Positions 1 through 48,898 of a stretch of 48,898 nt of DNA are shown here, in pieces. Under the pieces are notes generated by a model. The model saw nothing but the letters and a program-made list of their open reading frames with translations, was not told where the DNA came from and ran no database searches. Numbering within the stretch: position 1 is the stretch's first letter; each line of letters starts with the position of its first letter. Source of the DNA: Pseudomonadota bacterium (lineage in GTDB: Bacteria > Pseudomonadota > Gammaproteobacteria > Burkholderiales > Sulfuricellaceae). Location: assembly GCA_021801705.1 (NCBI GenBank), contig JAJYXP010000073.1, forward strand, positions 1 through 48,898, given 5' to 3'. The translations under genes and the position numbers were made by a program.

Positions 1-59
1 TTGCGGTCCATGTCTGCGATTTGCAGATCGGCCTTGAAAATCGTTGCTTTAAGGGCCAT
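1..59 (-). CDS. yaeQ: YaeQ family protein, 5' end only
   Basis: The complement of the first 59 bases opens with ATG and reads MALKATIFKADLQIADMDR, then runs off the window edge. This matches the well-conserved start of the YaeQ family (E. coli YaeQ begins MALKATIYKATVNVADLDR), a PD-(D/E)XK-fold protein of about 180 residues whose function is not established. Only about 19 codons are visible, so domain content and integrity cannot be judged. The call rests on near-identity over this short N terminus. No strong ribosome-binding site is obvious upstream. The gene is divergent from the small gene at 374. Confidence 0.8.
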   Translation of the reverse strand, partial: MALKATIFKADLQIADMDR

Positions 60-373
60 AGGGTCACTTTTGCGGTTACATGAGGTTCGCACTCATTCGG
101 AGTGCAAACGCTTAAGGATATGAAGAATACCTGATTTGGGGTTGTAAATTCCATGCGATCCGAGCGATTTCCTTGTTGGCTGGCCTTGGGGAGAGCATAA
201 GCGAATTCGGGCATCCACTATTTTTAGCATAAACTGAAGTGCTGAAGCCGTTGATTGGATTGATGGGCCGGTTATTTTTTACGGCGATCGCTTTAATGCG
301 GAAACACATTCGGTCACATTCCGATTGAATTTTTCTGCGTCCTTTCAATCCAATTTTTATTAGGAGGAACATC
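60..373. other. Divergent intergenic region between yaeQ and the 374 gene
   Basis: About 310 bases without a convincing gene. It must hold the yaeQ promoter (leftward) and that of the gene at 374 (rightward). A short inverted repeat GCACTC-N5-GAGTGC lies at 89-105. A Shine-Dalgarno TAGGAGG at 361-367 precedes the gene at 374. Base composition is more AT-rich than the coding sequence around it. I see no RNA gene or insertion sequence here. Confidence 0.4.
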
Positions 374-595
374 ATGAAACCCATAACCCCAACCGGTGCG
401 CCCATTGCCAACTGCTCGGAAGAAGATCGATGCACGCCGCTGACATGCAGCGTCTGTATGGCTGAAATCCCTCAAACTGCGGGGCTCACCCTCGATGGCC
501 CGGATTACGTCGCGTACTTTTGTGGACTGGACTGCCTGGAGGCGTGGAAAAAGAGCCATCCCGCCCATGCGCCCGATCCCAAAGGGAAGAAGTAG
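374..595 (+). CDS. Small Cys-motif protein, DUF3330-like
   Basis: A 73-residue protein preceded by a strong Shine-Dalgarno (TAGGAGG, about 7 bases before the ATG). It carries a CSVC pair near residue 25 and a YFCGLDC segment near residue 48, a CxxC...CxxxC arrangement suited to one metal ion. The layout 'C-x-V-C-x-x-E-I-P ... D-Y-V-x-x-F-C-G-L-x-C' resembles small DUF3330-type proteins; no function is established for them. The C terminus is charged (PDPKGKK). No signal peptide or membrane segment is seen, so it is probably cytoplasmic. A two-hairpin dispersed repeat begins right at its stop codon. The family assignment is from memory and moderately sure; that the gene is real is well supported by the ribosome-binding site. 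Confidence 0.65.
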   Translation: MKPITPTGAPIANCSEEDRCTPLTCSVCMAEIPQTAGLTLDGPDYVAYFCGLDCLEAWKKSHPAHAPDPKGKK

Positions 596-674
596 GGCCG
601 AATTCATTCGGCCAAATGTGCGAATGAATTCGCACCTACAAAAAAACGTACAGTCGTTTTAAGTTGACTGACTG
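593..674 (-). repeat. Dispersed two-hairpin repeat, copy 1 (inverted relative to the other two)
   Basis: Contains the palindromes GGCCGAAT-TC-ATTCGGCC and GTGCGAAT-GA-ATTCGCAC, then GTACAGTCGTTTTAAGTTGACTGACTG. The same unit, in opposite orientation, recurs at 43983-44063 and 48648-48733. Both hairpins share the inner stem CGAAT/ATTCG. The unit overlaps the TAG stop codon of the preceding gene. There is no coding potential and no long U-tract, so it is treated as a dispersed repeat rather than a terminator. Confidence 0.85.
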
Positions 675-714
675 CTGGTGCCGGGCGCATGCCTTTTCCC
701 GTCTATCGCAGTGG

Positions 715-743
715 TTGACACTGAAATCGGGATGTCATACCTT
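715..743 (+). promoter_or_regulatory. Possible sigma-70 promoter of the S4-domain gene
   Basis: A perfect -35 TTGACA at 715-720 is followed after 17 bases by TACCTT at 738-743, a weak -10 match (3 of 6). Transcription would start just before the S4-domain gene at 769. The spacing fits but the -10 is poor, so this is tentative. Confidence 0.35.
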
Positions 744-768
744 TGCATACTCATTTCAGAGGGCCTCT

Positions 769-987
769 ATGCAAACCGTCGAACTCCGGCTTAATGGCGA
801 ACACATCGAACTCTGCAACCTGCTCAAACTCGCCGGCGTGGCGGAAAGCGGGGGACGCGGCAAAGCCCTGGTCGCCGGGGGTGAAGTAACCGTGGACGGT
901 CAACCCGAGAGCCGCAAAACAGCAAAAATCCGTGCCGGACAGGTCGTCGAATGCCTTGGGGCGCGGATTACGGTTGTAGGTAAGTAA
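769..987 (+). CDS. RNA-binding S4 domain protein, YbcJ-like
   Basis: A 72-residue protein that is essentially a single S4 domain: ELCNLLKLAGVAESGGRGKA, then a GEVTVDGQPESRKTAKIRAGQ segment close to E. coli YbcJ (CDLLKLEGWSESGAQAK ... GQVKVDGAVETRKRCKI). S4 domains bind structured RNA such as rRNA; for the YbcJ group the RNA partner is not firmly known. The start at 769 was chosen because CAGAGGG lies 6-12 bases upstream and because the family begins here; the open frame reaches back to 664 but that stretch overlaps the dispersed repeat and lacks family similarity. It is followed 21 bases later by an unknown gene on the same strand. Confidence 0.82.
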   Translation: MQTVELRLNGEHIELCNLLKLAGVAESGGRGKALVAGGEVTVDGQPESRKTAKIRAGQVVECLGARITVVGK

Positions 988-1008
988 TTCGAGGCCCGTT
1001 AAACTGCC

Positions 1009-1383
1009 ATGAATTTACCCGCCCATGCCGTGCTTGCCGGATCCAGCCCGGCGAACCCCTTTTCCGCCCGCTGGTCTGCCAAAGGCAATAACCTGTGCCT
1101 GGGTGAATGGGAGATCCACTACCTGGGGCGGCCTGTGGAACTGGGCGCCGTTCGGCGCGATGCGGACATGGGCACCTTCGGCATATTCAGCTATATCTAC
1201 CCCGACGACGAGGACTTTGCCGAGGGGTTGCCGGAAGACGACTGGATTATTGAAAACGCCGGATGGCTGGGCGATCTTTTTGCCGAGCACGACATTCCCA
1301 TTGACGAAGCACATATGCGCTGGTTCTATCAGGCGATCAATCCCCACGATTGGCGGTGCGGCAGTTGCGGCGGGTGCCTCTGA
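1009..1383 (+). CDS. Uncharacterised acidic protein with C-terminal Cys motif
   Basis: A 124-residue protein I do not recognise. It is acidic in the middle (YPDDEDFAEGLPEDDW), rich in aromatic residues (WEIHYLG, GIFSYIYPDDE, MRWFYQAINPHDW), and ends CGSCGGCL, a CxxCxxC tail that could bind metal or take part in disulfide exchange. There is no signal peptide or membrane segment. The compositional bias and GC-rich third positions support coding. It lies 21 bases after the S4-domain gene on the same strand and may share its transcript. The antisense and +1-shifted open frames over the same stretch are treated as shadows. Confidence 0.6.
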   Translation: MNLPAHAVLAGSSPANPFSARWSAKGNNLCLGEWEIHYLGRPVELGAVRRDADMGTFGIFSYIYPDDEDFAEGLPEDDWIIENAGWLGDLFAEHDIPIDEAHMRWFYQAINPHDWRCGSCGGCL

Positions 1384-1468
1384 TCCCGAAGAAGATGCGG
1401 CGGATGGCTGGGGGCGACCCGGGTTGATCTTTCATCGCCGCGCCGTTCCCCCCTAAAACGGCTATTGA

Positions 1469-1580
1469 AACCGCCAAGACGCCAAGAAACTCATGCCGTT
1501 ACAGGACGCTTGCAGCTCGCCCATGGGGTGATTTGGCCACCTCGGCCTTTACTTCGCCATTACTTGGCGTCTTGGCGGTT
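1469..1580. repeat. Long inverted repeat, 18-bp perfect arms
   Basis: AACCGCCAAGACGCCAAG at 1469-1486 is repeated as its exact complement at 1563-1580, around 76 intervening bases. It sits between the unknown gene ending at 1383 and the convergent thioredoxin gene ending at 1595. There is no coding potential and no T-run typical of an intrinsic terminator. It resembles miniature palindromic elements scattered in betaproteobacterial intergenic regions. Confidence 0.75.
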
Positions 1581-1594
1581 CAACTGCCATTGGG

Positions 1595-1969
1595 TTAAAC
1601 CACGGTCTCGGTTGCGTTGCTTCCGGAGGCGTGGCGCTCGATAAAGCTGTCGATAAAGCGATGCAGGAATCCCGTGGTCTGCGCGCTGTGAAAGCGGTCG
1701 ATTTCCTTTCCGCGGCTGTAGGCGATGACGGTCGGGAAGCCCCGCACGCCGTGGCGTCCGGCAATCCTCATGTTCTCGTCGGCATCGACTTTAGCCAGCA
1801 CAAACTTGCCCTCGTATTCTTTCACCAGTTTGTCCAGCATCGGCTCCAGCACACGGCACGGGCTGCACCATTCGGCGCTGATATCCAGCAGCACCGGTAT
1901 GTGGTACGAACGGGCAAGCACCAGCTCTTCAAAATCGGCTTCTTCTACGTTGTAAGAGAGTTCCATCAT
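1595..1969 (-). CDS. Thioredoxin family protein
   Basis: About 124 residues with a thioredoxin fold: IPVLLDISAEWCSPCRVLEP holds the redox motif WCSPC (canonical WCGPC), followed by LAKVDADEN and the cis-proline segment GVRGFPTVIAYSRGKEIDRF. No signal peptide, so a cytoplasmic disulfide reductase or a thioredoxin-like co-chaperone (the SYNVEEADFEE start recalls the YbbN N terminus) is likely. Glycine to serine at the third position of the active site may shift the redox potential. The start is placed at the tandem ATGs at 1969/1966, since the family begins just before this point; the frame extends to a TTG at 2011 with no family support. It is convergent with the gene at 1009 and downstream of the AsmA-like gene on the same strand. 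Confidence 0.85.
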   Translation of the reverse strand: MMELSYNVEEADFEELVLARSYHIPVLLDISAEWCSPCRVLEPMLDKLVKEYEGKFVLAKVDADENMRIAGRHGVRGFPTVIAYSRGKEIDRFHSAQTTGFLHRFIDSFIERHASGSNATETVV

Positions 1970-2096
1970 ATTGAACGGTCTGAATGAAATAAGGAGCGCT
2001 AGTTTAAACAAGCCACCCGCTCTTTGCCACTAGCTAAACGGGTAGTTCACCCGGAAGGCACGCGGCCGCCACCCCGCCAAGCGGGTTGTTGCCCCG

Positions 2097-3200
2097 CTAC
2101 TTGCCGAGCAGCCGGCCAATCACTCCGCCCACGCCCTGGGCTGCACTCCCTACCCCGCGTGCCAGGCCTTCGATGCCGACGCCGAGGCTTTCGGCCATGG
2201 ATGCGCCGAGACGCTTGGCGAAACTTTCGTTGAGGGAGAATCGGGGGTCCTTGAGGTTGCCTTCCAGCGTAAAGCGGATGCTGATCTGGCCCTTGTTGTT
2301 CTTGAGGGCGGCCACCACAGCCTGACGGGGCATACCCATGAAAGTGCCGAATTTGTCGCCGGCGGAGACCAGCTCCAGTTGGGAGAGGGTCAGCGTGCCC
2401 GGCGCCCGCATGCTGTTGTTGTGCACGGTAGATTTCAAATCCAGATCGAGCGTGCCACGCTTCACCCCGGTTTCCGAAGCCTTGATGAGATAGGGTTGGA
2501 GGGCGACCAGATCCACGCCCCGGAGTTTGGTGGTGACTTCCGAATCCTTGCTGGCCAGCTTGATCCAGCCCTGTATGGCAAGCTTGCCGTCGTGTCGCAC
2601 ACCCTTGATCACGCCTTCCAGCTTGAGTTGAGTTCGGCTGTCCAGATCCGGCAACCGCAGGTTTTCAACGCTGGCGTTGAGCTGCTCCAGCCGCAGCTTG
2701 TGGGGAGGCTTGCGGACGCTGGCGTCGTAGAATTCGAGCACTGCAGTCTTCAGTTCGACGCTGCCGATGCTGATGGGAGGTGCGGGCGGCTTGGCTTTAT
2801 TCTCATTCCCGGCGGGCTTTTCCAGCAGGCTGGGCAGGAGCCGCAGAGGCCCCTCCCTGGGGCGGAGGATGGAGATATAACCGTCTTCCACCGTGATGCT
2901 GTTTATCCGCACCTGGGCGGATAAAAGCCCGCGCAGGTCGGGCACGATGATAATTCGCCGGGCGCGAAGGGTGTTTTCAGCCGGCCAGTTTTTTGGCGCG
3001 TGTATCCGCACGCGGCTCACCTCGATGGCGGACCAGCCGAGCGTGATTTCGCCCACTTCGCTTTCCGGTCCCAGAGCTTGTTCCACCTTGGCCTTGAGTG
3101 CCTTCACGGCAAAGTGGAGCCCCAGCGTGCCCGCCCCCGCAAGCACAAGGATCACGACCAGGGCCGCCAGGAGCAGCCGTTTGGACTTGCCTTCCTTCAT
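2097..3200 (-). CDS. AsmA-like/DUF748 membrane-anchored protein
   Basis: A 367-residue protein with a positively charged start (MKEGKSKR) and one N-terminal membrane helix at about 9-33 (LLLAALVVILVLAGAGTLGL), so anchored in the inner membrane with the rest in the periplasm. The body reads as repeated beta-strand segments (VEQALGPESEVGEITLGWSA, RARRIIIVPDLRGLLSAQVR, SIGSVELKTAVLEFYDASV) as in DUF748/AsmA-type proteins, which are linked to outer-membrane biogenesis and lipid transport. The C terminus is rich in Gly and Ala. An AAAGGA Shine-Dalgarno precedes the ATG. It is shorter than full AsmA or TamB. The family call is reasonable; the exact role is unknown. Confidence 0.7.
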   Translation of the reverse strand: MKEGKSKRLLLAALVVILVLAGAGTLGLHFAVKALKAKVEQALGPESEVGEITLGWSAIEVSRVRIHAPKNWPAENTLRARRIIIVPDLRGLLSAQVRINSITVEDGYISILRPREGPLRLLPSLLEKPAGNENKAKPPAPPISIGSVELKTAVLEFYDASVRKPPHKLRLEQLNASVENLRLPDLDSRTQLKLEGVIKGVRHDGKLAIQGWIKLASKDSEVTTKLRGVDLVALQPYLIKASETGVKRGTLDLDLKSTVHNNSMRAPGTLTLSQLELVSAGDKFGTFMGMPRQAVVAALKNNKGQISIRFTLEGNLKDPRFSLNESFAKRLGASMAESLGVGIEGLARGVGSAAQGVGGVIGRLLGK

Positions 3201-3379
3201 TTTGTTTTTCCTTTATTCCGGCAACGGGTTAGCGATGGATTATAGCAGTCCGGATGGCCGCGGAAAGCCGAATCCGGAGCAAATCCTTGGAGGGTGTAGT
3301 TGGCTATACTTAATTTGGCGTTCCCGGATTTACTCTGTTGGCTGGCGAAACCGTACCATCTGTTGGAGAAAAGACCTTC

Positions 3380-3946
3380 ATGCCCCCCTCCATGCGCATC
3401 CTGCTTCTGCTTATTGCGACGGTAGTCCTGGCGGGCTGCGCCAGTTCTGGGCCGCGCTACCAGACCGCATACCATTATGAACCGCCCGTGACGGCTGAGG
3501 GTCGCGCCTGTCTGGAAAAGTGCGGACAGAAAATGGAAGCCTGCCAGCAGCGTTGCACGGCCGATTACCAGGCTTGTCTGGAGCGCATCGAACCGCAGGT
3601 GGAAGCGCGTTACGGCGAGGCCCTCAAGCGCTATGAAGCCGAACTGGATCGCTACCGCTGGGAGCTGGAACGTTATCGTTTAGACCAGCTCCTGAGTTGG
3701 CGCGACCCCTTCTGGTACGGCCCCGGTTTTTACCGCCCCTGGCCCGGCCCGTACTATCCGTTCTATTTCCCCCCTTTTCCGCCTGTTCCGCCGGCCAAAC
3801 CCAACCGCGACGAGGAGTTCAACCGGCTCCGGAACGAGCAATGCGAGGTGGAATGCGGCTGCCAGCCCGTCTACGACGCCTGCTTTCTTGCCTGCGGCGG
3901 CAAGCGAACCGTGGAGGAGCGCTGCATCGCCAATTGCCCTCCATGA
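3380..3946 (+). CDS. Cysteine-rich lipoprotein of unknown function
   Basis: About 188 residues. The N terminus MPPSMRILLLLIATVVLAGC is a lipoprotein signal with lipobox LAGC (Cys20), so it is lipid-anchored, probably in the outer membrane. Two Cys clusters follow: CLEKCGQ...CQQRC...C near residues 38-63 and CEVECGC...CFLACGG...C...C near the C terminus. The repeated CxxxC spacing suggests disulfide-linked helical hairpins. Between them lie a charged helix (RYEAELDRYRWELERYRLDQ) and a Pro/Tyr/Phe-rich stretch. The start at 3380 has GGAGAAAAG upstream and places the hydrophobic core correctly; a later ATG at 3392 is possible. I do not recognise a named family. Confidence 0.72.
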   Translation: MPPSMRILLLLIATVVLAGCASSGPRYQTAYHYEPPVTAEGRACLEKCGQKMEACQQRCTADYQACLERIEPQVEARYGEALKRYEAELDRYRWELERYRLDQLLSWRDPFWYGPGFYRPWPGPYYPFYFPPFPPVPPAKPNRDEEFNRLRNEQCEVECGCQPVYDACFLACGGKRTVEERCIANCPP

Positions 3947-4067
3947 ACAGCGCCAGTGAACTTGCTTCGTCGATGGCCTCATGGCGGATGATTGCCGCAT
4001 GTTCGACGGGGAAAGAGATGGCCTTAGTGTAGTGCTTTCGAATTATTGCAGCTTATTCGTTGCGCCC

Positions 4068-4115
4068 TGTAGATCGGGCTTTAGCCCGATATGTCGGTCT
4101 GAAGACCGACCTACA
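4068..4115. repeat. Double-hairpin intergenic repeat
   Basis: TGTAG, then stem ATCGGGC-TTTA-GCCCGAT, then stem GTCGGTCT-GA-AGACCGAC, then CTACA. This is a compact palindromic unit of the TGTAGG...CCTACA kind common in proteobacterial intergenic DNA. It lies between the lipoprotein gene and the 3' end of the convergent pepD. No U-tract follows on either strand, so it is not a classic terminator, though it could stop exonucleases. Confidence 0.7.
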
Positions 4116-4164
4116 ACACCCGATGCCACGCAGCAATAAGTTCCAAATAGAATGAAGCATTACA

Positions 4165-5625
4165 TTAGCTGCTTGCCAGCGCCTGCAGCACCGCCCTGAG
4201 CAGTTGCCAGCACCGCCCTACCGATTCGATTTCGACGCCTTCTCCCGGCGCATGGGCGCCGCGGATGTCCGGCCCGAAGGAAATCATGTCCAACTGCGGG
4301 TGGCTGGCCGCCAGCAGGCCGCACTCCAGCCCGGCGTGGATCACCTGCAGGCTGGCGGGCTGGCCGAACTCCTGGCGGTAGACCCGTTCGCACAGCCCGA
4401 GCAGGGGTGAAGCCGGGTTCGGCGTCCAGCCCGGATAGGCGCCGGATTTTTCGGCGCGGGCCGCGCTGGCCACGGCGTGGCTCACGATCTCGTCGGCCAG
4501 CGCATCGGCCCGGTCATCCTTCAGCGAACGCACCTTGAAAGTGACGCGCCACTCGCCCCGGTCGAGGCTGGCCACGCCCAGGTTGCCGGAAGTTTCCACC
4601 ACGCCGGGAAAATCGGCGCTCATCTGTTTGACGCCATTCTGCGCGGTATGCAGAAATTCCAGCAGCGCCGTCCGCTCCTCGCCGGCCAGCGCCTCGCCCA
4701 CTGCCGATGCCTGCGCCCGGCAGCCGAGCCGAACGCCGTCATCGTTGCCCTGAAAGCGCTGCCGCCATGCCGCCGCACGAGCTTCAGCCAGTTCCTGCAG
4801 CCGGGATACCGCGTCGGCGGGCAGGGCGATCACGGCAAACGCCTCGCGCGGGATGGCGTTGCGCGCGCTGCCGCCGGTCAGGCTGAGCAGGCGCAGGTCG
4901 ATTGCTTCAGCCGCCTCGCGCAGGAATTCCGCCAGCAGCCGGATGGCGTTGCCGCGGCCGAGGTGGATGTCGATGCCGGAATGGCCGCCGCGCAGGCCGG
5001 TCACCCCCACCTGCCAGGCCGCGAAACCCGCCGGCACCGGCCCGGTGCGGCAAGTCCGCCGGGCGTTGACGTCCACCCCGCCGGCGCAGCCCAGGTAAAA
5101 GCGGCCCCATTCCTCGGTATCCAGGTTGAGCAGATACCTGCCCCGCAGCGCGCCGGGCGCCAGCCCGCGCGCACCGTCCATGCCCGATTCCTCGTTGACG
5201 GTAAGCAGCACCTCCAGCGACGGATGGGCAAGGCCCGGCTCTTCCAGCGCCGCCAGCGCCAGCGCCACGCCGATACCGTTGTCGGCGCCCAGCGTGGTGT
5301 TCTCCGCAACCACCCAGCCATCGCGCGCCACCGCCCGGATCGGGTCGCGCTCGAAATCGTGTAGCGTGCCGGAATTGGCCTGGCACACCATGTCGAGGTG
5401 GCCTTGCAGCACCACCCCGGGCATCGCCTCGCAGCCGGGGCTGGCGGGCCGGCGCAGGATCAGGTTGCCGGCGCCGTCGACCTGGCTGGCGATGCCGCGC
5501 TGCGCCGCCCAGGCGATCAGGTGCTCGCGCAAGGCCGCTTCGCCCAGCGAAGGGCGCGGGATCGCGCAGAGGGTGGCGAAGTGCGACCAGACCGGGCGCG
5601 GTTGCAGGTTTTCAAATGGAGTCAT
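4165..5625 (-). CDS. pepD: Aminoacyl-histidine dipeptidase (peptidase D)
   Basis: A 486-residue cytosolic zinc peptidase of family M20C, hydrolysing Xaa-His dipeptides such as carnosine. The length matches E. coli PepD (about 485). Visible motifs: VVLQGHLDMV (metal-binding His and following Asp), TTLGADNGIGVALALA (bridging Asp), LLTVNEESGMDGARGL (catalytic and metal Glu), LLNLDTEEWG (metal Asp) and a C-terminal HAGLECGLL with the last metal His. The dimerisation or lid domain lies between about 190 and 330. It begins with MTPFENLQPRPVWSHF, typical for the family. It is a single gene divergent from the toxin-antitoxin module at 5761; the 135-base gap holds both promoters. Confidence 0.95.
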   Translation of the reverse strand: MTPFENLQPRPVWSHFATLCAIPRPSLGEAALREHLIAWAAQRGIASQVDGAGNLILRRPASPGCEAMPGVVLQGHLDMVCQANSGTLHDFERDPIRAVARDGWVVAENTTLGADNGIGVALALAALEEPGLAHPSLEVLLTVNEESGMDGARGLAPGALRGRYLLNLDTEEWGRFYLGCAGGVDVNARRTCRTGPVPAGFAAWQVGVTGLRGGHSGIDIHLGRGNAIRLLAEFLREAAEAIDLRLLSLTGGSARNAIPREAFAVIALPADAVSRLQELAEARAAAWRQRFQGNDDGVRLGCRAQASAVGEALAGEERTALLEFLHTAQNGVKQMSADFPGVVETSGNLGVASLDRGEWRVTFKVRSLKDDRADALADEIVSHAVASAARAEKSGAYPGWTPNPASPLLGLCERVYRQEFGQPASLQVIHAGLECGLLAASHPQLDMISFGPDIRGAHAPGEGVEIESVGRCWQLLRAVLQALASS

Positions 5626-5702
5626 GCTGCAAAGCAGGCTTCAGATGACAAAGCGCAAGTATAGCGCGGCAGGAAAAGATCACGATAGCTCAGCCTAATA
5701 GC

Positions 5703-5745
5703 TTGAATTTCAAGGTCAGATAAAATATTATGACCATATAGTCAT
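5703..5745 (+). promoter_or_regulatory. Promoter and palindromic operator of toxin-antitoxin module 1
   Basis: -35 TTGAAT (5703-5708), 17-base spacer, -10 TATTAT (5726-5731). A palindrome ATGAC-CATATA-GTCAT (5730-5745) overlaps the end of the -10 and the likely start site, where an antitoxin or toxin-antitoxin complex would block transcription. Autoregulation is the norm for Phd-type modules; here it is inferred from position only. Confidence 0.65.
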
Positions 5746-5760
5746 TTCTGAAGGACTGCC

Positions 5761-5991
5761 ATGCGAACCATCCCCATCGTCGAAGCAAAATCCCATTTCT
5801 CGGCCCTGCTATCCGAAGTCGAGGCGGGAGAAGAAATCGCCATCACCAAACATGGCCGCATCGTGGCGCGCATCGTGCCGGACAAGCCGCGCATGGCGGC
5901 GGACGTGTTCAGGTCTTTTTGGCACGAGAGCGACATCGACCTGGAGGCCCCCGCCGACTCCCTGCCCGAACCCGTGCCGCCGCTGGAGTAG
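5761..5991 (+). CDS. Type II antitoxin, Phd/YefM family
   Basis: A 76-residue protein starting MRTIPIVEAKSHFSALLSEV, the usual Phd/YefM fold (strand, helix 'AK..FS.LL..VE.GE.I.ITKHGR..A.IVP'). The N-terminal half makes the DNA-binding dimer; the acidic, Pro-rich C-terminal half (ESDIDLEAPADSLPEPVPPLE) is the expected disordered part that folds over the toxin. AAGGA lies about 7 bases before the ATG. It is followed three bases after its stop codon by the PIN toxin gene, a normal antitoxin-first order. It would neutralise that toxin and repress the shared promoter. Confidence 0.9.
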   Translation: MRTIPIVEAKSHFSALLSEVEAGEEIAITKHGRIVARIVPDKPRMAADVFRSFWHESDIDLEAPADSLPEPVPPLE

Positions 5992-5994
5992 GAA

Positions 5995-6396
5995 ATGGCC
6001 TACCTGCTCGACACCAACATCATCATCGCCGCCATGAAAGGCGTGCCGGGCGTCATCGGCAGGCTGGAAAAAATCCCCCTCTCCGCCCTGATCCTTTCGC
6101 CCATCGTGCTCGGCGAACTGGAATTCGGCGCGGAAAAAAGCGCGCACGTGGAAAAGAACCGCGCCCGCCTCGCCAGCCTGATCGAAAACATCCCCGCCGC
6201 GCCGCTGGATACCGAAACCAGCCGCCACTACGGGCTTATCCGTGCGGACCTGGAGGAAAAAGGCACCCCCATCGGCGCGAACGACCTATGGATTGCCGCC
6301 CAGGCGCTGGCGCTCGGGGCAATGCTGGTCACCGACAACATTGGGGAGTTTTCGCGGGTGGCGGGGCTGGAAGTGGAGAATTGGGTGGGGAAGTGA
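5995..6396 (+). CDS. vapC: PIN-domain ribonuclease toxin, VapC type
   Basis: A 133-residue PIN domain. The acidic catalytic set is visible: D in YLLDTNIIIAAMKG near the start, E in VLGELEFGAEKS, D in GANDLWIAAQALALG and the C-terminal D in LVTDNIGEFSRV. Such toxins cut tRNA or rRNA in a magnesium-dependent way and are held inactive by the partner antitoxin (5761). Length and motif order are normal and there is no frameshift, so the module looks intact. The pairing of a Phd/YefM-type antitoxin with a VapC-type toxin is common. The actual RNA target cannot be told from sequence. Confidence 0.9.
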   Translation: MAYLLDTNIIIAAMKGVPGVIGRLEKIPLSALILSPIVLGELEFGAEKSAHVEKNRARLASLIENIPAAPLDTETSRHYGLIRADLEEKGTPIGANDLWIAAQALALGAMLVTDNIGEFSRVAGLEVENWVGK

Positions 6397-6470
6397 TGGA
6401 TCAAATTCACTCTGAGTCTAATGGCTCTACCCCAGAATTATTGCGATGCTGACCCCTTTGATCACTCCAA

Positions 6471-6580
6471 CATTCCCTCCCCCTGGCAGGGGGAGGGTTA
6501 GGGTGGGGGTTGAAAGTTTCGCGTGAGAATGGGCATCTTAACCCCCATCCCAACCTTCCCCCTGCGAGGGGGAAGGAGTG
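6471..6580. repeat. Paired GC-rich hairpins with C/G runs
   Basis: CCCTCCCCCTGGCAGGGGGAGGG near 6474-6496 and CCTTCCCCCTGCGAGGGGGAAGG near 6553-6575 are each self-complementary, and the flanking GGGTTAGGGTGGGGGTTG and CTTAACCCCCATCCCAACC also pair with each other. This makes a nested palindrome of about 100 bases. Related CTCTCCCCC...GGGGGAGAG units occur at 13065 and about 37056. It is non-coding, between the VapC gene and the second toxin-antitoxin module. Confidence 0.7.
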
Positions 6581-6587
6581 AAAAATA

Positions 6588-6661
6588 GCCGCCTTGGGCG
6601 GCTCACGGTTTTATCGGCGCCTTTGAGGCGCTCACCCATAGGCCTCCGGCTTTGCCGGAGG
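6588..6661. repeat. Array of three short hairpins
   Basis: Three stem-loops spaced about 28 bases: GCCGCCTTGGGCGGC (6588-6602), GCGCCTTTGAGGCGC (6617-6631) and CCTCCGGCTTTGCCGGAGG (6643-6661). The first two are followed by TCAC and preceded by an A/T-rich spacer. A similar series occurs in inverse order at 48771-48870. The form recalls REP clusters or the ends of IS200/IS605-type elements, but no transposase gene lies beside it. Confidence 0.6.
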
Positions 6662-6688
6662 GGCAATTAGGGACAGACCACGGTTTCA

Positions 6689-7075
6689 TCACACCTTCCT
6701 CACGCCGTCCCCATACTTTGCAACGAGTTTGTCCACTGTCAGCAACATCAACCCTTCCACCCTCGCTTGCGCCACGAGGATGCGGTCGAACGGATCTTTG
6801 TGCAGGTTCGGCAACTCGTTCACCGCGACAGCGTGTTCGCTGGCGATGGGGAGTTCGCGATAGCCACTCACCAGCAGCATGCGCCACAGTCGGCGCGGGT
6901 CAACATTGAAGTCCGAGCGTTCGAGCCCGTTCTTGATGCTGATCTCCCACAGGCTGGCGGAACTGAATAAAAGGTGATTGGCGGGGTCGAGCAGCAGCGC
7001 ACGAGCCTTGGCCGACAGCCGCTTGGGCTCGCTCGCCGCCCACAGCAACAGGCGGGTGTCGAGCAACAGGTTCAA
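6689..7075 (-). CDS. PIN-domain toxin of toxin-antitoxin module 2
   Basis: A 128-residue PIN protein: MNLLLDTRLLLWAASEPKRL (catalytic Asp6; most relatives read DTH here, this one DTR), SASLWEISIKNGLE (Glu), KDPFDRILVAQA (Asp) and LLTVDKLVAKYG (last Asp). This is the subgroup often labelled type II toxin-antitoxin PIN protein with an LLLDTHLLLW start. Its ATG overlaps the antitoxin stop codon by four bases, so the two are translationally coupled. All acidic residues are present, so it should be an active RNase. It is distinct in sequence from the VapC at 5995, so not a recent duplicate. Confidence 0.88.
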   Translation of the reverse strand: MNLLLDTRLLLWAASEPKRLSAKARALLLDPANHLLFSSASLWEISIKNGLERSDFNVDPRRLWRMLLVSGYRELPIASEHAVAVNELPNLHKDPFDRILVAQARVEGLMLLTVDKLVAKYGDGVRKV

Positions 7076-7320
7076 GCCTTGCGTCCGGTAAACAGGCTTT
7101 CGATTTCGCTGCTGCCCATCTGGTCGAAATCATCCGGCACGGAAAATTCTCCCGCCATGAATCCCAGGCGACTAGCCGTTCCCGATTCGGCGGGTTCCAG
7201 CGGGATAACCTTGACCATCGGCTTGCCAGCCTTGGCAATGATGAAGGCTTCGCCGTGAGCGGCTTGTTCGACCAGCTTGGAAAGCTGGGTTTTGGCATCG
7301 TGGATATTGACGGTGAGCAT
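7072..7320 (-). CDS. Type II antitoxin, Phd/YefM family, module 2
   Basis: An 82-residue protein beginning MLTVNIHDAKTQLSKLVEQA, then HGEAFIIAKAGKPMVKVIPL, the standard Phd/YefM N-terminal DNA-binding fold. The C-terminal part (FSVPDDFDQMGSSEIESLFTGRKA) is the 'VPDDFD' tail typical of antitoxins paired with LLLDTHLLLW-type PIN toxins. GAGG lies about 6 bases before the ATG. Its end overlaps the toxin start by four bases. Expected to bind the toxin and to repress the promoter at 7337-7377. Confidence 0.9.
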   Translation of the reverse strand: MLTVNIHDAKTQLSKLVEQAAHGEAFIIAKAGKPMVKVIPLEPAESGTASRLGFMAGEFSVPDDFDQMGSSEIESLFTGRKA

Positions 7321-7336
7321 GGCGGCCTCGTAGTGG

Positions 7337-7377
7337 ACTAATTGAAGTTAGTTTACATGAAGCAGGCGAAATGACAA
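7337..7377 (-). promoter_or_regulatory. Promoter and palindromic operator of toxin-antitoxin module 2
   Basis: Read on the minus strand: -35 TTGTCA (7377-7372), 17-base spacer, -10 TAAACT (7354-7349). The palindrome ACTAA-N6-TTAGT (7337-7352) overlaps the -10 and the start region. The arrangement is the same as in module 1 although the operator sequence differs, so the two modules are probably regulated separately. Confidence 0.6.
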
Positions 7378-7424
7378 CCCCCTCACCCCAGCCCCCTCCC
7401 TCGGGAAAGAGGGCGTGGATGCAT

Positions 7425-9089
<1,665 letters not shown>

Positions 9090-9156
9090 GGTGTCAGTTC
9101 AGTGTGAAGGAAAAGAGATGCAAGCTTAACCCAAGGCGGTGAATTTTGGGAACCGG

Positions 9157-9636
9157 TCACAGGGCGCCGGGCATCCTGTCTCCGATGCGGGCACGGGCAA
9201 ACCACGCATTCTGCTTCGCAGCCTCTGCGCCTTCGCCGGCCTGGGTCCAGGGCGCACAGTCGGCCTCGGTCAGGGGCAGATAGGGCCCGTGTTTCACCTC
9301 GAAGATGATGCCGCCGGCATCCAGCGACAGAACGGCATGCCAGGTGCCCGCCGGATTTTCCAGCACCTTGCAGTCCTCTCCGAGTACGGTGCACTCGATG
9401 ACCGTGCCCGTCTCGTCGAAATGCAGGACGACGAAACGGCCGCGCAACGGGAACAGCATTTCCCAGGTATGCGGGTGGCGGTGGGGACGCACATAGGTAT
9501 CCGGCTCCATCGCAATGGCGAGGCGCTGCACCGGGTCGCTCAAATCCTCATGCAGATTGTGGTTGGCGCGCCTGCGCGGGGATAGACGGGCCGCCTGGCT
9601 GAGGGCATCGAGCATCGAATCGGTAAGCTGTTTCAA
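9157..9636 (-). CDS. WbuC family cupin metalloprotein
   Basis: 159 residues with TTG as the likely start. GGAG lies 7 bases before the TTG at 9636, and translation from there gives MKQLTDSMLDALSQAA, which fits the WbuC N terminus. An upstream ATG at 9717 would run through the 178-bp repeat and is rejected. Motifs: SPRRRANHNLHEDLSDPVQR, then the cupin metal site YVRPHRHPHTWEML and the second cupin motif GTWHAVLSLDAGG. WbuC proteins are small cupins often found near O-antigen genes; their reaction is not established. Here it lies divergent from the arn sugar genes, with the repeat between. It is separated from ettA by 67 bases on the same strand. Confidence 0.85.
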   Translation of the reverse strand: MKQLTDSMLDALSQAARLSPRRRANHNLHEDLSDPVQRLAIAMEPDTYVRPHRHPHTWEMLFPLRGRFVVLHFDETGTVIECTVLGEDCKVLENPAGTWHAVLSLDAGGIIFEVKHGPYLPLTEADCAPWTQAGEGAEAAKQNAWFARARIGDRMPGAL

Positions 9637-9666
9637 GATTGAACTCCGGGGGAAAACGGGGATTAT

Positions 9667-9844
9667 CCTTAAAACCGTAATTAACCACGAATGACACGAA
9701 TGTTCACGAATGAACACAAATAGTTAACAACAAATATCGTCTCACCAAACAGGTGAATCGGGTGAATTTCGTTAATTCTTTGATTATTCGTGAACATTCG
9801 TGTGCTATTCGTGTAAATTCGTGGTTAATCGCTTTTTTCAGGAT
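9667..9844. repeat. 178-bp dispersed repeat, copy 1
   Basis: Nearly identical to 19849-20026 over 178 bases; I see three or four differences near the right end. The ends are mutually complementary: AATTAACCACGAATGACACGA on the left pairs with TCGTGTAAATTCGTGGTTAAT on the right with few mismatches, so the unit is a long imperfect palindrome. There is no credible coding, although short open frames cross it. It looks like a non-autonomous mobile repeat. Confidence 0.9.
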
Positions 9845-10005
9845 TATCTCTAAGGGTGCTGCGCATAATGAGATACCGGTAACCAATTTTTTCCGGCCTG
9901 CCCCAATCCTGGCCATCAGGGATTGGAAAGCAGCGCCAAACAGGTTTACCATCCGGTTTGATGTGCGGATACCGCAAGCTTAAACGAAAACCCTAACTCA
10001 CAGAC
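9845..10005. other. Unassigned spacer before the arn genes
   Basis: About 160 bases between the repeat and the formyltransferase gene. I see no clear promoter or gene. On the minus strand a short open frame beginning MVNLFGAAFQSLMARIGAGR runs into the repeat; it could be the remnant of a gene cut by the repeat, but nothing identifies it. Confidence 0.25.
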
Positions 10006-10941
10006 ATGTCCCCATTACCCCGCGCCATCGTCTTCGCCTACCACAACGTAGGCGTCCGCTGCCTGTCGGTGCTGCTCGCCCACGGCGTAAATATCCCGCT
10101 GGTGGTGACGCACCGCGACAACCCCAACGAGCACATCTGGTTCGACAGCGTTGCCGAACTGGCGGCGCTGCATGACATCCCGGTGATCACGCCGGACGAC
10201 CCCAACACGCCGGAAGTCATCGAACAGGTGCGCGCGGTGCAGCCCGACTTCCTGTTTTCCTTCTACTACCGCAACATGCTGAAAAAAGCGCTGCTGGAAA
10301 TACCGTCGCGCGGCGCCTACAACATGCACGGCTCGCTGCTGCCCAAGTACCGCGGCCGGGTGCCGGTGAACTGGGCGATCATCAAGGGCGAGCGCGAAAC
10401 CGGCGCGACCCTGCACGTGATGAACGAGAAGCCGGACAACGGCGCCATTGTCGATCAACAGGCGGTGCCCATCCTGCCCGACGACACCGCGCTGGAGGTG
10501 TTCCACAAGGTCACCTGCGCCGCCGAATTCGCGCTCGACCGCTGCCTGCCCGGGCTGCTCGCGGGCACGGCGCAACTCACCCCGCAGGACTTGAGTCAGG
10601 GCGGATATTTCGGCGGAAGACGCCCGGAAGATGGTAAAATTGACTGGTTGCAGAGCGCGCTGGCCATTCACAACCTGGTGCGCGCGGTGGCGCCGCCTTA
10701 CCCCGGCGCCTACACGCTGCTGGCCGGCAAGCCGATGCGGGTGCTGAAAACCCTGATCGAGCCGCAACGCCAAAGTCGCGCGGCAGCGCCGGTTTTTTAT
10801 TGCGAGCATGGCCGCTGCTATGCGGAATGCGGCGACGGGAAGGTGCTGCGGATTCTGGCCTTCGAACTCGGCGGCAAGGCGATGAGCGCCGACGAATGGA
10901 TTGCAGCCAGCGGCACCGGTTCCTTGCCGCTGGGCGTATAG
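10006..10941 (+). CDS. arnA: UDP-Ara4N formyltransferase (ArnA N-terminal half as a separate protein)
   Basis: 311 residues of the methionyl-tRNA formyltransferase fold. The formyl-transfer site is visible: NMHGSLLPKYRGRVPVNWAI (Asn, His of the HxSLLPxYRG motif) and the conserved Asp in NEKPDNGAIVDQ. The C-terminal OB-like part has GKIDWLQSALAIHNLVRAV. In E. coli this is the N-terminal domain of ArnA, which N-formylates UDP-4-amino-4-deoxy-L-arabinose; the decarboxylase domain follows here as its own gene 25 bases downstream. A free formyltransferase acting on another amino sugar is possible, but the neighbours favour the arn pathway. Ara4N on lipid A lowers the negative charge and gives polymyxin resistance. 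It is cytoplasmic. The ribosome-binding site is weak. Confidence 0.85.
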   Translation: MSPLPRAIVFAYHNVGVRCLSVLLAHGVNIPLVVTHRDNPNEHIWFDSVAELAALHDIPVITPDDPNTPEVIEQVRAVQPDFLFSFYYRNMLKKALLEIPSRGAYNMHGSLLPKYRGRVPVNWAIIKGERETGATLHVMNEKPDNGAIVDQQAVPILPDDTALEVFHKVTCAAEFALDRCLPGLLAGTAQLTPQDLSQGGYFGGRRPEDGKIDWLQSALAIHNLVRAVAPPYPGAYTLLAGKPMRVLKTLIEPQRQSRAAAPVFYCEHGRCYAECGDGKVLRILAFELGGKAMSADEWIAASGTGSLPLGV

Positions 10942-10966
10942 AATTTATTTTGATAGGAAAAAAACG

Positions 10967-12010
10967 ATGAAAAAAGTCCTGATCCTGGGCGTGAATGGCT
11001 TCATCGGCCATCACCTCTCCAAGCGCATCCTCGAGACGACCGACTGGGAAGTCTATGGCATGGACATGTACAGCGAGCGCGTCACCGAGCTGATGGACAA
11101 CCCGCGCTTCAACTTCTTCGAGGGCGACATCACCATCAACAAGGAATGGATCGAATACCACGTCAAGAAGTGCGACGTCATCCTGCCGCTGGTCGCCATC
11201 GCCACCCCGGCGACCTACGTCAAGGAACCGCTCAAGGTATTCGAGCTGGACTTCGAGGCCAACCTGCCGATCGTGCGCCAGTGCGTCCAGTACGGCAAGC
11301 ACCTGATTTTCCCGTCCACCTCCGAAGTCTACGGTATGTGCCGCGACGGCGAATTCGACCCGGAGAACTCCGAACTGATCCTCGGCCCGATCAACAAGCC
11401 GCGCTGGATCTACTCCTGCTCCAAGCAGTTGATGGACCGGGTGATCTGGGCCTACGCCATGAAAACCGAATTCAACTTCACCCTGTTCCGTCCGTTCAAC
11501 TGGATCGGTGCCGGCCTGGACAGCATCAACACCCCGAAGGAAGGCAGCTCGCGCGTGATCACCCAGTTCCTCGGCCACATCGTGCGCGGCGAGAACATCA
11601 AGCTGGTGGACGGCGGCGCCGCCAAGCGCTCCTACACCTATGCCTCGGATGGCATCGATGCGCTGATGAAGATCATCGAGAACAAGAACGGCGTGGCAAC
11701 CGGCCAGATCTACAATATCGGCAACCCGTCCAACAACTACTCGGTAAAAGAACTGGCGAAGATGATGCTGGATCTCGCCGTCACCTACCCTGAATACGCC
11801 GATACCGCGAAAAAGGTAAAAACCCTGGAAGTCACTTCCGCCGACTACTACGGCAAGGGCTACCAGGACGTGCAGAACCGCATCCCCAAGATCGAGAACA
11901 CCATGAAAGACCTCGACTGGAAGCCGCAGGTCCCCATGGCCGATGCGCTCAAGCACATCTATGAAGCTTACCGCGGCCAAGTTGCCGAAGCACGCAAGCT
12001 CGTGGAATGA
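10967..12010 (+). CDS. arnA: UDP-glucuronate decarboxylase (ArnA C-terminal half as a separate protein)
   Basis: 347 residues, extended short-chain dehydrogenase fold. LILGVNGFIGHHLSKRIL is the NAD-binding GxxGxxG motif; STSEVYG and the catalytic YSCSKQLMDRVIWAY (YxxxK) follow, then FNWIGAGLDSINTPKEGSSR and the SYTYASDGIDALMKII region as in the ArnA decarboxylase, which oxidatively decarboxylates UDP-glucuronate to UDP-4-keto-pentose. The ATG at 10967 was chosen because TAGGAAAA lies about 8 bases upstream; the frame extends further back into the formyltransferase gene without support. The gene is translated after the formyltransferase with a 25-base gap, so the two-domain enzyme of enterobacteria is split here. 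Confidence 0.9.
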   Translation: MKKVLILGVNGFIGHHLSKRILETTDWEVYGMDMYSERVTELMDNPRFNFFEGDITINKEWIEYHVKKCDVILPLVAIATPATYVKEPLKVFELDFEANLPIVRQCVQYGKHLIFPSTSEVYGMCRDGEFDPENSELILGPINKPRWIYSCSKQLMDRVIWAYAMKTEFNFTLFRPFNWIGAGLDSINTPKEGSSRVITQFLGHIVRGENIKLVDGGAAKRSYTYASDGIDALMKIIENKNGVATGQIYNIGNPSNNYSVKELAKMMLDLAVTYPEYADTAKKVKTLEVTSADYYGKGYQDVQNRIPKIENTMKDLDWKPQVPMADALKHIYEAYRGQVAEARKLVE

Positions 12011-12013
12011 TCC

Positions 12014-12074
12014 TGTAGGAGCGACCTCCCGGTCGCGATTATCACTAATTCGCGACCGGGAGGTCGCTCCTACA
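12014..12074. repeat. Perfect 25-bp inverted repeat between arnA and arnD
   Basis: Arms 12014-12038 and 12050-12074 are exactly complementary (TGTAGGAGCGACCTCCCGGT... and its complement) around an 11-base loop. It begins three bases after the decarboxylase stop codon and ends 12 bases before the arnD ATG. The GTAGGAGCGAC...GTCGCTCCTAC unit is a known kind of dispersed palindrome in betaproteobacteria. In the mRNA it would be a very stable hairpin next to the arnD start. Confidence 0.9.
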
Positions 12075-12086
12075 ATTTATTTTCCC

Positions 12087-12995
12087 ATGAAACTTGCCCT
12101 GAAGATCGACGTCGACACCTATCGCGGGACCCGCGAAGGCGTGCCGCGCCTGGTTGAACTCCTGAAAAAGCACGAGGCCGGCGCCACCTTCCTCTTCAGC
12201 CTCGGCCCCGACCGCACCGGCCGCGCCATCAAGCGGGTGTTCCGCCCCGGCTTCATGAAAAAGGTGTCGCGCACCTCGGTCGTGGCGCACTACGGCCTGA
12301 AAACCCTGATGTACGGCACCCTGCTGCCGGGGCCTGACATCGGCAAGCGCTGCGGCGGCATCATGCGCTCGGTGCGCGATGACGGCTTCGAGGTCGGCAT
12401 CCACTGCTACGACCATATCCGCTGGCAGGATCATGTGGCGAAGAAGGATGCTGCGTGGACGGCGCGGGAAATGAAGCTGGCTTGCGACCGCTTCGAAAAA
12501 ATATTTGGCGAACCCGCCAGAGTCCACGGCGCCGCCGGCTGGCAGATGAACGTCCATGCCCTGCGCCTGGAGCAGCGCCTGGGCCTCGACTATTGCTCCG
12601 ACACGCGCGGCACCCATCCTTTCATCCCGATCTGGAATGCCGAAATCGTCGTCTGCCCGCAACTGCCCACCACACTGCCGACCCTGGACGAGCTCATTGG
12701 TCTAGGCGGCATCACACCGGACAACGTGGCGCAGCATCTGCTCTCACTGACAGAAAATCCGCCCCCCACCGGCCACGTCTACACCCTGCACGCGGAACTG
12801 GAAGGCATGAAGCTGGCCGGCGCATTCGACCAATTGCTCGCCGGCTGGAAGGCACAAGGCTACGAGCTGGTATCGCTCAAGGATTACTTCGAGGGGCTGA
12901 AACTGGACGATCTGCCGCGGCACGAAGTGGTCATGGGCGAGATCCCCGGCCGTTCCGGCGTGCTGGCATTCCAGAGCGACGAGTTTCTTTCCTAA
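12087..12995 (+). CDS. arnD: 4-deoxy-4-formamido-L-arabinose-phosphoundecaprenol deformylase ArnD
   Basis: 302 residues of the NodB polysaccharide-deacetylase fold. MKLALKIDVDTYRGTREGVP holds the catalytic and metal Asp (DVDT), EVGIHCYDHIRWQDHV the metal His pair (HxxxH-type), then VHGAAGWQMN and YCSDTRGTHPF as in ArnD. ArnD removes the formyl group from undecaprenyl-phosphate-Ara4FN so that ArnT can move the sugar to lipid A; it acts at the inner membrane. The start at 12087 matches family N termini; no Shine-Dalgarno is visible because the palindrome ends just upstream. It is the third gene of the arn unit; arnB, arnC, arnT and arnE/F are not in the window. Confidence 0.9.
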   Translation: MKLALKIDVDTYRGTREGVPRLVELLKKHEAGATFLFSLGPDRTGRAIKRVFRPGFMKKVSRTSVVAHYGLKTLMYGTLLPGPDIGKRCGGIMRSVRDDGFEVGIHCYDHIRWQDHVAKKDAAWTAREMKLACDRFEKIFGEPARVHGAAGWQMNVHALRLEQRLGLDYCSDTRGTHPFIPIWNAEIVVCPQLPTTLPTLDELIGLGGITPDNVAQHLLSLTENPPPTGHVYTLHAELEGMKLAGAFDQLLAGWKAQGYELVSLKDYFEGLKLDDLPRHEVVMGEIPGRSGVLAFQSDEFLS

Positions 12996-13050
12996 CGGAC
13001 ATGGCGGCCGCGCCAGCCCGAATGATGAACGTCGCGGCCGCCGTGTCCGT
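12995..13050. repeat. Strong hairpin directly after arnD
   Basis: ACGGACATGGCGGCCGCG (12995-13012) pairs with CGCGGCCGCCGTGTCCGT (13033-13050) with a single mismatch around a 20-base loop, beginning on the last base of the arnD stop codon. No T-run follows, so it is not a textbook intrinsic terminator; it may protect the 3' end of the arn mRNA. Confidence 0.6.
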
Positions 13051-13064
13051 TCCCTCTCTCCTAC

Positions 13065-13085
13065 CTCTCCCCCAGAGGGGGAGAG
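13065..13085. repeat. CTCTCCCCC hairpin unit
   Basis: CTCTCCCCC-AGA-GGGGGAGAG, a perfect 9-bp stem with a 3-base loop. The same unit recurs near 37056-37080 and a variant at about 6474. The rest of the spacer up to 13285 holds no gene or promoter that I can defend. Confidence 0.65.
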
Positions 13086-13285
13086 TGATGAGGTGTCGCT
13101 CTGCGACGTTCCCGTTAACCCAGGTTCGACATTAGCCACAGATTCACACAGATAAACATCGGTGCTTTAGATCGCCACACCCGCTGGCGCAATCGCTTGC
13201 AAAGACCGCCCATTCTGCTATCTATAAAGAAGCCGGCTGTTTAAATCTCCTTCCACCTCCTTAACCACGTGCCCGACTTTTCCTC

Positions 13286-14272
13286 ATGAGCGATGAAAAT
13301 CTTATGCTTTTCACACTTAACGCAAGCCGTGCATTTGGCGAGAGGATCAGCCAAACGCTAGGGACCCCTTTAAGTGCGCACGAGGAACGAGAATTCGAAG
13401 ATGGCGAACATAAATCCCGGCCTCTCGTGAACGTGCGGGGCCGGGATGTTTTTGTCGTGCAATCTTTGTACGCAGATGCAGAACAGAGCGTTAACGATAA
13501 ACTTTGCCGCTTGCTCTTTTTCATTGGGGCATTGCGGGATGCCTCGGCGGGTAGCGTGACCGCCGTTGTTCCCTACTTGTGTTACGCGCGCAAAGACAGG
13601 AAGACCCAACCGCGTGATCCGGTCACTACACGTTACGTTGCCAGCCTGTTTGAGGCTGTCGGAACAAATCGTGTTCTGACTCTCGACGCGCACAACCTCG
13701 CCGCCTTTCAAAACGCTTTCCGCTGCCATACCGACCATCTGGAAGCCAAGCCGCTGTTTGTCAGGTATTTCGCGCCTCTTGTGCGTAATCAAGAAGTTGT
13801 TGTCGTGTCGCCCGATGTGGGGGGGATAAAGCGCGCCGAGCAGTTCAGGCAAGCGCTGGCAAACGCAACTGGCAAAACAGTGTTGAGCGCCTTCATGGAA
13901 AAATACCGCAGCAAGGGGGTGGTTTCAGGCGAGACGATCGTCGGCGAGGTGAAGGACAAAATCGCACTTATTATCGATGATCTGATCAGCACGGGCGGGA
14001 CCATTCTGCGGACAGCGTCGGCATGCCGCCAGCTCGGAGCGAAGCACGTCTATGCGGCCGCATCCCATGGCGTGTTCGTGGGTGCTGCCAATGAAGTCCT
14101 GGCGAACGAGGCGCTGGACAAGGTCATCGTGACCAACACGATACCGCCGTTCCGGTTGGGTTCGGAGGCTGCCAGGGCAAAACTGGAAGTTTTGGACGCC
14201 ACGCCGCTCTTTGCAGCAGCCATTACACACATCCACACGGGCGGGTCGATCGTGGATCTGCTGGAAGTATAA
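13286..14272 (+). CDS. Ribose-phosphate pyrophosphokinase paralogue
   Basis: 328 residues with the PRPP synthetase layout: [20 protein letters not shown] (N-terminal PRTase-like half), [20 protein letters not shown] (catalytic flexible loop, E. coli FGYARQDRR), [16 protein letters not shown] (metal-binding His), [15 protein letters not shown] and the PRPP loop [14 protein letters not shown]. The enzyme makes PRPP from ribose-5-phosphate and ATP. The sequence departs from housekeeping Prs (an [11 protein letters not shown] start; KTQPRDP in place of the usual R-x-R-x-P), so this is probably a second, diverged copy like those near nucleoside phosphorylases. No clear Shine-Dalgarno precedes 13286; an ATG six codons in (13304) is an alternative. 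It converges with the kinase-like gene ending at 14278. Confidence 0.88.
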
Positions 14273-14277
14273 GCGGC

Positions 14278-15312
14278 TCAGAACCCTCGCGTGTGGGCTT
14301 CCGCAAGACGCAGATATTCCCCTGCCAGGTTGTACCACTTTGATGGATTCCGCACATCGGAATCCTTAATATGCCAAATCGTGATCTTCGCGCGCAGGGT
14401 TGCGCGGTAGCTTTTGTAGAAATGCAGCAGCTTCTCTGGAGGTTTGTCCCCTGTCACTTCGCTGTAGGTTTCGAGGAATAATTGCCCCACGGATGGTGCG
14501 CCCAGATGCTCGCATTCCATGGCGAGAAAAGCCAGCTCGTCGGCGACATCGAGAATGCGATATTCGCGCTTGAATTCCAGGCAATCGATGACAACCGGTT
14601 CCACCCCGAGCCAGATGTGTTCGGGCCGAAGATCGCCGTGAGCCTCGATGATTTTTCCTGCTCGCACTCGTTGATAAAGCAGTTCGGATTCTTCCCGTAA
14701 GAACGCAAATTGCGCTGCGTTAATTTTGCGTACAACTGCTACCGGTAGCCGATATCCGGGATCGCTCAATTCCCGCAAATTGTCGGCCACGTTTTTTTCA
14801 AGTTTCTCTCCATATTCGGATTCGCTCAGTTCGGCCGGCGGCGAGGCCTGATAAAATTTTGCAAGCACCACGGCTGCTCGCCTCACATCCGTCGTTTCGA
14901 CAGTTCCCTGCTTGATCGCATGATCGAGCATATGAACAATCGGCAGGCGGCGCATTTTGACCAGCCAATCCACTGCCTCACCCTCACCGTCTATTTTCAG
15001 AGACCCCGCAGCGTCTCTGGTGAGCGGCAAAATCCCCAAATAGATGTGCGGGGCAAGACGTGTATTCAACCTGATTTCCTCCGCTGAATCACGCTGTCTG
15101 GCTTCAATCGAGCTGAAATCGAGGAAATCATACCGCACCGGCTTCTTGAGCTTGTAAGCGTAACTGTCGGTCAAAAATACCCAGGACATATGAGTTTCGA
15201 CTGCCTCGACGTGCCGCGGTCTATCCGGGTAGGCATCTGACCGCAACAAGAACTGAAGCTTTTGATCAAACGTGACATCTGTGTCGGGCTCTGGTTTTAT
15301 TTCAGCCGCCAT
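14278..15312 (-). CDS. COG2187-type protein, aminoglycoside-phosphotransferase-like
   Basis: 344 residues. HVEAVETHMSWVFLTDSYAYKLKKPVRYDFLDFSS fits the N-terminal ATP-lobe with a Lys (YKLKKP), and AHGDLRPEHIWL plus PVVIDCLEFKREYRILDVADELAFLAMECEH are the catalytic HGDLxxxH and the metal Asp segment of APH/choline-kinase-like folds. This arrangement is that of COG2187, which in many bacteria is fused to a C-terminal P-loop kinase; here that second domain is absent, so this is the single-domain form. The substrate is unknown. It is cytoplasmic. It lies 15 bases upstream of ispF on the same strand in reverse order (ispD, ispF, this gene), so it may be the last gene of the ispDF transcript. Confidence 0.75.
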   Translation of the reverse strand: MAAEIKPEPDTDVTFDQKLQFLLRSDAYPDRPRHVEAVETHMSWVFLTDSYAYKLKKPVRYDFLDFSSIEARQRDSAEEIRLNTRLAPHIYLGILPLTRDAAGSLKIDGEGEAVDWLVKMRRLPIVHMLDHAIKQGTVETTDVRRAAVVLAKFYQASPPAELSESEYGEKLEKNVADNLRELSDPGYRLPVAVVRKINAAQFAFLREESELLYQRVRAGKIIEAHGDLRPEHIWLGVEPVVIDCLEFKREYRILDVADELAFLAMECEHLGAPSVGQLFLETYSEVTGDKPPEKLLHFYKSYRATLRAKITIWHIKDSDVRNPSKWYNLAGEYLRLAEAHTRGF

Positions 15313-15326
15313 GTTCTCTTCTCAAG

Positions 15327-15809
15327 TTATGGTTGATCTATTCTTGCAATCAGGCATGCCGCCTGCGCCGCAATGCCCTCGCCGCGCCCGGCGAAACCCA
15401 GTTTTTCGGTGGTGGTGGCTTTAACATTGACGCAGTCTGCCGCCACTTCCAGATCGGCAGCGATGTTCGCCACCATCTGCGCAGTATACGGCGCCATCTT
15501 CGGCATCTGGGCGATGATGGTGGCATCCAGGTTGACCACGCCATAGCCCTTATCTTTCAGCAACTGCATGACCTCGCGCAGCAGATGACGGCTGTCAATG
15601 CCCTTGTAGCGCGGGTCTGAATCGGGAAAATGGCGGCCGATATCGCCCAGACCCGCTGCACCCAGCAGTGCGTCGCAAATCGCGTGGAGCAGCACGTCGG
15701 CGTCGGAGTGGCCGAACAAGCCGCGCTCGTAGGGAATATCCACCCCGCCGACGATCAGCTTGCGCCCTGCCACCAACTGGTGGACGTCGAACCCCTGGCC
15801 GACTCTCAT
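15327..15809 (-). CDS. ispF: 2-C-methyl-D-erythritol 2,4-cyclodiphosphate synthase
   Basis: 160 residues, the normal length. [20 protein letters not shown] has the zinc ligands Asp8 and His10; [20 protein letters not shown] holds the third zinc His and the signature; [17 protein letters not shown] and [20 protein letters not shown] complete the active site. It is a cytoplasmic homotrimer in the MEP isoprenoid pathway, turning CDP-ME 2-phosphate into the cyclodiphosphate. Its ATG overlaps the ispD stop by four bases, so the two are translationally coupled. Confidence 0.97.
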
Positions 15810-16498
15810 GCCTTGCCTCCCAGAATCAGTTCCGCCAGTTTGATGTCCTGCGGATAGGTCACCTTGAAATTGCTCATGTCGCCCGCCACCAGTTTGGCCT
15901 GAAAGCCCATGCGCTCGACCGCCTGCGCCTCATCGGTCACCACCGCCCCGCCCAGCAGCGACAGCGCGCGCTGCAGCAGGCCATAGCGGAACATCTGCGG
16001 CGTCTGCGCCTGCCACAGGCCGTCCCTCGGCTCGGTGCGCAACACGCGGTTGTCGGCATCAGCCCGCTTCAGGGTATCTGCCACCGGCACCGCCAGCAGC
16101 CCGCCGAAGGGGTCTGCGCCCACCTCGGTAATCAATCTGTCCACCAGTTCCACGCTCAATCCGGACCGGGCGGCGTCATGCACCAGCACCCAGTCCTCGA
16201 AGCCGACCTCCGCGCGGATGGCATCGAGGCCGTTGCGCACCGACTCGAAACGTTCCGCCCCGCCGCAGTAGAGCACCTGGAGCTTGGTGGAAAACGCGCT
16301 CCAGTCGAAGGTTTGCCACAACTTGTCATGCGGCGCCAATACCACGTAAACGCGCTCGATGCGCGAGCAGCGGCTCAGCGCGGCGACAGCGTAATGAATC
16401 AGCGGACGGCCCAGCACGGAAAGATATTGCTTGGGCGTTTCGCCACCCATGCGCGAACCCGAGCCGGCGGCGGGAATCAAGGCAAAGTAATTTGGCAT
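15806..16498 (-). CDS. ispD: 2-C-methyl-D-erythritol 4-phosphate cytidylyltransferase
   Basis: 230 residues. [20 protein letters not shown] is the CTP-binding loop (GxGxRMG...PKQY), [20 protein letters not shown] the DAAR motif, and [12 protein letters not shown] the catalytic Lys/Thr segment. It joins CTP to 2-C-methyl-D-erythritol 4-phosphate, the third step of the MEP pathway. It is the first gene of the ispD-ispF pair and is divergent from amrB; only 65 bases separate the two starts, so both promoters are in that gap and inside the flanking 5' ends. Confidence 0.97.
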
Positions 16499-16563
16499 TC
16501 TCTTCGGATAGGTCTATCTTGAAAACATATGCAATAGCCGCACGTAATTGGCAAGGAGGTTCC

Positions 16564-17379
16564 ATGAAACAGATCCGTCCCGCCGCCGTTGCAGGCGCCT
16601 TCTACACTGGCGACCCGGGCATCCTGGCCGGCGAGATCGACGCCATGCTGGAAGAGGCGGAGCGGCACGCCGCTAAGCCGGCGACCCTTCCCAAGGCGCT
16701 TATTGTACCCCATGCCGGCTACATTTATTCCGGCCCGGTCGCCGCCAGCGCCTATACTCTGCTGCGCCAGGGACACGACATCTATCGCCGCGTCGTGCTG
16801 CTCGGCCCGGTGCACCGTGTGCCGGTGCGCGGTCTTGCCTTGCCCGAGGCGGAAGGCTTCGCCACGCCGCTCGGCGTGGTGCCTCTCGACTTGGAGGCAA
16901 TGGCGCATATCGCCGATTTTCCACAGGTGGTGGAATACGATGCGGCCCATGCCTGGGAGCATTCCCTGGAGGTTCAACTGCCTTTCCTGCAAGCCGTGCT
17001 CGATGACTTCAAGCTGGTGCCGCTGGCGGTGGGCAACGCCACGCCGCAGGAAGTGGCGGAGGTGCTGGAACGGTTGTGGGGCGGACCGGAAACGCTGATC
17101 GTGATCAGTTCCGACCTGTCTCATTTTCTGCCCTATCTCGAAGCGCAGCGGATCGACGGCTCCACCGCGCAGGCGATCCTGGATTTGCATTGGCCCGTCA
17201 ACCACGAGCAGGCCTGCGGCGGCACACCGGTAAACGGCTTGCTGCTGGCGGCGCAGCACCACCACCTCAGGCCGCGCCTGCTCGACCTGCGCAATTCCGG
17301 CGACACCGCCGGTGACAAAAGCCGGGTAGTCGGCTATGCCGCCTTCGCTTTCATTGACGAGGGCTCAAATGTCCATTGA
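16564..17379 (+). CDS. amrB: AmmeMemoRadiSam system protein B (MEMO1 family)
   Basis: 271 residues. A textbook Shine-Dalgarno AAGGAGGT (16553-16560) fixes the ATG at 16564; the frame extends back to 16492 without support. MEMO1 motifs: RPAAVAGAFYTGDP start, LIVPHAGYIYSGPVAASAYT (metal His), VVLLGPVHRVPVRGLALP (metal His), WEHSLEVQLPFLQ, VISSDLSHFLPY and CGGTPVNGLLLAA (Cys/Gly of the active site). The fold is that of class III aromatic-ring dioxygenases, a copper or iron site. The biological role of the bacterial three-gene system is not settled. It is the first gene of amrB-amrA-amrS; amrA starts 11 bases before this gene ends. Confidence 0.93.
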   Translation: MKQIRPAAVAGAFYTGDPGILAGEIDAMLEEAERHAAKPATLPKALIVPHAGYIYSGPVAASAYTLLRQGHDIYRRVVLLGPVHRVPVRGLALPEAEGFATPLGVVPLDLEAMAHIADFPQVVEYDAAHAWEHSLEVQLPFLQAVLDDFKLVPLAVGNATPQEVAEVLERLWGGPETLIVISSDLSHFLPYLEAQRIDGSTAQAILDLHWPVNHEQACGGTPVNGLLLAAQHHHLRPRLLDLRNSGDTAGDKSRVVGYAAFAFIDEGSNVH

Positions 17380-17923
17380 AAAAGGCCGGATCCTCTTGCC
17401 GATCGCCCGCGCCACCATCTCGCAGGCGCTGGGCCAGCCGATGGAGGCGGACGAGGGCGCGGTGTGGCTCAAGGAGCCAGGGGCCTGCTTCGTCACCCTG
17501 ACCCAGCGGGGCCAACTGCGCGGCTGCATCGGCAGCCTGGAGGCACGCCGCCCGCTGATCGAGGACGTCAAGGCCAACGCCTACGCCGCCGCCTTTTGTG
17601 ACCCGCGCTTCTCCCTGCTGACGCCGGCGGAGATGGACTATACAGAAGTAGAAATATCGCTGCTTTCCCCGATGCAGCCGATGACGTTCAGGAACGAGTG
17701 GGATGCGCTGGAACAGTTGCGCCCAGGCATTGACGGCGTGTTATTCGAGTGCGGCCACTACCGCAGCACCTTCCTGCCGCAGGTGTGGGAACATCTGCCG
17801 GATTCCGGCATTTTCATAGCCCAGCTCAAGCGCAAAGCCGGCCTGCCGGTGGATTTCTGGGCGCCGGGGGTAAAACTGGCGCGCTACACGGTACACAAAT
17901 GGAAGGAATCAGAGCTGGAATAG
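17369..17923 (+). CDS. amrA: AmmeMemoRadiSam system protein A (AMMECR1 family)
   Basis: 184 residues with the AMMECR1 core: GAVWLKEPGACFVTLTQRGQ, LRGCIGSLEARRPLIEDVKA (the invariant LRGCIG), NAYAAAFCDPRFSLLTPAEM, then GVLFECGHYRSTFLPQVWEH and KLARYTVHKW. The ATG at 17369 has ACGAGGG about 6 bases upstream and overlaps amrB by 11 bases, so translation is coupled. The protein is cytoplasmic. AMMECR1 is the domain of the human Alport-syndrome-region gene; its biochemical function is unknown, but it occurs together with MEMO1 and a radical SAM enzyme across bacteria and archaea. The TAG stop is also the first three bases of an inverted repeat. Confidence 0.94.
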   Translation: MSIEKGRILLPIARATISQALGQPMEADEGAVWLKEPGACFVTLTQRGQLRGCIGSLEARRPLIEDVKANAYAAAFCDPRFSLLTPAEMDYTEVEISLLSPMQPMTFRNEWDALEQLRPGIDGVLFECGHYRSTFLPQVWEHLPDSGIFIAQLKRKAGLPVDFWAPGVKLARYTVHKWKESELE

Positions 17924-18002
17924 CCACAAAAAGGCACAAGAACCACAGAATTCGTAAAAAAGTTATTGTCTATTGTGATTTTTTTGTGCCTTTTTGTGGC
18001 TA
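17921..18002. repeat. Inverted repeat between amrA and amrS
   Basis: TAGCCACAAAAAGGCACAA (17921-17939) is exactly complementary to TTGTGCCTTTTTGTGGCTA (17984-18002) around an AT-rich 44-base centre. It begins on the amrA stop codon. The second arm follows a run of T (TTTTTTTGTGCC), so the hairpin could weaken read-through into amrS, but it looks more like another miniature palindromic repeat. Confidence 0.8.
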
Positions 18003-18022
18003 ATAGCAAATAGGTAAACATC

Positions 18023-19117
18023 ATGCAAAACTACCCCGCCCGCTGGTGGCACAAACTCGACGACGGCCGCATCCAGTGCGACCTGTGTCCGCGCGACTGC
18101 AAGCTGCACGAAGGCCAGCGCGGCCTGTGCTTCGTGCGCATGGTGGAGAACGGCCAGATGGTGCTGACCACCTATGGCCGCTCCTCCGGCTTCTGCATCG
18201 ACCCGGTCGAGAAAAAACCGCTCAACCATTTCTACCCCGGCTCCAGCGTTTTCTCCTTCGGCACCGCGGGCTGCAATCTGGCCTGCAAGTTTTGCCAGAA
18301 CTGGGACATCAGCAAGGCGCGCGACATGGATCGCCTGATGGACGAAGCTTCGCCCGAAGCCATCGCAGCGGCAGCCGCCAAATACGGCTGCAAGAGCGTG
18401 GCCTTTACCTACAACGATCCGGTGATCTTTGCGGAATATGCCATGGACACCGCCGATGCCTGCCATGCCCGCGGCATCCAGACCGTGGCGGTCACCGCCG
18501 GCTACATGCACGATGCGGCGCGGCGCGAGTTCTACGCCAAGATGGACGCAGCCAACGTCGACCTGAAGGGCTTCACCGACGACTTTTATAAAAATCTGTG
18601 CAGCGGTCACCTGCAGCCCATCCTCGACACGCTGCTTTACCTGCGCCGCGAAACGAATGTCTGGCTCGAGATCACCACCCTGATCATCCCCGGCCACAAC
18701 GACTCGGACGAGGAGCTCACCGCCCTCTCGCGCTGGGTGTTCAAGGAACTGGGGGCGGACGTGCCGCTGCATTTCTCCGCCTTCCACCCCGACTACAAGA
18801 TGATGGATGTGCCTCCGACGCCACGGGAAACCTTGGGCCGCGCCCGCCGCATTGCGATGAAGGAAGGCCTGCGCTACGTCTACACCGGCAATGTCCACGA
18901 CCCGGAGGGCGACACCACCTATTGCCCCTCCTGCAAAAAGCCCTTGATCGAGCGCGACTGGTACCAGATCAACGCCTACAAGTTGACCGATGACGGGCAT
19001 TGTCCGGATTGCGCCACGGCGATTGCCGGGCGCTTCGAAAAATTCACCGAGGCGTTCGGGCCGCGCCGCATCCCGGTCACGATGCACGCCTGCCGCCAAA
19101 CCGAAAACCAGGGGTGA
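18023..19117 (+). CDS. amrS: AmmeMemoRadiSam system radical SAM enzyme
   Basis: 364 residues. The radical SAM cluster motif is GTAGCNLACKFCQNW (Cys84, Cys88, Cys91, CxxxCxxC followed by QNW as in the pyruvate-formate-lyase-activating-like AmrS group). A four-Cys N-terminal site (Cys19, 22, 26, 36) and a C-terminal zinc-ribbon-like CPSCKK...CPDC are also present. TYNDPVIFAEYAMDT and NVDLKGFTDDFYKNL match the family. It should cleave S-adenosylmethionine to start a radical reaction; the substrate is unknown, and AmrA/AmrB are thought to be partners. The ATG follows the inverted repeat by 20 bases; the alpha/beta hydrolase gene starts 2 bases after its stop codon. Confidence 0.95.
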   Translation: MQNYPARWWHKLDDGRIQCDLCPRDCKLHEGQRGLCFVRMVENGQMVLTTYGRSSGFCIDPVEKKPLNHFYPGSSVFSFGTAGCNLACKFCQNWDISKARDMDRLMDEASPEAIAAAAAKYGCKSVAFTYNDPVIFAEYAMDTADACHARGIQTVAVTAGYMHDAARREFYAKMDAANVDLKGFTDDFYKNLCSGHLQPILDTLLYLRRETNVWLEITTLIIPGHNDSDEELTALSRWVFKELGADVPLHFSAFHPDYKMMDVPPTPRETLGRARRIAMKEGLRYVYTGNVHDPEGDTTYCPSCKKPLIERDWYQINAYKLTDDGHCPDCATAIAGRFEKFTEAFGPRRIPVTMHACRQTENQG

Positions 19118-19119
19118 TC

Positions 19120-19782
19120 ATGAAATCGGCCGAATTTTCACAGTTGGTCAATATCCCGGCAGACCCGGTAACCCTCGAAGGCATGCTCGAGCTGCCGGAA
19201 AATGCCTCGGGCATAGTGCTGTTCGCCCACGGCAGCGGCAGCAGCCGCCTGAGCCCGAGGAACAACTACGTGGCGCGGGTACTGCGCGATGCCGGCTTGG
19301 GCACGCTGCTGATCGACCTGCTGACGCAGCATGAAGACGCGGATTACGCAACGCGCTTCGACATCCCCCTCCTGACCCGCAGGCTGCTGGCCGCGACCAG
19401 TTGGCTGCAAAACGAGGCCCGCACAAAGTCCCTTTCCATCGGCTATTTCGGCGCCAGCACCGGCGCAGCGGCAGCCTTGCGGGCGGCTGCCGCTGAAGGC
19501 GGCAAAATCTCCGCCGTCGTCTCCCGCGGCGGACGCCCCGACCTTGCCGGCGAGGAAGCCCTGGGCAAGGTTGCGGCCTCCACACTCCTGATCGTGGGGG
19601 GATTCGACGACGTGGTAATCGGTCTCAACCAGGCAGCCTATCGGCTTTTGAAGTGTGAAAAGGAATTGGTGATCGTCCCCGGCGCCACCCATCTGTTCGA
19701 AGAGCCCGGCACGCTCGAGCAGGTAGCGAAACACGCCGCTCACTGGTTCAGCCAAAATCTCGGGCCGGGCAAGGCCGCCTGA
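19120..19782 (+). CDS. Alpha/beta hydrolase, dienelactone-hydrolase-like
   Basis: 220 residues. VLFAHGSGSSRLSPRNNYVA is the oxyanion region, SIGYFGASTGAAAALRAA the nucleophile elbow (GxSxG, Ser), LLIVGGFDDVVIGLN the catalytic Asp and VPGATHLFEEPGTLEQVA the catalytic His. No signal peptide. The start at 19120 has AGGGGTGATC just before the ATG and matches the family; the longer open frame upstream lies inside amrS. It is separated by only two bases from amrS, so it is probably part of the amr transcript. In many bacteria this hydrolase type is fused to, or adjacent to, a phosphoribosyltransferase like the one at 22443. The substrate is unknown. Confidence 0.82.
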   Translation: MKSAEFSQLVNIPADPVTLEGMLELPENASGIVLFAHGSGSSRLSPRNNYVARVLRDAGLGTLLIDLLTQHEDADYATRFDIPLLTRRLLAATSWLQNEARTKSLSIGYFGASTGAAAALRAAAAEGGKISAVVSRGGRPDLAGEEALGKVAASTLLIVGGFDDVVIGLNQAAYRLLKCEKELVIVPGATHLFEEPGTLEQVAKHAAHWFSQNLGPGKAA

Positions 19783-19848
19783 TCCCGCTCTTCGGAGAAG
19801 GGCGAGGTTGCTCCTTTCTCCGCAAGCAGGAGAAGGCGAGCACATAAA

Positions 19849-20026
19849 CCTTAAAACCGTAATTAACCACGAATGACACGAATGTTCACGAATGAACACA
19901 AATAGTTAACAACAAATATCGTCTCACCAAACAGGTGAATCGGGTGAATTTCGTTAATTTCTTGATTATTCGTGAACATTCGTGTTTTATTCGTGTAAAT
20001 TCGTGGTTAATCGCTTTTTTCAGGAT
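19849..20026. repeat. 178-bp dispersed repeat, copy 2
   Basis: Second copy of the unit at 9667-9844, in the same orientation, nearly identical across its length. Its last bases (CAGGAT) lie three bases before the ATG of the DedA/PAP2 gene, so the repeat supplies the AGGA that may serve as that gene's ribosome-binding site. Such closeness suggests insertion at the 5' edge of the gene or a start adopted after insertion. Confidence 0.9.
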
Positions 20027-20028
20027 AA

Positions 20029-22077
20029 ATGGCGCCATTGACCACTCATCCGCTGTTGATCTGGATCGCACAGCATCCCTACTGGGTTGGCATCGCGATT
20101 TTCCTTGTTTCTCTGTCCGAATCTCTGGCTCTGGTGGGCTTGTTCATTCCCGGCGCGTTAGCGATGTTCGGAATCGGGACCCTGGTCGCCGCCGGCGCGG
20201 TGAATTTATGGGCCGCGCTGGCCTGGGCTGCGGCAGGCGCCATTGCCGGCGATGCCATCAGCTACTGGCTGGGGCGTCATTACCGCGAGCAGTTGCAAAC
20301 TCTCTGGCCTTTTAGCCGTTCCCCGCAACTGATAGACCAAGGCGTGGCATTCTTTCACCGGCATGGCGGCAAAAGCATCCTGCTGGGCCGCTTTGTCGGG
20401 CCGATGCGCCCCATTATTCCGGCGATCGCCGGCATGCTCGACATGCCCCCGGTGCGCTTCTATCCGGCGAATATCGTATCGGCGCTCGGTTGGGCGCCCG
20501 CTTATATTCTGCCCGGCGTCGTTTTTGGCGCATCGCTGAGATTGGCGGAAGCGGTGGCAACGCGTCTGGCCGTGACGGTGGCGATGCTGGTGGTGGCGAT
20601 CTGGGGCGGCGCGTGGGGAATCAGCCACGCTGCTTTATGGCTGCAACCGCACATCGAGCGCGGGTTGACGTTTTTGCAGGCCTGGAGCATAGCTGCACCG
20701 CCTGGCCGGGACCGCCATTTACGGAAGCTGGTTGCTGCGCTGCTCGACCCCACGCAACCCGAATCCCGCGCCTTGCTGATATTGGCGGGGCTGTTGATTG
20801 TTGCTGTCTGGGGGTTTTTTGGCGTTCTGGAAGACGTCCTGACCCGCGATCCCCTGGTGCTTATTGACAGCGCGACGTATCACTTTTTGCAGGGTTTGCG
20901 CACCCCCTTCGGTGACGCGATCATGATTGCGCTCACCGAGCTGGGCGACGCGGCGGTCACACTCCCGGTAGTATCGGCGGCGCTGCTCTGGCTGCTGGTG
21001 CAACGCGCCTGGCGTCCGGCGGCCTATTTGCTGGCTGCGGTGGGCTTTGCCGCTGCTCTGACCGTGGCGATCAAGGCAGGACTGCGCCTGCCGCGCCCGA
21101 CGCCTTTGTACCACGGGATTAACGCCTTTTCTTTTCCCAGCGGCCATGCCACCATGAGCATGGCCAGCTACGGTTTCCTGGCGCTGCTGGCCGCGCGCGA
21201 ACTCCCCGCCCGCGGGCGCCTTGCGGTATTGACCGCGGCCTTCCTGCTGGTCATCCTGATCGCTTTTTCCCGGCTGTACCTGGGAGCGCACTGGCTTTCC
21301 GACGTGTTGGCAGGTTTGGCTTTCGGAACTGCATGGCTAGCCCTGCTGGGCATTGCCTATTTGCGCCATCCCGCCCCGGCGTTTTCTGCCCGGGGCTTGA
21401 TGGTTGTGGCGTTCTCGGCGCTGCTGGCCAGTGGCGGCTTTCACGTCTGGACCCGCCACGCGGATGACACCCTGAGCTACGCCGTGCCCCAGAACATCAG
21501 GTTCATGGCGCAGCAGGACTGGTGGGGGATTGCCTGGCAAACCCTCCCGGCCTGGCGCATTGATATCGAGGGCGAATACGAACAACCGCTCACCGTGCAA
21601 TGGGCCGGATCGCCCGAATACTTGCGCCGCAGCCTCCTGGAGGCAGGTTGGCGGGAGCCTTTGCCGCTGTCGGGGAAAAATTTCTTGCTGTGGCTTGATC
21701 CCTCCCGCTCCGCCATGGAACTGCCGCTGCTGCCACGTGTCCACGATGGCCGCCACGAAGCGTTGGCGCTGATTCACCCGGTTTCGGGCCAGCGCCTGGT
21801 GCTGCGCCTTTGGCAGACCGGCACCGTGCTCCGCGAAACGGCCCAGCCGGTGTGGGTAGGGACGGTGACGCGGGAAACGGTAATCCACCCCCTGTCCTGG
21901 TTTAGCCTGCCCCGGGACGGCAGGGACTTTAACCAGCCGCGACTAACCCTGCTCGACAGCCTGTCGGGTGTACCGGCACGTCTGGCCAGGCGGGGCGGGA
22001 TACCGGGCCCGGTAGACGAACAAACGATAATCTGGGATAAACAGGTATTGTTGGCGCGCGAACCGGAGATGCCATGA
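20029..22077 (+). CDS. DedA-PAP2-LssY three-domain membrane protein
   Basis: 682 residues. Residues 1-200: DedA/SNARE-associated domain (ESLALVGLFIPGALAMFGIG, GDAISYWLGRHYRE, FHRHGGKSILLGRFVGPMRP), a family linked to phospholipid flipping. Residues 250-445: PAP2 phosphatase with all three motifs, KAGLRLPRP (349-357), PSGH (370-373) and SRLYLGAHWLSD (414-425), expected to remove phosphate from phosphatidate or polyprenyl diphosphate at the outer face of the membrane. Residues 470-680: soluble LssY C-terminal-like part (GIAWQTLPAWRIDIEGEYEQ). About ten membrane helices. dgkA follows with a four-base ATGA overlap, so a lipid-phosphate cycle is likely. The ribosome-binding AGGA comes from the preceding repeat. 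Confidence 0.9.
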   Translation: MAPLTTHPLLIWIAQHPYWVGIAIFLVSLSESLALVGLFIPGALAMFGIGTLVAAGAVNLWAALAWAAAGAIAGDAISYWLGRHYREQLQTLWPFSRSPQLIDQGVAFFHRHGGKSILLGRFVGPMRPIIPAIAGMLDMPPVRFYPANIVSALGWAPAYILPGVVFGASLRLAEAVATRLAVTVAMLVVAIWGGAWGISHAALWLQPHIERGLTFLQAWSIAAPPGRDRHLRKLVAALLDPTQPESRALLILAGLLIVAVWGFFGVLEDVLTRDPLVLIDSATYHFLQGLRTPFGDAIMIALTELGDAAVTLPVVSAALLWLLVQRAWRPAAYLLAAVGFAAALTVAIKAGLRLPRPTPLYHGINAFSFPSGHATMSMASYGFLALLAARELPARGRLAVLTAAFLLVILIAFSRLYLGAHWLSDVLAGLAFGTAWLALLGIAYLRHPAPAFSARGLMVVAFSALLASGGFHVWTRHADDTLSYAVPQNIRFMAQQDWWGIAWQTLPAWRIDIEGEYEQPLTVQWAGSPEYLRRSLLEAGWREPLPLSGKNFLLWLDPSRSAMELPLLPRVHDGRHEALALIHPVSGQRLVLRLWQTGTVLRETAQPVWVGTVTRETVIHPLSWFSLPRDGRDFNQPRLTLLDSLSGVPARLARRGGIPGPVDEQTIIWDKQVLLAREPEMP

Positions 22078-22436
22078 AAAACAGAAAATTGAACGAGCGT
22101 TTCGGCTTTGCCTGGGCAGGCATCCTGGCGGCCTGGGAAAGCGAACAAAGTTTCCGGATACAGGCCGGATTCGCTGCCGCCCTGCTGGTGGCGCTGTTGC
22201 TGCTCCGCCCGCCCCTGTTATGGTGGGCGCTTTGTTTCATCATGGCGGTCCTGGTGCTGGCGGCGGAGCTGTTCAATACCGCCCTGGAGGCATTGATCGA
22301 CCACCTCCATCCAGAAATCCATCCCGCCATCAAAACCGCCAAGGATTGTGCCGCCGGGGCCGTTCTTTTGCTGAGTTTCGGCGCTTTGGCGGTGGGCATA
22401 GCCATGCTGCTGGTGGCGCTCTCGATACTGTCTTGA
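22074..22436 (+). CDS. dgkA: Diacylglycerol kinase
   Basis: 120 residues, three membrane helices, no other domain. The N-terminal amphipathic part reads RFGFAWAGILAAWESEQSFRIQ, the catalytic segment is LAAELFNTALEALIDHLHPEIHP (family ENTAIE...D) and KTAKDCAAGAVLLLS follows with the conserved Lys, Asp and Ala. It phosphorylates diacylglycerol to phosphatidate at the inner membrane. Its ATG overlaps the stop codon of the PAP2 fusion gene by four bases; the two enzymes run opposite reactions on the phosphatidate/diacylglycerol pair. A small palindrome ACTGTCT-TG-AGACAGT (22427-22442) covers the stop codon. Confidence 0.93.
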   Translation: MKNRKLNERFGFAWAGILAAWESEQSFRIQAGFAAALLVALLLLRPPLLWWALCFIMAVLVLAAELFNTALEALIDHLHPEIHPAIKTAKDCAAGAVLLLSFGALAVGIAMLLVALSILS

Positions 22437-22442
22437 GACAGT

Positions 22443-23090
22443 CTACTCAGATTGATTCGCTTTGGTGCCCTGCCGCAGAATTTCGATCACTTCCTCATCC
22501 TCCACCTGGGGGAAATCCATGTAGAACTGCCCCACCGCCTGGAACCATTCCGGCGCCTCCAGGCACACCACCTCGTCAGCGTAGCGGGCCACCTTCTCCA
22601 GCGTGTCCGGCGGGGCCACCGGAACGGCGCAGACCAGCTTCTCCGGATTTTTCGAGCGCAGGGCATGCAGGGCGGAAATCATGGTGGCGCCGGTGGCAAG
22701 GCCGTCATCGATCACGATCACAATGCGCCCCGCCGGGTCGATCGGCGGACGGATCGGGGTGTATTGGGCGCGACGGCTGCGCATGGTTTCCATCTGCCGC
22801 TGTTTTTCGGCCTCCAGATATTCGGGATTGGCGCCCGCCTGCGCCGCATAATCCGCAATATAGGCCCAACCGCTTTCATCCACGGAACCGACCGCAAACT
22901 CCGGGTTGTAGGGCGCGCGCAGCTTCCTCACCAGCACCACGTCCACCTCCCCACCCAACTCCCTGGCAATTATCCTCCCCATCGGCACGGCGCCGCGCGG
23001 GATGGCCAGCACCAGCGGATTCCTGCCCTTATAGGCAAGAAGGCGTTCCACCAGACGGCGGGCGGCTTCATTGCGATCGCGGAATGGCAT
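22443..23090 (-). CDS. Phosphoribosyltransferase family protein (COG1926-like)
   Basis: 215 residues. The PRPP-binding loop is IVIVIDDGLATGATMISALH; the N-terminal part has LVLAIPRGAVPMGRIIAREL and VDVVLVRKLRAPYNPEFAVG, typical of the COG1926 group, whose substrate is unknown. In several bacteria this domain is fused to a dienelactone-hydrolase-like domain; here a hydrolase of that type is a separate gene 2.7 kb away (19120). It is cytoplasmic. It converges on dgkA with 6 bases between the stop codons, so no conventional terminator fits between them. Confidence 0.85.
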   Translation of the reverse strand: MPFRDRNEAARRLVERLLAYKGRNPLVLAIPRGAVPMGRIIARELGGEVDVVLVRKLRAPYNPEFAVGSVDESGWAYIADYAAQAGANPEYLEAEKQRQMETMRSRRAQYTPIRPPIDPAGRIVIVIDDGLATGATMISALHALRSKNPEKLVCAVPVAPPDTLEKVARYADEVVCLEAPEWFQAVGQFYMDFPQVEDEEVIEILRQGTKANQSE

Positions 23091-23160
23091 GATGTCGATC
23101 CTTTTCTTATTGATCCATATTAAATATTAGTCATTTCCCCGGATGAAATCGTGGTTTTTA

Positions 23161-23188
23161 TTGACGGAAAGGAAACAATCATTAAAAT
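23161..23188 (+). promoter_or_regulatory. Sigma-70 promoter of the NlpC/P60 gene
   Basis: -35 TTGACG (23161-23166, 5 of 6), 16-base spacer, -10 TAAAAT (23183-23188, 5 of 6). The predicted start site is about 22-24 bases before the ATG at 23218. It is one of the best sigma-70 matches in the window. Confidence 0.65.
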
Positions 23189-23217
23189 ACCCGCATCTTT
23201 TCACAAGAAAATAAAGA

Positions 23218-23745
23218 ATGCTTCGTTCCCACCAATTTTTTCTGTGCGGCGGATTTTTGTTGCTTGCCAGCACCGCCTGGGCAGGCGAAGCCACCGACCC
23301 GGCAGTATCCCAGCAGACCGTGTTCTCCAGCTCCATCGACCAGGCCTCGGATATGCTGGCATATGCCCTCGGCCTGGTGGGCGTAAATTACAAATATGGT
23401 GGGAAATCGCCCGAAACCGGGCTGGATTGCAGTGGTTTCGTCAGCTATGTTTACAAGCAGGCTGCAGGACTTGTTCTACCGCACAACGCCCGCGCCATCA
23501 GCATGTTCGGGCAGAAAATCACCATTTCCGAGCTTCAGCCTGGCGACTTGGTGTTCTACAATACCATGCGCCACGCTTATTCCCATGTCGGCATCTACCT
23601 CGGCGAAAACAAGTTCGTCCACGCCTCTGTGACCGGGCGCGGCGTCGAAGTCGTCAACATGAATGAAAACTACTGGGTCAAGCGCTTTAACGGGGCCCGC
23701 CGTCTGGTCACTTCCCGCCTGCCTTTTGCAGCTTCGAACGAATAA
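23218..23745 (+). CDS. C40 family (NlpC/P60) peptidoglycan peptidase
   Basis: 175 residues. Signal peptide of about 22 residues (MLRSHQFFLCGGFLLLASTAWA, then GEATD), so periplasmic. NlpC/P60 catalytic residues: Cys in TGLDCSGFVSYVYKQ, His in AYSHVGIYLGENKFVHA and a polar third residue (His or Asn) after VHASVTGRG. It cuts the D-Glu to meso-diaminopimelate bond of peptidoglycan stems. No SH3 or LysM domain is present, so cell-wall targeting is by the catalytic domain alone. The 3' end overlaps the patatin gene on the other strand by 38 bases. Confidence 0.92.
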   Translation: MLRSHQFFLCGGFLLLASTAWAGEATDPAVSQQTVFSSSIDQASDMLAYALGLVGVNYKYGGKSPETGLDCSGFVSYVYKQAAGLVLPHNARAISMFGQKITISELQPGDLVFYNTMRHAYSHVGIYLGENKFVHASVTGRGVEVVNMNENYWVKRFNGARRLVTSRLPFAASNE

Positions 23746-24604
23746 GCGGCAGCGCGCCTAGCGCGGCCTTTTCCCCTTCCATGATGGCCAGGTGCTTCTG
23801 GTCGAATTCGGTTGCACCTATCATCCCGGTTTGCGGCCGAATCACAACATCCGCTTCAGCCAGTTCATAGCGGCCTATGGTCTGCCCCATGATGTTGAAG
23901 GTCTGCAGCATGATGTCTACGGTATCGTTCACCTTGGCATAGCGCGGCTTGCTGGAAATATCCACCGCGATCACGATATCCGCCCCCATGGCACGCGCCA
24001 CCTTGACCGGAATCGGGCTCACCAGCCCGCCGTCAACATACTCCTTGCCGCCGATGCTGACCGGCTGGAACACGCCGGGAATGCTGCTGGAAGCGCGCAC
24101 CGCCATGCCGGTATTGCCGCGCCGGAACACTGTTATCTCGCCGCTTTGCAGTTCCGTGGCAACCGCCGCGAATGGCTTGTTCAGGCGCTCGATGGCGCGA
24201 TCCTGCAATGCCTTGTTGATGAAGTTCTGCAGCATTTCGCCCTTGACGAAGCCCCGGTTCGGCAAGGCCCAGTCTCCCACGTTCTCCTGTTCCATCTGCC
24301 AAGCGACTTTTTGCAGTTCAAAGCCGCTGTAGCCTCCGGCGTAAAGCGCCCCCACCACGCTGCCCGCACTGGTGCCGACCACCATGTCCGGCACGATGCC
24401 GTGCGCCTCCAAGGTCTTGATGACACCGACGTGAGCGAACCCGCGTACCGCACCGCCACCCAGCACCAGTGCAACTTTCGGTGCCGGGAGTTTGGGCGCG
24501 GGCTGAACCTTGGAGACGGACGCATCCATTGCCCCAGGCGTGGTAGCACAACCGGAGAGCATCAGCATGCAGGAAACAAGTACCGCGACAAAGCCTTTAT
24601 GCAT
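23708..24604 (-). CDS. Patatin-like phospholipase lipoprotein (RssA-like)
   Basis: 298 residues. Lipoprotein signal MHKGFVAVLVSCMLMLSGC with lipobox LSGC, so membrane-anchored and probably periplasm-facing, unlike cytoplasmic RssA. Patatin motifs: VALVLGGGAVRGFAHVGV (oxyanion hole), DMVVGTSAGSVVGALYAG (nucleophile Ser in GxSxG) and GGKEYVDGGLVSPIPVKVAR (catalytic Asp in DGG). It is expected to be a lipid acyl hydrolase with a Ser-Asp dyad. The 3' end overlaps the convergent NlpC/P60 gene by 38 bases. The ATG lacks a clear Shine-Dalgarno, but the lipoprotein signal supports this start. Confidence 0.9.
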   Translation of the reverse strand: MHKGFVAVLVSCMLMLSGCATTPGAMDASVSKVQPAPKLPAPKVALVLGGGAVRGFAHVGVIKTLEAHGIVPDMVVGTSAGSVVGALYAGGYSGFELQKVAWQMEQENVGDWALPNRGFVKGEMLQNFINKALQDRAIERLNKPFAAVATELQSGEITVFRRGNTGMAVRASSSIPGVFQPVSIGGKEYVDGGLVSPIPVKVARAMGADIVIAVDISSKPRYAKVNDTVDIMLQTFNIMGQTIGRYELAEADVVIRPQTGMIGATEFDQKHLAIMEGEKAALGALPLIRSKLQKAGGK

Positions 24605-24723
24605 ATAAAAAACCGTGATTATCCAAAGTTTTTAATTGTAATGAATATTCACATACAAGACATGATCCGCCGATCTTTTTTGCGATTCGGCTTATCGATT
24701 TTTATCGCCCTGAAAAATTCTTC

Positions 24724-24752
24724 TTGCTAATACGAATTGTTCTCATTATTAT
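24724..24752 (+). promoter_or_regulatory. Promoter with Fur-box-like 19-mer upstream of ftrA
   Basis: -35 TTGCTA (24724-24729), 17-base spacer, -10 TATTAT (24747-24752). The spacer is filled by AATACGAATTGTTCTCATT (24729-24747); its complement AATGAGAACAATTCGTATT resembles Fur boxes and matches the site before fbpA at 16 of 19 positions. Binding there would cover the promoter, so iron repression of the ftr operon is the natural reading. Confidence 0.7.
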
Positions 24753-24786
24753 ATGAGGCACATTTATCTTACAACGGAGAAAACCC

Positions 24787-25338
24787 ATGAAATGTCATGC
24801 CCGCACAATTACCGCCTCGCTCGCATGCCTTGGCGCCACCCTTGCATTTTCGGCCCACGCCGTGGAATACCCGATCGGCACCCCGCAGCAGCGCAATGGC
24901 ATGGAAATCGCCGCTGTCTACCTGCAGCCGGTCACCATGGAGCCGGACGGCATGATGCGGAAGGCCGAGGAATCCGACGTGCACATGGAAGCGGACATCC
25001 ACGCGCTGGCCAGCAACCCCAACGGCTTCGAGGAAGGCGCGTGGATTCCCTACCTGGCGGTCAAATACGAGGTCACCAAGCAGGGCAGCAACGAGAAGAT
25101 CGCGGGCGACTTCATGCCGATGGTGGCCAACGATGGCCCGCACTACGGCGACAACGTCAAGCTCAAGGGGCCGGGCAAATACCATGTCAAGTACATCATC
25201 TCTCCGCCTTCCGCCAATCCGCACAGCCATTTCGGCCGCCACACCGACCGCCTGACCGGAGTGCGGCCATGGTTCAAGCCGTTCGAGGTGGAATACGAGT
25301 TCACCTATGTCGGCATCGGCAAGAAGGGAGGCTACTAA
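24787..25338 (+). CDS. ftrA: Periplasmic iron-binding protein, P19/FtrA family
   Basis: 183 residues. Signal peptide of about 25 residues (SLACLGATLAFSAHA, then VEYPIGTP). The P19/Tpd fold is recognisable: IGTPQQRNGMEIAAVYLQPV, DVHMEADIHALASNPNGFEE (Met and His metal ligands), WIPYLAVKYEV, FMPMVANDGPHYGDNVKL and YIISPPSANPHSHFGRHTDR with more His ligands. Such proteins (Campylobacter P19, Bordetella FtrA, E. coli FetP) bind copper and iron and deliver ferrous iron to an Ftr1-type permease. It is the first gene of the unit behind the Fur-box promoter, with an ACGGAGAA Shine-Dalgarno. Confidence 0.9.
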   Translation: MKCHARTITASLACLGATLAFSAHAVEYPIGTPQQRNGMEIAAVYLQPVTMEPDGMMRKAEESDVHMEADIHALASNPNGFEEGAWIPYLAVKYEVTKQGSNEKIAGDFMPMVANDGPHYGDNVKLKGPGKYHVKYIISPPSANPHSHFGRHTDRLTGVRPWFKPFEVEYEFTYVGIGKKGGY

Positions 25339-25339
25339 C

Positions 25340-26872
25340 ATGCTACCCATCAACCCCGGCAAGCTGGCGGCGGCCGTCGCCGGCATCATGCTGGCCGGCG
25401 CTATCCCCGCCTTTGCCGCCGACCCTTCCCGGGCGGAACTGCTGAAAGAACTGCGCCGGTTGAGCGAACGCCTGGAAAAGCTGGAAACGCGCAACGCGGC
25501 GCTGGAGAAGAATATCCAACCCGCCCCGGCCAGGGAAGAAGGCCAGTTAGCGCAGCGCGTCAAGGCGCTGGAAGAAAACAACGCCAAATTGGAAGCTGCA
25601 CTGGACGACGACCGCTTGAGCGAGAACCAGCCGGATCTGGCGACCCGCTTGAAGGCCGTGGAATACCAGTCGCTCGGTATGCTTAAACAGGCGCGCACGG
25701 TGGAAGCGCTGGAAGGCGTTACCGCCGGCATCAGCCTGACCACGGTAGCTCAAGGCGCGAGGGGTGTGCCCGCCGATGCAGGCATCGGATCAAGCCAGCT
25801 CAACTACCGCGGCGATGTTTTCGTCAGCCTGCCCATGCCGACAATCGGCGACACCGACAGCAAGATCTTCGCCCAATTCCGCATGGGACAGGGCAACGGA
25901 CTGAACGCGCTGTCCAACGTGTTCGCCAAGCCCAATGCCAGCGCGTTCCGCGTCGCGGGCGTGAGCCAGCCGGACGACAGCGTCGCGATCCTCGGCCAGG
26001 CCTGGTACCAGGCTACCATTCCGCTGCCGTTCGGCGGCTTCAAGCCGCGCTCGCGGGAAACCCTGGAGATCAATTTCGGCAAGATGGACCCATTCGTGTT
26101 CTTCGACCAGAATGCCGCCGCCAACGACGAAACCCGCCAGTTTCTCAACACCGTCTTCGTGCACAACGCGCTGCTCGACGCGGGTGGGGATATCGGCGTG
26201 GATGCCAACGGCTTCTCGCCGGGGCTGCGCGTCTCCTATTTTAATGAGAAGGCAAAGCCCGAAAACTGGCGCCTCTCTCTGGGCGTGTTCGGGGCGGGCC
26301 AGGGCGCCAACTACGTCAAATTCTTCGGCTCCCCGCTGGTGATCGCCCAGGCCGAAACCCAGCAGAAATTCTTCGGCGGCCTGACCGGAAACTACCGCAT
26401 CTATGCCTGGAACAACGGACAGGGGCCGGATTATGACGGCACCGCCAGCGCCCACGGTGGCTGGGGGGTGAACTTCGACCAGCGTATCGGCGACGGCGTC
26501 ACCGCATTCGGCCGCTACGGTCAGGGCGCCAAAGGGAAACTGCGCTTCGACCGCGCCGTATCGCTGGGTGCGGAGATCGGCGGCGGCTACTGGGGCCGCG
26601 GCGGCGACGCCGCCGGCATGGCCTTCGGCGCGCAGCGCATCAGCGCCAATTTCCGCAACGATTCAGCGATCCTGGACGCAAACGGCGATGGAACACCGGA
26701 TTTCGGCTACACCGCGCAAGGCTGGGAAAAGGTGTCGGAGCTTTACTACCGTTACCGCATCAACAAGCAGTTCGAACTGTCGCCGGACTTCCAGTTGATC
26801 CAGAACCCGGCGGGCAACGGCGCCGCCTCGAGCGTGAAAATTCTCGGGCTGCGGGCGCAATTGATGTACTAA
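25340..26872 (+). CDS. Outer-membrane porin-like protein with N-terminal coiled coil
   Basis: 510 residues. Signal peptide of about 28 residues (LAAAVAGIMLAGAIPAFA, then ADPS), a coiled-coil stretch at about 30-115 (ELLKELRRLSERLEKLETRN; LAQRVKALEENNAKLEAAL), then a beta-barrel-like body with alternating and aromatic strands (LNYRGDVFVSLPMP, WYQATIPLPFGGF, RLSLGVFGAGQGANYVKFFG) ending in LRAQLMY, an aromatic C terminus as in outer-membrane barrels. The coiled coil recalls S-layer/OprB-type carbohydrate porins. GGAGG (25327-25331) inside the end of ftrA precedes the ATG at 25340. Its place inside the ftr unit suggests that it lets iron or iron chelates cross the outer membrane. Substrate inferred only. 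Confidence 0.8.
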   Translation: MLPINPGKLAAAVAGIMLAGAIPAFAADPSRAELLKELRRLSERLEKLETRNAALEKNIQPAPAREEGQLAQRVKALEENNAKLEAALDDDRLSENQPDLATRLKAVEYQSLGMLKQARTVEALEGVTAGISLTTVAQGARGVPADAGIGSSQLNYRGDVFVSLPMPTIGDTDSKIFAQFRMGQGNGLNALSNVFAKPNASAFRVAGVSQPDDSVAILGQAWYQATIPLPFGGFKPRSRETLEINFGKMDPFVFFDQNAAANDETRQFLNTVFVHNALLDAGGDIGVDANGFSPGLRVSYFNEKAKPENWRLSLGVFGAGQGANYVKFFGSPLVIAQAETQQKFFGGLTGNYRIYAWNNGQGPDYDGTASAHGGWGVNFDQRIGDGVTAFGRYGQGAKGKLRFDRAVSLGAEIGGGYWGRGGDAAGMAFGAQRISANFRNDSAILDANGDGTPDFGYTAQGWEKVSELYYRYRINKQFELSPDFQLIQNPAGNGAASSVKILGLRAQLMY

Positions 26873-26888
26873 TCAAAGAGAGACCGCG

Positions 26889-27242
26889 ATGAAAACACGG
26901 CGCAACAACTCAACCCGGAGCATTGCGGCAGCACTGGCGCTCGCCGCCGCACTGCCTCTCACGTCCGTGGCGGACGAACTGCCCACCTTCCATCTCAAGG
27001 CGAAGGGCGGACGCTTTTATCCAGAAACCATCGAAGCTCCGGCCGGGAAGAAATTCAGGATTGCTATCAAGAACGAAGGTCCCGGCCCGGAAGAATTCGA
27101 AAGCATCGAGCTTCGAAAGGAAACCGTGCTTGCGCCAGGCGTCACCCGGACACTGGTGTTCGCGCCGATGAAACCCGGCACATATAAATTCTTCGGCGAA
27201 TTCCACCCGGAAACCGCCAAGGGCCAGATTGTCGTCAAATAG
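26889..27242 (+). CDS. ftrB: Periplasmic cupredoxin-like protein, FtrB type
   Basis: 117 residues with a signal peptide of about 29 (SIAAALALAAALPLTSVADE). The mature part is a single cupredoxin fold: FHLKAKGGRFYPETIEAPAG, KKFRIAIKNEGPGPEEFESI, APGVTRTLVFAPMKPGTYKF and FFGEFHPETAKGQIVVK. The usual blue-copper Cys is absent; a Glu/His set (EEFES, EFHPE) could hold a different metal site. In the Bordetella Ftr system the equivalent FtrB is thought to oxidise ferrous iron before uptake. It is co-transcribed with the porin gene before it (16-base gap) and ftrC after it (9 bases). Confidence 0.85.
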   Translation: MKTRRNNSTRSIAAALALAAALPLTSVADELPTFHLKAKGGRFYPETIEAPAGKKFRIAIKNEGPGPEEFESIELRKETVLAPGVTRTLVFAPMKPGTYKFFGEFHPETAKGQIVVK

Positions 27243-27251
27243 GGAACCGTT

Positions 27252-28067
27252 ATGGGTAATACGTTGTTCATCGTCTGGCGCGAAAGCGTCGAAGGCATCC
27301 TGGTGGTCGGCATCCTCTATGCCTGGCTCAAGGCCCACCCCGAAAGCGCGCGCGGTATGCGCTACCTGTGGGGCGGCGTGGCCGCCGGCCTCGTGCTGGC
27401 GGGATTGCTCGCGCTGGCCATGCTGGGGGTATACAGCAGCCTGGACGGCGAGGCGCTGGACTATTTCCAGCTCGGCATGATGCTCGTCGCTGCCGGGCTG
27501 ATCACGCAGATGGTGTTCTGGATGAGGAAGCACGGCCACGCCCTGAAAAAGGGTCTGGAAACCGGCCTGGAACGCGCGGCGGGCGAGGCCAACTGGATGG
27601 GGGTGTCGGTAATCGCCGCCCTCGCGGTCGGGCGCGAAAGCGCGGAAACCGTGATCTTCCTCTACGGCACCGGGATGGGGCAGCAAGGCACGGCGTTCGC
27701 GCAGTTCCTCGGCGCCGCCGCGCTGGGCTTCGCGCTCGCGCTCCTCACCTTCTGGCTGCTGGTCAAGGGCGGGCGCACCCTGTCGTGGAAAAGCTTCTTC
27801 CGCATCAGCGAAACCCTGCTCCTGCTACTTGCCGCCGGGCTCTTGGCGGGCGGAGTGGAAAGGATGATCGGCTTCGGCTGGCTTCCGGCGCTGGCCGATC
27901 CGGTATGGGATTCCTCCTTCCTGCTCGACGACAACACAACAGTCGGAAACCTGATCGCCACGCTCAGCGGCTACCGCGCCCACCCGGCCCTGACGCTGGT
28001 TCTGGCGTATGCCGCCTACTGGGCGCTGGTGCTCGGCTGGCCGCGGCTGCACAAGCAGGCGGCATGA
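27252..28067 (+). CDS. ftrC: Ftr1-family iron permease, FtrC type
   Basis: 271 residues with about seven membrane helices. The two RExxE motifs that move iron in the Ftr1/EfeU family are present: FIVWRESVEGILVVGILYAW and ALAVGRESAETVIFLYGTG. It carries iron across the inner membrane after handling by FtrA and FtrB. There is no fused periplasmic domain, unlike EfeU/EfeO fusions. The stop codon overlaps the ftrD ATG by four bases (ATGA), so the two are translationally coupled. Confidence 0.93.
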   Translation: MGNTLFIVWRESVEGILVVGILYAWLKAHPESARGMRYLWGGVAAGLVLAGLLALAMLGVYSSLDGEALDYFQLGMMLVAAGLITQMVFWMRKHGHALKKGLETGLERAAGEANWMGVSVIAALAVGRESAETVIFLYGTGMGQQGTAFAQFLGAAALGFALALLTFWLLVKGGRTLSWKSFFRISETLLLLLAAGLLAGGVERMIGFGWLPALADPVWDSSFLLDDNTTVGNLIATLSGYRAHPALTLVLAYAAYWALVLGWPRLHKQAA

Positions 28068-29500
28068 ATAAGCCGACAGATGAAAGCCAAATCATGAAAA
28101 TGGAACAACCGATATTCCTCCAACCCATGCCGCCAGCGCGGCCCGCCTCGCGCCTGCAGCGCCTGGGCGACGCCATGCGGCGCTACCGTCGCCTCATTCT
28201 CGGCGTTCAATGGGCAGTGGTGGTTTTCTACCTGGCCCTGGTAATGATCCCGGCCTTTCTCCCCCTGCCGGGCACCGGCGCCAGCGTGCTGAACAACCTC
28301 ACCCTGCTCGCCCAGTTCATGTTCTGGGGCATCTGGTGGCCGTTCGTGATCGTCGCCACACTCACCATGGGGCGGGTGTGGTGCGGCGTTTTATGCCCCG
28401 AAGGCACGCTTACCGAGCTGGCCAGCCGCCACGGCCTGGGCCGCCCGGTGCCGCGCTGGCTGAAGTGGGGCGGCTGGCCGTTCGCCGCCTTCGTCATTAC
28501 CACGGTGTACGGCCAACTGGTGAGCGTCTACGAATATCCCAAGGCCGTCCTGCTGGTGCTGGGCGGCTCAACCGTCGCCGCCATCGCCGTCGGCTTCGTC
28601 TACGGCAGGGGCAAGCGCGTCTGGTGCCGCCACCTGTGCCCGGTCTCCGGCGTGTTTGCCCTGCTCGCCCGGCTCGCGCCAGTGCATTTCAGGGTCGACC
28701 GCAAGAAATGGGACGCCGCCGCATCCACCCATCCTGTGCCGGTAGACTGCGCCCCGCTGCTCGACATGCGGCGCATGAAAAGCGGTTCCCAGTGCCACAT
28801 GTGCGGGCGCTGCAGCGGGCAGCGCGACGCCGTCACCCTCGCCCCGCGCCTGCCGGGCGCCGAGGTCGCCAACCTGAAAGCCGCCGAAGCCGGCGCGTGG
28901 GAAGCCCGGCTGCTGGTGTTCGGCATCATCGGCACGGCGGTGGGCGCGTTCCAGTGGTCGTCGTCTCCCTGGTTCGTGGCGATCAAGACCCGCGTCGCCG
29001 AATGGCTGATCGAGCGCGATTCCTTCGCCCTGCTCCAGGACAACGCGCCCTGGTGGCTGCTGACCCACTACCCGGAGGCCAACGACGTCTTCACCTGGCT
29101 AGACGGAATCGGCGTGCTCACCTACATCGGCGCCACCGCATTGATCCTGGGAAGCTGGATCACCCTTTGGCTGCGCCTTGCCGGCGCACTGTTGCCGGGC
29201 GATGCGAAACAAAATTCACGCTGGATTGCCTATGCGTTCATCCCGCTGGGCGGTCTGGGAGTGTTCCTCGGGCTGTCCGCCCTTACCGTCACTCTGCTCA
29301 AGGCCGAGGGCGTCATTATGCCCTGGCTGCCGGAGGTGCGCGGGGCGCTGCTGGCTCTGGCGGCGCTGTGGAGCCTTTGGCTGGGGTGGCGCATGTTGCA
29401 GCGCATCAGTCGGTGGCGGAAAGTTTTCGCGCTAGGCGCCCTTGGCGCGGCCATCGGCGGCAACGTGTTTGCCTGGATGCTGCAGTTTTATATTTGGTAA
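28064..29500 (+). CDS. ftrD: Membrane polyferredoxin, FtrD type (NapH-like)
   Basis: 478 residues. Start chosen at the ATG that overlaps the ftrC stop codon by four bases; the frame is open far upstream inside ftrC but that part is a shadow. About seven membrane helices. Fe-S ligand motifs: VWCGVLCPEGTLTE and VWCRHLCPVSGVFALLA (two CxxxCP motifs as in NapH and CcoG), then SQCHMCGRCSGQRDAV (CxxCxxC). It should pass electrons across the inner membrane, in the Ftr system probably as electron acceptor or donor for iron redox steps. It is the last gene of the first iron unit; the fbp promoter follows within 40 bases. Confidence 0.88.
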   Translation: MNKPTDESQIMKMEQPIFLQPMPPARPASRLQRLGDAMRRYRRLILGVQWAVVVFYLALVMIPAFLPLPGTGASVLNNLTLLAQFMFWGIWWPFVIVATLTMGRVWCGVLCPEGTLTELASRHGLGRPVPRWLKWGGWPFAAFVITTVYGQLVSVYEYPKAVLLVLGGSTVAAIAVGFVYGRGKRVWCRHLCPVSGVFALLARLAPVHFRVDRKKWDAAASTHPVPVDCAPLLDMRRMKSGSQCHMCGRCSGQRDAVTLAPRLPGAEVANLKAAEAGAWEARLLVFGIIGTAVGAFQWSSSPWFVAIKTRVAEWLIERDSFALLQDNAPWWLLTHYPEANDVFTWLDGIGVLTYIGATALILGSWITLWLRLAGALLPGDAKQNSRWIAYAFIPLGGLGVFLGLSALTVTLLKAEGVIMPWLPEVRGALLALAALWSLWLGWRMLQRISRWRKVFALGALGAAIGGNVFAWMLQFYIW

Positions 29501-29507
29501 AACCACT

Positions 29508-29537
29508 ATTGATAATAATTCGTATTTGCGTCAAAAT
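29508..29537 (+). promoter_or_regulatory. Promoter with Fur-box-like 19-mer upstream of fbpA
   Basis: -35 TTGATA (29509-29514, 5 of 6), 17-base spacer, -10 CAAAAT (29532-29537, 4 of 6). ATTGATAATAATTCGTATT (29508-29526) overlaps the -35 and spacer and matches the complement of the ftrA-upstream site at 16 of 19 positions. Fur repression of fbpABC is expected. It also separates fbpABC from the ftr unit as its own transcript. Confidence 0.7.
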
Positions 29538-29571
29538 GACATTAATTTACCGATTGACATGGAGAGTTCAA

Positions 29572-30573
29572 ATGAAAACACTACGCTTTAGCGCCCTGCT
29601 TGGCGCTGCCATTTTCGCATTCGCCTCGCCGGTTTTGGCCGATGAAGTAGTGGTTTACTCCGCCCGCAACGAGCAGTTGATCAAGCCGTTGTTCGATGCC
29701 TACACCAAGGAAACCGGCGTCAGGATCAAGTTCATCACCGACAAGGAAGGCCCGCTGCTGCAACGGCTCAAGGCGGAGGGCGAGAACACCCCGGCGGACA
29801 TGCTGCTCACGGTGGATGCGGGCAATCTGTGGGAAGCCGCTCGCGAAGGGCTGCTCAAGCCGGTGCAATCGAAAGTGCTGGCCAGCAACATCCCGGCGCA
29901 CCTGCGCGACCCCGGCAACCAGTGGTTCGGCCTGTCTGTGCGCGCCCGCACCATTTTCTACAATACCCAGAAGGTCAAGCCCGCCGATCTGTCCACCTAT
30001 GAAGACCTGGGCAGCGCAAAATGGAAGGGGCGGCTGTGCCTGCGCACATCCAAGAAGGTCTACAACCAGTCCCTGGTGGCAATGATGATCGCGGAGCACG
30101 GTGAAGCCAAGGCCGAGCAGGCGGTGAAATCCTGGGTCGCCAACCTCGCCACCGCCCCCTTTCCCGACGACACCAAGATGCTGGAGGCGATTGCTGCCGG
30201 CCAGTGCGACGCGGGCATCGCCAACACCTACTATTTCGGCCGCCTGATGGAGAAGAAACCGGGCCTCCCTCTCGGAATTTTCTGGCCGAACCAGAAGGAA
30301 AACGGAGTGCACGTGAACGTTTCCGGCGCCGGCATAACGAAGTACGCCAAGCACGAAAAGGAAGCGCTTCGCCTGCTGGAATGGCTGTCCTCCGACAAGG
30401 CCCAGAACCTGTTTGCCGACGTGAACCTGGAATACCCGGTCAACCCGGCAGTCAAACCCGATGCGGTGGTATCGGCCTGGGGCGCGTTCCGGCAGAACCC
30501 GCTCAACCTCGCCAAGGCCGGCGAGCTGCAGGCGGCGGCAGTGAAGCTGATGGATCGTGCCGGCTACAAGTAA
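29572..30573 (+). CDS. fbpA: Ferric iron ABC transporter substrate-binding protein
   Basis: 333 residues. Signal peptide of about 23 (LLGAAIFAFASPVLA, then DEVVVYSARNEQ). It is a class D/cluster D ferric-binding protein of the FbpA/FutA kind: EVVVYSARNEQLIKPLFDAY, then RARTIFYNTQKVKPADLSTYE, and the paired iron-binding tyrosines Tyr220-Tyr221 in GIANTYYFGRL. It captures Fe(III) in the periplasm and delivers it to FbpB. A GGAGAG Shine-Dalgarno precedes the ATG; the open frame continues far upstream through ftrD and is ignored there. It is the first gene of fbpABC. Confidence 0.93.
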   Translation: MKTLRFSALLGAAIFAFASPVLADEVVVYSARNEQLIKPLFDAYTKETGVRIKFITDKEGPLLQRLKAEGENTPADMLLTVDAGNLWEAAREGLLKPVQSKVLASNIPAHLRDPGNQWFGLSVRARTIFYNTQKVKPADLSTYEDLGSAKWKGRLCLRTSKKVYNQSLVAMMIAEHGEAKAEQAVKSWVANLATAPFPDDTKMLEAIAAGQCDAGIANTYYFGRLMEKKPGLPLGIFWPNQKENGVHVNVSGAGITKYAKHEKEALRLLEWLSSDKAQNLFADVNLEYPVNPAVKPDAVVSAWGAFRQNPLNLAKAGELQAAAVKLMDRAGYK

Positions 30574-30595
30574 GACCCAGCCGGCCCGGTTGGGC

Positions 30596-32236
30596 ATGGA
30601 TGCCACTGAGCGTGCCGCCCGGCCGCCACGCACCGGCATCTTTACGGGCTGGCGCTTGGCGGCCTTCGGCATCGCCCTGCTGACCGTCGTGCCGCTGGCA
30701 GTGGTGCTGTCCGCCTTCTTCTCGCCGGAACGGGAAGTCTGGCAGCATCTGGCGGACAACGTTCTGCCCGGCCTGCTCGCCAACACCTTCCGCCTGACGC
30801 TGGGGGTGGGCATGGGCGTCACCCTTCTGGGCGTGTCGCTCGCCTGGCTCACGGCGGCGTGCGATTTTCCCGGGCGCAAGTTCTTTTCCTGGGCGCTCCT
30901 GCTGCCCCTGGCCGTACCCGCCTACGTCACCGCCTTCGTCTTTGTCGCCTGGTTCGACTTCACCGGCCCGGTGCAAACCTGGCTGCGCGCCGCGTTCGGA
31001 TCGAGCGGCTGGTTTCCCGGCATCCGCTCCGGCGGCGGCGCGGCGCTGGTCATGACCCTTGCCCTCTATCCCTATGTCTACCTGCTGGCCCGAAACGCCT
31101 TTCTCACCCAAGGGCGACGGGCGCTGGAAGCCGCACAGTCCCTCGGGCACAGCCGATCCGAAGGTTTTTTCCGTGTCGCCCTGCCCATGGCCAGGCCGTG
31201 GATCGCAGGCGGTCTGATGCTTGCCCTGATGGAAACCCTGGCCGATTTCGGCACCGTGGCGGTGTTCAACTACGACACCTTCACCACCGCCATCTACAAG
31301 ACCTGGTTCGGGCTGTTTTCACTCACCGGCGCATCCCAGCTAGCCTCGATCCTGGTGCTGCTGGTGTTCGGGCTGATCCTGCTGGAACAGCTCACCCGCT
31401 CGCGTATGCGCTATACCCAGGCGGGCCGCCATTCCCAAGCGGAACGCATCCGGCTTGCGGGCGCCCGCGGCTGGGCGGCCGCTGCCTTCGCTTCCGCCGT
31501 GTTCCTGGCGGCATTCGCGCTGCCGGTCGCACAGTTGGCCGCATGGACCGCGCAGGTCGCCGTCCGGGACTTAGATGAACGCTATCTCGGATTCCTGGGC
31601 CACTCCCTGTCGCTGGGCGGCATCGCCGCCGCCCTTACCCTTGCCGCCGCCCTGGTGTTGGCGTATGCCCAGCGGCGCCACAACGACCCCGCCACCCGTA
31701 TCATGGTGCGCGTCGCCACGCTGGGCTATGCCGTGCCCGGGCCGGTGCTGGCGGTCGGCATTGTCATTCCCCTCGCCTATCTCGACAATCAGCTCGCCGC
31801 CGCAGGGAAACTTCTCTTCGGCCAAAATCCCGGCCTGTTGCTGCAGGGAACGCTCCTGGTAATGCTGCCCGCCTACCTCACCCGCTTTCTGGCGGTCGGG
31901 TTCAACCCGGTGGAAAGCAGCATGCAGCGCATCACCCGCAGCCTCGACGAAGCCGCCCGCACCTTCGGCGTGACCGGGGTTGCGATGCTGCGCCGGGTCC
32001 ACCTGCCGATGCTGCGCGGCGGGCTGTTCTCTGCCGCAGCCCTGGTGTTCGTCGACGTGATGAAGGAAATGCCCATCACGCTGATGACCCGCCCATTCGG
32101 CTGGGACACCCTGGCGGTGCGTATCTTCGAGATGACTTCGGAAGGCGAATGGGAGCGCGCCGCATTGCCCTCCATCGCCCTGGTAGCGGCGGGATTGCTG
32201 CCGATCGCGCTGCTGCTGAGACACACCGAAAAGTAG
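30596..32236 (+). CDS. fbpB: Ferric iron ABC transporter permease
   Basis: 546 residues from the ATG at 30596; a GTG at 30557 overlapping fbpA by 17 bases is the alternative start (559 residues). About 12 membrane helices in two homologous halves, each with an EAA coupling loop: EAAQSLGHSRSEGFFRVALP and EAARTFGVTGVAMLRRVHLP, which contact the ATPase. This is the fused two-module permease of iron-type ABC importers (FbpB/SfuB). It is followed by the ATPase gene after 40 bases. The Shine-Dalgarno is weak for both starts, so translation may depend on coupling to fbpA. Confidence 0.92.
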   Translation: MDATERAARPPRTGIFTGWRLAAFGIALLTVVPLAVVLSAFFSPEREVWQHLADNVLPGLLANTFRLTLGVGMGVTLLGVSLAWLTAACDFPGRKFFSWALLLPLAVPAYVTAFVFVAWFDFTGPVQTWLRAAFGSSGWFPGIRSGGGAALVMTLALYPYVYLLARNAFLTQGRRALEAAQSLGHSRSEGFFRVALPMARPWIAGGLMLALMETLADFGTVAVFNYDTFTTAIYKTWFGLFSLTGASQLASILVLLVFGLILLEQLTRSRMRYTQAGRHSQAERIRLAGARGWAAAAFASAVFLAAFALPVAQLAAWTAQVAVRDLDERYLGFLGHSLSLGGIAAALTLAAALVLAYAQRRHNDPATRIMVRVATLGYAVPGPVLAVGIVIPLAYLDNQLAAAGKLLFGQNPGLLLQGTLLVMLPAYLTRFLAVGFNPVESSMQRITRSLDEAARTFGVTGVAMLRRVHLPMLRGGLFSAAALVFVDVMKEMPITLMTRPFGWDTLAVRIFEMTSEGEWERAALPSIALVAAGLLPIALLLRHTEK

Positions 32237-32276
32237 CTTCGCCCGCCCTCATGACAACCGTCCGGACCTTCCAGCC

Positions 32277-33359
32277 ATGATGAACACTCACCCGCAATGC
32301 CATGCCCACCTTCCCGGCGCCACCATGCTTGAGTTGAACGGGCTGTCCCTGGCTTACGGCCGACAGCCGGTGGTGAACAGGCTCTCCTTCCGCCTTAAAC
32401 AGGGCGATATCGGCTGTTTGCTGGGTCCTTCGGGCTGCGGGAAAACCACGGTTTTGCGGGCCATAGCCGGATTCGAGCCGGTCGCGGCGGGAGAAATCCT
32501 GATCGACGGCAATCCGGTCGCCGGTCCCGGCTTCTCCCTGCCGCCGGAAAACCGCCGCGTCGGCATGGTGTTCCAGGATTACGCCCTGTTTCCCCATCTC
32601 AGCGTGGCGCGCAACGTCGGTTTCGGCCTCAAGGGCTGGACGGTGCCGGAACAGGCGGAGCGGGTCCGGCAACTGCTGGAGATGGTCGGCCTGCCGGATA
32701 CCGGGCAAAAATATCCCCACGAACTTTCCGGCGGACAGCAACAGCGAGTGGCGCTGGCGCGCGCCTTGGCTCCCTGCCCCTCCCTGCTGCTGCTGGACGA
32801 GCCCTTCTCCAGCCTGGATGTGGCATTGCGCGAACGCCTTGGCCAGGAAGTACGGGAAATTCTCAAGGCCCAAAATATCACCGCGCTGCTGGTGACCCAC
32901 GACCAGTACGAAGCCTTCGCCATCGCCGACGAGATCGGGGTGATGCAAGGCGGCGAACTGCGGCAATGGGACAGCGCCTACAACCTCTACCACCGCCCCG
33001 CCAACCGCTTCGTGGCGGATTTCATCGGCGAGGGAGTGCTGCTGCCTGGCACGGTGCTGAGTGCGGGAGGGGTGGAAACAGAATTGGGGGTGCTGGCGGG
33101 CGGCATCCCGGAGGCATGCCGGGCGGGCAGCGTGGTAGATGTCCTGCTGCGGCCTGACGACATCGTCCACGACGACGCCAGTCTGCTTCGGGCGAGAGTC
33201 GCGCACAAAGCATTCCGCGGCGCCGACATCCTCTATACCCTGCAGCTTCCCAGCGGCGCGAAGGCCTTCTCTCTCGTTCCCAGCCACCACGACCATGCCA
33301 TCGGCGAACCTATCGGCATCTGCCTGTCGGCGAATCACGTGGTGACCTTTCCGCGCTAG
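32277..33359 (+). CDS. fbpC: Ferric iron ABC transporter ATP-binding protein
   Basis: 360 residues. Walker A LLGPSGCGKTTVLRAIAG, Q-loop MVFQDYALFPHLSV, signature HELSGGQQQRVALARAL, Walker B LLLLDEPFSSLDVALRERLG and H-loop LLVTHDQYEAFAIADEIG. The C-terminal part (VDVLLRPDDIVHDDASLLRA) is the TOBE/regulatory region typical of FbpC/PotA-type ATPases. Start at the tandem ATG at 32277; a later ATG at 32325, nearer to the usual family N terminus, is also possible. Its TAG stop codon is supplied by the first three bases of a MITE-like element, so the element abuts the gene exactly. Confidence 0.93.
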   Translation: MMNTHPQCHAHLPGATMLELNGLSLAYGRQPVVNRLSFRLKQGDIGCLLGPSGCGKTTVLRAIAGFEPVAAGEILIDGNPVAGPGFSLPPENRRVGMVFQDYALFPHLSVARNVGFGLKGWTVPEQAERVRQLLEMVGLPDTGQKYPHELSGGQQQRVALARALAPCPSLLLLDEPFSSLDVALRERLGQEVREILKAQNITALLVTHDQYEAFAIADEIGVMQGGELRQWDSAYNLYHRPANRFVADFIGEGVLLPGTVLSAGGVETELGVLAGGIPEACRAGSVVDVLLRPDDIVHDDASLLRARVAHKAFRGADILYTLQLPSGAKAFSLVPSHHDHAIGEPIGICLSANHVVTFPR

Positions 33360-33523
33360 CAGTCTGTCGGACTTAAAGAATCGAAGCGAAAAATGAGCTG
33401 GTCGAGGGCAGATTTTCACGATTTTCAAGCCAATAGTTATTCATATTGGCGCAGGAAAGCGGGGAAATATGCACCGGCCAGGTCATTTTGCAGCCGATTT
33501 CCTTTAAGTCCGACAGGCTGCTA
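33357..33523. mobile_element. MITE-like element 1, 167 bp, 22-bp terminal inverted repeats
   Basis: TAGCAGTCTGTCGGACTTAAAG at 33357-33378 and CTTTAAGTCCGACAGGCTGCTA at 33502-33523 are inverted copies with one mismatch. The interior has no open reading frame of note. The left end includes the fbpC stop codon. Short size, non-coding interior and matching ends fit a non-autonomous transposon remnant. No target duplication could be recognised, partly because a second element begins at the right end. Confidence 0.8.
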
Positions 33524-33665
33524 GTAGTCAGTCACGGTGAAAAGCATGGATGAGTTGAACCGTCACACCGGCGAAAGCCGGTGTCCAGGTTGTTGATTTT
33601 TCTGGATTCCGGCTTTCGCCGGAATGACGAGATTGTCCACCGGTTTCAATATGACTGACTACTAG
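33521..33665. mobile_element. MITE-like element 2, 145 bp, 14-bp perfect terminal inverted repeats
   Basis: CTAGTAGTCAGTCA (33521-33534) and TGACTGACTACTAG (33652-33665) are exact inverted copies. Inside are two palindromes, CACCGGC-GAAA-GCCGGTG (33566-33583) and ATTCCGGC-TTTC-GCCGGAAT (33606-33625), the latter being the very widespread ATTCCGGCxxxxGCCGGAAT unit. The TAGTAGTCAGTCA end also marks the two-hairpin repeats at 48648 and, shortened, at 43983 and 593, so these elements may belong to one family. Confidence 0.8.
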
Positions 33666-33689
33666 GGCGCCACGCTTGTTTTTTTCCGC

Positions 33690-33720
33690 GCCAGAGTATC
33701 TAATCATCCGAAACTCTGGC
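33690..33720 (+). promoter_or_regulatory. Leader hairpin before the hybrid kinase gene
   Basis: GCCAGAGT (33690-33697) and ACTCTGGC (33713-33720) form an 8-bp perfect stem with a 15-base loop, 27 bases before the ATG. No promoter could be set with confidence. It may be a simple leader structure. Confidence 0.3.
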
Positions 33721-33747
33721 TTCTCTCCGATCAAGTCAAGCGCATAC

Positions 33748-36459
33748 ATGTTCGCCAATAACGTTAAATTCAGTCTCGGGGCCGGCTTTGCGCTGGTGCT
33801 GGCGCTCATGCTCGCCCTTGCACTGGTGGGCCTGCATCAGATGGCCGCCATCAACGAGCGGCTCGAAGGCATCGTCGGAAACAACAACGTCAAGACCGAT
33901 CTCGCCACCATCATGCGCGACTCGCTGCGGGAACGCGCGGTCAGCATGCACACCATCGTGGTTTTAGAGGACGGGTTCGAGAAAGACAGCGAGCTGATGC
34001 ACTTTTACGAATATGGCGGAAACTACGCTGTCGCACGGCAAAAACTTGAGCAGATGGTGTCCAGCGAACAGGAAAAACTGGTACTGGCTCAAATAAGCAA
34101 CCTCACCCTGACGACCCAACCGGTTGTCCTCAAGACCATCGAGTTCGCCATGGAACACAATCCGGCAACGCTCGATCTGATGCAAAGCGAAACCATACCG
34201 GCTCAGAAAAGACTGTTGCGGGAACTGGATGATCTGCTCAAGTTGCAGCGCGAGGCGACACATGCAGCGGCCGAGGAAGCCGCGGCCGCCTACCGGGAAA
34301 CACGTCTGCTGATGCTGATACTCGGCGCGGTGGCGGCGTTTCTAAGCATAGGCATTGCGATTTTTGTCACCCGACGGGCGGCGCATCACACGCTGGAAAT
34401 TGAAAAGGCCGCCAGCATCAAATCGGAGTTCGTCGCCAACGTCAGCCATGAAATCCGCACACCGATGAACGGCATCCTCGGCATGACCGCGCTTCTGCTG
34501 GACACCAGCCTGACCCCGGAGCAGCGTGACCATGCCGAAACCGTGCGCATTTCCGCTGAATCGCTGCTCGCCATCATCAACGACATCCTCGATTTTTCCA
34601 AGATCGAGGCCGGCAAGCTGGAACTGGAATCGGTCGATTTCGAGTTATGCGAAACCGTGGCGGAAGTTGCCGAACTGCTGGCGGGCCAGGCGCAAGGCAA
34701 AGGGCTCGAACTGCTGTACGACGTACCGCCCGACCTGGACGGCCGCCTGCATGGAGCAGCCGGGCGCCTGCGTCAGATCCTCACCAACTTGACCGCCAAC
34801 GCGGTGAAGTTTACCGACACCGGCGGGGTGCTGCTGCGCGTACTAAAGGAAACGGAGGAAAACGATACCGTAAGCCTGCGCTTCGAGATCCAGGATACCG
34901 GCATCGGCATCACCGGCGAAGATCACAAACGGCTGTTTCAGGCCTTCTCCCAGGGGGACGGTTCCGCTGCCCGCAAATATGGCGGCACCGGCCTAGGCCT
35001 GATCATTTCCAAGCAGCTCACTGCCATGATGGGCGGGGAGATCGGGGTGGAGAGCCGCCTCGGCCTGGGCAGCACTTTCTGGGTTCGCCTCAGGCTGGAA
35101 AAACAGACCGGCTTGACGGAAAGACAAAATCCCGCGTCATGCCTGGCGGGGCGCCGCACTCTCGTCGTCAGTGGAAATGGCGGCACCCGCATGGCCCTTA
35201 AACGCCACCTCGAGTATTGGCAGGTTGCCTGCAGCACGGCCGCCAACGGCCAACAGGCGCTGGAAGCGCTATATGCCGCCCACAAGCGCCAGGGACTTTT
35301 CGACCTGATCATCCTCGACATGCCCCTGCCCGACATCGAAGCGGATGCCCTGGCACGGCTGATCAAGGATCAGGATACATTCCGATCCATTCCTCTGATG
35401 TTGTTCGCCCCCGTCACCTTGGGCCAGCGTTACAAGGAGAAAATGATCCATGCCGGGATAGACGCGCTGCTCACCAAGCCTGTTCGCCTGAAAAAACTGG
35501 CGAAAACGCTCGCAGCCGCGCTGAATCCATCCTGTCTGGTGGCACTCCCGGCAGCGCCCTCCGTTGCCGGAACAATCCCGCCGCATGTCCGCATCCTGGT
35601 GGCCGAAGACAATCCGGTCAACCTCAAGGTAACGCTGTACATGCTGCAAAAGATCGGCTTGCAGGCCGCTATCGCGGCCAATGGACAGGAGGTGCTGGAT
35701 ACGCTCGACCGCGAACGCTACGACTTGGTACTGATGGACTGCCAGATGCCCAGAATGGACGGCTTCGAGGCCGCCGCAGAAATCCGCCGCAGGGAGCAAG
35801 CCGGCCATTTCCCCCGGATGCCGATTGTCGCCATGACTGCCAACGCCATGCGCGGCGACTGCGAGAAATGCCTGACCGCAGGCATGGACGACTACCTGAT
35901 GAAGCCGCTGAAACTGGAAAACCTGGCAGCCACGCTGAAAAAATGGCTGCCACAAACGACCTTACACGGGCTTGAACCCGTAGAAAGTCGGAGTCCTTCA
36001 GGGCAAACGACCTTGCACGGGCTGCCCCTACACGTCCCTTCGGATCGCATACCCTCGGCCAAACCACCCGAGGACAAGGAGCAGGCGCCCGTCAACAACG
36101 CGCCCGCCGCCGGAATTCCGCCCATCGACCTCGAAAACCTGAACGCCACTTACAAGCAGGACCGGCAGATCGTGGCGGAACTGCTGGCGCTATATCTCGA
36201 CACGACCCCCCCGCTGCTGGAGAAGCTGAATGCCTCGATCACGCTGAAAGACAGCGCGGGAACAAGGGCAGCCCATGAAATCAAGGGGGCGTCATCCTAC
36301 ATTTCCGCCGGGGAAATGGCGGCCTTGGCACGAAATATAGAAAAGGAAATCAGGGATGCGGCCTGGGAGCAAGCCGGGGAACATTTCGAGCAGATGGAAG
36401 CGGCATTTATCCGCGTTCTGGCTTTCGTCCATCAAAGGATGGAGCCGGTTTCTCAATAA
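33748..36459 (+). CDS. Hybrid histidine kinase with pseudo-receiver, receiver and HPt
   Basis: 903 residues. Membrane helix at about 8-28 and another at about 185-207; the part between (30-180) is a four-helix-bundle sensor ([20 protein letters not shown]). HisKA with His234 ([12 protein letters not shown]); HATPase with [15 protein letters not shown] and GGTGLGLII. First receiver (470-590) has the Asp at 524 but reads VVSGNGG where the acidic pair should be, so it is probably not phosphorylated. Second receiver (612-735) is complete (AEDN, Asp664, MKPLK). HPt at 790-900 with His843 ([10 protein letters not shown]). Linker 735-790 holds a duplicated QTTLHGL. Start 33748 gives a proper membrane helix; the Shine-Dalgarno is weak. 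No partner regulator is adjacent, so it is an orphan phosphorelay. Confidence 0.92.
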
Positions 36460-36830
36460 GTGATGGTTTTCCAGCCGTCGTCCATCACCCGGGTCACGAA
36501 AGTGGCCGCGCCGGCGATGCCGCTGCATTCCGGTATCAGCTCCTCCCTGGTCGCATCGCAGGGCTCCATCGCCCCGCCGCAGGCAAGCAACTTCACGCCG
36601 TGATCGCAAGCGTCCTTCATGAAGCCGTATACTGACTTGGTGCGGTTGTCGCTGGGGTAGAGGTTCTCGGCAACACCCTTGACCAGCAGCCGCACCGAGC
36701 GGCTGGCGAAATAAATCTCGACATCCACGTCCATCGCCGCTGCCGCAGCCGCCTGGAAAAACGGCGTGCCGCATACATGCGGATGATCCGGATCGATTGT
36801 CAGCAGCATGATTGCGAGTTTGTCGGCCAT
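36453..36830 (-). CDS. DsrE/DsrF-like family protein
   Basis: 125 residues. [20 protein letters not shown] at the start and [40 protein letters not shown] are typical of DsrE-like sulfur-relay folds. Cys residues occur in [17 protein letters not shown] and PECSG; one may carry persulfide as in TusD/DsrE, but the exact acceptor cannot be named. The ATG at 36830 gives [10 protein letters not shown], the usual start; the upstream TTG (36869) has no support. It is convergent with the hybrid kinase gene, overlapping by 7 bases. Single gene; no dsr or tus neighbours. Confidence 0.8.
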
Positions 36831-36908
36831 AGCGTTGCGTAACGTACCCGATTTGGCGCAAGGCGTCAAACCGGGCCGGCTGTTGGAGGCCCGCCCTCGG
36901 GCCGGTTG

Positions 36909-37226
36909 AACCTAGAAACCGCAGTTGACCGCTTCATTAGATGTTTAATGTAATGATGATAATAAATTTCTTCATAAATTATGGGCTCACCCGTGTGGCG
37001 AGGTCGCTACGGGGTGAATTGCACAATTTTTGCGGCGCATGGCGGCAGCCCTCTCTCCAACTCTCCCCCAGAGGGGGAGAGGGCGATCGTCCCCTCTCCC
37101 TTTGGGAGAGGGTTAGGGTGAGGGTTGGCAACTCCTTGGAATGGAACGACCATTCCGCGTCGTTGCGCCTTGCCCTGCACCCCAAAAATCGCACACTCCA
37201 CCCCGCTCAACTGCGGTTTCTAGGTT
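36909..37226. mobile_element. 318-bp element with 20-bp perfect inverted ends
   Basis: AACCTAGAAACCGCAGTTGA (36909-36928) and its complement TCAACTGCGGTTTCTAGGTT (37207-37226) bound a non-coding segment. The interior holds a CTCTCCCCCAGAGGGGGAGAG hairpin near 37056-37080, followed by CCCCTCTCCCTTTGGGAGAGGG, units also found at 13065 and 6474. It probably is a non-autonomous mobile element that has taken up other palindromic repeats. It fills most of the 437-base spacer between the DsrE-like gene and the kinase gene; no gene is seen there. Confidence 0.75.
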
Positions 37227-37267
37227 GAATCGCGGCGAGGGCGCCGCTCCCACAGAATCATCGGCCC

Positions 37268-39992
<2,725 letters not shown>

Positions 39993-40000
<8 letters not shown>

Positions 40001-40853
40001 CCCGCGACTCCTTTTCCAGAACCTGGTATTTCTCGATATTCAGCCTTTCCAGGGGCCGGTAATCCCGCTCGTAGTCTGACTTCACCGGCTGGGGCATACG
40101 GATTTCCCTGAGCATATCCCGGCCAATGGCATCCCGCCGCAATGCCAGGAACGCCTCCACCACCGCTGTCCTGACGCGCTCCGGCACGCGCGGATGCGCG
40201 ACCACGGGATGGGGCGCCACGCCGGGTGTCTGATAAAGCACGGCAAGTTGTTCCCGCACTTCCGGCGCCTCGCCGTTGAAAGAGACATTAACGCCGCCGC
40301 CTGCCGCCACATTCCCTTGGGCCACATGCCGGAACACGTTGGAGTGGGTATTGAGATAGCGGGGCTCGAAGCGGATTTTCGCCTCTTCGGCAAGCAGCGC
40401 GCGCAGATAAAGAGAGGCGCCGAACGCATTGGGCGCGGGGAAAGCGATGGTTTTGCCGTCCAGGTCACGCAAGGATTTGTAAGGGCTGTCCCGGCGCACC
40501 AGCAGGATGCCGGCCAGCGGCTTGCTGTCGCGCAGCAGCGGCAGATAAGCCTGCGCCCGTTTGGCCATGACCGCGTGATAAGGATTCATGTAGGCAAAAT
40601 CGGGGGCGCCCTTCATGAAATCCGCCTCGAATTTTTGAATGGACGCGTTAATCTTGAGTTCCAGGGCAACCCCGGTTTCGCGCGAGACGCGATCGAGAAC
40701 CGGCCACCACTCCCGGTGCAACTGCGCAGGGCTGAACTGCGGCACCACCGAGAAAGTGTAGATGTTAGGCGTCTGCGCACCCGCGCTGCCCACGCAAAAC
40801 GTCATCTCCGCGAACAGGATGGGCGGAAGAAAAAACAGGCGGATGAATTCCAT
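39993..40853 (-). CDS. PhnD-like periplasmic substrate-binding protein
   Basis: 286 residues. Signal peptide of about 26 (LFFLPPILFAEMTFCVGSAGA, then QTPNIYTF). It belongs to the phosphate/phosphite/phosphonate binding-protein family: VVPQFSPAQLHREWWPVLDR, MKGAPDFAYMNPYHAVMA, GILLVRRDSPYKSLRDLDGK, TIAFPAPNAFGASLYLRALL and HSNVFRHVAQGNVAAGGG. There is no ABC permease or ATPase nearby. Its last bases overlap the start of the hybrid kinase by 8 (GTGGATGA), so it probably presents a ligand to that kinase rather than to a transporter. The phosphonate ligand is a family default, not proven. It starts 18 bases after the stand-alone receiver gene. Confidence 0.9.
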
Positions 40854-40871
40854 GATGGAAGGTCTTTCGAT

Positions 40872-41321
40872 CTATCCGGAATTTTTCCGGGCATCATTTT
40901 TTCCGGCTATCTTGTCTATGGTAGACACCACTTTCCGGTAGACATCCCGCGGCATAAACGGCTTGACCACATAGCCGTCCACGCCCAGCCCCATGAAAGC
41001 CTCGATAATTTCCTGGTTGCTGTTTCTGCCGGATACCATGATGAACGGCACGCGCCTGAAATGGGGTCTTGCACGCATCCAGCGCAACAGGTCCTCCCCG
41101 CTTCCATCCGGCATGAGCCAGTCGCACACCACTGCGTCGTAGCGTTCCGCACCACCCAGCTTGACCATCGCCTCGCTGCCGCTGCTGGCCTCTTCCACAG
41201 CCATAAAAGGGTTGATGCGGCCAAGGCCCGAGACCAATAGGAAGCGGTGAACTGCCACGTCGTCTACCACCAGCAAACGCAGTTTGCGGGAAAAATCAAT
41301 TTCCATCGTTTCTGTTTCCAT
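40872..41321 (-). CDS. Stand-alone receiver-domain response regulator
   Basis: 149 residues, a single CheY-like receiver: LRLLVVDDVAVHRFLLVSGL (acidic pair), AVVCDWLMPDGSGEDLL (phospho-acceptor Asp67), MVSGR (Thr/Ser site) and YVVKPFMP (Lys). No output domain. CAGAAGAGGA precedes the ATG; a second ATG five codons in is possible. It lies 24 bases after cheB and 18 before the PhnD-like gene. It could be the CheY of this operon, or the receiver for the downstream hybrid kinase HPt; no other cheY is seen in the window. Confidence 0.88.
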   Translation of the reverse strand: METETMEIDFSRKLRLLVVDDVAVHRFLLVSGLGRINPFMAVEEASSGSEAMVKLGGAERYDAVVCDWLMPDGSGEDLLRWMRARPHFRRVPFIMVSGRNSNQEIIEAFMGLGVDGYVVKPFMPRDVYRKVVSTIDKIAGKNDARKNSG

Positions 41322-41345
41322 GTTTTCCTCTTCTGTTACGGAAGA

Positions 41346-42413
41346 TTATCCCGACAATATTGCCCGTGGAATGTCCTGCAACCCCATCACCCGATCGACC
41401 CCTCCCAGCTTGATCGCCTCCTTGGGCATGCCGAACACCACGCAGGTTTCCTCATCCTGGGCGATGGTGGGCGCGCCGGCTTCGCGCATCTCCTTGAGTC
41501 CCTTGGCGCCATCGTCGCCCATGCCAGTCATAATGATGCCAGTGGCGTTCTTGCCGGCGAATTTCGCCACCGAGCGGAACAGCACGTCCACCGAAGGGCG
41601 GTGGCGGTTGACCAGCGGCCCGTCCACCACTTCGACGTGATAGTAGGCGCCGTTGCGCTTGAGCAGCATATGCTTGCCGCCCGGCGCGATCAGCGCCCGG
41701 CCGGGAATGACGCGGTCGTTGTGCTGCGCCTCTCTCACCTCGATCTGGCACAACTCGTTGAGGCGCGCGGCAAACGAGGCAGTGAACTTCTCCGGCATGT
41801 GCTGCACGATAACCATGCCGGGGCAGACCCGCGGCAGGGCGGTGAGAACCGCTTCCAGCGCCTGGGTGCCGCCGGTGGAAGTGCCGATGGCGACGATGCG
41901 CTCGGTGGTCTGCGCCATGGCGTGGCTGCCGGCCGCGGCGAGAATGGCGTCGGCGTTGAGCTTGGGTGCCGTTTTCAAGACCATGACCGGGGCAGCTTTC
42001 AAACGCTTGACATTGGCCTGGGCCGCCGCGCGTACGGCCGACACCAGTTCGTGGGACGACTCCTCGAGGAAACGCTTGAGCCCGATCTGTGGCTTGGTGA
42101 TGATCTCCACGGCGCCAGCCTCGAGCGCCTGCATGGTTGTCGCCGCGCCCTTTTCCGCCAGCGAGGAGCAGATCACCACCGGAGTGGGGTGTTCGCCCAT
42201 GATTTTCTTGAGGAAGGTGATGCCGTCCATGCGCGGCATTTCGATGTCGAGCACGATCACGTCCGGCCATTGCCTGTTCATGCTCTCGATGGCGAAAATC
42301 GGATCGGAGGCCGCGCCGATCACCTGAATATCCGGCTCCCGGTCGAGCATGGCCTGCACCACTTGTCGCACCACGGCGGAATCGTCCACCACCATTACCT
42401 TGATTTTTTTCAT
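41346..42413 (-). CDS. cheB: Chemotaxis protein-glutamate methylesterase CheB
   Basis: 355 residues. Receiver at 1-120: [38 protein letters not shown] (phospho Asp), EIITKPQ. Methylesterase at 165-350 with the Ser-His-Asp triad: [18 protein letters not shown] (Ser), [18 protein letters not shown] (His) and [18 protein letters not shown] (Asp). It removes methyl groups (and amide groups) from chemoreceptors when phosphorylated by CheA, giving adaptation. It follows cheD on the same strand after 93 bases that contain hairpins. Confidence 0.97.
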
Positions 42414-42476
42414 AAACAGTAACCGGACATCTGAAAAAGTGTTTGCAGGCGCGGCGCCGGACCTCTCTCCAATTCT

Positions 42477-42515
42477 CTCCCGGAAGGGCGGGAGCCGGGC
42501 GCGATTTTATGCGCC
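42477..42515. repeat. Two short hairpins at the end of cheD
   Basis: CTCCCG-GAAGGG-CGGGAG (42477-42494) and GGCGC-GATTTTAT-GCGCC (42498-42515), the second overlapping the last codons of cheD. They lie between cheD and cheB. They could reduce read-through or stabilise the mRNA; there is no T-run for a full terminator. Confidence 0.4.
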
Positions 42516-43058
42516 AAAACGCGGCATGGTCGTGGTCGCCGCTCCTGCAGAATTGCAGTCCACCATATGCTTAAACTTGATTTTTTCATGCCTGACCCAA
42601 ACATGTCCGTCGCGCAAATCGAAGATGACGCGGCGATGGCCGCAACCGCCGGCGTCTTCACTCTGGATGCGAAAACCGTTCGCCAACAGCAGGCTCCTGG
42701 CAGCCTCGACATTGCGCACGCCCACCTCCGAAGCTTTGTTGCCGGTTAATTGGGGAAACATGTTGCCGCCGCCGAACAACTTGGCCTGGTATTCGCCGGG
42801 CGGGGTGCCGAATTTACCGATCTCGCACAGGAACAACTCGATCGACTCGTCGCCGTAGCGGCCATCCGGCGTGCCCCTTCCCTTTTTCCCCCTGCTCGGC
42901 AGCATGAAATGACACATGCCGCCAATATGCAAATCCGGGTGCCACAGCGTGATTGAAACGCACGAGCCGAGCACTGTGTGAAGACGGCCGGTTTCATCGC
43001 CGAAATGGAAATCCCCCGGCTGGAGATAAATTTCGACGGGCACGGCGAGCTTGCTCAT
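42507..43058 (-). CDS. cheD: Chemoreceptor glutamine deamidase CheD
   Basis: 183 residues. EIYLQPGDFHFGDETGRLHT, VLGSCVSITLWHPDLHIGGM (catalytic Cys), CHFMLPSRGKKGRG (catalytic His) and KLFGGGNMFPQL are family motifs. It deamidates receptor glutamines to glutamates and may assist CheC-type phosphatases. Start at 43058 overlaps the cheR stop codon by four bases (ATGA), so it is coupled to cheR. The frame extends further upstream inside cheR without meaning. The extra C-terminal tail (GAATTTMPRFGA) is longer than usual and may reflect read-in from the following repeat-like sequence. Confidence 0.95.
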   Translation of the reverse strand: MSKLAVPVEIYLQPGDFHFGDETGRLHTVLGSCVSITLWHPDLHIGGMCHFMLPSRGKKGRGTPDGRYGDESIELFLCEIGKFGTPPGEYQAKLFGGGNMFPQLTGNKASEVGVRNVEAARSLLLANGFRIQSEDAGGCGHRRVIFDLRDGHVWVRHEKIKFKHMVDCNSAGAATTTMPRFGA

Positions 43059-43861
43059 GGCTTGCGGTAGATCGCCGGGGAGACGGCCTGCAGGGTATCC
43101 ACCACGCCGTTCAGGCTCTCCGAATGGCCGACCATGAAATGGCCTCCGGACTTGAGCAGCGGCAGCATGCGCTGCACGACCTGGCGCTTGGTTGCCATAT
43201 CGAAGTAGATCATCACGTTGCGCAGAAAGATCACGTCGAACTCGCCCAGCGCCGGCAGCGGCTTGCTCAGGTTGGCGTGGATGAAATTCACCCGGCCGCG
43301 CAGTTTGCGTTCCACCAGCAGGGTGCCTTCCTGGGCACCGACCCCTTTCAGGCAGTAGCGAGTAAGGTGCTCCTTGGAAATGCCGCTCGTCCGTTCCAGG
43401 GAATAATGCCCGGCGCGAGCCTTCTCCAGCACCCTCGTGCTGATGTCTGTGGCCATTACCTCCCACGGACCTTCGCCAAGATGGTCGGCAAGCACCATGG
43501 CGATGCTGTAGGGTTCCTCGCCGCTGGAGCAGGCCGCGCTCCACACCCTGAAACTGCGGCCTGGCTTGTGGCCGGCAAGGATTTTGGTGCGCAGAAAATC
43601 GAAATGCTTGGGCTCGCGGAAGAAATAGGTTTCGTTGGTGGTGAGCAGGTCCACTGCCACCTGCAGCTCGTCCGTATTGTGGCCGCCGGTGAGCAGCTTG
43701 AAGTATTCCGCATAACTGCCGAGACGATACTGTTTCAGACGCTTCTCCAACCGCCCGCTCACCAGCGCTTTTTTCGCCGGTGACAGGTGGATGCCGGCCA
43801 ACTGATGGATCAGCCCCTGAAACTGGCTGAATTCCTGATCGCTAATGATGATGGTAGACAT
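43055..43861 (-). CDS. cheR: Chemotaxis protein methyltransferase CheR
   Basis: 268 residues. The N-terminal helical domain (FQGLIHQLAGIHLSPAKKAL, SGRLEKRLKQYRLGSYAEYF) is followed by the SAM-dependent methyltransferase: LLTTNETYFFREPKHFDFL, RVWSAACSSGEEPYSIAMVL (SAM loop) and FDVIFLRNVMIYFD. It transfers methyl groups to receptor glutamates. CheR often docks on a C-terminal pentapeptide of receptors; the receptor at 44706 ends EFVKF, which fits. GGGGAAGCG lies just before the ATG. The gap to cheW is 284 bases and filled with repeats and a gene remnant. Confidence 0.97.
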   Translation of the reverse strand: MSTIIISDQEFSQFQGLIHQLAGIHLSPAKKALVSGRLEKRLKQYRLGSYAEYFKLLTGGHNTDELQVAVDLLTTNETYFFREPKHFDFLRTKILAGHKPGRSFRVWSAACSSGEEPYSIAMVLADHLGEGPWEVMATDISTRVLEKARAGHYSLERTSGISKEHLTRYCLKGVGAQEGTLLVERKLRGRVNFIHANLSKPLPALGEFDVIFLRNVMIYFDMATKRQVVQRMLPLLKSGGHFMVGHSESLNGVVDTLQAVSPAIYRKP

Positions 43862-43882
43862 CGCTTCCCCGCTTCCCGAGTG

Positions 43883-43981
43883 CTAATCCTTGATGCCGGA
43901 GCCCACTTCCAGCTCCGCAAAGCAGTTAATGAAGCGCTTCACATCCGCGCCGCGATAGATCGCTCCGTGCTGCGGGTACTG
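43883..43981 (-). pseudogene. C-terminal remnant of an unidentified gene between cheW and cheR
   Basis: About 32 codons ending in TAG read YPQHGAIYRGADVKRF, then INCFAELEVGSGIKD. Third codon positions are mostly G or C (roughly three quarters), as in the real genes nearby. Upstream the frame runs straight into the two-hairpin repeat at 43983-44063, with no start codon or ribosome-binding site of its own. The likeliest reading is a che-operon gene that lost its 5' part to the repeat or a deletion. I cannot name the family. Confidence 0.45.
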
Positions 43982-43982
43982 G

Positions 43983-44063
43983 TAGTCAGTCAACTTTAAA
44001 CGACTGTACGTCCTTTGTAGGTGCGAATTCATTCGCACGTTTGGCCGAATGAATTCGGCCCTA
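43983..44063 (+). repeat. Dispersed two-hairpin repeat, copy 2
   Basis: TAGTCAGTCAACTTTAAACGACTGTACG, then GTGCGAAT-TC-ATTCGCAC and GGCCGAAT-GA-ATTCGGCC, ending CCCTA. It matches copy 3 (48648) and the inverse of copy 1 (593) with few differences. It adjoins the gene remnant between cheW and cheR. Confidence 0.85.
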
Positions 44064-44079
44064 TTATTCAGCCATGTAG

Positions 44080-44145
44080 CCTCGATGCAGCGCAGCGTAA
44101 TCGAGGCCCCCCGTGTTTCACTTCGTTTCATCCGGGCTGCAGGAT
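44080..44145. repeat. CCTCGAT...ATCGAGG palindromic repeat
   Basis: CCTCGAT-GCAGCGCAGCGTA-ATCGAGG (44080-44106) followed by CCCCCCGTGTTTCACTTCG, ending at the cheW stop codon. Units of this kind (GATGCAGCG...) are common dispersed repeats in proteobacteria. It is non-coding. Confidence 0.5.
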
Positions 44146-44694
44146 TTATGCCGGCAAGGCCGTCATTTCCGGCTCGGCGCCGCCCACATGGCCCAGCAGC
44201 GCCATTTCGTCAATCGACAGCACGTGATTGACGTCGAGGATGACCACGAACTTGCCGGCAATCTTGCCCATGCCGCTGATGAAATCGGCGCGGATCCTGG
44301 CGCCGAACGAGGGCGCCTGTTCGATCTCGGTCTGGGGAATTTCCAGCACCTCGTTGACGGTATCCACCACCACGCCGACATCCTGTTTTTCGCCTTCGGA
44401 CTCGATCTCGATGATCACGATGCAGGTGCGCCGGGTGACCTCGGTGGATTTCCGTCCGAAACGCACGGCCAGATCCACCACCGGCACCACGCTGCCGCGC
44501 AGGTTGATCACGCCGCGGATGAATTCCGGCATCATCGGCACCGTGGTCAGGCTGCCGTATTCGATGATCTCCTTGATATTGAGGATGGGAATGGCGAACA
44601 TTTCCCCGCCCAGCAGGAAGGTCAGGTACTGGCTCGGCCCTTCCTCGCTGAGCGCCGCCCCTGTTTGCTGCTCAGACCGCACGATTGCACCCAT
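44146..44694 (-). CDS. cheW: Chemotaxis coupling protein CheW
   Basis: 182 residues, a single CheW domain: QYLTFLLGGEMFAIPILNIK, EIIEYGSLTTVPMMPEFIRG, VINLRGSVVPVVDLAVRFGR (the conserved NLRG), VGVVVDTVNEVLEIPQTEIE and ISGMGKIAGKFVVILDVNHV. It links CheA to the receptor at the membrane in the signalling array. The N-terminal tail of about 20 residues and the short C-terminal tail (ALLGHVGGAEPEMTALPA) are unremarkable. The gene starts 11 bases after mcp on the same strand. Confidence 0.97.
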   Translation of the reverse strand: MGAIVRSEQQTGAALSEEGPSQYLTFLLGGEMFAIPILNIKEIIEYGSLTTVPMMPEFIRGVINLRGSVVPVVDLAVRFGRKSTEVTRRTCIVIIEIESEGEKQDVGVVVDTVNEVLEIPQTEIEQAPSFGARIRADFISGMGKIAGKFVVILDVNHVLSIDEMALLGHVGGAEPEMTALPA

Positions 44695-44705
44695 AATTTG
44701 CGCTC

Positions 44706-46346
44706 CTAAAACTTGACGAATTCAAGCTCGCTCGGCGCCGCTTCGGCCGCTGGTTGCGACAGCGCGCCGGACCGGGAAACCGAAGATTCGCGCTTGCCGG
44801 CCGCTTTTCTCACAGCCTGCCGCCCGGTGGTAGCCGAGACGGCGCCGCCATCGAGCCTGAAGAACGCCATCAACTGCTGCAACTGCTCGGCCTGGCCGCT
44901 CATTTCCTCGGCGGTCGCCGCCAGCTCCTCCGAGGCGGAGGCGTTCTGCTGCGTGGTCTGGTTGAGCTGGTTCATGGCGGTATTGATCTGGCCCACGCCG
45001 GAAGACTGCTCTTCCGAAGCGGCGGTGATTTCCTGCACCAGGTCGGAGGTCTTGTTGATCGAGGGCACCATTTCGTCCAGCAGCTTGCCCGCCTTTTCCG
45101 CCAGTTGCACGCTGCTCGACGCCACTTCGCCGATCTCCTGCGCCGCCACCTGGCTGCGTTCGGCCAGCTTGCGCACTTCCGCCGCCACCACCGCGAAGCC
45201 TTTGCCGTGCTCGCCGGCACGGGCAGCTTCGATCGCGGCATTCAGCGCCAGCAGGTTGGTCTGGTAGGCGATGTCGTCGATGATGCCGATCTTGTTGGCG
45301 ATCTGCTTCATCGCGGTGACCGTGGATTTCACCGCTTCGCCGCCCTCGGTGGCTTCCTTCGCTGCTTTGGAAGCCATGCCGTCGGTCACTTTGGCGTTCT
45401 CGGTGTTCTGGCTGATCGAGGCGCTCATCTGCTCGACCGAGGCGCTGGTTTCCTCCACGCTCGCCGCCTGTTCGCTGGATCCCTGGCTCAAACTCTGGGC
45501 GGTGGCGCTGACTTCCTCGGAGGCGCTGGAGAGACTGTCCGCCGCACTTCTCACCTCGGTGATGATCTGCGTCAGCTTCGCCACCATGTTCTTCATCGCC
45601 GAAAGAAGCTGCCCGGTCTCGTCATGGGAATTCACATCGATCTTGGCGTTGAGGTCGCCCTCGGCCAACTGGTTGGCCACGCCGACAGCCTCGTTCAGGG
45701 GGCGGGTGATGCTGCGCGTGACCCAAAAGGCGACGGCCAGGGCGAGAAGCATGGCGGCAATCGCCAGTGCGACCATCAGGTTGCGCGCTGTCTGGTAATC
45801 CTCACTGGATTTCTTGCCCGTCTCATCCATGAGCTGACCCTGGTACTCGATCAGCTTGTTCAAGGCGTCGAAGTAGGCCAGTTGCACCGGACGAATCTCG
45901 CCCAGCAGCAGGTCGCGCGCCTGGTCCGGCTTCGCTTCGGCGATAAGCTTGAGGAATTGATCCGTCGCGGGAATGTACTTGCTGCGCGCATCGGTCACAC
46001 CCTTCAGCACCTCCTTGCCTTTTTCGCTGGTGATGCTCTTGTCCAGCTTGTCCAGGTTCTCCTTGATGACGCTTCTGGATTCGTTGATGCGGTCCAACTC
46101 TTTTTTGACATCTTCAGTCTTGTCCATGATTAACACATTGCGCACGGAGCGGGCGATGCGGTTGAGGTGCTTCAGCACATCGTTCGCCATGACAGTCTTG
46201 GGATAACGGTCATGGACCAGCTTCTCCATGTTTTGATTCATACCCCCAAGGTGGTTAATGCCGATGAAGGCGATAACGCCCATGAGGATCACCACCAGGC
46301 CGAAACCCAGTCCCAAGCGCATGCCGATTTTCATGTTTTTAAACAT
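44706..46346 (-). CDS. Methyl-accepting chemotaxis protein
   Basis: 546 residues. Membrane helices at about 10-31 and 190-210 frame a four-helix-bundle sensor (MCP_1-type: [20 protein letters not shown]). HAMP at about 211-263 ([20 protein letters not shown]). The signalling domain has the conserved hairpin tip [20 protein letters not shown] ... [16 protein letters not shown]. The C terminus ends ELEFVKF, whose last five residues fit the CheR-docking pattern x-aromatic-x-x-aromatic. The ligand is unknown. GGGGTACCCC just before the ATG supplies part of the ribosome-binding site. It is the second gene of the operon, 26 bases after cheA. Confidence 0.95.
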
Positions 46347-46372
46347 GGGGTACCCCTTTCACACAGATTGAA

Positions 46373-48607
46373 TTACTTGACTGCTACAGCCCGATTTTCC
46401 TGTCTTACCGATTGCGTCTCAAGATTCACCGCGCGCTGGATCAGCGCCGGCACATCCAGGATCAGCGCCACTTCGCCGCTGCCGAGTATGGTCGAGCCGC
46501 TGACCCCCTTGAGATTGCCGAAAAGCTTGCCGAGCGGCTTGATCACGGTCTGGAATTCGCCCATCAGCTCGTCCACCACCAGCCCGGCTTTCTGCCCGGC
46601 ATACTGCACCACCACGATGTTCTCGCGCCGCCCGGCCTTGCCCTGCTCGCGGAAGTAGTCGCGCAGGCGGATGAACGGCAGCACCGTGCCGCGCAGGTTG
46701 ATGTAATTGCGTTCGCGGGTTTCCTGGCGCTCCGCTTCGTTCAGCTCGATGCATTCCATCACCATGTCGAGCGGCACGACATAGGAAGCGCCACCCACCC
46801 CCATGAGGAAACCGTCGATGATCGCCAGGGTCAGCGGCAGGCGGATTTTCATGGTAGTGCCGGCGCCCGGTTCGCTGTCGATCTCTATCATGCCGCGCAG
46901 CGCCTCGATGTTGCGCCGCACCACGTCCATGCCGACACCGCGCCCGGAAAGGTTGGTGACGGCTTCGGCGGTGGAAAAGCCGGCCTCGAAAATCAGGCTG
47001 TATATTTCCTTGTCGCTCAAGCTTTGGTTCGGCCCCACCAGCCCGCGCTCCAGCGCCTTGGCGAGTATCTTCTCGCGGTTCAGGCCGCCGCCGTCGTCGC
47101 CGACTTCGATCACGATGCTGCCCGATTCGTGGTAGGCATTGAGCCGCACCGTCCCCTTGGCCGGTTTGCCGCGCGCCTTCCGCACATCGGCCGGCTCTAT
47201 GCCGTGATCCATGCTGTTGCGCACCAGGTGCATCAGCGGGTCGCCGATTTTTTCGATCACGGTCTTGTCCAGCTCGGTTTCCGCTCCGGTAATCACCAGT
47301 CCGATCTCCTTGCCTATTTCCTTGCTCATGTCGCGCACCACGCGGTGGAAGCGGTTGAAGGTCTCGCCGATCTGCACCATCCTGAGCTGCAAAGCGCCAT
47401 CGCGGATCTCCTCCACCAGCCGCGACATGGTCGAGGTCGCTTCGAGCAGCGCCATGTCGCGCGAACGCTGCGACAGCAGCGCGGCCGAGGCGCTGGCGAT
47501 GACCAGCTCCCCGACCAGGTTGATAAGATCGTCCAGCTTGTCGGCGTGGACGCGGATGAATTTGCTTTCCTGCGCCTTGTTATCCCGCGCCTGCTTCTGT
47601 TTCCCCAGCGCCGCGTCCACCAGTTCCTTCTGCACCATCCCTTCCTGAACCAGGATTTCACCGAGCGGCGGAACAGGAGGAGCATCCTCGCCGGGCGGCG
47701 CGCTTTCCGCGGCTACAGCGTGCAAGGTCTGGCAAATCAGCGTTTCATCCAGTTCCTTCTGCGTCACCGCGCCGCTGTTGATCAATATCTCGCCCAGACG
47801 CACCTTGTCCTCTGGCAACTCATTGATCAGATGGATGTATTCGTCAACCCGGCTGTACGGCGGCAGGATGCGCAGATTGCAGTCGTCGCGCACGAATTCG
47901 AACACGCCTTCGATCATGGATTTGTCGGCATCGCTCCTGAAATCTATCTCAAAGCCGAGATAGCAGCACTCCGGATCCATGCTTTCCACGGGTGGCATGG
48001 CATCGGGCATGGTGGTAATGCTGACGATCTCGCCGAGCGTGGCGAGATAGCGAATGAACGACAGGGGATCCATCCCGTTCTTCAGCACATCCCGGCCAAA
48101 GCGCAGAGAGATGTGCCAGGTATCACTGCCGACCAGTCCGCCACCACTGGGCTGCAGCGGCGTTTCGTGCTCCACCATCCCGCCGGGCTGCGCGGCAGGG
48201 GCGCCGTGCGGCGCAGCACCGAGGTAGACCTTCAATTTTTGCAGCAGCGCATCCCCCGTCGCGCGGGTGGCTTCGTCAGGCTCGACGCCCTGCGCCGCGA
48301 CCTGCTCCACCAGCGCGCCGATATGGTCGCCCGCGGATAGCAGCAGGGCAATCAAATCGCCGTTGACCGGCACCTCGCCGTTGCGCACCTTGTCGAGCAC
48401 GTTCTCCGCCACATGGGTAAAGGCGACGATCGTGTCCAGCCCGAACAGCCCGGCCGAACCCTTGATGGTGTGGGCGGCACGGAACACCGCGCCGATCGCC
48501 TCCTTGTCGTCCGGCTCGGATTCCAGGTTGAGCAGCGCCGCCTCCATCGCCTGGAGCAGCTCGCGGCTTTCGATCAGGAAGGTTTGCAGGGCTTGGTCCA
48601 TGTTCAT
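46373..48607 (-). CDS. cheA: Chemotaxis histidine kinase CheA with two inserted MshEN-like motifs
   Basis: 744 residues. HPt/P1 at 1-105 with His46 (RAAHTIKGSAG); P2-like region at about 160-250 (WHISLRFGRDVLKNGMDPLS); then two 24-residue segments, 270-293 (RLGEILINSGAVTQKELDET...) and 314-337 (PLGEILVQEGMVQKELVDAA...), absent from classic CheA; dimerisation P3 at about 345-405; ATPase P4 (HLVRNSMDHGI, GDDGGGL, GRGVGMD); CheW-like P5 at 595-735. The start at 48607 has AAAGGA about 8 bases upstream; the frame extends to 48706 only through the repeat. It is the first gene of the che operon. The inserted segments match RLGxxL(V/I)xxGx(6)LxxxLxxQ, the MshEN c-di-GMP motif of PilB/GspE ATPases, so the kinase may respond to c-di-GMP; that is inference. 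Confidence 0.95.
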   Translation of the reverse strand: MNMDQALQTFLIESRELLQAMEAALLNLESEPDDKEAIGAVFRAAHTIKGSAGLFGLDTIVAFTHVAENVLDKVRNGEVPVNGDLIALLLSAGDHIGALVEQVAAQGVEPDEATRATGDALLQKLKVYLGAAPHGAPAAQPGGMVEHETPLQPSGGGLVGSDTWHISLRFGRDVLKNGMDPLSFIRYLATLGEIVSITTMPDAMPPVESMDPECCYLGFEIDFRSDADKSMIEGVFEFVRDDCNLRILPPYSRVDEYIHLINELPEDKVRLGEILINSGAVTQKELDETLICQTLHAVAAESAPPGEDAPPVPPLGEILVQEGMVQKELVDAALGKQKQARDNKAQESKFIRVHADKLDDLINLVGELVIASASAALLSQRSRDMALLEATSTMSRLVEEIRDGALQLRMVQIGETFNRFHRVVRDMSKEIGKEIGLVITGAETELDKTVIEKIGDPLMHLVRNSMDHGIEPADVRKARGKPAKGTVRLNAYHESGSIVIEVGDDGGGLNREKILAKALERGLVGPNQSLSDKEIYSLIFEAGFSTAEAVTNLSGRGVGMDVVRRNIEALRGMIEIDSEPGAGTTMKIRLPLTLAIIDGFLMGVGGASYVVPLDMVMECIELNEAERQETRERNYINLRGTVLPFIRLRDYFREQGKAGRRENIVVVQYAGQKAGLVVDELMGEFQTVIKPLGKLFGNLKGVSGSTILGSGEVALILDVPALIQRAVNLETQSVRQENRAVAVK

Positions 48608-48647
48608 GCTGTTTTCCTTTCCCAATTCAAAATCGGGTCCACAAATG

Positions 48648-48733
48648 TAGTAGTCAGTCAACTTAAAACAACTGTACGTTCTTTGTAGGTGCGAATTCAT
48701 TCGCACATTTGGCCGAATGAATTCGGCCCTACA
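48648..48733 (+). repeat. Dispersed two-hairpin repeat, copy 3
   Basis: TAGTAGTCAGTCAACTTAAA, then the GTGCGAAT...ATTCGCAC and GGCCGAAT...ATTCGGCC hairpins, ending CCCTACA. The longest of the three copies, with the complete TAGTAGTCAGTCA end that is also the terminal repeat of the element at 33521-33665. It lies about 40 bases upstream of the cheA ATG and may carry or displace the che promoter, which I could not find. Confidence 0.88.
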
Positions 48734-48770
48734 AGAAAATCACGCAAATTCAACATGATTGAGTAAGTAT

Positions 48771-48870
48771 CCCCCGGCAGAGCCGGGGGCTTTAGCTTGT
48801 GAGCCGCTCGAAGCGGCTATGAGGGGTCGCTAACGCGGCCCCAATTCTTTTGAGCCACCATGCAGGTGGC
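48771..48870. repeat. Array of four short hairpins at the window edge
   Basis: CCCCCGG-CAGAG-CCGGGGG (48771-48789), AGCCGCT-CGA-AGCGGCT (48802-48818), GGGGTCGC-TAAC-GCGGCCCC (48823-48842, one mismatch) and GCCACC-ATGCA-GGTGGC (48854-48870). Spacers carry TGTGAG and TTTTGAG. Read on the minus strand, the order and flanks (AGCC-GGCTCA, then the CCGGC...GCCGG stem) resemble the array at 6588-6661. The array may belong to an IS200/IS605- or REP-type element that continues past the window. Confidence 0.55.
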
Positions 48871-48898
48871 TAATCAGCGCCACAGATCCATCTGGTCC

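Follow-up and report, generated by a model that had tools for sequence, protein, structure and literature searches.

Does the chemotaxis kinase CheA encoded at this locus carry a receptor domain for c-di-GMP within its own chain, and could c-di-GMP then act on the kinase directly? Bacterial movement has c-di-GMP and chemotaxis among its main controls. The published links between them that we found depend on adaptor proteins, on receptors or on a bound phosphodiesterase. The shortest link would be a receptor domain within CheA itself, through which a whole array could answer to c-di-GMP. The window, i.e. the whole stretch of DNA analysed, comprises bases 1-48898 of one contig from a genome of 2.84 Mb in 79 contigs.

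Pfam finds P1, P3, P4 and P5 in order, together with the phospho-acceptor His box, which identifies the protein as a CheA; H46, T47, K49 and G50 of the HTIKG box are invariant in 44 aligned CheAs. Pfam reports no domain between residues 105 and 349. Residues ~162-250 match neither a Pfam family nor, at E <= 1, a PDB sequence, and we infer the name P2 from the succession of strands and helices that the model predicts. The gene and its parts are as follows.

46373..48607 (-): cheA, 744 aa, ATG start at 48607; P1, P2-like, MshEN, P3, P4, P5
48293..48592 (-): P1 / Hpt, residues 6-105, with the HTIKG phospho-acceptor box (Pfam PF01627)
47858..48124 (-): P2-like domain, residues ~162-250 (model secondary structure beta-alpha-beta-beta-alpha-beta)
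47729-47800 (-): MshEN motif 1, residues 270-293, RLGEILINSGAVTQKELDETLICQ (pattern and profile)
47669..47728 (-): variable 20-residue linker, residues 294-313 (alignment with relatives)
47597-47668 (-): MshEN motif 2, residues 314-337, PLGEILVQEGMVQKELVDAALGKQ, Pro at position 1 (pattern and profile)
47462..47629 (-): predicted helix 327-382, starting in the second half of motif 2 and extending into P3 (full-length model; confidence down to 58-69 across residues 341-380)
47387..47563 (-): P3 dimerisation domain (H-kinase_dim), residues 349-407 (PF02895)
46829..47242 (-): P4 kinase domain (HATPase), residues 456-593 (PF02518)
46433..46813 (-): P5 CheW-like domain, residues 599-725 (PF01584)

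An MshEN domain between P2 and P3 of CheA

Translation and pattern scan place the two motifs exactly where an earlier note on this DNA had put them, and the deviations that it described in motif 2 are real (Pro at position 1; Val at position 17, with the Leu one place earlier). Leu/Ile2, Gly3, Leu6, hydrophobic residues at 17 and 21, and Gln24 are present in both motifs. The note had given about 50 residues as the usual spacing, a figure that has to be corrected: MshE has two 24-residue motifs and a 5-residue spacer, so that the motif starts lie 29 residues apart (PMC5013675). The 44-residue spacing in CheA results from its 20-residue linker. Spacers of 6-7 residues occur in three further MshEN-bearing proteins (L174-L176, see below), as against 5 in MshE and 20 in the window CheA; since the spacer varies among other MshENs, 5 residues does not look like a defining length. 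Across 98 unique relatives the CheA linker measures 0-28 residues, and its length therefore weighs little for or against the assignment.

That the tandem motifs exceed chance, as the note had argued, is borne out: none of 50,000 shuffles of the CheA sequence contained two relaxed motifs and 59 contained one, while the real protein has two. An MshEN profile built solely from ATPases (17 pilus and secretion sequences) scores CheA at 32.7 bits, as compared to 6.9 bits for the best of 2000 shuffles and 5.9 bits for the next open reading frame of the window. The two other CheAs of the genome gave no match to the same profile at E <= 10. Chance resemblance was rejected on the shuffles, the independent ATPase-only profile and these two control CheAs.

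The curated NCBIfam model NF053729 (MshE-related c-di-GMP motif) matches both motifs with 43.4 bits and an E-value of 2.2e-11 (residues 246-350). Against its cutoff of 38, the whole CheA scores 35.7 bits; a search of the whole genome returns 44.2 bits once adjacent pieces are joined. For more sensitive comparisons a CheA segment profile of 37 sequences was used, i.e. the window segment and 36 chosen from 70 non-redundant ones; NF053729 matches all 37 at E <= 0.001. Searched against PDB, this profile retrieves PilF at 2.6e-15, best in GSPII-C (chain residues 299-360), PilB (5zfr at 9.7e-7, 5tsg at 3.6e-6) and MshE (5htl at 1.4e-4). Fifteen PDB rows were obtained up to E = 1, and the sole row outside the pilus and MshE-type ATPases stands at 0.63. 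Profile-profile comparison of the CheA segments with ATPase MshENs yields 98.5% at an E-value of 3e-15. A wider CheA profile also retrieves other proteins through the MshEN part alone. Three of these, L174-L176, which we take for secretion or pilus ATPases, read RLGE... then PLGE..., as does the window CheA.

The predicted structure of the segment matches the four-helix MshEN bundle. In a model comparison of the kind suggested in the note, VIA-align, a re-alignment restricted to chains proposed by Foldseek, ranked MshENs first. Plain Foldseek against PDB showed no MshEN among the matches listed, its top matches being unrelated helical bundles at E >= 1.6. The Pfam MshEN model, PF05157, gives no match on the window CheA and is absent from the 12 Pfam families matched by any of the 37 segments at E <= 0.1. 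PF05157 is a 90-position model and not a definition of the 53-residue binding domain; matching 0/37 CheA segments, it was set aside as a membership test. That Pfam misses MshEN in CheA may explain its neglect in chemosensory surveys. DUF4388 is weakly matched by 19/37 segments (best E 0.00039), and the other Pfam rows are weak too.

Homology, predicted fold, site conservation (below) and the conserved position in the kinase are all established computationally, and we take the CheA segment for a true MshEN_N-type domain. The earlier reading of the tandem pattern as the MshEN c-di-GMP signature holds on homology, through curated profile, profile-profile comparison, PDB sequence search and structure alignment, but found no echo in PF05157 or plain Foldseek. 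Apart from these two, the profile and structure outcomes that the note had named as refuting did not arise.

Conservation and spread of the candidate ligand site

The conservation set consists of 105 loci (L008-L112) with a match to the segment profile, taken from a search for relatives and a scan of genome contigs. L012, L024, L030 and L039 are cut by contig ends and were dropped, leaving 101 loci with 98 distinct sequences. The contig scan kept the best 80 of at least 548 relatives, and the set therefore leans towards CheAs with the MshEN domain. In this survey of CheA homologues, 94/98 unique relatives keep positions 2, 3, 17, 21 and 24 of both motifs, the exceptions being L011, L026, L027 and L029. 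Residue counts in the 98 relatives are, for motif 1, Arg1 82, Gly3 95, Leu6 96, Gly10 96, Leu21 94 and Gln24 95, and for motif 2, Pro1 57, Arg1 5, Gly3 96, Leu6 88, Gly10 30, Val17 92 and Gln24 96. Mean column entropy at the ligand positions, position 1 included, is 0.43 bits in motif 1 and 0.90 bits in motif 2; elsewhere it amounts to 1.19 bits in the P2-like domain and 3.1 bits in the linker. Judged from the aligned sequences, the putative ligand-contact positions of the CheA MshEN are under strong constraint in these relatives.

Position 1 of each motif is R/K/L in the extended consensus. The window CheA has Arg in motif 1 and, in common with 57/98 relatives, Pro in motif 2. Pro335 begins motif II of the c-di-GMP binder PilF GSPII-C (PMC11731258), so Arg at position 1 is probably not strictly required. 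In PilF GSPII-B, Lys and Leu replace Arg, and this domain binds at 6 nM (PMC11731258). The non-binder GSPII-A differs in several ways, one being that neither motif has its end Gln (PMC12002112). Unlike GSPII-A, the window CheA retains both (Gln293, Gln337).

Two known MshENs are close to the CheA domain. Vibrio cholerae MshE (PDB 5HTL) has two 24-residue motifs with the same key residues and a four-helix structure that the model matches. It differs in being the N-terminal domain of an ATPase with a 5-residue spacer and Arg in both motifs, whereas the domain of the window CheA is embedded in a kinase, its linker has 20 residues and its motif 2 begins with Pro. Thermus thermophilus PilF GSPII-C, the best PDB match, likewise reads RLGE... 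then PLGEIL... and binds c-di-GMP. PilF is an ATPase, and owing to a third motif the pair that forms the site in GSPII-C is ambiguous (PMC11731258).

Named loci, taken from the best 80 of at least 548 relatives, are mostly Betaproteobacteria, with some Gammaproteobacteria, e.g. Pseudomonas brassicacearum; a few records carry the label Deltaproteobacteria or Nitrospira. The closest relative among the matches listed is Sulfuricella sp. T08 (85%). In an even sample of the class, 170/369 genomes match the wider CheA profile, often via the P2-like part alone. At least 33/369 match over both parts by hand count, and one of them, L136, has lost motif 2. In the phylum sample 196/398 genomes match the wider profile; by hand count, at least 11 have close relatives and at least ~43 others a more distant form. 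The distant form was examined in 14 CheAs with a kinase core, all of which score at least 15 bits with the ATPase MshEN profile. They belong to a deep sister clade (L193-L208) of the same phylum and another class, in which the double motif recurs and the linker is nearly absent. Of the 14, 3 have Gln24 in motif 1 and 11 lack it, and the remaining motif positions are kept; as far as the alignment can tell, this clade has perhaps retained the MshEN fold while losing its ligand.

In a tree of 107 kinase cores, of which 96 have the domain, 2 are weak and 9 lack it, the label has to change 7 times, on support values that are not fully settled and with long branches at L002, L003 and L206. Three CheAs with the same P2-like domain and without MshEN, L190-L192, adjoin P. 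brassicacearum in this tree. As their P. brassicacearum neighbour has the domain, it has most likely been lost in these three; coverage of Pseudomonas consists of single loci plus sampled genomes.

A proposed second input to the kinase, and alternatives

The best explanation, which we hold to be probable, is that the MshEN in the P2-P3 hinge folds as a bundle, binds c-di-GMP and changes the output of the kinase. On sequence grounds, both binding and an effect on the kinase are plausible. As to ligand, direction of effect and output of the system, we infer the following course. The CheA MshEN would fold as a four-helix bundle, with one c-di-GMP held between motifs 1 and 2. On binding, the bundle, whose last helix may continue into the P3 dimerisation helix, would become ordered or change its orientation. 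The altered bundle would change access of P1/P2 to the kinase domain, or the seating of the kinase in the array. Kinase output to CheY/CheB could then be set by receptor signal and c-di-GMP level together. In PilF GSPII-B the ligand unwinds a helical turn and shifts subdomains (PMC11731258). By analogy, a comparable rearrangement in CheA could affect the beginning of P3. High c-di-GMP generally accompanies less swimming, and our guess is therefore that c-di-GMP damps or redirects the output of CheA.

A wider reading, about which we lean slightly towards doubt, is that a deep kinase lineage, present in many Betaproteobacteria and in parts of the Gammaproteobacteria, takes two inputs, reading receptors through P5 and c-di-GMP through an MshEN welded to the dimerisation helix. 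If true, one kinase would balance what surrounds the cell against whether the cell itself is sessile or motile. Since the layout is kept in many related bacteria, the kinase may be a direct target of cell-wide 'stay or swim' signals. Named isolates belong to the family (Azospira sp. I13, Thauera sp. 28, Dechloromonas denitrificans, Duganella sacchari, Pseudomonas brassicacearum), so the idea of a receptor domain within CheA is open to experiment.

Related arrangements are known. NfrB, a c-di-GMP-activated glycosyltransferase, has MshEN on a non-ATPase output, and 19/37 segments match it weakly; its output differs from CheA in not being a kinase. The cell-cycle histidine kinase CckA binds c-di-GMP directly, but at a site on its catalytic CA domain, and it is not a chemotaxis kinase (PMC7288161). 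MapZ on CheR1, the PilZ chemoreceptor Cbp1 and the CheA-associated phosphodiesterase Pch also join c-di-GMP to chemotaxis; there, other proteins mediate and the receptor domain is not in CheA. The earlier note knew of no characterised CheA with this layout. Our search of open-licence PMC literature, in the portions available, agrees: neither among papers that combine MshEN with chemotaxis or CheA nor among those on CheA as a binder of c-di-GMP was an experiment on such a CheA found. However, the association itself had already been noted, as Wang et al. 2016 list CheA in one phrase among the MshEN-bearing proteins (PMC5013675). What is known is the MshEN domain and, noted once, its association with CheA; new here are position, spread, site conservation and losses.

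An unlikely alternative is that the MshEN fold is retained without c-di-GMP binding and serves as a spacer or docking surface between P2 and P3, e.g. for CheY or a STAS protein. Degenerate MshENs exist, XpsE and PilF GSPII-A being non-binders. Among the 98 relatives Gly10 of motif 2 is loosely kept and the linker varies freely in length, and the 11 CheAs without motif 1 Gln24 in the sister clade suggest that a retained fold without ligand can exist. A STAS partner also has some basis in gene order. Of the relatives L033-L112 (80 loci), 75 are testable, five having insufficient sequence; in all 75 a small STAS gene lies upstream of cheA and ends no more than 280 bases from its estimated start. 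At the one locus checked, L033, the upstream gene (7101-7422) is STAS by Pfam and is preceded by a receiver and a chemoreceptor. The layout is reminiscent of CheS in rhizobia: in Sinorhizobium meliloti a STAS gene, cheS, lies in a che cluster with CheA and CheD, and CheS binds CheA and affects CheY binding (PMC12654446). The window genome differs from that system in that one STAS query against this gapped genome found no match. A non-binding spacer leaves unexplained why Gly3 and Gln24 are each conserved in 95-96/98 relatives in both motifs, varying far less than the P2-like domain average. XpsE, by contrast, has lost such residues, among them Gly11 (motif 1 position 3), Gly40 and Gln61.

It is more improbable still that c-di-GMP is bound and acts on the location or assembly of the kinase (pole, array, pilus) instead of catalysis. 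CheA normally operates within receptor arrays, and the MshEN adjoins P3, both of which fit such a role; the P2-P3 hinge suits an effect on catalysis or phosphotransfer at least equally.

Another ligand, e.g. another cyclic dinucleotide, is very improbable. MshE binds cGAMP too, much more weakly (0.5 vs 330 micromolar; PMC7288161), and the CheA site is unlike MshE at motif 2 position 1. Yet position 1 varies among proven c-di-GMP binders as well, and nothing observed favours another ligand.

Chance likeness in a helical, low-complexity linker is next to negligible: Leu/Gly/Gln-rich helices are common, Pfam is blind to the domain and Foldseek lists no MshEN, but curated profile, PDB sequence search, profile-profile comparison, ATPase-only profile and shuffles speak against it, and the structure alignment adds to them.

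Neighbouring genes and other chemosensory systems

Downstream of cheA the window contains the following genes.

44706..46346 (-): chemoreceptor (4HB-HAMP-MCPsignal)
44146..44694 (-): cheW
43055..43861 (-): cheR
42507..43061 (-): cheD, putative start
41346..42413 (-): cheB
40872..41321 (-): single-domain receiver (CheY-like)

Beyond these, at 37268-40853 of the window, a gene for a phosphonate-type periplasmic binding protein overlaps one for a PAS hybrid histidine kinase that includes a receiver and Hpt; the two may work as a single sensory pair next to the che cluster. On gene order and PMC7184735, the available part of which contains no mention of MshEN or c-di-GMP by word count, we considered kinship to class F7 systems and do not claim it.

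The genome carries two flagellins and 31 GGDEF domains. Its second CheA (C47), which we take for the flagellar one, lies beside FliF, two CheW-receiver (CheV-like) proteins and CheZ. Another contig (C37, L177) encodes a CheA-receiver hybrid together with CheW, CheR-TPR, a chemoreceptor and a GGDEF protein that matches Cache weakly. With two other CheA systems present, the CheA with MshEN belongs to a third system. The combination of hybrid CheA, CheR-TPR and GGDEF protein is reminiscent of the Wsp-type control of c-di-GMP synthesis, here within one cell with the MshEN-bearing CheA.

Upstream of the cheA start codon the contig continues for 291 bases (window 48608-48898) and then ends. Short palindromes were seen by eye near this end, at ~48690-48730 and 48770-48800, so the assembly between cheA and the upstream genes may have been interrupted by a repeat. 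Elsewhere in the genome, an open frame of 105 residues (C26:33379-33549, L179) scores 37.5 bits with the c-di-GMP motif model, and 40.8 bits with its neighbours; it is perhaps a stand-alone or broken MshEN.
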